NCBI GenBank assembly: GCA_904420535.1
Contig: CAJFVQ010000010.1
Coordinates: forward strand, 1-43,070
Direction of reading: 5' to 3'
Origin: Candidatus Cryptoclostridium obscurum
GTDB lineage: Bacteria; Bacillota; Dehalobacteriia; UBA7702
Length of the DNA: 43,070 nt
Shown here: in pieces, positions 1 to 43,070 of the stretch
How positions within the stretch are numbered: the first letter of the stretch is position 1
Layout: each line of letters begins with the position of its first letter
Position numbers and translations under genes: made by a program
Notes under the pieces: model-generated
Seen by the model: only the letters and a program-made list of their open reading frames with translations
Told to the model about the DNA's origin: nothing
Databases searched by the model: none

Positions 1-422
1 AGCGATTCTTATTTACCCCGGCGGCGCTTTCCAGTTTCGCAGCGATTGGCCCGAAGTCACAGAGGTGGCCGAAGCCATGAATGGACTATGATATCAATGC
101 TCTGGTCTGCGCCCTTATACGCAGCAAGAGGGCGCTTTGGATTTGGCCTGGGCGGTACGTTTTGTGCGCGCCCAGGCCGAGGAATACAACATTGACAAAA
201 AAGATATTGCCGTAATGTGATTTTTTCCAGAAGTGATTCTCAGCGGTGAAATGCTTCCCCATTGCGTGAGGAAGATCTGCCTCCTACATTTTATTGCTAC
301 GGAACCGAAGATCCGCTTTACGATCAATTCCTCGCCAATGCCTATGCGGTACGTCTGGAGATGGAGATATGCTCCACGGATTTGGTGTCCGAGGAGGCTG
401 GAGCTCCTATTATGACCGTTAG
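1..422 (+). pseudogene. alpha/beta-hydrolase (esterase/lipase) remnant, 5' end outside window
   Basis: This is a broken acetyl-esterase-like gene. Pieces of one protein can be read in different frames. An oxyanion-type stretch ILIYPGGAFQF lies near position 2. A segment ending in DLAWAVRFVRAQAEEYNID lies around 140-200. The pieces YCYGTEDPLYDQF (around 295-335) and HGFGVRGGWSSYYDR (around 372-419) carry the family's late catalytic Asp and His. The usual GFSAGG nucleophile-elbow segment is missing, because the text runs into a stop at 208-220. At least three frame changes are needed, so the gene cannot make an enzyme. The most natural final stop in the last frame is a TAG at 420-422. The family call is fairly safe from the order of the motifs. 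The start lies upstream of the window. Confidence 0.7.
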
Positions 423-502
423 CTGATAAATACTTTTCAAAACAACAGACTCTTGGCTTTATAAAAGCAGAATATCATTTAACTTATACATTCCATTGAT
501 AC

Positions 503-528
503 GGCCGTTCCCTTTGATGGGAACGGCC
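503..528. terminator. GC-rich hairpin between esterase remnant and MATE gene
   Basis: Arms GGCCGTTCCC and GGGAACGGCC pair perfectly across a 6-nt loop. No T-run follows on either side, so it may be a weak terminator, a leader hairpin of the MATE gene, or a transcript-stability element. Confidence 0.4.
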
Positions 529-576
529 TGCATTCCATATCTGTCGAACCATAGTAAAACCAAAAAGAAAGAAGGA

Positions 577-1949
577 ATGACAGATACCATGGAAGATTTC
601 TCTGAAAAAGAATTATTTGAGACCATGCCTGTACCCAAGGCAGTGGCGACTTTAGCAATTCCCACCATTATCAGCCAAATTGTTACGATTATTTACAATC
701 TGGCCGACACATTTTTCATCGGACAACTGGGCAATCCCTATATGGTAGCAGCTGTCACCCTGGTTTCCCCCTGGTTTAATTTACTAACAGCCTTGAGCAA
801 TCTCTTCGGCATTGGCGGTAGCAGCTTGATCTCTCGTTTGCTGGGATCTCAGGACCACGAAAGTACGAAATACGTTTCCGCCTTTTGTTTTTACGGCGGT
901 GCGATTTGCACATTCTTATTTGCCCTGTTATCATTGACTTTTCATCGTCCCCTTCTGGAATTTTTAGGCGCGAGTCAGGCAAATATAACCTATGCGCAAT
1001 CATATTTGCTTTGGGTGGTGGTGTTGGGTGGCATCCCTACCATGCTTACGATGACGCTGGCCCATCTTTTGCGCAGTGAAGGATATGCAAAACAAGCCAG
1101 TACAGGAATGATGTTTGGTGGAGGATTAAACATTTTGTTGGATCCAATTTTTATGTTCGGATTAAACATGGGGTTCGTCGGCGCAGGAATCGCCACGGCC
1201 CTTTCCAACTTAGGAGCAATGTCACTATTGATCGCAATATTTTGTAGAATGAGGCATAACATCACCATGTCACTACTTCCCCAGTATTTTTCTTTCCGCT
1301 TTGCCCGATGATTCTTTCCGTAGGATTGGCCTCTGCCTTGACCACGGGACTAGCCAATGCCTCCAACATGGTGATCGTACGGTTGGCGGCGAGCTACGGA
1401 GATATCCCCGTGGCAGCCTACGGCATCGTGAAACGGATCGATCAATTTCCTCTGGGAATCAGCATGGGGTTGTGTCAAGGGTTCATGCCCCTGGTTGGCT
1501 ACAATTACGCAGCAAAAAATCACAAAAGAATGCGTCAAGTTTCCGTTTTTTCCTGGAAAACTGCAATGGCAATTGCAGCGGGATTCGTAGTTTGCTTTCT
1601 GGGATTAGCTCCGTGGATTCTACACGCTTTTATTCAAGAGACAGAAACCAGCACTTTAGGAGCGTCCTTTCTTCGCATCGCTTGTTTGGCGGTTCCCCTC
1701 ACCTCAGTAAACGCATTGATTATTTACACATTGCAGGCCATGGGAAAAGGTTTGCAATCATCTATTTTAAGTCTCTGCCGCCAAGGAGCGCTGAACATCC
1801 CCTTTCTATTTCTGATGAATTGGCTGGTGGGACTTTACGGAATGATATGGGTGCAGCTGATTATTGAAGCAATCATGCTCCCCATTGTCCTTTCTATGTA
1901 TGGGCATACATGGAAAGGTCTGGAAAAGGGAGGCAATGTCGGGTCATAA
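577..1949 (+). pseudogene. MATE-family multidrug/sodium efflux transporter, frameshifted
   Basis: The two parts together make a normal-length MATE exporter of about 455 residues, an inner-membrane antiporter that expels cationic drugs. The first half (577-1311) begins ETMPVPKAVATLAIPTI and carries the early FIGQLG motif. The second half (in frame from about 1299, first ATG 1308) holds SVGLASALTTGLAN and FMPLVGYNYAA, the repeat-2 counterpart. The downstream frame is displaced as if one base had been lost between about 1281 and 1305, near a run of T. I chose ATG 577 because GAAAGAAGG lies just upstream; an earlier in-frame ATG at 496 overlaps the hairpin at 503-528. The second half might in principle be made alone, but half a MATE protein is not known to work. 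A sequencing error in the homopolymer is the main alternative to real decay. Confidence 0.8.
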
Positions 1950-2036
1950 CCTTTTCATTCACAGTGAACAACCATTGGAGACTTCCGTTCACTATATACT
2001 GCTCTTATAATAGAATCATAAGGAGATGAGTATCCT

Positions 2037-3041
2037 ATGAAAACAAGAATTTTGGGAAAAGATTTAACAGTTTCCGCTCTGGGACTCGGCTGTATGGGAT
2101 TTTCCCATGCCTATGGCGCGCCCACAAAAAGCGAAGATGTAATCTCTTTACTGCGTCAGGCAGTAACTTTGGGATATACCTTCTTCGATACAGCCGAAGT
2201 CTACGGGACACAGGAAAATCCCCACATCAACGAGGAACTGGTGGGAAAAGCATTGGCTCCCTACAGCAAAGAGGTCATAATCTCTTCAAAATTTGGTTTG
2301 CGATTCGATACAGATAGCGGCATATATCCTTACCCATTGGTTCCCGATTCCCGTCCCTCTACCATCAAAAAATCTGTAGAAGGATCATTAAAACGGTTAA
2401 AAAGGGATCATATTGATTTATATTTCCAACATCGGATCGATCCAAATGTCAGCCCGGAAGAAGTTGCAGATACAATGTCGGAACTCATGCGCGAAGGCAA
2501 GATCACCCACTGGGGAATTTCGGAGGCCAATGAAGAGTATTTGCGTCGCGCTCACGCAGTCTGCCCGGTGACAGCGGTACAAAATCGCTACTCTATGATG
2601 GCTCGCCATTATGAACCGCTTTTCTCTGTATTAGAGGAACTTCACATTGGGTTTGTAGCCTTTTCCCCCATGGCTAACGGTTTTCTGACGAGCAAATACG
2701 GCAAAGGTGCTAAGTTTGATCAACAGTACGACTATCGCGCCACTATGCCTCAGTTTACTGATGAAGCCATTGAGAAAAATCGTTCTCTTCTGGATTTTTT
2801 GAATGACCTGGCCAAGGAAAAGAACGCCACCCCCGCTCAGATCTCCCTGGCATGGATGCTCTGCAAAAAACCATGGATCGTACCGATTCCCGGTACGCGC
2901 AAAGCAGAGCGTATGAAGGAAAATGCCAGTGCTGACGATATCATTCTTTCGCAGCAAGAAATTGACAAAATCGATGAGATTTTGGATCACATGGAAATGT
3001 CCGAAGTGTTCGGCGGCAGTAAAATTTCCCCTAAAACATAA
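2037..3041 (+). CDS. aldo/keto reductase
   Basis: This is a soluble NADPH-dependent oxidoreductase of the aldo/keto reductase superfamily, with a TIM-barrel fold. It has 334 residues, which is normal for the AKR11/AKR13-like group. The catalytic tetrad is visible: Asp and Tyr in FFDTAEVYG, Lys in ISSKFG, His in LYFQHRID. The cofactor-binding tail is present as WIVPIPGTRKAERMKENA. The start is supported by AAGGAGATGAG a few bases upstream, and a TATAAT -10 element lies at 2006-2011 with a poor -35. The gene stands alone, followed by about 130 bp before a second aldo/keto reductase. The substrate cannot be inferred. It is intact, unlike most of its neighbours. Confidence 0.93.
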   Translation: MKTRILGKDLTVSALGLGCMGFSHAYGAPTKSEDVISLLRQAVTLGYTFFDTAEVYGTQENPHINEELVGKALAPYSKEVIISSKFGLRFDTDSGIYPYPLVPDSRPSTIKKSVEGSLKRLKRDHIDLYFQHRIDPNVSPEEVADTMSELMREGKITHWGISEANEEYLRRAHAVCPVTAVQNRYSMMARHYEPLFSVLEELHIGFVAFSPMANGFLTSKYGKGAKFDQQYDYRATMPQFTDEAIEKNRSLLDFLNDLAKEKNATPAQISLAWMLCKKPWIVPIPGTRKAERMKENASADDIILSQQEIDKIDEILDHMEMSEVFGGSKISPKT

Positions 3042-3172
3042 AAATCCCCCGTTCGTTAATACAACCGACGTATAACGTCGACCTTTAAATGACAAGATAG
3101 CGGAAACATGGTGGAAATAAAAATGCAACCAACAGCGGTTTTATAACTATTTTTTAGAAAGGAAGATGACTT

Positions 3173-4018
3173 ATGGAGTATGTGATCTTAAATAACGGCG
3201 TAAAAATGCCTATGGCGGGGATTGGAACGTTTCTTTTATCACCTGACGAAGCTGAGGCTTCGGTGCTCAGTGCGCTGAAGAACGGGTATCGTTTGCTCGA
3301 CACCGCCAACGCCTATGTCAATGAAAAAGCAGTAGGCCGCGGAATGAAAAAGTCAGGCATTCCCAGAGAAGAAATATTTCTGGAAACAAAGCTCTGGCCT
3401 ACTTTTTACGAACAACCCGATGCCGTAGAAAATACCTTGGAACGATTGGGAACCGATTATATTGATTTACTCCTAATCCATCAACCCGCCGGTAACTATA
3501 TTGCCGGATATAAACTGATGGAGAAGGCTTACAAAGCAGGAAAGGTCAAGGCCATCGGTTTATCCAACTTTACCGTCGAACAGATGCAGGAAATTTTAGA
3601 CATCTGTGAAATCAAACCGGCAGTTTTACAGACCGAAGTTCACCCTTATTCCCAGGAAAAAGAAATGAAAAAGTTTTTGGACAAACACGGTATTGTGATC
3701 CAAGCTTGATACCCTCTAGGACACGGTGACCAAACATTGATTCAAGAACCGATCTTCGGCCGCTTGGCGAAAAAATACGGCAAAAGCAATGCCCAAATTA
3801 TTTTACGCTGGCATATTCAGGACGGTAATATTGTGATTCCCGGTTCCAAAAATCCCAAACATATCCGAGATAATATTGATTTGTTCGACTTTACACTCAC
3901 CGATACGGAAATGGCAGAGATCGCTGCTATGGACCAACAGAAGCGCTATTATAACAGCACTCCGGAACTGTTGAAAAAATACGCAGAAATGGTTCCCCCG
4001 GTAGATAAACAGAAATAA
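3173..4018 (+). pseudogene. aldo/keto reductase (AKR5-like) with in-frame TGA at codon 179
   Basis: The reading frame is continuous for 281 codons except for one TGA at 3707-3709. Before it stand the reductase motifs LLDTANAYVNEK (Asp, Tyr), ETKLWP (Lys) and LLLIHQP (His). After it, in the same frame, come YPLGHGD, ILRWHIQDGNIVIPGSK and the cofactor-binding end. In the family this place reads QAWYPLGHGD, so the TGA replaces a Trp codon by a single G-to-A change. The truncated product would lack the NADPH-binding C-terminal part and should be inactive. Selenocysteine is unlikely because the family residue is Trp. TGA is the normal final stop of ten other genes here, so general recoding is also unlikely. 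AGAAAGGAAG upstream supports the start. The terminal stop is TAA. Confidence 0.85.
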
Positions 4019-4107
4019 GAAATAACGATTAGGAATTGAATTTCTTACAAAAATACATGACAAAACCGAATAAAAATGCTCAATTAAGTTAATAGGAGGA
4101 ACACATC

Positions 4108-4665
4108 ATGAGAAAAAATTTTGGAAAAAAACCTTGGATGTACCCGCTGCCGGTATTGATTATTGGTACTTACAATGACGATGGCACCGCCGACGCCATG
4201 AACGCCGCCTGGGGTGGGTTGTACGATGCAGACAAAGTGGTACTGTGTCTCAGCGCAGGCCATAGAACCACCGCCAATATCAAAGCAAAAGGTGCTTTTA
4301 CCGTCAGTTTTGCCAATGCTGCTCAAGTCATCGCGGCCGATTACGTTGGAATGGTTTCCGCCAACAAAGAGCCCAAAAAGATGGAAAAAGCCGGATTTCA
4401 TACCACAAAAAGTAACTACGTAGACGCACCCCTCATCGAAGAACTGCCGATGGCAATGGAATGCAAGCTGATCAAAATCAATGAAGATGGAAATGTCATC
4501 GGAGAGATCGTCAATATAAGCGCAGATGAAAGCATTTTGGGTAATGACGGGAATATCGATGCCGCAAAGCTTCAACCTATCATTTTTGATCCAGTTCACA
4601 ATACTTACCTTAAAGTGGATGAGAAGGTAGGCAATGCTTTCCATGACGGCTCATCACTAAAATAA
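4108..4665 (+). CDS. flavin reductase-like FMN-binding split-barrel protein
   Basis: This 185-residue protein belongs to the flavin reductase/flavoredoxin family, small soluble FMN proteins that pass electrons from NAD(P)H or a redox partner. It opens with MRKNFGKKPWMYPLPVLIIG, the usual start of this group, followed by the FMN-binding region NAAWGGLYDADKVVLCLS and TTANIKAKGAFTVSFA. Its length is standard. The start is fixed by AGGAGG ten bases upstream (4096-4101). It lies 89 bp after the broken aldo/keto reductase and may once have shared transcripts with it. The natural partner is unknown. No transmembrane segment or signal peptide is seen. Confidence 0.9.
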   Translation: MRKNFGKKPWMYPLPVLIIGTYNDDGTADAMNAAWGGLYDADKVVLCLSAGHRTTANIKAKGAFTVSFANAAQVIAADYVGMVSANKEPKKMEKAGFHTTKSNYVDAPLIEELPMAMECKLIKINEDGNVIGEIVNISADESILGNDGNIDAAKLQPIIFDPVHNTYLKVDEKVGNAFHDGSSLK

Positions 4666-4864
4666 GTACCTTACCACTAATCGTGTCTATTAAATTATCA
4701 AAAAATATTTTTATTAAAATACAAGTAGATCAAAAATGAAGTTTTAATCATTTCCCCATTTTGTTTTATACTCAATAACACTAACAATGTGAACAGATGG
4801 ATGCAAAAAATCTCCACATTATACTGACTTATCAAGCTAAAACAAGATTAAGAGGATAACTCAA

Positions 4865-5574
4865 ATGAACAGACCTTTTGTTGTATGTCACATGATTTGC
4901 TCTTTGGACGGTAAAATCGACGGCGAATTCATGACAGTACCACAAGCAAAACCTGCTTTACAGGAATATGGAAAACTCCGAGAGTTTTATCAATGTCAGG
5001 CAACTCTTTATGGGACGACAACTATGGCAAGGAGTTTTCAGATGGATTTGCTCCGGAGCTCCCAAGTTCGGAAATAAAGTATCCCCAAGAGGATTATATT
5101 AGCCAGTCCCATGAGAATAATTATATTGTATCCATTGACCCGCAAGGAATTTTAGGCTGGAGTTCCAATGTGATCCAAAAAAGAGGACGGCCCAAAGCCC
5201 ATGTCATTGAGGTGTTGACGGAACAGACGTCCCCTGCCTACCTTGCTTATTTACGACAATTAGATATTTCCTATATTTTCGCGGGGAAAACCACCATAGA
5301 TTGCAGCCTTCTCCTAAAAAAGCTCAAAAAATTATTCCAAATTGAGCGACTTATGATAGCTGGAGGCGCCATCGTTAATTGGTCTTTTCTTCAGGAAAAT
5401 TTAATCGATGAATTGAGCCTGGTGATTGCGCCGGTGGCCGATGGCAATACAACGTCAGTTTCCATCTTTGAGCGCTCAAAGTTTTCTGCCGGGAAAACAC
5501 CGGTCTCCTTTCAATTGAAAGAAGTCAAACGCATTGCCGAAGACGGTTTATGGTTGCGATACATCGTGAGATAA
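4865..5574 (+). pseudogene. RibD C-terminal / dihydrofolate reductase-like protein, frameshifted
   Basis: The N-terminal part reads FVVCHMICSLDGKIDGEFM, the typical opening of the RibD-C reductase family (NADPH-dependent, riboflavin pathway relatives). From about 5036 the homology continues in another frame as FSDGFAPELP, then IFAGKTTIDCSLLL and LMIAGGAIVNWSFL, the cofactor-binding and glycine-rich segments. Restoring one T in the run of four T at 5035-5038 joins the two parts exactly (ARSF then SDGFAPELP). The joined protein has about 236 residues, which is the normal size. AGAGGATAAC precedes the ATG. Either a recent frameshift or a homopolymer sequencing error explains it. No riboflavin or folate genes are nearby, so the role was probably an accessory reductase. 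Confidence 0.8.
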
Positions 5575-5647
5575 CAACGGAAAATATACAATTTTGACAA
5601 ATTATATAAATCCATCCCCAGAAAATAAAAATGGTGATATTGATACT

Positions 5648-5687
5648 AAAATAGCAGCCATGGTAATGGCTGCTATTTTATTTTTTC
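5648..5687 (+). terminator. intrinsic terminator after RibD-like gene
   Basis: A perfect 14-bp stem (AAAATAGCAGCCAT and ATGGCTGCTATTTT, loop GGTA) is followed by a T-run at 5676-5686. It closes the plus-strand block. The rest of the 5575-5973 gap holds only the opposing terminator at 5856-5887; I see nothing else in it. Confidence 0.9.
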
Positions 5688-5850
5688 TTCGACCAAACGA
5701 GTCTGACAAAATATGGGGACCAAACATCATTTCTTATAATGTTTCACAGAGCACCTAAACACTTCAAATCATAACGTCTGCAGGAAGAGCGAAATTACCC
5801 AACGAACACGGAATCAAAAACTTATCGGACCAACAATTAATTTCAGCTAT

Positions 5851-5887
5851 AATAAAAGAACCGACGCCTTTTTACACGTCGGTTCTT
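5851..5887 (-). terminator. intrinsic terminator of the BCCT transporter gene
   Basis: Arms AAGAACCGAC and GTCGGTTCTT pair perfectly around a 12-nt loop. Read on the minus strand, the stem is followed by a T-rich tail (TTTTATTAT). It lies about 90 bp past the stop of the transporter. Confidence 0.8.
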
Positions 5888-5973
5888 CCGTGATCTTATA
5901 AAACATAAGTAGTTTCTACTTTGGATGAAACTGCTTTTTATCCTTTGATTGCGTTTGTTCTTTCAACGGTGAA

Positions 5974-7554
5974 TTAGATCTGCTGTTTCGATTCTTGCTG
6001 TTCCTGTACGGATTGAGATGCCGCATTGTTTCCTTGTGATTGAATAGTTTCTCCATATGTAGATTTCAATTCTTTAAAGAGATTGAAGATCATTAGTACA
6101 GTAATAATGATGAAGGGGAAAGCAAAAACAACGGCAATATTCTTTAAGGTATCCAGACCGCCAATGGAGAAGAAAAGAATTGCGTTTAAGGCAATGAAAA
6201 TTCCCCAGAAAGCGCGCAATCCGAGGGAAGGAACAAAGTCGCCGCCGGCGCTTAACGTCCCAGCAACATAAGTGGAAGAGTTCACCGAAGTAATGATCAA
6301 AGTGAGGATTAACACCATGGACAAAGGAATCGTAACCACGGAGAAGGGAAGTTCCTTCAAGAATATGAACAAAGAATTATTCGTATCCGCCGCCGCGGCC
6401 ACAGCCACATCAGAACCTTCAAAGAGAGTCAGGTGAATCGCTTCACCGCCGAAGAAAGTGAACCAGATGCAGCACAAAATCCCAGGGACAAAAAGGCAGG
6501 CCAAAACGAATTCACGAATCGTTCTTCCTTTGGAAATATTTGCAAGGAAGCCGCCGACAAAGGGAGCAAACGCAACCCACCAAGCCCAATAAAAAATGGT
6601 CCAACTTTCTACCCAGTCATAACCGGTATGGTTTGATACGGTCTCAAAGCTATCGGAGAAAAACAATAGCCACGGGAAGTTAAATACCATATCCCCCATA
6701 CTTTGGAAAAATGTATTAATCAAATAAACGGTAGAACCAAAAATCAACGTGAAAACCAACAAGAGCAAAACAATATACATATTGGTATCACTGATGACCT
6801 TGATCCCTTTGGCAACTCCACTCATAGCGGAAATAGTCGATAATACACCGATGACCACTACGACAAGAGCAACAGTGAAAAAAGTATTTGGCACGCCGTA
6901 CTGCATATTCAGACCACTGACAAACTGTGTTGCAGCAAACCCTACGGACATGGATACACCGCAAACTACGGCAATTAAGGAAAAGGCGTCAATAATTTTA
7001 CCCGGCGCCTTACTGATGCGATCTCCCAACGTTGGCTGGAATGTCGAAGACACAAGGCTGGGAAGCCCTTTGCAGTGAGCAAAATATGCCATACAAAGAC
7101 CGACAATCCCGTAACTAGCCCAAGGTAAGAAGCTCCAATGGAAAAAGGTTGTACGCATGGCGTCGGCAGCTGCTTCCGCACTACCGCTTTCAGCAAAGGG
7201 TGCAGATATAAAGTGGGACACCGGTTCATAAACCCCATAAAAAACGAGGCCTACGCCAAGTCCCGCACCGAAGAGCAATCCCATCCAACTGAAGAAGGAA
7301 TACTCCGGTTTCGAGTCGGGAGGTCCCAATTTAATTTTACCATATTTGCTTACACCGATGGCAAGAAAGGATATAATAATAAATGCGTAGGCTAAAATAT
7401 AAACCCAACCAACCGTCGACAATGTAAATCCTAAAATTGCATTCACACTTGTTTCCGCCACTTTTGGAGTAAGAAGAATGAATAGGAATATCAATACGTA
7501 CACCACTACTGATACTCCAAAAATGGTCTTGTCCACTTTTCCTAATAGTTTCAT
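5974..7554 (-). CDS. BCCT-family betaine/carnitine/choline transporter
   Basis: This 526-residue membrane protein of about 12 helices takes up quaternary ammonium compounds such as glycine betaine, carnitine or choline, either by sodium or proton symport or by substrate/product antiport. The glycine-rich helix FGAGLGVGLVFYGVYEP and the family signature WTIFYWAWWVAFAPF, with its aromatic cage tryptophans, then ISKGRTIREF, are both present. The C-terminal tail is short and Gln/Ser-rich, with no long osmosensing domain visible; this favours nutrient uptake over osmotic response (inference). A convincing sigma-54 promoter lies 283 bp upstream, with two palindromes behind it, and the likely activator gene is next upstream. 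In an organism with four MttB-like enzymes, the imported betaine is a plausible methyl donor. The start ATG has GAGAGGGG about 8 bp before it. Confidence 0.95.
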   Translation of the reverse strand: MKLLGKVDKTIFGVSVVVYVLIFLFILLTPKVAETSVNAILGFTLSTVGWVYILAYAFIIISFLAIGVSKYGKIKLGPPDSKPEYSFFSWMGLLFGAGLGVGLVFYGVYEPVSHFISAPFAESGSAEAAADAMRTTFFHWSFLPWASYGIVGLCMAYFAHCKGLPSLVSSTFQPTLGDRISKAPGKIIDAFSLIAVVCGVSMSVGFAATQFVSGLNMQYGVPNTFFTVALVVVVIGVLSTISAMSGVAKGIKVISDTNMYIVLLLLVFTLIFGSTVYLINTFFQSMGDMVFNFPWLLFFSDSFETVSNHTGYDWVESWTIFYWAWWVAFAPFVGGFLANISKGRTIREFVLACLFVPGILCCIWFTFFGGEAIHLTLFEGSDVAVAAAADTNNSLFIFLKELPFSVVTIPLSMVLILTLIITSVNSSTYVAGTLSAGGDFVPSLGLRAFWGIFIALNAILFFSIGGLDTLKNIAVVFAFPFIIITVLMIFNLFKELKSTYGETIQSQGNNAASQSVQEQQESKQQI

Positions 7555-7836
7555 AAAACGACCCCTCTCATTTGTTGTACCGCAATACTACAATCTTATT
7601 TTTTTGATACACGGTACCTATCTCTGTAATATTTGATATCAACCCGTATCCGTTTCCACGAAGCAGCCAAATATTCGCAATCCATCTGTTTTTTCCGAAC
7701 CGCATATGCCAAAAGATGTAACCATAGGAAACTTTTCGGGAGTATCCCGTAAGCGATTATCTTCATTCATTATTTGTAATAATTTTCTTTTTATGCGGAT
7801 TTTACCCAATCGCTCATAATCTACTTAGTAATTATA

Positions 7837-7852
7837 AGCAAATTTTATGCCA
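7837..7852 (-). promoter_or_regulatory. sigma-54 (-24/-12) promoter of the BCCT gene
   Basis: On the minus strand the sequence reads TGGCATAAAATTTGCT. This matches the sigma-54 consensus TGGCAC-N5-TTGCW with the invariant GG and GC exactly 10 nt apart. Transcription would begin near 7826 and leave a leader of about 270 nt. It closely resembles the promoter at 41839-41854. The rest of the 7555-8005 gap is leader plus the palindromes described separately. Confidence 0.85.
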
Positions 7853-7882
7853 AAATACTACATTAAGAAAAAATTTCTAACA

Positions 7883-7947
7883 TGCATTATGCAGGCATTT
7901 TTTATAGAAAAAAGAGGTCATATTTTATTGTTTTGCCATTATGGTAA
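7883..7947. promoter_or_regulatory. candidate activator-binding palindromes upstream of the BCCT promoter
   Basis: Two short palindromes share a CATTATG core: TGCATTATGCA (7883-7893, perfect) and TTGCCATTATGGTAA (7933-7947, one mismatch). Their centres are 52 bp apart, close to five helical turns. They lie about 60 and 115 bp before the predicted start. That is where enhancer sites of sigma-54 activators usually sit. The protein that binds is presumably the product of the next gene. Confidence 0.5.
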
Positions 7948-8005
7948 TATTTTGCACTCAATTGTATAAAAACGTATAAAAAAGATTGTTTTTGTAGCCC
8001 CTAGA

Positions 8006-9469
8006 TCAAGATTTTTTTATATTATATTTTTTCATACGGTAGATCAAAGATTGGCGGGAAATCCCTAAAACTTTGGCGGCGCGTGTAACATTGCCGCTCG
8101 TTTCTAACAAGGCATCGATAATTTGAGATTTTTCTCGATTTCTAATGATATCGTACACATTTTCTTCTTTGGAAATATTAGATTTTGAACGAGAAGTCAT
8201 TGTTTCTTCTGAGGTATTTTCCCCATAGCCCATACGGTAAGGGGTGTATCGTTCATTCAGGGAGTCACCGTCGAAAAGATAATGGGGAAGATGACGCATC
8301 TGAATGGTATAGTCCTCATTTCCTACAAAATTCATCGCAGACTCAATGCAATGTTTTAATTGACGTACGTTCCCGGGCCAAGAAAAATCGAGAAAAAAAC
8401 GGGTAACTTCATCGTCAAGCCCCATGATATGCTTATGAAATCGCTCATTATAGTAAGCAATAAAATGATTGGCCAGAAGAAAAACATCGCCTTTTCGCTC
8501 TACTAAATCCGGAATAATGATATTGATTACCGACAAACGATAAAACAAATCCTCGCGGATTTCACCGTTTTCAATAGCCTCACGGGGCATGGTATTGCTG
8601 CTGCTAATTATACGAACGTTGATTTTAATTTCATCGTTGCTGCCAAGATGACGTACAACCCGCTCTTCTAAAACACGTAGCAATTTCGATTGAGATTCCA
8701 ATGGCATGGAATTAATTTCATCTAAAAACAGCGTACCTCCGGCAGCTTGTTCAAAAAGTCCCTGTCGTTCCACAGCGCCGGTATAAATTCCCTTTTCCGT
8801 GCCAAATAATAAACTCTCCAAAAGGCTTTCCGGAATCGCGGCGCAGTTGATTGCAATAAACGGTCCATCTTTCCGGTCGCTGTTATCATGAATACAGCGG
8901 GCAAACATTTCCTTGCCGCTGCCAGTACGCCCTACGATCATTACATAAGAATCACTACGAGCAGCTTGAAGCGCCATGGCCTTGCATTGTAAGAATTGAG
9001 GATCATCCCCAACCAGATTTTCAAATCCTTCTACTTTTAATGTTTGGTCGTGATCCTCAAATACATGCTGTTGCAAAGTAATATAACGATCCAGGATCTC
9101 TTTTAAATTCGTTACATCGCTTTGAATTGTATAGGCCCCAATCACTTTTCCCTCAGACCACAAGGGTCCCGCATTGCAAATTTGAATGATTTCCCTGCCA
9201 TTGGCAACATAACGAAAAATCTGCTCGTCCACCATCTCTTTCCGATTCAACGCTTTTAACATGGGGCTGGCGTCCCCAGTTAAGCCGTAAACTTCCTCAA
9301 TTCTTTTTCCATAGATTTCCTCACGAGAATACCCGTCTAATTTTTCCGCTACATTATTAATCCAAAGCATTGCTCCATTCTCATCACAAAGATAAACGGC
9401 GTCTTTCAAGCGATTAAATAAATCTGCCACATAAGGACAGTTTGACATCAATCGATCCAAAGAAATCAT
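8006..9469 (-). CDS. sigma-54-dependent transcriptional activator (PAS, AAA+, Fis-type HTH)
   Basis: This cytoplasmic activator has 487 residues. A PAS sensor covers residues about 12-125 (YLCDENGAMLWINNVAEKLDGYS). The AAA+ motor covers about 150-385, with Walker A GRTGSGKE at 180-187 and Walker B GGTLFLDE at 244-251. A Fis-like helix-turn-helix ends the protein (GNVTRAAKVLGISRQSLIYR). The sigma-54 contact loop, usually GAFTGA, reads GIYTGA at 227-232. The Phe-to-Tyr change is common, but the Ala-to-Ile change is not. There is no phosphoreceiver domain, so a small ligand or redox state probably sets activity. It sits directly upstream of, and in the same direction as, the sigma-54-controlled BCCT gene. 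AGGAGGAGCC precedes the ATG. The effector is unknown. Confidence 0.95.
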   Translation of the reverse strand: MISLDRLMSNCPYVADLFNRLKDAVYLCDENGAMLWINNVAEKLDGYSREEIYGKRIEEVYGLTGDASPMLKALNRKEMVDEQIFRYVANGREIIQICNAGPLWSEGKVIGAYTIQSDVTNLKEILDRYITLQQHVFEDHDQTLKVEGFENLVGDDPQFLQCKAMALQAARSDSYVMIVGRTGSGKEMFARCIHDNSDRKDGPFIAINCAAIPESLLESLLFGTEKGIYTGAVERQGLFEQAAGGTLFLDEINSMPLESQSKLLRVLEERVVRHLGSNDEIKINVRIISSSNTMPREAIENGEIREDLFYRLSVINIIIPDLVERKGDVFLLANHFIAYYNERFHKHIMGLDDEVTRFFLDFSWPGNVRQLKHCIESAMNFVGNEDYTIQMRHLPHYLFDGDSLNERYTPYRMGYGENTSEETMTSRSKSNISKEENVYDIIRNREKSQIIDALLETSGNVTRAAKVLGISRQSLIYRMKKYNIKKS

Positions 9470-9683
9470 TGGCTCCTCCTCTTACCGGGCATTAATATTT
9501 TGAAACTAAAACCAAATCATATCATAGATATATTTATTACTATTATAACATAAAAATTTTTTCTTGCCACAACATAAAACATAACATAAAAATTAACATT
9601 CACTTTTCACTTAAGTTTTCTTATTTCGAAAATATAGAACTAATCGAGAAACATTGGGCCAAAATGATTTTTTTAAATAACTC

Positions 9684-9712
9684 TTGTATCATGACGTAAA
9701 ATTTGATATGAT
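9684..9712 (+). promoter_or_regulatory. sigma-A promoter of the cobalamin-riboswitch operon
   Basis: TTGTAT-N17-TATGAT has the optimal spacer and places the transcript start near 9719, just before the riboswitch. The remaining upstream gap (9470-9683) is AT-rich, with short repeats of AACATAAAA, and shows no other recognisable element. Confidence 0.7.
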
Positions 9713-9734
9713 AATCAATAAAGTAAATAAAACA

Positions 9735-9830
9735 ATGCAAATGTAAAAGGTAACGGGGTTCGAATCCCCGGCGGTCCGGCCACTGTGATACGAGCATCGC
9801 GCTCGGAAGCCAGAAAACTTTATTTGCGGT
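9735..9830 (+). ncRNA. cobalamin riboswitch
   Basis: The conserved B12-riboswitch order is present: GGTAACGGG, a closing CCCCGGCGGTCCGG, the core GGCCACTGTGA, a variable stem, then GGAAGCCAGAA. The closing helix P1 is GCAAAT (9737-9742) with ATTTGC (9822-9827). A terminator hairpin follows at 9877-9901, and CCAAG (9836-9840) can pair with CTTGG (9883-9887) as an anti-terminator. It should therefore turn the ECF operon off when cobalamin is plentiful. Confidence 0.92.
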
Positions 9831-9876
9831 TTCAACCAAGCCTTCCGTGACTGAGGTTTTGTCGGTACCTTTTTGT

Positions 9877-9901
9877 CCTGCACTTGGTGCAGGCTTTTTT
9901 T
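9877..9901 (+). terminator. regulated terminator of the cobalamin riboswitch
   Basis: CCTGCAC and GTGCAGG form a 7-bp stem with a 3-nt loop, followed by seven T. It lies between the riboswitch and the first structural gene, and its left loop region can also pair with the aptamer 3' flank. Confidence 0.88.
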
Positions 9902-9950
9902 ATGAAAAGAGCGTTTTTTGTTGCGGAAGGACTCTGTATGGAGGTTCCCA

Positions 9951-10841
9951 ATGAAAGACGCTTTTTCCACACTCCACCCGATCATCAATTTTTCGTTTTT
10001 TACCACCGTCATCTTATTTACGATGTTTATGATGCAACCCGTCTTTCTTATGATATCTTTTTTAGCATCGATCACCTATTCGATCTATCTCAATGGAAGA
10101 CGGGCGGTATTGTTTAACCTTTGCGCCATGTTGCCACTACTAATTTTGGCAGCAGTCATGAACCCGCTATTTAACCATGAAGGCGCTACCATTCTGACTT
10201 ATTTTCCCGGTGGGAATCCTTTGACATTAGAATCGCTGATCTATGGTCTGGCCGCTGCCACCATGTTCGTCACTGTGATCATATGGTTCTCTTGTTACAA
10301 TGCAGTGATGACCTCGGATAAATTCATTTATCTTTTTGGACGTATCATACCTGCCATTTCTCTTGTGCTTTCTATGATTTTGCGATTTGTACCGAAATTT
10401 AAGGCTCAGATCAAAGTGGTTTCTAACGGACAAAAATGTATGGGACGGGATGTCACCAACGGAAATTTTATCCAGCGGTCAAAAAATGGTATGAAAATTG
10501 TTTCAATCATGACAACATGGGCACTGGAAAATGGGATCGAAACTGCAGACTCCATGCGTTCCAGAGGCTACGGACTCTCCGGCCGCACTAGTTTTTCCAT
10601 TTTTCGTTTTGATACCAGGGATTATCTGGTTGCAGCTTCCATTTTGATTCCGGCGCTGTTCGCTTTTATCGTGGTGGCAACAGGTAAAGTATTTATCGCA
10701 TATTATCCATGGTTCATTATGAATGAAACGACTTTGCTGTCGGTAGTAACCTACATTGCCTATGGCATTCTTTGTTTTTTTCCCATGATGATCGATATAA
10801 CGGAGGATATAAAATGGCATGTTATGAAATCAAAAATCTGA
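9951..10841 (+). CDS. ecfT: ECF transporter transmembrane component EcfT
   Basis: EcfT is the membrane scaffold of energy-coupling-factor vitamin importers; it couples ATPases to the substrate-binding S protein. The product of the ATG at 9951 has 296 residues with several membrane helices in the first two thirds. It carries the coupling-helix motif SMRSRGYGLSGRTSF, the hallmark arginine motif that contacts the ATPases. I chose this ATG because GGAGG lies at 9940-9944; a longer reading from 9918 lacks a ribosome site. The gene follows the cobalamin riboswitch and overlaps the ATPase gene by 28 bp, so the three genes form one operon for B12 or B12-precursor uptake. Confidence 0.92.
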   Translation: MKDAFSTLHPIINFSFFTTVILFTMFMMQPVFLMISFLASITYSIYLNGRRAVLFNLCAMLPLLILAAVMNPLFNHEGATILTYFPGGNPLTLESLIYGLAAATMFVTVIIWFSCYNAVMTSDKFIYLFGRIIPAISLVLSMILRFVPKFKAQIKVVSNGQKCMGRDVTNGNFIQRSKNGMKIVSIMTTWALENGIETADSMRSRGYGLSGRTSFSIFRFDTRDYLVAASILIPALFAFIVVATGKVFIAYYPWFIMNETTLLSVVTYIAYGILCFFPMMIDITEDIKWHVMKSKI

Positions 10842-12493
10842 CGTTCTCCTATCCTGAGCAGGAGAAAAAAGCATTGGATCATGTAAACCTAATAGTAGAA
10901 CCCGGCGAATTCATTGCCCTTTGCGGCAAATCAGGCTGCGGTAAAAGCACGCTGATGCGGCAGTTAAAAACAGTCATGGCACCTCATGGTAAAAAAAGTG
11001 GAGAAATTCGATTTTTTGGCAAACCTTTGGAAGAAGTGCGTTTTCGCGATCAAGCGTCTCAGATTGGCTACGTTTTACAGAATCCCGACAATCAAATCGT
11101 GACGGATAAAGTTTGGCACGAATTGGCCTTTGGTTTGGAGAGCCTGGGCACCGACAACCACACCATTCGTTTGCGTGTGGCCGAAATGGCAAGTTACTTT
11201 GGGATTCAAACATGGTTTATGAAAAATGTGACGGAACTGTCCGGCGGTCAAAAGCAGCTTTTAAATTTGGCCTCCATCATGGCAATGCAGCCTTCGGTTT
11301 TGTTGTTAGATGAACCCACTTCCCAACTGGACCCCATTGCCGCAGCTGATTTTTTGGCAACCATTCGTAAAATTAACCGTGAAGTAGGAACAACAGTGAT
11401 CATCATCGAGCATCGTCTAGAAGACGTCGTTCCCTATGCCGACCGCGTCGTAGTCATGGAAAACGGAACCATCATTGCCGACGATGCCCCCAGAGATGTC
11501 GGCTCTCAATTAAAAACCACTAACAACGATATGTTTGTGGCAATGCCCTCCCCCATGCAAATCTATGCTGCGGTGGATAGTTCTTTGGAATGTCCTCTGA
11601 CGGTACGGGAAGGTCGCAGTTGGCTTTCGGAGATTTTTAAGAGTAAAAAGGTAAAACAACGCGGAATCACCGACACCCAAGAACTGAACCATCAAGATCC
11701 CATCATCCGCTTAAAAGAAGTGTGGTTCCGTTATGAAAAGGACGGGAACGATATTGTAAAAGGCGTTTCCGTGGATATTCCCAAGGCCAGTCTCTTTTGT
11801 ATTGTAGGGGGGAACGGCACAGGGAAAAGCACCACATTGAAAATCATGAGCGGCATTCTCCACCCTTATCGTGGAAAAGTCCTTATCAATGGGAAAGATA
11901 TCAAAAAGTATACAAACAGAGATCTATTCGTCGGTAATTTGGCGGTTCTCCCCCAGGATCCCCAATCCCTCTTCGTAAAAAAAACCGTGGAGCTGGATCT
12001 TTGGGAAATGATGCGGGATAAAAAAATCCCCCGGGAAGAACAGGCAAAGCAGATCCGCGATGTCGCCGAACTGGTGGAAATCACCGATTTGCTACAAATG
12101 CATCCTTACGACATCAGCGGCGGCGAACAGCAGCGGGCTGCTTTGGCAAAAGTTCTACTTTTGGAGCCGAAAATATTGCTACTGGATGAGCCCACCAAGG
12201 GACTGGATAACTACTTTAAAATCAAGCTAGCGGAAATCTTGCGAAAACTCATCACCCAAGGCGTGACTGTCGTGATGGTGTCTCACGATATTGAGTTTTG
12301 CGCTCGATATGGAGACAGCTGCTCCATGTTTTTCGATGGTGATATCGTAACAACTGACACGCCAAATCGCTTTTTTTCCGGTAACAGTTTCTATACCACG
12401 TCAGCCAACCGCTTATCACGGCATATATTTACCAATGCCGTCAATAATGAGGATGTAATAGAATTATGCAGGCAGAACTTACAGATAAAATAA
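10814..12493 (+). CDS. ecfA: ECF transporter double ATPase (EcfA-EcfA' fusion)
   Basis: This 559-residue protein joins two ABC ATPase domains that are separate EcfA1 and EcfA2 subunits in many Firmicutes. Domain 1 has Walker A GKSGCGKST (38-46), signature LSGGQKQ and Walker B VLLLDEPTSQLDP. Domain 2, after a linker near residue 280-310, has GGNGTGKST, ISGGEQQR and ILLLDEPTKGLD. The Q-loops read LQNPDNQIV and LPQDPQSLF. Both sites look intact. The start ATG 10814 is set by GGAGG at 10802-10806; an earlier in-frame ATG lies deep inside ecfT without a site. It energises the importer with EcfT and the S component that follows with a 28-bp overlap. Confidence 0.95.
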   Translation: MACYEIKNLTFSYPEQEKKALDHVNLIVEPGEFIALCGKSGCGKSTLMRQLKTVMAPHGKKSGEIRFFGKPLEEVRFRDQASQIGYVLQNPDNQIVTDKVWHELAFGLESLGTDNHTIRLRVAEMASYFGIQTWFMKNVTELSGGQKQLLNLASIMAMQPSVLLLDEPTSQLDPIAAADFLATIRKINREVGTTVIIIEHRLEDVVPYADRVVVMENGTIIADDAPRDVGSQLKTTNNDMFVAMPSPMQIYAAVDSSLECPLTVREGRSWLSEIFKSKKVKQRGITDTQELNHQDPIIRLKEVWFRYEKDGNDIVKGVSVDIPKASLFCIVGGNGTGKSTTLKIMSGILHPYRGKVLINGKDIKKYTNRDLFVGNLAVLPQDPQSLFVKKTVELDLWEMMRDKKIPREEQAKQIRDVAELVEITDLLQMHPYDISGGEQQRAALAKVLLLEPKILLLDEPTKGLDNYFKIKLAEILRKLITQGVTVVMVSHDIEFCARYGDSCSMFFDGDIVTTDTPNRFFSGNSFYTTSANRLSRHIFTNAVNNEDVIELCRQNLQIK

Positions 12494-13659
12494 GCGAAAA
12501 TAGATCCATTCGAGAAATCTCCCGTACCGCCTTAGTGGTGGCTCTGGTATGTACTGTGATGCCCTTTATCAATATTACAACCAATGATACTATCACTACC
12601 TTCAGCTTGTATGACTTTATGACGAAGTTTTATAAGAGTGATATTGCGAAATCTTTTCCAGAAACGGCAAAGGGACTCATTACCGTCATTAAAATCATGG
12701 GATGGTCCATTACCTTCGTCACCGCTTTCGGATTGGGGATGCTCTTCAGCAAAAATAAAGCAACTCAAACCAGTGATAATACCCGTTGGACCTTTATTGC
12801 CTCTATCGTCGCTACGGCTCTTGTTTTTCTTACATATTTTTATATTTGCCATGTCATTACAGAACAGTCATTGTCTGATGCCGAATATTCCATGGGCGCC
12901 GGGGGTATTGCTATGATTGTGGCCTACGCCATTGCATTTATGGCACTATTGATACGAAGGGTAAAAAAACGTTTGGCCATGGCAGCAATCCTAATTTTAC
13001 TGGTTATTCCGGCAACCATTGCTTTTGGCATTCTCTTCATGAACGATCGTCAGTACTACTTTATCAGTATGATGATCATTATTGAAACGATGATCCCCTT
13101 CTTTATGATCTTTGAACAGCGCAAACCCGAAGCCAGAGAGTTGGTAGTCATTGCGGTTTTAGCAGCCATTGCCGTGGTAGGACGTGCAGCGTTCTTTATG
13201 GTGCCGGCAGTGAAACCGGTCTGGGCCATTGTGATCATTGCAGGTGTTTGTCTTGGTCCCGAAGCAGGATTTCTTTGCGGCGCACTGACGATGTTCGCTT
13301 CCAATATTTTCTTTGGTCAAGGGCCATGGACTCCCTGGCAAATGTTTGCCCTGGGGTTAATCGGATTTTTGGCAGGAATTCTTTTTCAAAAAGGCAGATT
13401 GCCAAAAAAACGCCTGTACCTTTGTATTTTTGGATTCTTTTGCACTTTAATCGTTTATGGATTTATTATGGACACCTGTACCATCATGACCATGGCCTTT
13501 GATACGAACACGACGGGGCCCCTAGCCTACTATATTTCCGGTCTACCCTTTAATATCGTCTACGGTGCCTCTACTTTCTTCTTTTTATGGATTTTGGCCA
13601 ACCCCATGATCGAGAAGCTGGATCGCATCAAAAAGAAATATGGTATGATGGAACCTTGA
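12466..13659 (+). CDS. ECF transporter S component, probable cobalamin-specific, with long N-terminal membrane extension
   Basis: The C-terminal half (about residues 215-397) looks like an S component, the membrane protein that binds the vitamin. It has GAACLGPEAGF-like text (CLGPEAGFLCGALTMFASN), then FFGQGPWTPWQMFALGLIGF, as in predicted B12 or cobinamide S proteins of Clostridia. The first 210 residues add about six membrane helices and are not needed in classical S components of about 180-200 residues. Cobalamin specificity is inferred from the riboswitch that controls the operon and from the corrinoid-dependent enzymes elsewhere in the window. The start at 12466 overlaps ecfA by 28 bp; GAGG lies about 14 bp upstream, so translation is probably coupled. 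Confidence 0.85.
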   Translation: MQAELTDKISENRSIREISRTALVVALVCTVMPFINITTNDTITTFSLYDFMTKFYKSDIAKSFPETAKGLITVIKIMGWSITFVTAFGLGMLFSKNKATQTSDNTRWTFIASIVATALVFLTYFYICHVITEQSLSDAEYSMGAGGIAMIVAYAIAFMALLIRRVKKRLAMAAILILLVIPATIAFGILFMNDRQYYFISMMIIIETMIPFFMIFEQRKPEARELVVIAVLAAIAVVGRAAFFMVPAVKPVWAIVIIAGVCLGPEAGFLCGALTMFASNIFFGQGPWTPWQMFALGLIGFLAGILFQKGRLPKKRLYLCIFGFFCTLIVYGFIMDTCTIMTMAFDTNTTGPLAYYISGLPFNIVYGASTFFFLWILANPMIEKLDRIKKKYGMMEP

Positions 13660-13672
13660 CTTTATAAAATAA

Positions 13673-13706
13673 ACTCCAAAGGATTGAGCCCATGGACCTT
13701 TGGAGT
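13673..13706 (+). terminator. hairpin after the ECF operon
   Basis: ACTCCAAAGG and CCTTTGGAGT form a 10-bp stem with a 14-nt loop just past the stop of the S component. It has no T-run of its own. Termination probably also depends on the hairpin at 13736-13761. Confidence 0.5.
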
Positions 13707-13732
13707 GGAATTGATTTCCGACAAATACAATG

Positions 13733-13766
13733 AAAAAAAGGAAGCGAATTCGCTTCCTTTTCTTTT
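13733..13766. terminator. bidirectional terminator between ECF operon and spoIVA
   Basis: The 26-bp perfect palindrome at 13736-13761 (half-site AAAAGGAAGCGAA) is flanked by A-rich and T-rich tracts, so it can end transcripts from both sides of this convergent gene pair. Confidence 0.85.
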
Positions 13767-15243
13767 ACAGCAAAATACAGATGATGCCACCTCCGCCATC
13801 GTTGACCATACGCTCCAAGGTCGTTTGCAATTTTTCTCTGGCATGTTCCGGCATAGTGCAAAGTTTTCCTTGGATCCCTTCTTGCACTAATTCGTAAAGG
13901 GATTTTCCGAAAACATTGGTATCCCAAATTTTCTGGGGATCATCCTCAAACTCATCGAGGATGAAGCGTACCAGCTCTTCGCACTGTTTTTCGGTCCCCA
14001 CCAAAGGTGTGACCTCTGTGGAGATACTGGCGCGAATCACATGATAACTTGGAGCGCTGGCCTTCAACTTTACGCCAAAGCGTCCTCCCTCTTTTACCAG
14101 TTCCGGTTCTTCCAAATACATTTCATCCGGCTGCGGTGTCACAATTCCATAACCGCTGCTTCGCACCTCCGACATAGCGTCTTTTATCTTGTCCCATTCT
14201 CTATTCGATACGGAATAGTTTTTGATCAGACGCATAATGGTATGCTCCCCTTCAATGGGTTCCCCTGCATATTCCCCAAGAATTTGATAGAATAATCCTG
14301 GTTCCACTCCTACATCAATAAATGAAATCCCAGTACTCAAATCCATGGAAGCGAGAAGGGCGCCTTCTGTGTGTTCCACATCGCGCAAATCCTCTACAGC
14401 GCGATCCAAATCACGAATGCGGGCGATATCGGAAATCACTGTGCAAATATCCGATTCCAAGGCGCTGCGAAGCCAATGGTCTTGATCTAGTTCCTGGATC
14501 CAGCCGGGAAGATTCACATTCACCTCGGTTACGGGAAACTCATAAAGCGATTCCCGCAGAACTTCAATAACATCTTCACTTTCCATTTTTGCCGCGTTCA
14601 CCGGAACAACGGAAACGTCAAATTTTCCCCGTATTTCTTCAGCCAAAGACTGTGCCACAGTTCCTTGGGGATCCGTAGAATTCAATACTACGACAAAGGG
14701 TTTATCCAGTTCTTTTAATTCAGTGATGACCCGCTCCTCAGCGTTGATATAGTCGTTGCGCTCGATATCGGTGATACTACCATCAGTAGTGACCAAAATT
14801 CCGATGGTGGAGTGGTCGCAAATCACTTTTCTTGTTCCAATTTCCGCTGCTTCTTCAAAAGGTATTTCCATATCATTCCAGGGGGAATGGACCATACGCG
14901 GTTCCTCATCTTCACGAAAACCCAAAGCTCCCGGCACGGAATAACCGACACAGTCCACCATACGGACACGCATATCAATGCCTTCCCGCACGTTAATTTC
15001 CACCGCCTTAGATGGAATAAATTTTGGCTCCGTTGTCATTACCATGCGGCCGCCGCCGCTTTGGGGCAATTCGTCCTGGGCGATTTCACGTTCATGAAAT
15101 TCCTCGATATTGGGAAGGACCAGCAATTCCATGAATCGTTTGATAAATGTCGATTTACCCGTGCGAACCGGTCCAACCACTCCCAGGTAAATATCGCCCC
15201 CGGTGCGTTCGCTGATATGTTGTAACACATCTGCCTTTTCCAC
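13765..15243 (-). CDS. spoIVA: stage IV sporulation protein A
   Basis: SpoIVA is the ATPase that polymerises on the forespore surface and forms the basement layer of the spore coat. The protein has 492 residues, the same length as the Bacillus protein. The nucleotide-binding loop GPVRTGKST is at residues 24-32. The conserved segments EEFHEREIAQDELPQS, DCVGYSVPGALGF and VVLNSTDP follow, and the C-terminus ends GGGGIICILL as expected for the membrane-anchor-contacting tail. The start is a GTG at 15243 with AGGGAGGG six bases upstream. A sigma-E-like promoter stands before it. This is firm evidence that the host makes endospores. Confidence 0.97.
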   Translation of the reverse strand: MEKADVLQHISERTGGDIYLGVVGPVRTGKSTFIKRFMELLVLPNIEEFHEREIAQDELPQSGGGRMVMTTEPKFIPSKAVEINVREGIDMRVRMVDCVGYSVPGALGFREDEEPRMVHSPWNDMEIPFEEAAEIGTRKVICDHSTIGILVTTDGSITDIERNDYINAEERVITELKELDKPFVVVLNSTDPQGTVAQSLAEEIRGKFDVSVVPVNAAKMESEDVIEVLRESLYEFPVTEVNVNLPGWIQELDQDHWLRSALESDICTVISDIARIRDLDRAVEDLRDVEHTEGALLASMDLSTGISFIDVGVEPGLFYQILGEYAGEPIEGEHTIMRLIKNYSVSNREWDKIKDAMSEVRSSGYGIVTPQPDEMYLEEPELVKEGGRFGVKLKASAPSYHVIRASISTEVTPLVGTEKQCEELVRFILDEFEDDPQKIWDTNVFGKSLYELVQEGIQGKLCTMPEHAREKLQTTLERMVNDGGGGIICILL

Positions 15244-15286
15244 AAATTTCCCTCCCTCTTAGATTGCCTTGCGGCTTATACATCTA

Positions 15287-15314
15287 ATTCTATGAGGGAG
15301 GGAAATATTTATGA
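15287..15314 (-). promoter_or_regulatory. candidate sigma-E promoter of spoIVA
   Basis: On the minus strand TCATAAAT and CATAGAAT are separated by 12 nt. They resemble the sigma-E -35 (ATA core) and -10 (CATACAAT, 7 of 8) elements. The start would be about 37 nt before the GTG. The spacer is slightly short, so this is a candidate only; spoIVA is a sigma-E gene in Bacillus. Confidence 0.5.
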
Positions 15315-15349
15315 CACGATATGTTATAAAAATGGTATGTATTTCTAAA

Positions 15350-15955
15350 TTATTTTTTAAAGAATTTCTTTTTTAAATCCACTTTATTTTCCGTTCCTGC
15401 AGCCAAACGCTTAATGTTCGGAATATGCTTGTAAATGATATACAGGGAACACACCACCACAAAAACAATAACTGAAATATGATGCGAGAATATAACCACA
15501 AAAAGAATGCTACTTAAAGCAGCAACCATGGAAGCCACGGAAATATACCCCGTGGCAAAAGCCAAGATCGCCCAAACAAGAATGGCCAAAACAAAAGCAG
15601 TTGGCACCAAAAACAACAAGGCCCCCGCACCGGTGGCAACCCCTTTTCCCCCTTTAAAATGAAGAAACAGAGAAAAAGTGTGCCCCAAAACTGCCACAAC
15701 AGAGCAAATTACCGCCAAAACCGTTCCGCCGACAAAATAGCCCAATAGAGCTGCAAGAAACCCTTTGCCCATATCCATCACAAAAACGAGGATACCGATC
15801 TTCCATCCCAGCACCCGAAATGTATTGGTCGTCCCCACATTGCCACTGCCGTGTTCCATAATATTAATGCCGGCAAAGGCTTTGCCGCAAATATACGCCG
15901 AGGGAATGGAACCTAACAGATAGGCAAAAATAACAATCAAAACCTTTTCCATCAT
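15350..15955 (-). CDS. plsY: acyl-phosphate:glycerol-3-phosphate acyltransferase PlsY
   Basis: PlsY puts the first acyl chain on glycerol 3-phosphate in membrane lipid synthesis, using acyl phosphate made by PlsX. The 201-residue membrane protein has the three family motifs: LGSIPSAYICGK and GSGNVGTTNTFRVLG near the N-terminus, FKGGKGVATGAGALL in the middle, and IYKHIPNIKRL near the end. The Lys-rich tail is cytosolic. Two adjacent ATGs are possible (15955 and 15952); GGAGG at 15968-15972 is slightly nearer the first. The gene lies 27 bp after der, in the common Clostridia order der-plsY-(gpsA)-spoIVA. The usual gpsA between plsY and spoIVA is absent here. Confidence 0.96.
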   Translation of the reverse strand: MMEKVLIVIFAYLLGSIPSAYICGKAFAGINIMEHGSGNVGTTNTFRVLGWKIGILVFVMDMGKGFLAALLGYFVGGTVLAVICSVVAVLGHTFSLFLHFKGGKGVATGAGALLFLVPTAFVLAILVWAILAFATGYISVASMVAALSSILFVVIFSHHISVIVFVVVCSLYIIYKHIPNIKRLAAGTENKVDLKKKFFKK

Positions 15956-15981
15956 GAATCGTTCAAACCTCCGTGAACTTT

Positions 15982-17304
15982 TTAATCTGTTTTTTCATTA
16001 TTTTGTCGTACTAAGAACCAAAGCGGGCACCCCTCAAATCCAAAATTCTGCCGCAACTGGTTGACTAAATAACGCTCATAGGAAAAATGAACCAATTCCG
16101 GGTCATTGACATAAATGGCAAATTTCGGAGGTTTGATCCCAACTTGGGTGCCATAGTATAATTTTAACCGACGACCTTTATCAGTAGGCGGTGGATTCAG
16201 CCGCAGCGCTTCGCCAAACACTTCGTTTAAGCGGGACGTGGGAATTCGCATACTCTGCTGCTGAGCAATATAATCGACCCAATGAAAGATTCTGTCAACG
16301 CGCTGGCCGGTAAGGGCAGAAATATAGACGATAGGTGCATATTGCAGAAATGCCATTTCTTCCCGAATGTCCTCTTCGAATTTTTTCATCGTCTTATCAT
16401 CTTTGGCAATGGCATCCCATTTATTGACGACGATCAACATCCCCTTTCCCGCTTCGTGGGCATAACCTGCAATTTTTTTGTCTTGCTCTGTTACGCCGTC
16501 CACAGCGTCAAGAAGCATTAAAACGATATCACAGCGGTCAATAGAGCGAAGAGAACGGATAATGCTGTAGCGCTCTGTCGTTTCGGAAATCTTTCCTCGT
16601 TTTCGCATCCCCGCCGTATCGATCAGAAGATACGTTTTGTCATCCTTTTCTAAGATCGAGTCGATGGCATCTCTGGTGGTTCCTGGAATATCTGAAACAA
16701 TGGTACGTTCTTCTCCCAAAAGCCGATTGCAAAGCGATGATTTACCCACATTGGGGCGACCGATCAAGGCAATTTTCACCGTATCGCTATCGTCCTCCCC
16801 ATGATCTCCCGGCGGGAAACATCTACACACTTCATCGAGAAGATCCCCGATATTCATACCGTGCAAAGAAGAAATAGGAATCGGTTCTCCAAGCCCCAGA
16901 TGATAAAATTCGTAATGATCCAGCATGTCGAAATGATCAATTTTGTTTACCGCTAAAACTACTGGTTTTCCCGAGCGTTTCAGAATAGCGGCAGCTCGTT
17001 GGTCTTCATCGGTAAGTCCTGTTTTTCCATCGGTCACCATGACGATGACGTCGGCTTCTTCAATGGCCAACATCACTTGTTGATAAACACGGGACTCAAT
17101 ATGCCCGTCCTTATTCTGAAAATCGATTCCGCCGGTATCGACAATGATAAAATCACGACCGTTCCAATCAGCATCATGGTAAAGACGATCCCTTGTAATA
17201 CCGGGAATATCCTCCACAATTGCCTTTCGTTCTCCAACGATACGGTTAAATAATGTAGATTTGCCTACATTAGGGCGGCCCACCAGGGCAAGTATGGGTT
17301 TCAT
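15982..17304 (-). CDS. der: ribosome biogenesis GTPase Der (EngA)
   Basis: Der is an essential double GTPase needed for late assembly of the 50S ribosomal subunit. The 440-residue protein has two complete G domains, with P-loops GRPNVGKST (residues 8-16) and GRPNVGKSS (about 181-189). Their switch and specificity motifs are DTGGI, NKID, DTAGM and NKWD. A KH-like domain ends it (PPKFAIYVNDPELVHFSYER). The length is standard. It starts one base after the stop of the upstream radical-SAM gene, so the two are cotranscribed and probably translationally coupled. Confidence 0.98.
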   Translation of the reverse strand: MKPILALVGRPNVGKSTLFNRIVGERKAIVEDIPGITRDRLYHDADWNGRDFIIVDTGGIDFQNKDGHIESRVYQQVMLAIEEADVIVMVTDGKTGLTDEDQRAAAILKRSGKPVVLAVNKIDHFDMLDHYEFYHLGLGEPIPISSLHGMNIGDLLDEVCRCFPPGDHGEDDSDTVKIALIGRPNVGKSSLCNRLLGEERTIVSDIPGTTRDAIDSILEKDDKTYLLIDTAGMRKRGKISETTERYSIIRSLRSIDRCDIVLMLLDAVDGVTEQDKKIAGYAHEAGKGMLIVVNKWDAIAKDDKTMKKFEEDIREEMAFLQYAPIVYISALTGQRVDRIFHWVDYIAQQQSMRIPTSRLNEVFGEALRLNPPPTDKGRRLKLYYGTQVGIKPPKFAIYVNDPELVHFSYERYLVNQLRQNFGFEGCPLWFLVRQNNEKTD

Positions 17305-17305
17305 A

Positions 17306-18628
17306 TCAATAATCCTTTCCGTGTGAAATCAAGTATTCTCCCAGCGAGACACCATCGCCGCTGACCACCTTGATTTCCGATTGGGTTTCTTTTGCAATTT
17401 CTTCGACAGTAATTCCGTCCAACAATACATCAGTATGATGCTTCAATAAAACATCCGACAATAAATAGATGGCGTTGGGAGCATCATGCCCTTTCACGGC
17501 ACGAATGATATCGCCACCAGTCAAAAGCCCTGTCACTGTTACGGTACTGCCAAAAAATGAGTTGTCCACCGGAAGCAACTCAATCTGGAGACCATTGATC
17601 CCAGCAAATTCTTCAATCAAGGGACGTAACGATTTAGCACCATCTATTCCTGTGACAATTACAAAGGTCCGGTCACACTGATAATTTTCGGGGAATTCCT
17701 CCATGGCATAGCGAAAATCATCATGAAACTGGCGAACGATGCCGACGCCGTTTTCAATCTGGGGATAGTCTTCATAATCTTCATCTTTAGGCACATCTCT
17801 GCCAGCAAGGAGATAGAATTCATCAGCGATAAAAAGGAATCTTGTTCCCCGCTCCCTGAAAAATTCCTTCTGCTGGAATTCCGCAAAATCAATGATAGCG
17901 GCGGCTTCCTCTTTTTGGTAGACGCGTAAACCATTCTCGTGGCATCTAGTCAGTCCTACGGGAACCAGAGCAACGGAAAGAAAGGCATCACCCAAAGAGG
18001 CAATACCCGCAAGGGTTTCTGTTAAATAATCGCCGTCATTATAGCCGGGGACAAGAACAATTTGTCCGTGCATTTGAACGCCAACCTCGGCAAGGCGCTC
18101 CAAATTTTCCATAATGGGTGTTTGCTCTCTGACACCCAATATGGTCTTGCGCATAGACGGATCAATACAATGTATGGAAATGTAGAGAGGACTGAGGTGA
18201 TCCTCGGCAATACGCTGAAAATCCTCTTCCCGCAGGTTGGTCAAAGTAATATAGTTCCCATATAAAAATGATAAGCGATAGTCGTCATCTTTGACATAAA
18301 GCGTTCGGCGGTAGCCTTTGGGCATTTGATCCACAAAGCAAAAAATACAACGGTTGCAGCAAGAGCGAATCCCATCAAAGACCGCACTTTCAAAAATGAT
18401 GCCAAGGTCACTGTCAAACTCTTTCTCAACCGAGATCCGACGCGACTTACCTTCACGATCGACAACTTCCATTTCCAAAAATTCATCAGCGGTAAGATAC
18501 TGATAGTCGATGATATCCCGCAATTCCCTGCCGTTGATCCATCGCAAAATCTCACCGTTTTTGATTCCCGCCTTCGCCGCAATGCTGCGAGGCAAAACAG
18601 TTTCAATCTTAGCACAAAGCTTTTTCAT
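17306..18628 (-). CDS. DUF512 family protein: PDZ-like and radical-SAM-like domains
   Basis: This 440-residue protein belongs to a family found next to der in many anaerobic Firmicutes. Residues 1-60 form a PDZ-like fold (SIAAKAGIKNGEILRWINGREL). A cysteine cluster CCNRCIFCFVDQMPKG follows at 90-105, resembling a radical-SAM iron-sulfur site, then ISIHCIDPSMRKTILG and the DUF512 region with DEFYLLAGRDVP. The C-terminal part ends with a glycine-rich ligand-binding-like stretch (VTGLLTGGDII). Biochemistry is not established; an iron-sulfur enzyme role is inferred. I chose ATG 18628 because GGAGG lies five bases before it; a longer reading to 18736 has no ribosome site. Confidence 0.92.
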   Translation of the reverse strand: MKKLCAKIETVLPRSIAAKAGIKNGEILRWINGRELRDIIDYQYLTADEFLEMEVVDREGKSRRISVEKEFDSDLGIIFESAVFDGIRSCCNRCIFCFVDQMPKGYRRTLYVKDDDYRLSFLYGNYITLTNLREEDFQRIAEDHLSPLYISIHCIDPSMRKTILGVREQTPIMENLERLAEVGVQMHGQIVLVPGYNDGDYLTETLAGIASLGDAFLSVALVPVGLTRCHENGLRVYQKEEAAAIIDFAEFQQKEFFRERGTRFLFIADEFYLLAGRDVPKDEDYEDYPQIENGVGIVRQFHDDFRYAMEEFPENYQCDRTFVIVTGIDGAKSLRPLIEEFAGINGLQIELLPVDNSFFGSTVTVTGLLTGGDIIRAVKGHDAPNAIYLLSDVLLKHHTDVLLDGITVEEIAKETQSEIKVVSGDGVSLGEYLISHGKDY

Positions 18629-18742
18629 TTCCGCCTCCCACAAAGACTTTACATCCAATAATATAACAAATTTTCCTCCAAAGGTAAAGACTTCCCAAAG
18701 TGAATTATTTCTGCAACTCTTGCCGTAATACTGCAATAAGAA

Positions 18743-18772
18743 ACCACCGTTGAAACATTCAACGGCGGTGAT
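18743..18772 (-). terminator. terminator of the two-component operon
   Basis: On the minus strand ACCGCCGTTGAA and TTCAACGGTGGT pair (12 bp, one G-T pair, 3-nt loop), followed by TTCTT. It lies 18 bp past the histidine kinase stop. Confidence 0.7.
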
Positions 18773-18786
18773 GCTGTTTATATTAT

Positions 18787-20250
18787 TTATATATTTTTCT
18801 CTTCATATTCTAATAATGGGAGACATGCCGTAATACGGGTACCGAAATCTTTGCGGCTCAATACATCGAGATAGCCACCTTGATGATGAATGATCCATTT
18901 GGCAATAGCCAATCCCAAACCAGTACCACCGGTTTTTCTGGCACGGCTTTCATCGGAGCGATAGAATCGATCAAAAATATATGGCAAGTCGTCAGGAACG
19001 ATACCAATCCCATTATCTTGCACCTGCACTGCGGCCATGCCGTCAAGAGCCATAGTTTTCACGGAAATACGCTCCCCTGCCGGAGTATATTTGATACTGT
19101 TATCTACCAGAATTCGTATGGCCTGTTTGGTCAGCTGGGTATCAGCTTCAATGAAAAGACGACCGTCAGACTCAAAGTACAGATGATGATGTTCATCGAT
19201 CATCTGGCTTTCTTTAACCACCTCTTCCGCCAGTAGAGAGAGATCAAACTGTTCAAGATGAAGTGCCATGGCCTCGTTGTCCCCTCTTGCCAGGAAGAGA
19301 AGCTGTTCCACAAGATCTTTCATGCCTGCAGCTTCATTTTTAATGGCGTCAATGGATTCCTGCAACGTTTTTTCATCGTGCTTTCCCCAGCGATCCAAGA
19401 GATTGGCATATCCTTGGATGACAGAAATCGGCGTCCGCAATTCGTGGGAGGCGTCGGAAACAAACCGTGCTTGGGAACGGTATGCTTCTTCAATTCGTTC
19501 CAAAAGGTCGTTAATAGCAGCAGATAATCCTTTTAACTCATCTTGGGCAGAGTCTACTGACAAACGCGTATTGAGATTTTTGGCCTCTATTTTATTAATG
19601 CGTCCCGTCAAGTCGCTAAGTTCCGCCAAAGATGCCGTATGCTTCAAGGACCGCGTCACCTGCTCCATTTCATAGATCGGCTTCAAGGAACGACGAATCA
19701 TTTTATTTTGGGCATAAACACTTCTCAAAAGCAGCAATCCCTCAGCCACAAGCAGAACCGCCAAGGTCATATAGATCAAACTGACATCATTCCCCAAGTG
19801 ATAGCTGATGGTAAAATCTTCACCATAAAAAACATAATCTGCATCGTACAATCGCTCGAAAATAGATTCGTTGGGCATTTCCGGCAGTACAACGGAACGG
19901 GGAACAGATTGCCAGGAAGCGTCGAAAATACGATACCACCGTTCAGCAATCACATACCCATCCGGCGTCTGTCCCCCCTGGGAAAATGTGAAACCGCCAG
20001 GAGTTTCCCAAGGACCGTCCTCCAGAGAAAGCCGGGAAATGTCTTTCTCATACCATCGCGATATCTCATGCTCAACATGGTATAAAGAAAATGACGCCAG
20101 CAGGACAACGATCAAAATGTCCATAAAAATAAACAGCCGAAACAAACGCCAGGTAAGACGGCTGTTTAATTTAAGGGCAAGGGAAAATTCCTGACGGTTT
20201 TGATGCTCATGTTTCCTCTTGGACTTTTTTGTTTTTTTTTCTTTACTCAT
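18787..20250 (-). CDS. sensor histidine kinase (ArlS/HPK1-like)
   Basis: This membrane sensor kinase has 487 residues. Membrane helices lie at about 37-57 and 157-178, enclosing an outer domain of about 100 residues. A HAMP-like linker is at 185-258. The dimerisation/phosphoacceptor helix has the active His at 269 in SHELRTPISVIQGYAN. The ATPase domain has the N box DNSIKYTP, the G1 box DNGIGI, the F region YIFDRFYR and the G2 box GTGLGLAI. It overlaps the response regulator gene by 8 bp and should phosphorylate it. The basic, Lys-rich first 20 residues are cytosolic. The signal is unknown; envelope or cationic stress are typical for the family. Confidence 0.95.
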   Translation of the reverse strand: MSKEKKTKKSKRKHEHQNRQEFSLALKLNSRLTWRLFRLFIFMDILIVVLLASFSLYHVEHEISRWYEKDISRLSLEDGPWETPGGFTFSQGGQTPDGYVIAERWYRIFDASWQSVPRSVVLPEMPNESIFERLYDADYVFYGEDFTISYHLGNDVSLIYMTLAVLLVAEGLLLLRSVYAQNKMIRRSLKPIYEMEQVTRSLKHTASLAELSDLTGRINKIEAKNLNTRLSVDSAQDELKGLSAAINDLLERIEEAYRSQARFVSDASHELRTPISVIQGYANLLDRWGKHDEKTLQESIDAIKNEAAGMKDLVEQLLFLARGDNEAMALHLEQFDLSLLAEEVVKESQMIDEHHHLYFESDGRLFIEADTQLTKQAIRILVDNSIKYTPAGERISVKTMALDGMAAVQVQDNGIGIVPDDLPYIFDRFYRSDESRARKTGGTGLGLAIAKWIIHHQGGYLDVLSRKDFGTRITACLPLLEYEEKNI

Positions 20251-20926
20251 CTTTAATTACATACCCCACACCGCGCACTGTATGGATAATTTTAATTCCA
20301 AAAGGTTCCTCCAGTTTACTTCTCAAATAACGGATATAGACATCAACGGCATTGGTTTCTCCGTAATAATCGAAGCCCCAAACATGTTCCAATAACGTTT
20401 CCCGGGACAACACAATATTAACGTTGGCCAGCATATAGTGGAGCAAATCAAATTCACGTTTGGTCAAATCCACATGGGAATCCCCTACTTTTACCACCCG
20501 CTGATCCACATCCATGGTCAAAATCCCCACAGTGAAAAAATTGTGAGACTTTGCCGCGCCAGCACTATCACGTTTACGCAAAACTGCCCGGATCCGTGCC
20601 AAAAGTTCCTCAATGGCAAAGGGTTTTGTGATATAATCATCGGCACCACCGTCGAGACCGGCCACTTTGTCGAAAACAGCGTCTCTCGCTGTAAGCATAA
20701 TAACAGGGGTATCGGTAAACTGACGCATACGGCGCAAGATCTCCATACCATTGAGCCCCGGAAGCATAATATCGAGGAGGACCAAGTCATAAGTGCGCTC
20801 TTTGATCATGGCAAGGCCCTCTCGACCGTCATAACATTTTTCCGTTTCGTAACCTTCGTAGCCGAGTTCCAACTCCACAAAACGGGCAATATTCTCTTCA
20901 TCTTCTACAATGAGGATTTTTGTCAT
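20243..20926 (-). CDS. OmpR/PhoB-family response regulator
   Basis: This is a two-domain DNA-binding response regulator of 227 residues. The receiver domain has the acidic pocket in VEDEEN, the phosphoacceptor Asp52 in LVLLDIMLPG, the conserved Thr in MLTARD and Lys in YITKPF. The winged-helix output domain reads LTKREFDLLHYMLAN through AVDVYIRYLRSKLE to HTVRGVGYVIK. It is upstream of, and overlaps, its kinase gene, the usual order for this family. Target genes cannot be deduced from the window. The DUF4342 gene ends 21 bp upstream on the same strand and may share the transcript. Confidence 0.96.
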   Translation of the reverse strand: MTKILIVEDEENIARFVELELGYEGYETEKCYDGREGLAMIKERTYDLVLLDIMLPGLNGMEILRRMRQFTDTPVIMLTARDAVFDKVAGLDGGADDYITKPFAIEELLARIRAVLRKRDSAGAAKSHNFFTVGILTMDVDQRVVKVGDSHVDLTKREFDLLHYMLANVNIVLSRETLLEHVWGFDYYGETNAVDVYIRYLRSKLEEPFGIKIIHTVRGVGYVIKDE

Positions 20927-20947
20927 CGCACACTCTTCTCTTCAAGG

Positions 20948-21538
20948 TTATTCCTGTGTATTACCATCTTTTGTATTGTTATCTTTATCTTTTTGCTTTG
21001 CAGTATTGTCTGTAACTTCGGACTTAATGGTCTCCGCAGTATCCGCCACAACGGTCATCGCTTTATTGACAGGGGTTTTTTCAATATCCCTTCCGACGAA
21101 GACATAACGACAATGCATAAACAGACCAACAATCATCAAGGGGATCGTAATCCAGAAAGCGAACACCACTAAAATTGCCACAACGGTCAAAGGAATCGAT
21201 AACAAGGTCTTATCATAGCGACGTATCTCTAAATAATTGCTGTTGCCTTTCTGGAACAACTTTCCACAAAGGCGACCAAGTTTGCCAAGAACCTGACCAA
21301 AACTCAAGGCGTCATCATCGGGGGGCGTATAGTATTCTTTCTTCTGCCCAGTGTTTTGCTGTTTTCCTTGATCGGAGCGGTAAGTACCGTTGGAGGGAGC
21401 CTCAATGCGTCCCTCATTTTCCAGTTTTACGAGGGCTTCCAAGAGATCGCCATTGACGGAATCCAAAACATTTTTGGCTTCCTCATAACTGAGGTTCGTC
21501 TTCTCCCTTAATTTTTCAACTTGTTCCAATGTTGCCAT
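20948..21538 (-). CDS. DUF4342-like protein with N-terminal UBA-like helix and two membrane segments
   Basis: The 196-residue product starts with MATLEQVEKLREKTNLSYEE, a UBA/TS-N-like three-helix module (about residues 1-45) typical of DUF4342 proteins. A charged, low-complexity linker follows. Then comes a hydrophobic region near 110-145 (LLSIPLTVVAILVVFAFWIT and IPLMIVGLFMHC) that should span the membrane, and a hydrophilic tail rich in Lys, Asp and Asn. Function is unknown. The ATG at 21538 has GGAGG eight bases before it. It directly precedes the two-component genes, and a regulatory or stress role together with them is possible but unproven. Confidence 0.75.
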   Translation of the reverse strand: MATLEQVEKLREKTNLSYEEAKNVLDSVNGDLLEALVKLENEGRIEAPSNGTYRSDQGKQQNTGQKKEYYTPPDDDALSFGQVLGKLGRLCGKLFQKGNSNYLEIRRYDKTLLSIPLTVVAILVVFAFWITIPLMIVGLFMHCRYVFVGRDIEKTPVNKAMTVVADTAETIKSEVTDNTAKQKDKDNNTKDGNTQE

Positions 21539-21659
21539 ACATATTACCTCCAATGCAACTTTGATGATATCATCATATCTCCAGTACATTTGAAGAGAAT
21601 TGAAGAAAAATTAAAGAAACATTAGAAAGACTTTAATATCTTTTGAGGAAATTACCCTC

Positions 21660-22223
21660 TCAAACATTTTCTGTATTGTACTGTTCAATGGCCGCTTCAT
21701 AGAGGTCGTTTCCATGAACATCATTGATTACCGTCACCGGGAAATCCTCCACTTCCAAACGGCGCACCGCTTCAGGACCAAGTTCAGGGTAAAGAATCAC
21801 CTCAGCAGATTTCACACATTGACTCAGCAGCGCCGCAGCGCCGCCCGTAGCACCGAAATAAACGGCGCATGTTTCCTTCATGGCCTGCTTTACCTCATCG
21901 CTGCGCTTGCCTTTACCGATCATGCCTTTGAGACCTTTTCTTCTCATCAGAGTAGGAGCATAAGCATCCATTCGATAGCTGGTGGTGGGGCCGATGGAAC
22001 CGATGGGTTTCCCCGGTTTATTGGGAGCGGGGCCTGCATAGTAAATGATCTGACCGGCTAAATCAATGGGCAGTTCTTCCCCGGCCGCAATCAGATCCAC
22101 TAGGCGTTTATGGGCGGCGTCGCGCGCGGTGTAAATAGTTCCAGTGATATAAACGGTATCACCGATTTTTAATTTTTTTAGTTTTTCATTGTCCAGAGGC
22201 GGTGTTAATACAATTTTTTCCAT
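21660..22223 (-). CDS. class I fumarate hydratase (or related hydro-lyase), beta subunit
   Basis: The beta subunit of the two-part iron-sulfur fumarase/tartrate dehydratase family, working in the reversible hydration of fumarate to malate. The 187-residue product shows ITGTIYTARDAAHKRL, the motif region GPTTSYRMDAYAPTL and IGKGKRS, then YFGATGGAAALLSQCV, all diagnostic of this domain. I prefer ATG 22223, with GAGG nine bases upstream, to a GTG at 22238 that overlaps the stop of the alpha gene. It follows the alpha subunit by 11 bp, so the two make one enzyme from one transcript. Tartrate or mesaconate as substrates cannot be excluded from sequence. Confidence 0.94.
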   Translation of the reverse strand: MEKIVLTPPLDNEKLKKLKIGDTVYITGTIYTARDAAHKRLVDLIAAGEELPIDLAGQIIYYAGPAPNKPGKPIGSIGPTTSYRMDAYAPTLMRRKGLKGMIGKGKRSDEVKQAMKETCAVYFGATGGAAALLSQCVKSAEVILYPELGPEAVRRLEVEDFPVTVINDVHGNDLYEAAIEQYNTENV

Positions 22224-22234
22224 AATATATGACC

Positions 22235-23071
22235 TCACAATACCACGGTCTTATGGCGAGCCGCATGACAGTTCAAATTAACGGCCACGGGCAATGACGC
22301 AATGTGACAGGGTGCTGACTCCACATGAACCGCCAGGGCTGTGGTGGTTCCTCCCAGTCCCCCGGGGCCGATTCCCAGGGCGTTGATCCGCTCCAACAAC
22401 TCTTGTTCTAATTGGGCCATGGTTTCGTCTTCATTAATACTCCCAATTTCCCGGAGCAAGGCTTGCTTTGCCAAAAGGGGCGCTTTCTCAAAATTACCGC
22501 CGATACCGACTCCCACGACAATGGGGGGACAGGGATTGGGCCCTGCGGCGCGAACGGTCCCTACCACGAAATCCACGACGCCTTTGCGTCCGACGGCGGG
22601 AGCGAACATCTTCATTGCGCTCATATTCTCACTGCCGCCGCCTTTGGGCGCCAGGGTCAATTTGATCTGATCCCCCGGGACGAGACGAACATGAAGAATG
22701 GCAGGGGCGTTATTTCCATAATTTTTGCGGGTAAAAGGCGTGCAAGTGGATTTGCGCAAATATCCATCTTCATACCCCATGATGACTCCGTCGTTGACGG
22801 CTTGTTCAAAATCGCCTTCGATATGGACGTCTTGTCCCACTTCGGCAAAAATTACTGCCAAGCCGCAGTCCTGGCAGATCGCCACTTCTTCTTCCCGGGC
22901 AATTTCGGCGTTTTGAACCAACTGACCGAGGATATCCCGGCCTGTGGGAGATTTTTCCCTTTCTATGCTATGTTTTAACGCGCAATAAACATCTTCGCCC
23001 AGAAAATAACAGGCGTCCATAGACAATTTTGCCACCGCTTTTTCAATAGTTTCCGCAAGTATGGTACGCAT
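22235..23071 (-). CDS. class I fumarate hydratase (or related hydro-lyase), alpha subunit
   Basis: The alpha subunit carries the oxygen-sensitive [4Fe-4S] cluster that binds the substrate. The 278-residue product has cluster-type cysteines in CQDCG (66-70), in NPCPP and in ESAPCH. The family stretches APKGGGSENMSAMKM and VVGVGIGGNFEKAPLLAK are also present. ATG 23071 is chosen because AGAAGG lies just upstream; an earlier in-frame start at 23143 overlaps the end of ahcY and lacks a site. In strict anaerobes this enzyme feeds malate or fumarate in central metabolism. The gene follows ahcY by 56 bp on the same strand. Confidence 0.95.
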   Translation of the reverse strand: MRTILAETIEKAVAKLSMDACYFLGEDVYCALKHSIEREKSPTGRDILGQLVQNAEIAREEEVAICQDCGLAVIFAEVGQDVHIEGDFEQAVNDGVIMGYEDGYLRKSTCTPFTRKNYGNNAPAILHVRLVPGDQIKLTLAPKGGGSENMSAMKMFAPAVGRKGVVDFVVGTVRAAGPNPCPPIVVGVGIGGNFEKAPLLAKQALLREIGSINEDETMAQLEQELLERINALGIGPGGLGGTTTALAVHVESAPCHIASLPVAVNLNCHAARHKTVVL

Positions 23072-23127
23072 ATGATAACCTTCTTTATTGTTTGTTTTCT
23101 CAAGTTTTTCAAAGCAGGGTATATAAC

Positions 23128-24369
23128 TTATCGATTGTACCAATAGGCTTCCTGAATCGGGGTCAAAACATCGATTTTTTTGCCGAGGCTTGCCAATTTG
23201 TAGGAAGCGACGTCTTTATCTACTTCAGAAGGTACAGGGTTCACCGCATGGGGAAGATTTCTCCCCTGATCCTTCAGGTAAAGCAGAGAAGCGGTTTGTA
23301 CCGCAAAAGACATATCCATGATTTCCACGGGATGTCCCAAACCGCAGGCGAGATTGACCAAACGGCCTTCTCCTAAAAGATAGATCCTCCTGCCGTCTTT
23401 CAGTCGATATTCCTCGATATTTTCCCGTACAGTTTTTACTGATTCCGCCATTTCCATCAATTCCACTTTATTGATCTCAATATCAAAATGACCTGCATTG
23501 GAAAGCACTGCGCCGTCCTTCATCACTGCAAAATCCTTTTTGGAAAGAACGTCACGATTTCCTGTGACGGTAATAAAGAAATCGCCCAAAGCGGCGGCTT
23601 CTTCCATGGGCATCACATCATACCCATCCATCAACGCTTCCAAACCTTTGACAGCGTCGATCTCCGTAACAATGACACGAGCTCCCAAAGCCTTGGCCCG
23701 CATGGCGAGACCCCGTCCGCACCAGCCGTAACCGGCAACGACAACAGTCTGCCCTGCCACCACCAAATTCGTAGTGGTCATAATGGCTGCCCAAGCCGAC
23801 TGACCGGTACCATAACGGTTATCAAAAAGATGTTTGCAATCTGCATCGTTGACAGCGATCATGGGAAATTCCAATTCTTTTTTTTCCGCCATGGCGCGCA
23901 GACGGTTCAACCCCGTAGTTGTCTCTTCACAACCGCCGATAATATCGGGGATCAATTCTCTTCTGGTAGTATGAAGGATATGAACCAAATCACCGCCGTC
24001 ATCAATGATCAATTGGGGATGGTTTTCCAAAGAACGAGTGATGCATTCGTCATAAAGAGCTTCATCGGCGCCATGGATCCCGAACACATGGATACCGCGT
24101 TCCACCAAAGCGGCGGCAACATCATCTTGGGTTGACAAGGGATTGCAGGCCGCCAAAGCCACGTTGGCCCCCAGGTTTTTCAACGCCAAAGCGAGGCAGC
24201 CGGTTTTCGCTTCGATATGAAGGCAGATATTGATGTTCATACCTTCAAAGGGCTTGTCATTTTGATATCGCTCGGAGAATAAATTTAAAACAGGCATGTG
24301 GCGTTCTGCCCAGTCGAGTTTTAAATGGCCCTCCGGGGCAAGTTTTATATCTTTGATCATAGAATCCAT
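23128..24369 (-). CDS. ahcY: S-adenosylhomocysteine hydrolase (adenosylhomocysteinase)
   Basis: This NAD-dependent enzyme splits S-adenosylhomocysteine, the by-product of SAM methyltransferases, into adenosine and homocysteine. In some anaerobes and archaea the preferred substrate is S-inosylhomocysteine. The 413-residue protein shows LHIEAKTGCLALAL, CEETTTGLNRL (147-157), DNRYGTGQS (183-191), the NAD-binding loop GYGWCGRG (213-220) and SNAGHFDIEI. It lacks the extra 40-residue insertion of eukaryotic-type enzymes. ATG 24369 follows GGAGGAGAAT. It ends the pair DUF3786-ahcY (16-bp gap) and may share a transcript with the fumarase genes. Confidence 0.96.
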   Translation of the reverse strand: MDSMIKDIKLAPEGHLKLDWAERHMPVLNLFSERYQNDKPFEGMNINICLHIEAKTGCLALALKNLGANVALAACNPLSTQDDVAAALVERGIHVFGIHGADEALYDECITRSLENHPQLIIDDGGDLVHILHTTRRELIPDIIGGCEETTTGLNRLRAMAEKKELEFPMIAVNDADCKHLFDNRYGTGQSAWAAIMTTTNLVVAGQTVVVAGYGWCGRGLAMRAKALGARVIVTEIDAVKGLEALMDGYDVMPMEEAAALGDFFITVTGNRDVLSKKDFAVMKDGAVLSNAGHFDIEINKVELMEMAESVKTVRENIEEYRLKDGRRIYLLGEGRLVNLACGLGHPVEIMDMSFAVQTASLLYLKDQGRNLPHAVNPVPSEVDKDVASYKLASLGKKIDVLTPIQEAYWYNR

Positions 24370-24385
24370 AGTTATTCTCCTCCTC

Positions 24386-25027
24386 TCACGCAAATGCAAT
24401 TTTTTTCAAAGAGCTGATGAGAAATGCTGTGATCTGGTTATAATCCTCGGTATGAAGGAAACGGGCGGCGGCGGCATTGAACAATACATTGCCGCTGGCG
24501 GGAAATTCATCGTCCTCTTCATAAACGATCAGGGTAATGGGAACTTTCGGCAAAACCTGAATGGTACAGCTGTAGTCGCCGTAGGTTTCATCTTCATGGA
24601 TGGTATGTGCCACGGCTTTTTTCAAAAGTTCCAAATTAGATGCGAAAATTCCCGTCAGCGCTTTGATGCAGCGATTGGTAAAGGGATCAATGTAAATATC
24701 ACCGCTGGGTAATTCTTTATAAGAAATTTTGTCCTTCACTAAGATCCCGCCTTCGGAATAAACCGCGTGATGGAGGATCAAAATTTTTTCCACAACTGAG
24801 ACCGGTTCCCCGGTTTCTTTCAGGGTAACTTCACCGCTGGGATATTGAACCATGACGTCATGGTCAATAAAGTGAACACTAAAACCGCCTTCTTCGGGCG
24901 TAAAGCCGCAGCAGGCGATCATCTCTTCCAAATTTTCTTTGGCGAAAGCTTCCACTGCGTACTGTGCGGTGACATCAATGTTTAAATAACTGGTTGCACT
25001 TTTGGGATCATAGATCTTATTTGCCAT
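24386..25027 (-). CDS. DUF3786-like protein
   Basis: A 213-residue soluble protein resembling DUF3786, a family seen mainly in strict anaerobes and often near corrinoid or C1 enzymes. Visible landmarks are VHFIDHDVMVQYPSGEV, ILILHHAVYSEG, SYKELPSGDIYIDPF and LIVYEEDDEFPASGNVLFN. There is no membrane segment and no iron-sulfur motif beyond isolated cysteines (ACCGF). GAGAGGAT lies before the ATG. It is 16 bp upstream of ahcY and should be cotranscribed. Function is unknown. The family assignment is from memory of these motifs and should be checked by profile search. Confidence 0.65.
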   Translation of the reverse strand: MANKIYDPKSATSYLNIDVTAQYAVEAFAKENLEEMIACCGFTPEEGGFSVHFIDHDVMVQYPSGEVTLKETGEPVSVVEKILILHHAVYSEGGILVKDKISYKELPSGDIYIDPFTNRCIKALTGIFASNLELLKKAVAHTIHEDETYGDYSCTIQVLPKVPITLIVYEEDDEFPASGNVLFNAAAARFLHTEDYNQITAFLISSLKKIAFA

Positions 25028-25055
25028 AATATCCTCTCTTTTTCACAAAAAATAT

Positions 25056-25084
25056 TTGACTTCAATGGATTTTTGCTCTATAAT
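25056..25084 (+). promoter_or_regulatory. sigma-A promoter of tRNA-Arg
   Basis: TTGACT-N17-TATAAT with optimal spacing; the predicted start near 25091 is 9 nt before the mature tRNA. Confidence 0.85.
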
Positions 25085-25099
25085 ATATGAGTAATTTTT

Positions 25100-25175
25100 G
25101 CGCCTATAGCTCAGGGGATAGAGTGACGGATTCCGAATCCGGAGGCCGTAGGTTCAAATCCTACTAGGCGCGCCA
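25100..25175 (+). tRNA. tRNA-Arg (anticodon CCG)
   Basis: The 76-nt cloverleaf has acceptor GCGCCTA paired to TAGGCGC, D stem GCTC/GAGT, anticodon loop TTCCGAA (anticodon CCG, codon CGG), T arm GTAGG-TTCAAAT-CCTAC and an encoded CCA end. The first anticodon-stem pair is an A-G mismatch, which is tolerable. It is not the CUA-reading tRNA-Pyl. Confidence 0.93.
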
Positions 25176-25183
25176 ATACTGCA

Positions 25184-25230
25184 AATAACTCTTCTACTTT
25201 GAAAATCATGGTAGAAGAGTTATTCTTTTT
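25184..25230 (+). terminator. terminator of tRNA-Arg
   Basis: AATAACTCTTCTAC and GTAGAAGAGTTATT form a 14-bp stem followed by CTTTTTT. The stretch 25231-25408 beyond it shows no gene or structure that I recognise. Confidence 0.88.
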
Positions 25231-25401
25231 TAAGGAATCGCCTTAGGGAGCTCAGTGGAAGATTTACCTCTCGGAACATGCCAAAACGACGCAGCCCCAT
25301 CCTCGATCGATCCGATTCCTATATCTTTGTAATATTAACATACTTTCCCATTTTCCGCAAGAGAAGCCATAGAGTTTCCACTCTCATACCATAAATCATT
25401 A

Positions 25402-25436
25402 TAAAAAAACGAAACACCTGATTTCAGGTGTTTCGT
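25402..25436 (-). terminator. terminator of the pyrrolysine mttB operon
   Basis: ACGAAACACCTGA and TCAGGTGTTTCGT form a 13-bp stem with a 2-nt loop; on the minus strand a run of seven T follows. It lies about 60 bp past the mttB stop and ends the four-gene operon. Confidence 0.9.
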
Positions 25437-25495
25437 AATAGCAAAATCATAGATCTTGAATTAGAAAATGTTTCTATTCATTTTTCTATTGATTT

Positions 25496-26965
25496 TTATG
25501 CCCATGCATCCTCTGCATCTCGAATGATCTGGTCTAAAATATTCATGGTTCCAGAATCCAACAGATCCGGTTGGTGAGTTTCTAAAATATATAGCATCTT
25601 TTCATGCGCTCTGGTTGCTAAATCTTTTGCTCCTTCCGCTTTCCATTGCCCATAAGGACGACGGTCAAACAATGAAGTAAAGGATTGTTCTTCACGCATA
25701 TGCTTTACTGTATGCTCTTCTTGTAGGAAATGTCCTCCACATCCTACATGGCGAATGACGTCTACAGCCATGGTTTCATCATTGACGGGAATGCCGCCAA
25801 TAATTTTTCTTACCATTTTAGCAATTTCATGATCAACAACAATCTGGCTAAAATCCAACGTCATTCCAAGGTCAATCATACCAAGCCCATAAATCATATT
25901 GGCACCTGCCAATGCTGCCATTAACATGGACATTGTTTTTTCTAACCCTGCTTGTTCATCACCGCATTTACTATCCGTCTATGAACCTGCCACATAGCTG
26001 GGAATTTGGTAGAATTGGGCCATTTTAGCAACAGCTGCGCTTAACATTCCCAATTCGGGACAACCAATGGTTGCAGTCGCTGATCTCAGATCCATAATTG
26101 TTGTGGAACTCCCATATAGATTCGGAGCTCCGCGTTTCACTGCTTGGCCCAGTACGATACCGGCCAAAACCTCGGCATTGTGAGTAACTAACGTACCGGC
26201 CAGGGTGACAGGAGTAGTTCCCCCTGCCATTGCCATGGAAAGGACTGTGCAAGGAGCACCATTTTCCGCATACACAATGATAGGTTCTGTTGTTTCCGGT
26301 GAGATGGTCAAAGGACTGGTGGGACAGACAACCGTAGAAGCGATCGGACGACGTTGAAAAGCCTCTTTCCCTCCAGCAACAACAAAGGCCATTTCTAAAA
26401 GCTTTTCCGCTTCCCTGCGGCTATGTGCACTTTGCGTGCAGTGTTTTGTCGAATGACCGGTCATTGCCTTATAGCTCGCCAAATTACTGATTTCGGAAGG
26501 AAGATCGCGACATTCCACCGCCACATCCAAAAGATCATATTCTTCCAGAGCATCCACCAAAATGGCAGTACGTACTTGATCCTCATAAACAGAAGGACGA
26601 TACTCCCCGGTAAAAGGATCGATTACATTGACTCCTTTACTGAAATTACAAAAATTAACACGTTTTCCTTCCAAATGAATATCATTTTGAGGATCCCGAC
26701 CGGCTAAAAGCACAGAAGACGGTGTAGAAATAATGGCATCTTCCACCACATGGGCAGGGATATAAACAATGTTATTTTTATCATCGATCGTGCAGCCTAC
26801 AGCGGCATAGTATTCTTTGGCTTCTGAACAGAGGGTTTTAATACCGGTATGCCAAAGAACCTCCAAGGTCGCTTCGTGAATCATTTGCAAAGAGTCTTCT
26901 GCAAGTCCTAAAAGGCCATAACCTAGAATTCCATGACTGCCACTGGGAATCGATCTTCGGCTCAT
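25496..26965 (-). CDS. mttB: trimethylamine methyltransferase MttB with in-frame UAG (pyrrolysine)
   Basis: MttB moves a methyl group from trimethylamine to the cobalt of a partner corrinoid protein. It is a TIM-barrel enzyme with pyrrolysine in the active site. The frame has 489 sense codons counting one TAG at codon 329 (25979-25981); the archaeal enzyme has about 495 residues with pyrrolysine at 334. Both sides of the TAG align with the three paralogues here: PSYVAGS before it, TDSKCGDEQAG after it, then GLGMIDLG and GGHFLQEEHTVKHMRE. There is no ribosome site for a separate downstream gene (first ATG 25933). ATG 26965 is chosen because GGGAGAT lies seven bases upstream, overlapping the stop of the preceding paralogue. 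Without suppression the product would stop at 328 residues, lacking the C-terminal third. It is the last gene of the operon. Exact amine specificity is inferred from the family. Confidence 0.9.
25979..25981 (-). other. in-frame UAG, predicted pyrrolysine codon 329 of mttB
   Basis: The codon lies between GGTTCA and ACGGATAGTAAA, inside an otherwise uninterrupted frame. In the paralogues the aligned column, seven residues after an (I/L)P pair and just before (T/A)D(S/P), is Leu323, Ala316 and Cys324. The position matches the pyrrolysine of known MttB proteins. Confidence 0.87.
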
Positions 26966-26970
26966 AAACG

Positions 26971-28458
26971 TCATCTCCCTTTGGGTCCACAAGGCAACGA
27001 TGTAAATCCCATGTCCACCATGATTTCATACATTGCCTGATCCAAATTTTCCTCCGTAGATTTGTCCAAAAGAGGTACTTCATGATTGGCTAAAATCTCT
27101 TCAACTTTTTCATGAGCACGTTGAAAAATATCTTTTTTTCCTTCGGCTTCCCAAGTATTTCGATTCTTTTTGTCGATGATATTGGGAGGAATATAAAGTT
27201 CTTCCTTGAAATGTCGAAAAGTATGTTCTGTAGACATATAGTCGCCACCCGGCCCCAATGCATGAATTAACGCCACTGCCAACGTTTCATCACTCACATC
27301 AAAACCTTTTTGGACCCGCTTAATCATGGCAACAATTTCATGGTCTATCACCAGCTTTTCCAAACTAAACGTATTCACAAAATCAATCATGCCAGGCCCT
27401 GCAATAATATTCACACCGCCAATCGCTGCAAGAAGTCCACTCAAAGCCGTTTCAAGTCCTGCTTGTGCATCAACAACTTTAGGATCAGCCAATCCGGCAT
27501 AGGTATGACAAGGAATTCCATAATATCGAGACATCTGAGCATAAGATGTACTAATCAAATTTGATTCACAAGCATTCAAAGATGTCGTACTATAACGCAT
27601 ATCAAAAGTCATGGGCGCGCCCCCAAAAATCATGGGATTGCCGGGATGTACCGCCTGAGCTAATACAATGCCGCTTAAAGTTTCAGCAATATGAATTACA
27701 AGGGAACCGCTAATTGTAGCAGGGGAAACAGCACCTGGCATAGGTACGGAAATGGTTTCAATGGGCAACCCCAACTTTGCGCAATCAATGATATTATGGC
27801 AACTGATATTGGTCCATTTTAAAGAAGGAGAAGAGCATACATCAAAAAATGCCAATGGTTTTTCTCTCAAGGCTTTTTGGCTGCCTCGGATTTGAACCAA
27901 AAGTTTTGCAATGTTACCAATCCCTTCCACATCAAAAGCACCTGCTGCCATAGGTTTTTTTGTATTTTTTAACATTAAATACACACGGTAACAGTCGGTG
28001 ATTTCCTTGGGGACATCATCCAAAGATACAGCTGTAGTTTGAATTGGGTAGTTTTCCAAAGCGTCCGTTACTTTATAAATATTGACAATATCTTTGCTGA
28101 TTGCAGGGTGGGCGGTGATCCCATCCCCTTCTAAAAAGTTTAACCCCGCAGAACCGGGATCAAAATAGCAGCAATTGCCGCCAATGGTGATAGGGTTTTC
28201 CCCGTCCCTGTCATAAAGTTGAAAAGATTCCGGAACAGCATCCAAGGCATCTTCTACGATTTTTTTGGGAAAGCGTACAACCATTGATCCCCGGTCAACA
28301 GAGCATCCGGCTTCTGCTAAAATATTCAAAGCTTCCTCGCTGTCAAAAAACACACCGGTTTCTTCCAATACTTGTAATGCCGCATCATGGACCTTGAGTA
28401 TATCATCTTCGTTCAAAAACCGAAATTTAGGCTGTGTATCAAATGAAAATTTTGCCAT
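26971..28458 (-). CDS. MttB-superfamily methyltransferase without pyrrolysine (paralogue 2)
   Basis: A 495-residue member of the trimethylamine methyltransferase superfamily (COG5598 type). Characterised non-pyrrolysine members demethylate quaternary amines such as glycine betaine, proline betaine, carnitine or gamma-butyrobetaine onto a corrinoid protein. Landmarks are LEETGVFFDSEEALNILAEAG, PGAVSPATISGSLVIH, YAGLADPKVVDAQAG and ALGPGGDYMSTEHTFRHFKE. Leu323 occupies the pyrrolysine column, so a different methyl-activation mode is expected. GAGGT lies eight bases before the ATG. Its stop is 5 bp before the mttB(Pyl) start. The substrate cannot be assigned. Confidence 0.93.
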   Translation of the reverse strand: MAKFSFDTQPKFRFLNEDDILKVHDAALQVLEETGVFFDSEEALNILAEAGCSVDRGSMVVRFPKKIVEDALDAVPESFQLYDRDGENPITIGGNCCYFDPGSAGLNFLEGDGITAHPAISKDIVNIYKVTDALENYPIQTTAVSLDDVPKEITDCYRVYLMLKNTKKPMAAGAFDVEGIGNIAKLLVQIRGSQKALREKPLAFFDVCSSPSLKWTNISCHNIIDCAKLGLPIETISVPMPGAVSPATISGSLVIHIAETLSGIVLAQAVHPGNPMIFGGAPMTFDMRYSTTSLNACESNLISTSYAQMSRYYGIPCHTYAGLADPKVVDAQAGLETALSGLLAAIGGVNIIAGPGMIDFVNTFSLEKLVIDHEIVAMIKRVQKGFDVSDETLAVALIHALGPGGDYMSTEHTFRHFKEELYIPPNIIDKKNRNTWEAEGKKDIFQRAHEKVEEILANHEVPLLDKSTEENLDQAMYEIMVDMGFTSLPCGPKGR

Positions 28459-28555
28459 AAACTTTTACCTCACAATGCTAGAAAATTGTAATTATCTTTA
28501 GGCGATCATGAAAACAGAGCGCGATATAAGTGAGATTATTAAAATTTTATCCACC

Positions 28556-29830
28556 TTAGTCGTCCCCTGCCTTGGTTAATTTCTGTTTCTTTTTGATTCT
28601 GGCAATCAAAATAAAGCTAAAGACAAAACCTATCAATCCTACAATTAACATATAAGTAAACATGATTTTGTATCCTGTAATTCCCGGGTAAGAGTCAAGC
28701 CAGTGGCCAACCAAGGTATATACGAAAGCTTCCGGAATAAATCCGATAAAGGAAGCCAAACCAATGGCTGCTCCGGTATACATTAATGGAATTGCCAGCT
28801 CATCAATGGCAGCAAAATACACACCGCGAGTTAAAAAGACAGAGAAGGCTAAAACAACCATGGCAATAGTAGCAAGCCATAAGAAAGACTCCCTCGCAGG
28901 AATAATTAAATAAGCCAAAACAGAAATGGAAGCAACCAATAAACCAATACGCAGTACTTTTACAGTAGAACCAATTTTATCTGCCCAGATGCCAGCAATA
29001 GGGCCACCAAAAATGGCAATAAAATAAGTTCGAATTAAAGCAATTAAGGCAGCAAGGGAGGCGCCAGCACCAAACATTTCAGTAAAATATGGTGTAATAT
29101 AGCTTTGGGTGCAATAAAGTGTGTAGCAAGCAAAGATAATCACTGCCAAAAGCCAAAGACCGGGAAGTTTTAATACATAAAGCAACTCCTCTTTTAAATT
29201 ACCTTTTTCTGTTGAGGCATCGCTCTCATCTTCAACTTTTCTTTCTTTGAAAAAGAAAAGAATCAGAAAACCAGCCAACAACGTGATACCGGAATATGCG
29301 AGAATTGCCCCGCGAATCCCGGCGATTTCTCCACCGAGATAGTTGAAAAGCGTAAGAATGGCCATTCCCCAAATCATGGGAAGTAACCCGCGTCCACCTT
29401 CTAAGATTCCGAAAAGTTTGCCTTGGATTTCACTGCCCCCAGACATTCTGGTAGCTTTCAGCATGGCAGCCCAAAAAATAAGAGAAGTTGTGATCCCCCA
29501 CAAAATATGGATTAATAAGGAGATAATATAGGAAGGAAATGTTGAAAAATAGAATCCCAATGCCGCTGTGGCAAACAAGGCAAAAACGATTAGTTTTTTA
29601 CATGAGAACTTATCTGCCAGCCAACCTCCGGGAAAATAGCAAATCATGGCAGTAACGCCGTAGGCTGTCATTAAGGTACCATACTGAGTATGATTCAACT
29701 CCAATGCGGCTTGAAGCGCATCATAATAGTAATAACGAAGATACGGCAATTCATAAATCGCACCACCTGCTAAAATCAAAAGTAATAAAACTAGAATTCT
29801 TTTCGAATTAAACAGTGAATCGGACTTCAT
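28556..29830 (-). CDS. MFS transporter within the mttB operon
   Basis: A major facilitator of 424 residues with about 12 membrane helices. The loop 2-3 motif reads GGWLADKFSCKK and the repeat-2 equivalent GPIAGIWADKIGS. A charged central loop (KERKVEDESDASTEKGN) divides the halves, as in nitrate/nitrite-porter or oxalate:formate-like carriers. It lies between two MttB-family genes on one strand, 55 bp after mttB3 and 97 bp before mttB2, so it probably imports their methylated amine or exports the demethylated product. ATG 29830 is chosen because AAAGGA lies eight bases upstream; an ATG at 29854 has no site. Direction and substrate are unknown. Confidence 0.92.
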   Translation of the reverse strand: MKSDSLFNSKRILVLLLLILAGGAIYELPYLRYYYYDALQAALELNHTQYGTLMTAYGVTAMICYFPGGWLADKFSCKKLIVFALFATAALGFYFSTFPSYIISLLIHILWGITTSLIFWAAMLKATRMSGGSEIQGKLFGILEGGRGLLPMIWGMAILTLFNYLGGEIAGIRGAILAYSGITLLAGFLILFFFKERKVEDESDASTEKGNLKEELLYVLKLPGLWLLAVIIFACYTLYCTQSYITPYFTEMFGAGASLAALIALIRTYFIAIFGGPIAGIWADKIGSTVKVLRIGLLVASISVLAYLIIPARESFLWLATIAMVVLAFSVFLTRGVYFAAIDELAIPLMYTGAAIGLASFIGFIPEAFVYTLVGHWLDSYPGITGYKIMFTYMLIVGLIGFVFSFILIARIKKKQKLTKAGDD

Positions 29831-29885
29831 ATGCCTCATCCTTTCAAAATTCATTTGATTTTATTATGCTGAAACAATGATGCTT

Positions 29886-31313
29886 TTAAAATCTAGATTC
29901 TGCCTTTCTGACAATGTCGTCAAGTTTTGCAATTACATCATCAGGCAATGATTCCGGTTTGTGATTTTCCAAAATGTTAGCGATTTTTTCATTGATCCGG
30001 TCAGCCATATTTTTCTCGCCTGCTGCTTTCCAAGCATTATAGTCCTGACGAATCCCGCAATCCGGAACATACATTTCTTTTTGAAAATTACGGAAGGTGT
30101 GTTCCGCAGCTAAGAAATTTCCGTTTGGACCGACTTCATCAATGACATCGGCGGCAAATCCATTGGCATCCGTTTGGAACCCTTGCTTCAACCGTTTTGC
30201 ATAGCCGACCACTTCTTCACAAAATACCATAAGATGAATGGATCCGGTCATACCAACATCCAACATTCCCAAATCATGAACTAAATTTGCACCGGTTGCC
30301 ACGGAAGAAATAATCTCTGCGGTCACCTCCATGGCAGCTTGAGCGTCTAAAGATTTGGAATCAGTCGCACCGGCCAAACCGAAGCTCGGGATACCACAGG
30401 AACGGAGAATTTGTGTCCCGGCAGCATCAATTAAAACCATCTCAGGACTACCATAAGCCGCTTGGAATGTTTTTAAATCCAACACTCCGCCGTTAGAGCT
30501 ACAGATGATGGGAGCTCCTTCCCGTACCAATTGAGAAATCACAATGCCAACAAAAACATCCGCCAAACCAATGGTCAATGCTCCTGCCAAAGTAACAGGT
30601 GCGGTTCCTCCGAAGGTCATACCGGGAGAATAGACACAAGGAAGGTTCTTTTCTGCCATATACATTACTTTTTCCAAGGCTTCTTTTGAATGGGAAAGAG
30701 GTGTAGTAGGCTCGGAATACATCATCAACAAAGGTTTTTCACGAAGTGCATCTTCTCCACCGGCAACGGCTTCCGCCATCGCTACAATATCCTTCAAATT
30801 GTCCAGATCAAAGGTCCATGTAAGAATCGGTTTCGTACTATGACGCAGCATTGCATCTACTTCATGGATATCCGCAAGTTGCGGCGTTTGATCCCCAATC
30901 ATACAAAGCGACATTAAAAAATCGATATTCTTTAATGCATCTGCAACAATTGTAGTAGAAATAACATCTTGCTTTGTCGCAATACGACGCTCCAAAGTAA
31001 TTGGATCGTTATAATGCGGACAAGTTACACCAGGACCAAAATACGTATTTCTCTCAGTCAATTCCATTGCAAGAATGCCATGACGATCATAGATATTAAT
31101 TTTCTCGGGTGCTGTTTTCAAGGCCGCTTCCGTAATGTTCCGAGGAATGCGCACTAAATTTTCATCAGATACTTCCGCTCCTGCTTTTTTAAGCAACTCT
31201 AATGCCTCGGGAGAATAAATGCGGCAACCAGTGCGTTCCATCAAACGAAATGTTGCTTCTTTTATTTCTACCACTTCTGTATCAGATAACACATCAAATT
31301 GATATTGAGCCAT
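29886..31313 (-). CDS. MttB-superfamily methyltransferase without pyrrolysine (paralogue 3)
   Basis: The first gene of the operon encodes a 475-residue MttB-like protein, close in length to the glycine-betaine methyltransferase MtgB. Landmarks are LMERTGCRIYSPEALELLKKAG, MTFGGTAPVTLAGALTIG, PSFGLAGATDSKSLDAQAA and EVGPNGNFLAAEHTFRNFQKE. Ala316 stands in the pyrrolysine column. ATG 31313 has AGGAGG nine bases upstream; a longer reading to 31388 overlaps the promoter region. Transcription starts near 31409 from a promoter with a MerR-type 19-bp spacer. It would methylate a corrinoid protein encoded elsewhere. A betaine-type substrate is likely but the exact one cannot be read from sequence. Confidence 0.94.
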   Translation of the reverse strand: MAQYQFDVLSDTEVVEIKEATFRLMERTGCRIYSPEALELLKKAGAEVSDENLVRIPRNITEAALKTAPEKINIYDRHGILAMELTERNTYFGPGVTCPHYNDPITLERRIATKQDVISTTIVADALKNIDFLMSLCMIGDQTPQLADIHEVDAMLRHSTKPILTWTFDLDNLKDIVAMAEAVAGGEDALREKPLLMMYSEPTTPLSHSKEALEKVMYMAEKNLPCVYSPGMTFGGTAPVTLAGALTIGLADVFVGIVISQLVREGAPIICSSNGGVLDLKTFQAAYGSPEMVLIDAAGTQILRSCGIPSFGLAGATDSKSLDAQAAMEVTAEIISSVATGANLVHDLGMLDVGMTGSIHLMVFCEEVVGYAKRLKQGFQTDANGFAADVIDEVGPNGNFLAAEHTFRNFQKEMYVPDCGIRQDYNAWKAAGEKNMADRINEKIANILENHKPESLPDDVIAKLDDIVRKAESRF

Positions 31314-31396
31314 AACATAACCTCCTAATAATTCCAAGAAATCCAACGTCTCAGATTCCCGTGAATGCCAATAAAAATTTTGTTGCAACAGGTTTA

Positions 31397-31425
31397 TTGA
31401 CTTCTTCTAATTTGGAGTATATACT
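31397..31425 (+). promoter_or_regulatory. sigma-A promoter of the merR-like gene
   Basis: TTGACT-N17-TATACT places the transcript start near 31432, upstream of the TTG start at 31466. This excludes an in-frame ATG at 31361, which lies before the promoter. Its -10 overlaps the -10 of the opposing mttB promoter in the palindrome AGTATATACT (31416-31425). Confidence 0.8.
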
Positions 31426-31446
31426 ATCCCACAAAGGGAGAGTCAA
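31416..31446 (-). promoter_or_regulatory. MerR-type promoter of the mttB operon with operator dyad
   Basis: On the minus strand TTGACT and TATACT are separated by 19 bp, the overlong spacer typical of promoters that MerR proteins activate by twisting DNA. The spacer region holds a dyad, half-sites ACTCTCCC and GGGATAGT, 5 bp apart (31423-31443, 7 of 8 symmetric). TTGACTCTCCC recalls BmrR-type operators. The dyad also covers the merR start site, which predicts autoregulation. Confidence 0.82.
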
Positions 31447-31465
31447 TATCAAAGAAGGTGTTTTT

Positions 31466-32275
31466 TTGAAAAAATTATTTTCCATTGGTACCGTGGCAAA
31501 ATTAAAGGGCGTTTCGGTAAAAATGTTGCGACATTACGATGAGATTGGACTACTCAAGCCTAGTTATATCGATCCTGATACCGGATATCGCTATTACAGC
31601 TCCAGTCAACTATTATTTATTGAATTCATTACTTTCTTTCGCCGCGGCGGAGCCTCCTTAAAAGAAATTGCCGATGCCTGTCAAGACGATAATGCCCTCG
31701 CCATTGCTGACTTTGCAGGCAAACAAATTGAAAAAGTGCAACAGGAAATAGAGATGCTCAAGGAAGCGATTGTCAGCTATGAGGGACTGCGTGACCATAT
31801 TTATACCGATACGGCAAATGCCAAAAATCAGGGAGTTTACTGGCGAAGGATCGGACCGAGAGACGTAATCAAACACAACATCTCTAATCGCATTATTACC
31901 GAAGAAGATATCTATAAATACTTTTGGGACATTTATAAGGAAATTCGCATTCACGACTTGCGTACGCTATATGCCACCGGAAGTATCGTTATGCTCCCGC
32001 AACACAGAAATACAGCAGAACTTTACTATATGGACATCTTTTGCGATGTCGCATTACGGAAAACGTCCCTATTTACCAGGATAGAAACTCTACCACAGGG
32101 GGAGTATTTATGTGTAAATTATAAAAAGAAAGACAAAAAAATCAAGTTAGATTTGCTGAAAGATGCAATAGAAAAAATTGGCAAATGGCCAACACTTTGT
32201 GTAGAAGTGGACATGTTTACAACAGTAACAACTTGGAATGATCCTTTTAATGAAATGCAAGTACTTTTCTCATAA
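31466..32275 (+). CDS. MerR-family regulator with BmrR/GyrI-like effector domain
   Basis: This 269-residue DNA-binding protein faces the mttB operon. The winged helix-turn-helix covers residues 4-73 (SIGTVAKLKGVSVKMLRHYD, then DPDTGYRYYSSSQL). A long dimer helix follows at about 80-115. The C-terminal 150 residues look like the GyrI/BmrR effector fold (ELYYMDIFCDV, LPQGEYLCVNY), which binds cationic organic ligands in known members. The start is a TTG at 31466 with GAAGG six bases before it; this agrees with the promoter at 31397-31425. By position, spacer and dyad it should control the mttB operon, perhaps by sensing a quaternary or tertiary amine (inference). Confidence 0.88.
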   Translation: MKKLFSIGTVAKLKGVSVKMLRHYDEIGLLKPSYIDPDTGYRYYSSSQLLFIEFITFFRRGGASLKEIADACQDDNALAIADFAGKQIEKVQQEIEMLKEAIVSYEGLRDHIYTDTANAKNQGVYWRRIGPRDVIKHNISNRIITEEDIYKYFWDIYKEIRIHDLRTLYATGSIVMLPQHRNTAELYYMDIFCDVALRKTSLFTRIETLPQGEYLCVNYKKKDKKIKLDLLKDAIEKIGKWPTLCVEVDMFTTVTTWNDPFNEMQVLFS

Positions 32276-32314
32276 AACACAAGAATTAAATTTTATATTG
32301 GTGAATTTAGATCC

Positions 32315-32351
32315 GCAAAAAAAAGCAACCATCATGATGGTTGCTTTTTTA
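32315..32351. terminator. bidirectional terminator after the merR-like gene
   Basis: A perfect palindrome with half-site GCAACCATCA, flanked by A-run and T-run, lies about 40 bp past the stop. The rest of 32352-32619 has no gene that I can support; it contains the leader of the next gene. Confidence 0.9.
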
Positions 32352-32518
32352 CGAAATTTTCATTCAGAAATCAATAAATATAAACTCTTTTAGAAACATA
32401 TTACCTCAGGGTTTCTCAATAATAGCAATTCAGGTATGATTCATATATTTGCGAATGATAAATCAGAGCCAAAATTCATCAAATTTCGGCACTGTTCTTG
32501 TAAAAAAATGTGTATTAC

Positions 32519-32525
32519 GGTCGAA
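32519..32525 (+). promoter_or_regulatory. possible Spo0A box upstream of the orphan Spo0A-domain gene
   Basis: GGTCGAA matches six of seven bases of the Spo0A box TGTCGAA, about 95 bp before the start of a gene encoding a Spo0A-type DNA-binding domain. One short match has little weight alone. Confidence 0.2.
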
Positions 32526-32619
32526 AAAAGTCAAACATTACAAAAAAATGTTAAAATACAAGTTTAGCATGGAATTTTATTATAAAATTTCTTCAAATCT
32601 ATATAAGGAGGAAATTACT

Positions 32620-32961
32620 ATGAGTGATACTGAATTGCTTTTAAGAGAGTTTGGCGTCGGTGCCAATTACAAAGGCTACCAACGAACCATTATGGCCATT
32701 GAATTGGCAATTGAACATGAAGAATTTTTATGTTCCGTCACCAAAGATATTTATCTCAGGATCGCAAAAGAAAACGATTGCACATGGAGCGCAGTGGAAC
32801 GTAATATTCGCACTTTGATTTCACGAATATGGATTAATCCGCAAAATCGAATCAAGCTTAATCGTATTGCCGGTTATGAATTGCAGAAATCCCCGACGGT
32901 AACAGAATTTATCGATATATTATCCAATTACCTCCGAAAAAAACAAACGAAGTCAAAGTAA
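32620..32961 (+). CDS. orphan Spo0A C-terminal DNA-binding domain protein
   Basis: The 113-residue protein is almost entirely a Spo0A effector domain: REFGVGANYKGYQRTIMAIE, then FLCSVTKDIYLRIAKENDC and SAVERNIRTLISRIW, ending TEFIDILSNYLRKK. Spo0A itself carries an N-terminal receiver domain of about 120 residues, and none is present here. AAGGAGGAAAT fixes the ATG at 32620, so this is a true short gene and not a fragment of a longer frame. It could bind 0A-box-like sites without phosphorylation, either as a constitutive regulator or as a competitor of Spo0A. It sits alone between a terminator and the convergent cbiZ gene. Confidence 0.88.
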   Translation: MSDTELLLREFGVGANYKGYQRTIMAIELAIEHEEFLCSVTKDIYLRIAKENDCTWSAVERNIRTLISRIWINPQNRIKLNRIAGYELQKSPTVTEFIDILSNYLRKKQTKSK

Positions 32962-32983
32962 GGTGCACTACTATGCCTCATTC

Positions 32984-34033
32984 TCACTCAGCAATATCCC
33001 CAATTCTCATCAAAAATTCATACCAAAGATTAGGAAACGTATTCTCTTTACCATCGGGGAAAAGCTGTCGCTTTAATTGATTCATACCATAGACTTCAGA
33101 AAATATTCCATGACGCATATCGTCCATAATCGCCGCGACCATACTCGCTTTCACAGCCAATTCCGGCATGGCCTCGGCTTGTGCCCAAATCATTTCAGAC
33201 CGTTCCAATTTGTCGTTTTTTTCCATAAAACGGAAAAAAGATTCTTTACAGACACCAAAGCGCTTCAAACGATTACTCATTCTCGTCATATCAGTATCAT
33301 GAGATTCCATGTGAAGAAGCAAAGCTTTTTTAGTCGCAGAACGAACGACTCCACCAATCAACTGTCCCAACAAAGAGTGCTTCCCAGCGTCGGTTCTTTT
33401 CAAAGGCGATGCAGGGTCAGAAACCACAGCGAGTCCATCGGTACCAGAACCTGTGGCAATTTCCGGTGAAACGACACTCGGCAAACGAAGCTCATGAATG
33501 GCTGCTGCTTTTGCCTCGGTAGCGGTTACGGCGGCGCGGCAAAGGATTCCGTCGGGCAGGTCGGCGCCAATGATCACCATGGTATTGATGGTGCCACCAA
33601 GCATCAAAAAACTGTCGTTTTCTTCGCGGTATGAAGCTCGGTCGCCGGGATACCCTCCGTTACGTTCAATGCCACCAGTAACAACAGCCGCCACAGAAAG
33701 GCCGTGGCTCTCCTGTTGTTCCACCACGACATCATCCATGGTGACGGCGGTTGTCATCCCAACACTGAATCGAGGATCCAACCCCAATTCAACGGCAATA
33801 CGTTCTAGTTCTTTTTTGTATGTTTTCTCCCGCAATTCACAACGACCGTTTTCATCTTTCAAATCAAAGTTAAATATCGCCTCTAAATCACGGCGAATGC
33901 CACCACCAGCTACAGAAGTATGAAGCACCTTGCGACTATTTTGAAACCGTAAAACTAAACCGCGACCATGGCGAACCAATTGATCCTTATTAAAAAGAAT
34001 CATGGGATCTTTTTGGAAGATTCTTTGCTGCAT
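32984..34033 (-). CDS. cbiZ: adenosylcobinamide amidohydrolase CbiZ
   Basis: CbiZ removes the aminopropanol side chain from adenosylcobinamide or pseudocobamides to give cobyric acid, so that imported corrinoids can be rebuilt with another lower ligand. The first 230 residues match the family: AGGGIRRDLEAIFNF, SVGMTTAVTMDDVVV, LGGTINTMVIIGADLPDG, TATEAKAAAIHELRLPSV and ATGSGTDGLAVV. About 115 further residues, from roughly 235, form a helical tail I cannot assign. Substrate use is inferred from the family. It fits well with the B12 importer and the corrinoid-dependent methyltransferases in this window. The gene is divergent from an RpiR regulator across 181 bp. Its ribosome site (AAAGGAACG) is weak. 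Confidence 0.85.
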   Translation of the reverse strand: MQQRIFQKDPMILFNKDQLVRHGRGLVLRFQNSRKVLHTSVAGGGIRRDLEAIFNFDLKDENGRCELREKTYKKELERIAVELGLDPRFSVGMTTAVTMDDVVVEQQESHGLSVAAVVTGGIERNGGYPGDRASYREENDSFLMLGGTINTMVIIGADLPDGILCRAAVTATEAKAAAIHELRLPSVVSPEIATGSGTDGLAVVSDPASPLKRTDAGKHSLLGQLIGGVVRSATKKALLLHMESHDTDMTRMSNRLKRFGVCKESFFRFMEKNDKLERSEMIWAQAEAMPELAVKASMVAAIMDDMRHGIFSEVYGMNQLKRQLFPDGKENTFPNLWYEFLMRIGDIAE

Positions 34034-34144
34034 TGATATCGTTCCTTTTATATAAAAATATATTAATTATTATTTAACGTTTTATTATACCATATTTTCT
34101 AAGAGGCTGTAACAAATTTGCGTAAAACTGTTAAAAAGATTCTC

Positions 34145-34173
34145 TTGATATTTCCATGTTCATCATATATGAT
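34145..34173 (+). promoter_or_regulatory. sigma-A promoter of the RpiR-family gene
   Basis: TTGATA-N17-TATGAT with optimal spacing lies 41 bp before the start codon, in the gap divergent from cbiZ. Confidence 0.75.
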
Positions 34174-34214
34174 TAAGTTGATTAAAAATGATGTTGTAGC
34201 AAAGGAGCTTTTTC

Positions 34215-35054
34215 ATGTCTGATTTTAGATTTCAGCTCGATGGAGTTACATTAACCCAAAGTGACGAAAAGATCATCGACTATATCTACCAGCATATTTC
34301 AACGATACCGTATCTTACCATTGATCAGCTAGCAAAAGAACTAGAGGTAAGCATTGCTACGCTTTCCCGTTTTGTGCGCCACGTCGGTTATCCTAATTTT
34401 AAGGAGCTGAAAAATGCAATTATCGCCCATGAAAGCATATTGACTCCTGCGCAAAAGTTCCAAGATGCATTATCGCTTAGTGGTACAATGTCAGCGAAAA
34501 GCTTACTGCATCAGCAACAGGAATATATCGATAAAACCATCGAAAACCTTTCAGAGCACGACATAAACAAAGCAGTCAAAATGATTCGCGACACCCAGGT
34601 CATTCATATTTTTGGGAAGGGAGCATCAGCTGGCCCGGCAGAACTTCTATCATTCCGCATAAAATGTTTTCAAAAGCATACCATTCGCCTCCATTCCAGC
34701 GGCTCAGAATTATTTGAAGATTTAGCCGGAATCCGCCCCGGTGAGCTCATCGTTATTTTTGCTTTTTATAAAATTTCCGTAGAGGCAAAAGTAGTATTAG
34801 ATCATGCCAGAAAGATGAAAATCCCTACCATTCTCGTGACTGATCGCCTTTATACAGAACATGAAACAAGAGGAGATGTTAACCTCTATGTTTATCGCGG
34901 CGGTAACAGTGAACATCATTCCATGACCGCTCTAGTTGCTCTGATTGATGCATTGGTAGTACTCATTGCAAATTCTTCCAAAGAAGTCCCAGAAAACACC
35001 ACGGCAGATAGAAATGAATTACGAGAACGGTATTCCAAACAAATTCCACTATAA
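34215..35054 (+). CDS. RpiR-family transcriptional regulator (HTH plus SIS domain)
   Basis: A 279-residue regulator. The N-terminal HTH covers residues 1-77 (YLTIDQLAKELEVSIATLSR then VGYPNFKELK). A SIS sugar-phosphate isomerase-like domain covers about 110-250 (VIHIFGKGASAGPAELLSFR, LIVIFAFYKISVEAK, ILVTDRLYTE). Such proteins usually sense a phosphorylated sugar or amino sugar and control its catabolism. No sugar genes lie close by. The neighbours are divergent cbiZ and the downstream sirtuin and ClC genes, 62 bp away on the same strand. AAAGGAG precedes the ATG. The target is unknown. Confidence 0.92.
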   Translation: MSDFRFQLDGVTLTQSDEKIIDYIYQHISTIPYLTIDQLAKELEVSIATLSRFVRHVGYPNFKELKNAIIAHESILTPAQKFQDALSLSGTMSAKSLLHQQQEYIDKTIENLSEHDINKAVKMIRDTQVIHIFGKGASAGPAELLSFRIKCFQKHTIRLHSSGSELFEDLAGIRPGELIVIFAFYKISVEAKVVLDHARKMKIPTILVTDRLYTEHETRGDVNLYVYRGGNSEHHSMTALVALIDALVVLIANSSKEVPENTTADRNELRERYSKQIPL

Positions 35055-35116
35055 TATGAATTGATGCAAAATTAAAAGAATCTCATACAAATTTTAAGGA
35101 AAGGAGTTGCCCCTTC

Positions 35117-35842
35117 ATGAACACAGATAAAAACATAGAAATTCTTCGCCAAATGGTGGAGGACAGCAATCATATTGTTTTCTTTGGCGGGGCAGGCGTA
35201 TCCACCGAAAGTAATATTCCCGACTTCCGAAGCGACGATGGTATTTACCAAAAAAAGGAATTCCCCTACCCGCCGGAAGTTATGCTCTCTCATGAATTTT
35301 ATCTTAAACATACAAAATTGTTTTTTGAATTTTACCGTACGATGCTTTATCCCAATGCAAAACCAAACACAGCCCATTTAAAATTGGCAGAATTGGAATA
35401 TCAGAAAAAATTGGACGCCGTGGTAACACAGAATATTGACGGTCTGCACCAAATGGCGGGCAGTAAAAATGTTTATGAACTGCATGGTTCTGTAAAGCGG
35501 AATTACTGTGAAAAATGTCGCAGTTTTTACGATGAATCCATCATACTGGAAAGCGAAGGAATCCCTCAATGTCCACGCTGCGGCGGTACTGTGAAACCTG
35601 ATGTAGTGCTTTACGGCGAAGGCCTCGACCAAAATGTCATCAGCGGCGCCGTCAACGCTATCGGTAATGCCGATATGCTGATCGTCGGCGGCACCTCCTT
35701 GGTGGTATATCCTGCAGCAGGGCTTGTTAATTACTATCACGGAGACCGTCTCGTTTTGATCAACCGTGATGCGACTTCCTATGACAGCAAAGCGAATCTT
35801 ATTTTTCATGAAAATATTGGAGAAGTTCTTTCAAAAATTTGA
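35117..35842 (+). CDS. cobB: NAD-dependent protein deacylase, Sir2 family
   Basis: Sirtuins remove acyl groups from lysine using NAD; in bacteria they reactivate acyl-CoA synthetases and other enzymes. The 241-residue protein has the NAD loop GAGVSTESNIPDFRS (25-39), TQNIDGLHQMAGS, the catalytic His123 in ELHGS, a zinc site of Cys131, Cys134, Cys152 and Cys155, and GGTSLVVYPA. An Ala-Tyr/Arg pair typical of desuccinylases is not obvious, so deacetylation is the safer guess. AAGGAAAGGAG lies before the ATG. The stop overlaps the start of the ClC gene in TGATG, so the two are translated together. Confidence 0.95.
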   Translation: MNTDKNIEILRQMVEDSNHIVFFGGAGVSTESNIPDFRSDDGIYQKKEFPYPPEVMLSHEFYLKHTKLFFEFYRTMLYPNAKPNTAHLKLAELEYQKKLDAVVTQNIDGLHQMAGSKNVYELHGSVKRNYCEKCRSFYDESIILESEGIPQCPRCGGTVKPDVVLYGEGLDQNVISGAVNAIGNADMLIVGGTSLVVYPAAGLVNYYHGDRLVLINRDATSYDSKANLIFHENIGEVLSKI

Positions 35843-37089
35843 TGAATCACAGCAGTGCGAATCAAAATAAAATAAAATATTTCGCGCCTTTTTTGGGGAT
35901 CTATTTTTTTATCGGCGTTTTAGCGGCTTTGGTCGCATGGTGTTTCTTATTTTGTATGGAGCACGGCATCGCTTTGATTTGGGAGCACGGCGCCGCAAAA
36001 TTCAATTCTCCTTTCTATCCTTTGATCGTCTGTGGCTGTGGTGGAGCATTGATCGGCCTTTGCCAACGCCGTTTTGGAGTCTATCCTCGTCCCCTTTCGG
36101 ATGTCATGAAATCCTTAAAAAGTCAAAAGGGTTATGGCAACCACCCTTTTTGGGGAATCTTGCTCTGTTCCTTATTGCCATTGTTTTTTGGCGGAAGCAT
36201 TGGACCGGAAGCAGGTCTTACTTCCATAATTGCTGTATTGTGCTCCAAGTGGTCAAGCAATTTACGCTATGCCGGTCATGAATTAAAGAACGGTGCGGAA
36301 GCAAGCGTCGCAGTAGTATTGAGCGTGATTTTTAAATCACCTTTGTTTGGCCTGGCAGCCCCTTTGGAAGATGAGAAACAGACATTCCTCCTCCCTGGCA
36401 AACAACGGTTTCTTTTTTATTTGATGTCTGTTGCCGGAGGTTTCGCAACCTATCTGCTTTTATCTGTTTTTTTGGGGAACAATATAACCCTTGGTCGTTT
36501 TTCCGATTCCATTGTCACCTCGAATGAACTTCTTTGGTTCTTCCCTTTATGTTTTTTGGGCATAGCAATGGGAATATTCTATCAAAAAATGGAACAACTA
36601 TTCCAAAAAGCTTTCCATCCGTTGGAGAACAAACCGGTACTAAAAGGGATCATCGGCGGACTTGTCCTTGCTGGTGCATATACAATCCTCCCTCTAACAT
36701 TGTTTTCCGGCGAAGTAGAAATGAATGTCTTAATGGACAGTTGGCAACAAATGCCTGTTATCATATTGTTTCTCACTGCAATCGTTAAAGTGATTCTGAC
36801 CTCCGTTTGCATTGCCTCGGGTTGGCGGGGAGGCCATATTTTTCCAGTAATATTTTCCGGGATCTGCGGCGGATATGCCATGGCCGCATTGATGAAACTC
36901 GACGGAACATTTTCCGCAGCTGTGGTGGCATCGGCCTTCACCACAACAGTACTTAACAGCCCGTTAATTACCGTATGCGTTCTGGTGCTTTGTTTTCCTC
37001 TTCACGGCATCGTTGCAGTGATATGCTCTGCGGCATTTGCATCTTTGCCGAAGAAGGCTCTATTGAAAAGATCCCACAAAGTCAATTAA
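35842..37089 (+). CDS. ClC-family chloride channel/transporter
   Basis: A 415-residue membrane protein of the ClC family, which moves chloride or fluoride, either as a channel or in exchange for protons. Selectivity motifs are recognisable in divergent form: GGSIGPEAGL (with the gating Glu) in the first half and GWRGGHIFPVIFSG in the second. The early GSGIP-like element is not clear. There is no C-terminal CBS domain. The start is ATG 35842 in the TGATG overlap with the sirtuin gene; a TTG three bases earlier is possible. The functional link between a sirtuin and a ClC protein is unknown. A strong terminator follows at once. Confidence 0.9.
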   Translation: MNHSSANQNKIKYFAPFLGIYFFIGVLAALVAWCFLFCMEHGIALIWEHGAAKFNSPFYPLIVCGCGGALIGLCQRRFGVYPRPLSDVMKSLKSQKGYGNHPFWGILLCSLLPLFFGGSIGPEAGLTSIIAVLCSKWSSNLRYAGHELKNGAEASVAVVLSVIFKSPLFGLAAPLEDEKQTFLLPGKQRFLFYLMSVAGGFATYLLLSVFLGNNITLGRFSDSIVTSNELLWFFPLCFLGIAMGIFYQKMEQLFQKAFHPLENKPVLKGIIGGLVLAGAYTILPLTLFSGEVEMNVLMDSWQQMPVIILFLTAIVKVILTSVCIASGWRGGHIFPVIFSGICGGYAMAALMKLDGTFSAAVVASAFTTTVLNSPLITVCVLVLCFPLHGIVAVICSAAFASLPKKALLKRSHKVN

Positions 37090-37117
37090 AGCGGGAGCAT
37101 TATGCTCCCGCTTTTTC
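37088..37117 (+). terminator. terminator of the RpiR-sirtuin-ClC block
   Basis: AAAGCGGGAGCA and TGCTCCCGCTTT form a 12-bp stem with a 3-nt loop, followed by a T-run. It starts inside the ClC stop codon. Confidence 0.92.
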
Positions 37118-37142
37118 ATTGCGTATACGATATATATTTTTA

Positions 37143-37517
37143 TTACATTACGATAGGTTCCGAAAATAGACTGTGGGCGTCATTACCAGGGAAAATAAAT
37201 ATTTTGAGAGGCTTTTTTAACTGACGCGCATGGTCAATGGCATTTTTTGTCCCTCGGGAGCAACCATCCCACAGAGCAATCACAAGGTCTGCATAGGCCA
37301 CAATTTCACGGTTGCGCATCAAAGGAGCAATACGGCCATAGGCGTCATAATCAGGATAAAAAATTTTCCGAGGGATCCCCTTGCGGCGGGCATATTCCTC
37401 AGCAAGAGAATCAATTCCGCGCGCACCACCGGAAACAAGTTCGGTTACCACTTCACAATCAAGGTATTCCGCAATATTGATATTCAGATTTCTTGATCCT
37501 ACGACGGCAACCTTCAT
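37143..37517 (-). CDS. SLOG-family Rossmann protein (YspA/DUF2493-like)
   Basis: The 124-residue protein begins MKVAVVGSRNLNINIAEYL and contains ELVSGGARGIDSLAEEYA, then NREIVAYADLVIALWDGCSRGT. These are hallmarks of small SLOG proteins, relatives of DprA and LOG/lysine-decarboxylase-like nucleotide binders. A nucleotide or nucleotide-derived ligand is likely; the function is not known. GGAGGAGA lies just before the ATG. It has its own unit between two hairpins, and its stop lies near the convergent ClC terminator. No conflict or phage genes are adjacent, so a defence role has no support here. Confidence 0.85.
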   Translation of the reverse strand: MKVAVVGSRNLNINIAEYLDCEVVTELVSGGARGIDSLAEEYARRKGIPRKIFYPDYDAYGRIAPLMRNREIVAYADLVIALWDGCSRGTKNAIDHARQLKKPLKIFIFPGNDAHSLFSEPIVM

Positions 37518-37551
37518 AGAAATCTCCTCCTTTGGTTTATTATAACACAAT

Positions 37552-37599
37552 ATTCAAAAGAAGAGAAGCCCGCAATTGCGGGCTTCTCTTCTTTTGAAT
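37552..37599. terminator. 48-nt perfect palindrome, probable terminator of the phosphoglycerate mutase gene
   Basis: A 24-bp inverted repeat with no loop (half-site begins ATTCAAAAGAAG and ends CCCGCAA) lies 6 bp past the stop of the mutase gene. The T-rich end (CTTCTTTTGAAT) may serve for termination. It also lies in the upstream region of the SLOG gene. Confidence 0.7.
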
Positions 37600-37604
37600 C
37601 CTTT

Positions 37605-38825
37605 TTAATGATATGACTCATCGAAAAATTTCGCCAAAAGACTTTTACCATCGGGAAATAGCAGACCTTGCTCTTTGGCCCGGGCTTCGTCGTGGACTAC
37701 AGAGCCATCCAGAGAATGATAGCGACTATCAAAAATTACAAAAGGAATGGGATCTCTGCTGTGCGTGCGGATAGCTAAAGGTGTAGGATGATCCGGCATT
37801 ACCATCATACGATAATCCTCACCCATGACTTTGCATGCTTCCAGGATGGGAACGATTGTTTCATTATCAATACGTTCAATGGCGCTGATTTTTTTATCCA
37901 TTTTCCCCTGGTGCCCACTTTCATCCGGTGCCTCTACATGGACGAAGATAAACTCGCCGCCACCTTTTAAATAGGCCGCCGCCAACTCTCCTTTTCCACG
38001 AAAGTCTGTATCTACGCCGCCGGTAGCAGTGGAAAGATAGAGGATATCCATGTCCGCACTGATGCCAATACCGCGAATTAGATCGACACCGCTGATGACG
38101 CCGCCTTTCAATCCGTAACGTTGTTCAAAAGAAGGCAAGGTGGTTTTTTCTCCAGGGCCCCAAAGCCAGAGAGCATTGGCGGGTAATTCCCCTTTGGCTA
38201 CCTTTTCTTGATTATAAGGATGATTCTTCAAAACTTCATGGGCCTTTTTCATATAATCAATGGCAGCGTCGGCACCGCTTCCCTGAGGCAGATGATCTCC
38301 GATCCTCTCTCCCATAATCTCATGGGCGGGATCAAAAATAGTATCCAGGGGACCTCCGTGCCACAAAAGAATATTGCGAAAAGAAACGCTAGGATGAACA
38401 CTGAAAATCTCGTTATCAAGGGCTTTTTGCACATCGGCAATAAGTTTTGCCGCATCGTCCGTAGTGACTTCCCCACCACAGTAATCCAGAAGACGCTTGT
38501 CCTCAAAATTTTCTTCGTCACTCAAAGCGACAAGATTCGCTCGTAAGGTGATATCGCCGCATTCCAAAGGAACACCGGCAGAAATTGCTTCCAGGGAGGA
38601 ACGGCCTTTATAGAACTCCTTGGGGGGATACCCCAATACCGAAAGGTTCGCGACATCAGAGCCAGGAGAATATTCTGGAGGTACGGTTTGGCAAAGGCCA
38701 GTAATGCCCCCTGCCGCCATAGCGTTGATATGAGGCTTATTCGCAACCGCCATAGGCGTTTTATTACCGAGCGCTTCAATGGGCCAGTCTGCCATACCGT
38801 CGGCAAGAATTAGGATATACTTCAT
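37605..38825 (-). CDS. apgM: cofactor-independent phosphoglycerate mutase (ApgM type)
   Basis: This enzyme of the alkaline-phosphatase fold interconverts 3- and 2-phosphoglycerate with two metal ions. The archaeal-type form is about 400 residues, and this one has 406. ILILADGMADWPIEAL gives the first metal site, and EYSPGSDVANLSVLGY carries the catalytic Ser (Ser56). Late metal ligands are in VHVEAPDESGHQG and MMVMPDHPTPLAIRTH. Some relatives were once proposed to be homoserine kinases, so a second activity cannot be ruled out. ATG 38825 follows AAAGAAGTG. The gene forms a single unit between two terminators. Confidence 0.93.
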   Translation of the reverse strand: MKYILILADGMADWPIEALGNKTPMAVANKPHINAMAAGGITGLCQTVPPEYSPGSDVANLSVLGYPPKEFYKGRSSLEAISAGVPLECGDITLRANLVALSDEENFEDKRLLDYCGGEVTTDDAAKLIADVQKALDNEIFSVHPSVSFRNILLWHGGPLDTIFDPAHEIMGERIGDHLPQGSGADAAIDYMKKAHEVLKNHPYNQEKVAKGELPANALWLWGPGEKTTLPSFEQRYGLKGGVISGVDLIRGIGISADMDILYLSTATGGVDTDFRGKGELAAAYLKGGGEFIFVHVEAPDESGHQGKMDKKISAIERIDNETIVPILEACKVMGEDYRMMVMPDHPTPLAIRTHSRDPIPFVIFDSRYHSLDGSVVHDEARAKEQGLLFPDGKSLLAKFFDESYH

Positions 38826-38956
38826 ACAATCACTTCTTTCATTCAATCAAAATGGTATGTATCCACCATATCAAAGAATTTTTTTATTATTATACCAGAA
38901 ATTATAAAACCTGAAAAGTAGTCGCTGTGGTAAATTATCGACGAATCCATTGATCA

Positions 38957-38992
38957 AAGAACTACTCAGCTGTAAAATGCTGAGTAGTTCTT
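38957..38992 (-). terminator. terminator of the mttB4-MFS operon
   Basis: AAGAACTACTCAGC and GCTGAGTAGTTCTT form a 14-bp stem with an 8-nt loop; CTTTGAT follows on the minus strand. It lies 30 bp past the MFS stop. Confidence 0.75.
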
Positions 38993-39022
38993 GATAAAAT
39001 CAACAATCAAAATATTCTAATA

Positions 39023-40249
39023 TTATTTGTTAACAGCGTTTTTGCGCTTGCCAAAAGAATGGAAAGCATTGATGATCAAAAGAACCAAAGAACCAATTGC
39101 AAGAATCAAACTGACTTGTATCATTGTTCCGTTGCCGATGCTTTGTAAAAACGTTGTAAGATATGTCGTAAGAAACATTCCCAACCCTAAAAAGGCAGAC
39201 GAAAGACTCAACGCAAACGGAACTTGCTTTTCCGGCACAATCACAGCCAGATGAGTTTGATAGTAGGACATAATCAGTCCGTTTGCAATCCCGTCCAAAG
39301 CCATCGCAATACCGGCTCCCACCAGGTTGGGAACAAAAGCGAATAAAGCATATGTGATTGCAATACAAGCAAAAATGATTATGGGAAGGTATTGCTTACA
39401 CTTTCCATATAACGGGCCAAAAGTAATACACGCCACAAATGTTCCAATGGTCAAAACAGTAGAAAGGATTCCGGCAACAGCAGCGTTACCGATCGCCGTT
39501 TCCACCACATACATAGAAATTTGATAATACATGACGCAAATGATCATTGCTCCAAGGCAGTACAACACCAAGTCAAAAAGCACAGGTCCCCAGGGCATCT
39601 TTTGGTTTTCGCTTACAGAGCGATGTTGTTGTTCTTCTGCATCGTGAGCCCCCCGATCGGTTTCCAGCGGTGTTTTTCGGGGAAGAAAGATGAAAATCAT
39701 AATAAGAATTGGCAATGCGATCAAATAAATCCGAAATACATATTCCCACTGGATGGTAGCGACAATCCCTGCCACAATGCTTAAAACCGCCCCGATCCCG
39801 GACATTCCGGCATTCCAAATACCAATCATGGAACCTAATTGTTTTTCATCATGGAAAATATCTGCCATGATTGCCATACAAACTGGCGCCACAATGCCCA
39901 CCGCGACACCGACAATGGCACGCATGACTGCCATATAAACAGCATTTTCAATGGCAATACCGAAAACCGCTCCAATCGTAAATATTACAACACCGATGAT
40001 CAGCAATGTCTTTTTCCGCATGATTGCCATAAGTTTTCCGACGATAGGAGCGACAAAAATACCAATTAAAGCAGGCCCGGAAAGAATAAAATTAAGGACT
40101 CCCATACTCGTATCGGAAAAGTGGCCATACATACTTTCCGCAGCGGGAATAATTACCATATCCCCCATGGGCACAAGGGTAGCAAAGATCAGTGCGACCA
40201 TTACCAGCACTTTTCTTCCATTACTAAGTTCATGGTTGACGTCTGTCAT
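39023..40249 (-). CDS. MFS transporter downstream of mttB4
   Basis: A 408-residue major facilitator with about 12 helices. The loop 2-3 region reads GKLMAIMRKKTLL, and the equivalent loop of the second half reads GPLYGKCKQYLP. A central polar loop holds HDAEEQQHRSVSENQK. It is 72 bp after mttB4 on the same strand, so the two form an operon. It differs in sequence from the MFS carrier of the other mttB operon, which suggests independent recruitment. A methylated amine or its product is the likely cargo, by context only. GGAGGG lies eight bases upstream of the ATG. Confidence 0.92.
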   Translation of the reverse strand: MTDVNHELSNGRKVLVMVALIFATLVPMGDMVIIPAAESMYGHFSDTSMGVLNFILSGPALIGIFVAPIVGKLMAIMRKKTLLIIGVVIFTIGAVFGIAIENAVYMAVMRAIVGVAVGIVAPVCMAIMADIFHDEKQLGSMIGIWNAGMSGIGAVLSIVAGIVATIQWEYVFRIYLIALPILIMIFIFLPRKTPLETDRGAHDAEEQQHRSVSENQKMPWGPVLFDLVLYCLGAMIICVMYYQISMYVVETAIGNAAVAGILSTVLTIGTFVACITFGPLYGKCKQYLPIIIFACIAITYALFAFVPNLVGAGIAMALDGIANGLIMSYYQTHLAVIVPEKQVPFALSLSSAFLGLGMFLTTYLTTFLQSIGNGTMIQVSLILAIGSLVLLIINAFHSFGKRKNAVNK

Positions 40250-40273
40250 GGTACATCCCTCCTTTCTTTATGG

Positions 40274-40307
40274 ATCACGAGAAGGCGGACCTTCGCCTTC
40301 TCGTGAT
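40274..40307. other. hairpin between mttB4 and the MFS gene
   Basis: ATCACGAGAAGGCG and CGCCTTCTCGTGAT form a 14-bp stem with a 6-nt loop. No T-run follows on the minus strand. It may partly stop transcription or protect the 3' end of the mttB4 message, so that the enzyme is made in excess of the carrier. Confidence 0.6.
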
Positions 40308-40321
40308 TATATACACATTCG

Positions 40322-41773
40322 TTACTGATAACGCTTTTCAGCCTCAGCCATGATTTCGTCAAGTTTTGCTAAAGTTTCAGCAGATAAGGGTTTTTGGGGG
40401 CCTTTTGCCAGAATTTCACGCACGATATCTTTATTACGTTGATTCCAATCTTTTTTGCCGCTATCAGCCCATTTTTTATAACTTGTTCGAATCATATTTT
40501 GCGGCATCCAACTTTCTCTGAAATGGCGCATCGTATGCTCTTCTGCCAAAAAGTTGCCATTGGGACCTACATTATGAATCACGTCTTCCGCCAAGGTTTC
40601 ATCGGTAACTTCGACGCCACCGGCGATTTTTTTACAGTAATCAATGGCTTCATTAGCGAATACCAAAGTTTCCAACGAAGAAGACATTGCCGTTTCCAGA
40701 TAGCCGCAGAAATTCATAATATTTGCGCCAGCTAAAATACCAGTATACAATTGGATCCCAATATCGAATGCGGCCTGTTGATCAAAAATGGGTGAGTCTG
40801 TACAGCCCAAATGGACTTCAAACGGAAGATTGAGGTAGCGGAATACATCGCAAGCTGCAGCGGCTCCCAAAGAATATTCAGGAGAAGACATGGCAAAAGA
40901 CATTGTTTTCATGTCCAGCATATCGACGAAACAAGTCCCCATAAAAGGACAGCCTTCATTCTTTAATTGTGAAAGCAGAAGTCCAACCAGAGTTTCACAA
41001 AGCCCCTGTACCAGAGATCCCGCTAAAGTTACCGGGGAAGTACCTCCCATCATAGTTGCAGCGATATAAGGTGTGGGTAACCCCAATTCAAACATGTACA
41101 GCAATTTATCCAAAGTATCTTCCCCATGGGAAAGCGGAACTGACGCTGCACCGCCGGCAATAATAAATGGTTTCTCTAAAAGTACATCCATACCGCCTAC
41201 AGCAGCAGCACAAAGCTCAACCTGAGTTTTTAAATTTTCTTTATTAAAATTCCAAATCAATATTGGTTTCGTGGTAGTCTCCAACAACATACGAAGTTCA
41301 TAGACATCAGCTAGCTGAGGAGTGCAATCAGAAATACAGGTAAGCCCGCAGGCAACGTCTACATTGGGCAAAGCATCAATGATCAAGCCGGCTTCGGCAG
41401 CATCACGTTTGACGGTAAGGCGTTTCTCGCCTGTTTCCAAATCAATTCGATACTGATTTTCTAATCCCGCCATAAAGTAGGTATTTCCATTGCGGGCCCC
41501 CAAGCGGAGCGCCGGATTTCCCTCTCTGTCATAAACCATAATTTGCTTGGGAGCAGTAGATAAAGCTTTTTGAATTAAATGAGAAGGAATTTTTACCCGA
41601 ATGCCATCAATGGAACATCCTGCCTTCCGCAGCAACTCCAGAGCATCTTTGTGATGGACATTGCATCCGGTACGCGCCAAAACACGCAGAGCCGACTCAA
41701 AAATCTGTTCGCATTGGCCGTCTGTCAGAACATTCATCTGGATACTTTGATGGGTAATCGAATTTGCTTTCAT
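40322..41773 (-). CDS. MttB-superfamily methyltransferase without pyrrolysine (paralogue 4)
   Basis: A 483-residue MttB-like protein and first gene of a sigma-54-controlled operon. Landmarks are LARTGCNVHHKDALELLRKAG, MMGGTSPVTLAGSLVQG, VHLGCTDSPIFDQQAA and NVGPNGNFLAEEHTMRHFRE. Cys324 occupies the pyrrolysine column; a thiol there is unusual enough to note, but its role is unknown. The likely reaction is methyl transfer from a quaternary amine to a corrinoid protein not encoded here. Two ATGs three codons apart are possible (41782 and 41773); I take 41773 because AAGGAG is nine bases away. A sigma-54 promoter lies 66 bp upstream. Confidence 0.93.
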   Translation of the reverse strand: MKANSITHQSIQMNVLTDGQCEQIFESALRVLARTGCNVHHKDALELLRKAGCSIDGIRVKIPSHLIQKALSTAPKQIMVYDREGNPALRLGARNGNTYFMAGLENQYRIDLETGEKRLTVKRDAAEAGLIIDALPNVDVACGLTCISDCTPQLADVYELRMLLETTTKPILIWNFNKENLKTQVELCAAAVGGMDVLLEKPFIIAGGAASVPLSHGEDTLDKLLYMFELGLPTPYIAATMMGGTSPVTLAGSLVQGLCETLVGLLLSQLKNEGCPFMGTCFVDMLDMKTMSFAMSSPEYSLGAAAACDVFRYLNLPFEVHLGCTDSPIFDQQAAFDIGIQLYTGILAGANIMNFCGYLETAMSSSLETLVFANEAIDYCKKIAGGVEVTDETLAEDVIHNVGPNGNFLAEEHTMRHFRESWMPQNMIRTSYKKWADSGKKDWNQRNKDIVREILAKGPQKPLSAETLAKLDEIMAEAEKRYQ

Positions 41774-41838
41774 GGCATACATCTCCTTATCTCTTATTGC
41801 GTCAGTTTTGGTTTGTAGCTACATTCACAAACTTATAA

Positions 41839-41854
41839 AGCAAATTCCATGCCA
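41839..41854 (-). promoter_or_regulatory. sigma-54 (-24/-12) promoter of the mttB4-MFS operon
   Basis: The minus strand reads TGGCATGGAATTTGCT, with GG and GC 10 nt apart, matching TGGCAC-N5-TTGCW. The start would be near 41828, giving a leader of about 55 nt. It differs from the BCCT promoter only in three of the sixteen bases. Confidence 0.9.
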
Positions 41855-41923
41855 ACTGAAATTACTTTTTTGTGCAGGTATTTTATTAAAATAATTCTCT
41901 CCCAATATCATTTCGTATAAAAT

Positions 41924-42026
41924 ATGTAATTAAATATTACATCATTGGTTTAAATTTTTTTTATTCCGAGGTAGATGACATATAAATCATATGTAATATT
42001 TAAATACATGTAATAACTTATTACAT
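41924..42026. promoter_or_regulatory. three 19-bp palindromes, probable upstream activator sites
   Basis: Two perfect copies of ATGTAAT-N5-ATTACAT lie at 41924-41942 and 42008-42026. A third, ATGTAAT-N5-AATACAT, lies at 41991-42009 and abuts the last. The outer centres are 84 bp apart, eight turns of DNA. They lie about 105-190 bp before the predicted mttB4 start, between it and the divergent sigma-54 activator gene. They account for most of the 41774-42141 gap. Confidence 0.8.
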
Positions 42027-42084
42027 ATCATAAAAATTTCAAACCAATATAGAGAAAATCAATCAATTGTAAATCGCACATTGA

Positions 42085-42114
42085 TTGACAAATATCATTT
42101 AAATAGTTTAAAAT
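42085..42114 (+). promoter_or_regulatory. sigma-A promoter of the second sigma-54 activator gene
   Basis: TTGACA-N18-TAAAAT lies 28 bp before the start codon, close to the palindromes, so the activator may control its own gene. Confidence 0.65.
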
Positions 42115-42141
42115 ATTGTTATAAAATATTGGAGTAAGAAT

Positions 42142-43070
42142 ATGTATCACAAAAATGATAAAAACTTGGAAGAATTGGAAGAAAAAATACTTCTTTATGA
42201 AGAAATTTTAGATAAAGTATTGGAAGGTATATATATTACCGATACAGAAGACAAGGTCATTTGGTTCAATAAAACCGTAGAACTGTTAGACGGAGTAAAA
42301 AAGGAAGAAGCCATTGGGAAAAAGCAAGCGCAGGCTTGGCAATATATGGAGTTACCAGCTTCTGTAACAGGGTACATTATCCGTACAGGGAAACAATCGA
42401 AAGAACAATTAATCACTTATAAAGATTTACATAACAAAACCATTTCCGTTTTTGCACAAGCCTATCCTTTTTACTACCAAAATCAATTAAAAGCAGTTTA
42501 TTCTTTGGCCAACTATGTTGAATATTCCGAAAAACAGCTTAATAAAATTTCTGAATACCGTAAACGCTTCCTGGATAGCAACGCGAGAGTTGTCAATAAT
42601 GCTCCTTATACACTTTACGATGTAATCGGCAGCTCTTCTGCGATGATCGACCTCGTATCAAAAGCCAGGAAAGTGGCAATCAATAAAACACCAGTCATGC
42701 TTTATGGTGAAACAGGTACAGGCAAAGAAATTTTTGCACAGGGAATCCATAATGCAAGTTTGCAACATGACGGTAAGTTTGTGGCCATCAACTGTGCAGC
42801 TATTCCGGAAAACTTGCTGGAAAGTTTTTTATTTGGATCCGTAAAGGGTGCTTACACAGGTGCAGTCGATAAACCGGGGCTTTTGGAGGACGCCAATGGA
42901 GGGACCCTATTTCTTGATGAACTCAACTCCATGCCCTTATTACTCCAAGGAAAACTACTTCGCGTTTTCCAAGAAAAACAGGCATGCCGTATCGGTAGCA
43001 ACCGCCCATATCCTGTAAATTGCCGCCTGATCAGCGCAACCAACCAAGATCCAAGAGAACTTATCCATGA
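42142..43070 (+). CDS. sigma-54-dependent transcriptional activator, 3' end outside window
   Basis: The visible 309 residues contain a PAS-like sensor at about 20-130 (LEGIYITDTEDKVIWFNKT), a linker helix, and most of the AAA+ motor. Walker A is GETGTGKE (189-196), the sigma-54 loop is GAYTGA (236-241), and Walker B is GGTLFLDE (253-260). The sensor-II part and the DNA-binding helix-turn-helix are expected beyond the window. The N-terminus has a short coiled-coil (LEELEEKILLYEEILDK). GGAG lies 7 bp before the ATG. Its position, divergent from mttB4 across the palindromes, makes it the likely activator of that operon. It is related to, but clearly different from, the activator at 8006-9469. 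Confidence 0.95.
   Translation, partial: MYHKNDKNLEELEEKILLYEEILDKVLEGIYITDTEDKVIWFNKTVELLDGVKKEEAIGKKQAQAWQYMELPASVTGYIIRTGKQSKEQLITYKDLHNKTISVFAQAYPFYYQNQLKAVYSLANYVEYSEKQLNKISEYRKRFLDSNARVVNNAPYTLYDVIGSSSAMIDLVSKARKVAINKTPVMLYGETGTGKEIFAQGIHNASLQHDGKFVAINCAAIPENLLESFLFGSVKGAYTGAVDKPGLLEDANGGTLFLDELNSMPLLLQGKLLRVFQEKQACRIGSNRPYPVNCRLISATNQDPRELIH

Follow-up and report, generated by a model that had tools for sequence, protein, structure and literature searches.

A UAG in the frame of an mttB-family gene of Candidatus Cryptoclostridium obscurum is nearly certain to be decoded as pyrrolysine. The gene is at 25496..26965, minus strand, of the window (the whole stretch of DNA analysed, 43,070 nts, to which all coordinates refer), and the UAG is its codon 329. 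Grounds for this are the continuous frame, the position of the TAG in the pyrrolysine (Pyl) column, a complete pyl gene set, the confinement of TAG to one column of the family and, in related genes, purifying selection that is equal before and after the codon. With UAG counted as pyrrolysine, the product is a Pyl-type MttB of 489 amino acids and ~53 kDa (PF06253, TIGR02369), belonging to a subfamily, here termed SK, with Ser-Lys at two active-site positions. Ribosomes would insert pyrrolysine at UAG329 by means of tRNA-Pyl(CUA), which PylSn and PylSc would charge with pyrrolysine made by PylBCD, and a single full-length protein would result. Judging from homology, a tertiary amine would form an adduct with the pyrroline ring, and a methyl group would pass to a B12 (corrinoid) protein, whose gene is elsewhere in the genome, and from there to tetrahydrofolate; no corrinoid protein gene adjoins the Pyl-mttB within the window. 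Pyrrolysine decoding combined with corrinoid-dependent methyl transfer from a tertiary amine, whichever amine that is, is very probable.

Translation of the minus strand from 26965 to 25496 gives 489 codons with a single internal stop, the TAG at 25979..25981, and no frame shift. PF06253 covers the whole of the read-through protein (331 bits, profile positions 34-492), and the curated Pyl-type MttB model TIGR02369 (trimeth_pyl) gives it 653 bits against a cut-off of 525. The paralogues at 26971-28458, 29886-31388 and 40322-41782 in the window align with both sides of the TAG. A preliminary description of this DNA had proposed a single mttB frame running across one TAG at the pyrrolysine position, and both parts of the proposal are borne out: codon 329 and residue 334 of M. 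barkeri MttB, the crystallographic pyrrolysine (X, standing for Pyl, in 7xcl; K in 7xcm), share exactly one alignment column. The two sides of the TAG are about equally identical to other Pyl-MttBs.

The gene starts 5 nts past the stop of the upstream mttB, inside the end of which is its purine-rich ribosome site. An intrinsic terminator with 12 pairs and a T run (25409..25436, minus strand) is 3′ of the full-length frame, which fits one transcript spanning both halves. A separate downstream gene initiating at the ATG at 25933 was considered and rejected, as that ATG has no well-spaced ribosome site and 15 conserved residues would go missing. The earlier judgement that two separate genes are unlikely still holds. 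A match to the mttB-type Rfam model PYLIS_3 (RF02510) begins at the TAG and extends over 25882..25981, minus strand (60.5 bits, gathering score 38, E 2e-11); it may partly mirror coding conservation, besides RNA structure, and is not proof of an RNA element.

The genome, of 2.10 Mb and 99.1% complete, has the machinery for this decoding. A search of it for pylT, pylSc/pylSn and pylBCD, called for by the preliminary description, found all of them in one cluster, on a contig separate from that of the window, and the reading in that description thereby survives its own refuting condition, a genome lacking pylT or pylS. There (contig C90; L030) pylSc, pylD, tRNA-Pyl (CUA), pylB, pylC, a methyl-THF:corrinoid methyltransferase-like gene and pylSn form one run; the same contig also bears one TAG-mttB. 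Scores in bits, each with its curated cut-off, are 344.8 against 178 for PylSc, 135 against 51 for PylSn, 479 against 348 for PylB, 374 against 248 for PylC and 192 against 150 for PylD. ARAGORN found the tRNA-Pyl with CUA anticodon inside the cluster. The only PylSc relatives named by the contig search are from a Peptococcaceae MAG, a Clostridia MAG and Acetobacterium fimetarium. That a different suppressor tRNA instead puts a standard amino acid at UAG, or that the TAG is an assembly error, is vanishingly improbable: no point in support of either was found, the CUA tRNA-Pyl gene is within the pyl cluster, and independent genes and genomes share this codon at this column. The statement in the preliminary description that bacterial users of pyrrolysine are few is dated, as close relatives of the window protein are present in 25 of 399 sampled genomes of the same phylum, nearly all of them with the TAG.

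Use of TAG within the genome bears on whether codon 329 could be a terminator. There are 42 MttB matches in the genome, pieces counted. A mid-gene stop is found in nine intact mttB genes, that of the window included, and in one decayed copy; it is always TAG, always at one column, and it precedes a DSK motif. TAA and TGA 'inside stops' of MttB matches are at gene ends only. The mtmB and mtbB of the genome have one TAG each. As an ordinary terminal stop, TAG ends 10 of 257 other long frames (~4%), some with a second stop shortly after, as counted on a ~370 kb sample enriched in mttB loci and not on all genes. UAG329 must therefore compete with termination. Onward reading of the TAG-ended genes outside mttB in this ~370 kb sample gave no convincing continued protein. 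Estimates of dN/dS, where they could be made, are ~0.01-0.25 both before and after the TAG in close pairs of related TAG-mttB genes, the window gene itself being too diverged for an estimate. In a tree, the TAG-mttB genes of the family and M. barkeri MttB are together on one side of a branch with support of 100.

A true stop at TAG 329, leaving either a pseudogene or a protein of 328 residues, is very improbable. TAG does end some genes here, and one TAG-mttB copy (C2:24093-25470) is decayed, but against this stand the identical TAG column in nine intact paralogues and five orthologues, selection that in related genes is equal on the far side of the TAG, the completeness of the pyl set and the location of the terminator beyond the full frame. 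[The decayed copy (L034; contig C2 of genome G000) has frame breaks, keeps TAG at the Pyl column and adjoins an intact Pyl-mttB. The top-scoring Pyl-mttB of the genome (L031; G000:C41:31180-32586) combines an internal TAG, for pyrrolysine, with a terminal TAG that has a hairpin 3′ of it; UAG would then have two meanings within a single mRNA.]

In a larger tree set, the Pyl-MttB group also holds eight members without TAG (L131, L132, L133, L134, L135, L103, L136 and L137), with Leu, Val, Ile, Gln, Trp or His at the Pyl column. Some of these are in the probable genomes of 'Ca. Formimonas warabiya' DCMF and Dehalobacterium formicoaceticum, of the same class as the window organism, both of which keep pyl genes, and in DCMF one (with Leu) directly adjoins a TAG copy. 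At the position of Tyr364 of M. barkeri MttB, Phe is present in TAG-bearing MttBs L069 (G002:C19:45655-46764), L072 (G003:C52:734-2098) and L132 (DCMF). Substitution of Phe for Tyr364 lowered the activity of M. barkeri MttB ~30-fold, and the L069/L072 pair is less constrained after the TAG.

According to the paper on the M. barkeri MttB structure, 66 Pyl-MttBs share Gly110 and Tyr364 without exception, and the Gly110 carbonyl and the Gly110-Thr111 cis peptide position a water on pyrrolysine and touch the corrinoid (PMC9842639). The window protein keeps the equivalent of the catalytic tyrosine, Tyr359 (codon at 25889..25891, minus strand, by alignment). In the place of Gly110-Thr111 in that structure (PMC9842639) it has, also by alignment, Ser109-Lys110, with codons at 26636..26641, minus strand. 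Five orthologues, 61-66% identical to it and all with TAG, likewise have Ser in place of Gly110 and Ser-Lys at 110-111; they are in genomes G004, G006 (DCMF, by inference), G088, G126 and G152, and the orthologue search was extended through the class of G126, for which there were only four genomes. The group has support of 97 in the tree. By the criteria applied, only six columns separate it from the 58 other Pyl-MttBs compared, and active-site positions 110-111 are two of them. As Gly110 is Ser here, catalysis may differ, and Lys110, close to the pyrrolysine, could serve to hold a carboxylate group.

Comparison with characterised enzymes places the window protein further. It shares with M. 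barkeri MttB (PDB 7xcl, 7xcm; PMC9842639) the fold family, the Pyl column and the Tyr364 equivalent, and the full-length alignment scores 373 bits; it differs in having Ser-Lys rather than Gly110-Thr111, in being bacterial and in the lack of an adjacent corrinoid gene. MtgB, the glycine betaine methyltransferase (PDB 2qne, 9yce), and other non-Pyl MttBs are of the same superfamily (249 bits) but, unlike the window protein, have no pyrrolysine and act on quaternary amines. Bacterial Pyl-MttBs, even many per genome, are already known: DCMF was reported to have 82 mttB genes and 23 Pyl methyltransferases, and seven of its Pyl-MttB proteins were detected by proteomics (PMC6778437, PMC9768040). DCMF is of the same class as the window organism, and its orthologue, with TAG and Ser-Lys, is 63% identical. 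However, the DCMF SK gene is in a lysine operon with Pyl-mtbB and a corrinoid protein gene, whereas that of the window follows two non-Pyl mttB genes and a transporter.

The G152 orthologue is part of a complete lysine-fermentation operon. Its first part has kdd, kamB, a sigma-54 regulator, kamD, kamE, kal, kce, an X-type mttB, an NhaC-like transporter and kamA; its second has CoA transferase A and B, Pyl-mtbB, a Pyl-type corrinoid protein, SK-mttB and a class III aminotransferase. For kdd, kamB, kamD, kamE, kal, kce and kamA the scores pass curated equivalog cut-offs and for the CoA transferase they pass subfamily cut-offs, while the regulator and the aminotransferase are family-level matches only. 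The DCMF locus has kamDE, kce, kamA, X-mttB, CoA transferase, mtbB, corrinoid, SK-mttB and aminotransferase, and a partial locus in G004 has kamA (partial), X-mttB, mtbB, corrinoid and SK-mttB. In G126 and G088 the SK gene is apart from kamA. The X-type mttB is associated with kamA, encoding lysine 2,3-aminomutase, more widely: kamA is within 2.5 kb on the same strand at 8 of 13 X loci, all outside the family of the window (one positive, in G418, being a kamA end at a contig edge), and at none of 20 controls, which are loci of other Pyl-mttB genes taken in part from the genomes of the X loci (Fisher 9e-5). Without the three loci that gave rise to the idea the figures are 5 of 10 against 0 of 20 (p ~0.002). 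One of the 20 controls has kamA within 9.5 kb, on the other strand. A second X-like gene in DCMF (L196, 49% identical), with no kamA nearby, was left out of the count. [Sets at L180, L182, L184 and L186, from other families and with no lysine genes nearby, repeatedly combine an operon-type MtbB (72-76%) with a Gly110-bearing Pyl-MttB close to the SK group, often with a further MttB (35%).]

In the window, an X-type mttB, with Leu at the Pyl column, is next to the Pyl enzyme gene (26971..28458, minus strand, ending 5 nts before its start) and is likely its co-translated partner. Outside its own family, the best matches of its product are the X-type MttBs of the lysine operons, at 56% identity. 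Further 5′ in the same run on the minus strand are an MFS transporter gene (28556..29854), which also adjoins the X-type mttB in G003 (L173), and, at the head, a third mttB, again non-Pyl (29886..31388); the first three genes of the run are the same in G003. A divergent gene for a MerR-family regulator (31361..32275, plus strand) possibly controls the run. Elsewhere in the window are genes for a BCCT-type betaine/carnitine/choline transporter (5974-7554) and for cobinamide salvage, CbiZ (32984-34033), both fitting a methylated-amine, corrinoid-based life.

Pyl-MttB enzymes act on tertiary amines, Pyl-MtbB enzymes on secondary amines, and the characterised non-Pyl MttBs on quaternary amines. 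The presence in a lysine-degrading operon of one non-Pyl MttB, one Pyl-MttB and one Pyl-MtbB with one corrinoid protein thus suggests three successive demethylations, from trimethyllysine to lysine. It is tentatively proposed, at slightly under even chances, that SK Pyl-MttBs work on N,N-dimethylated lysine, the tertiary-amine step of a three-enzyme route into lysine fermentation; the proposal covers no fixed position of the methyl groups on lysine. For the window, gene neighbourhoods suggest, with nearly balanced odds, that X-MttB (quaternary amine) and then Pyl-MttB (tertiary amine) demethylate the same trimethylated compound, for which a methylated lysine is a likelier candidate than trimethylamine. 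In such methyl-lysine users X-MttB would take the first methyl group, the SK enzyme the next and a special MtbB the last to give lysine, with the window keeping the first two steps, an account to which we give almost half of the probability. Favouring it are the SK-mttB genes within lysine operons of G152, DCMF and, partly, G004, and the nearness of kamA at half of the X loci not used to form the idea and at none of the controls. Against it, kamA was not found in the window genome, two genomes (G126 and G088) have the SK gene apart from kamA, no other X or SK protein has diverged as far within its group as those of the window (56% and 61-66%), and the substrate proposal draws on other genomes. 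The only mtbB found in the window genome is of another clade, 79-86% identical to mtbB beside ordinary Pyl-mttB and 58% to the operon type. Given the lack of lysine 2,3-aminomutase, only part of the pathway, or a different one, would operate here; the window may encode a truncated form that serves just to gather methyl groups, or its enzymes may have shifted to another substrate.

Alternatively, pyrrolysine is inserted into an ordinary trimethylamine methyltransferase in which Ser-Lys is neutral, Gly110 acting through its backbone only. This is a serious possibility, if one that on balance we doubt. The score above the TIGR02369 equivalog cut-off (653 against 525) and retention of the Tyr364 equivalent and the Pyl column accord with it, as does the fact that methylated amines are the only compounds to which Pyl-MttBs have been linked to date (PMC9842639, PMC9768040). 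Yet Ser-Lys is invariant in the six genomes, which span several families, and makes up two of the six subfamily-specific columns, eight intact Pyl-MttBs are present in the window genome besides this one, and orthologues are in lysine-fermentation operons. Whether Pyl-MttBs have substrates beyond trimethylamine has been raised as an open question (PMC9768040).

The SK subfamily and its link to lysine operons appear undescribed in searchable papers. Literature searches, with subscription papers and preprints outside their scope, found nothing on trimethyllysine with MttB or corrinoid or on methyllysine with acetogens, and no paper titled on the MttB superfamily with lysine. Standard annotation cuts TAG-bearing Pyl genes in two and overlooks them. 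The SK subfamily in its lysine-operon context offers the question of substrates other than trimethylamine a concrete, testable candidate, methylated lysine. If the proposal is true, Pyl-MttBs would not be limited to trimethylamine, part of their large expansion in these bacteria would be accounted for, and an anaerobic use of methyl-lysine would be revealed.
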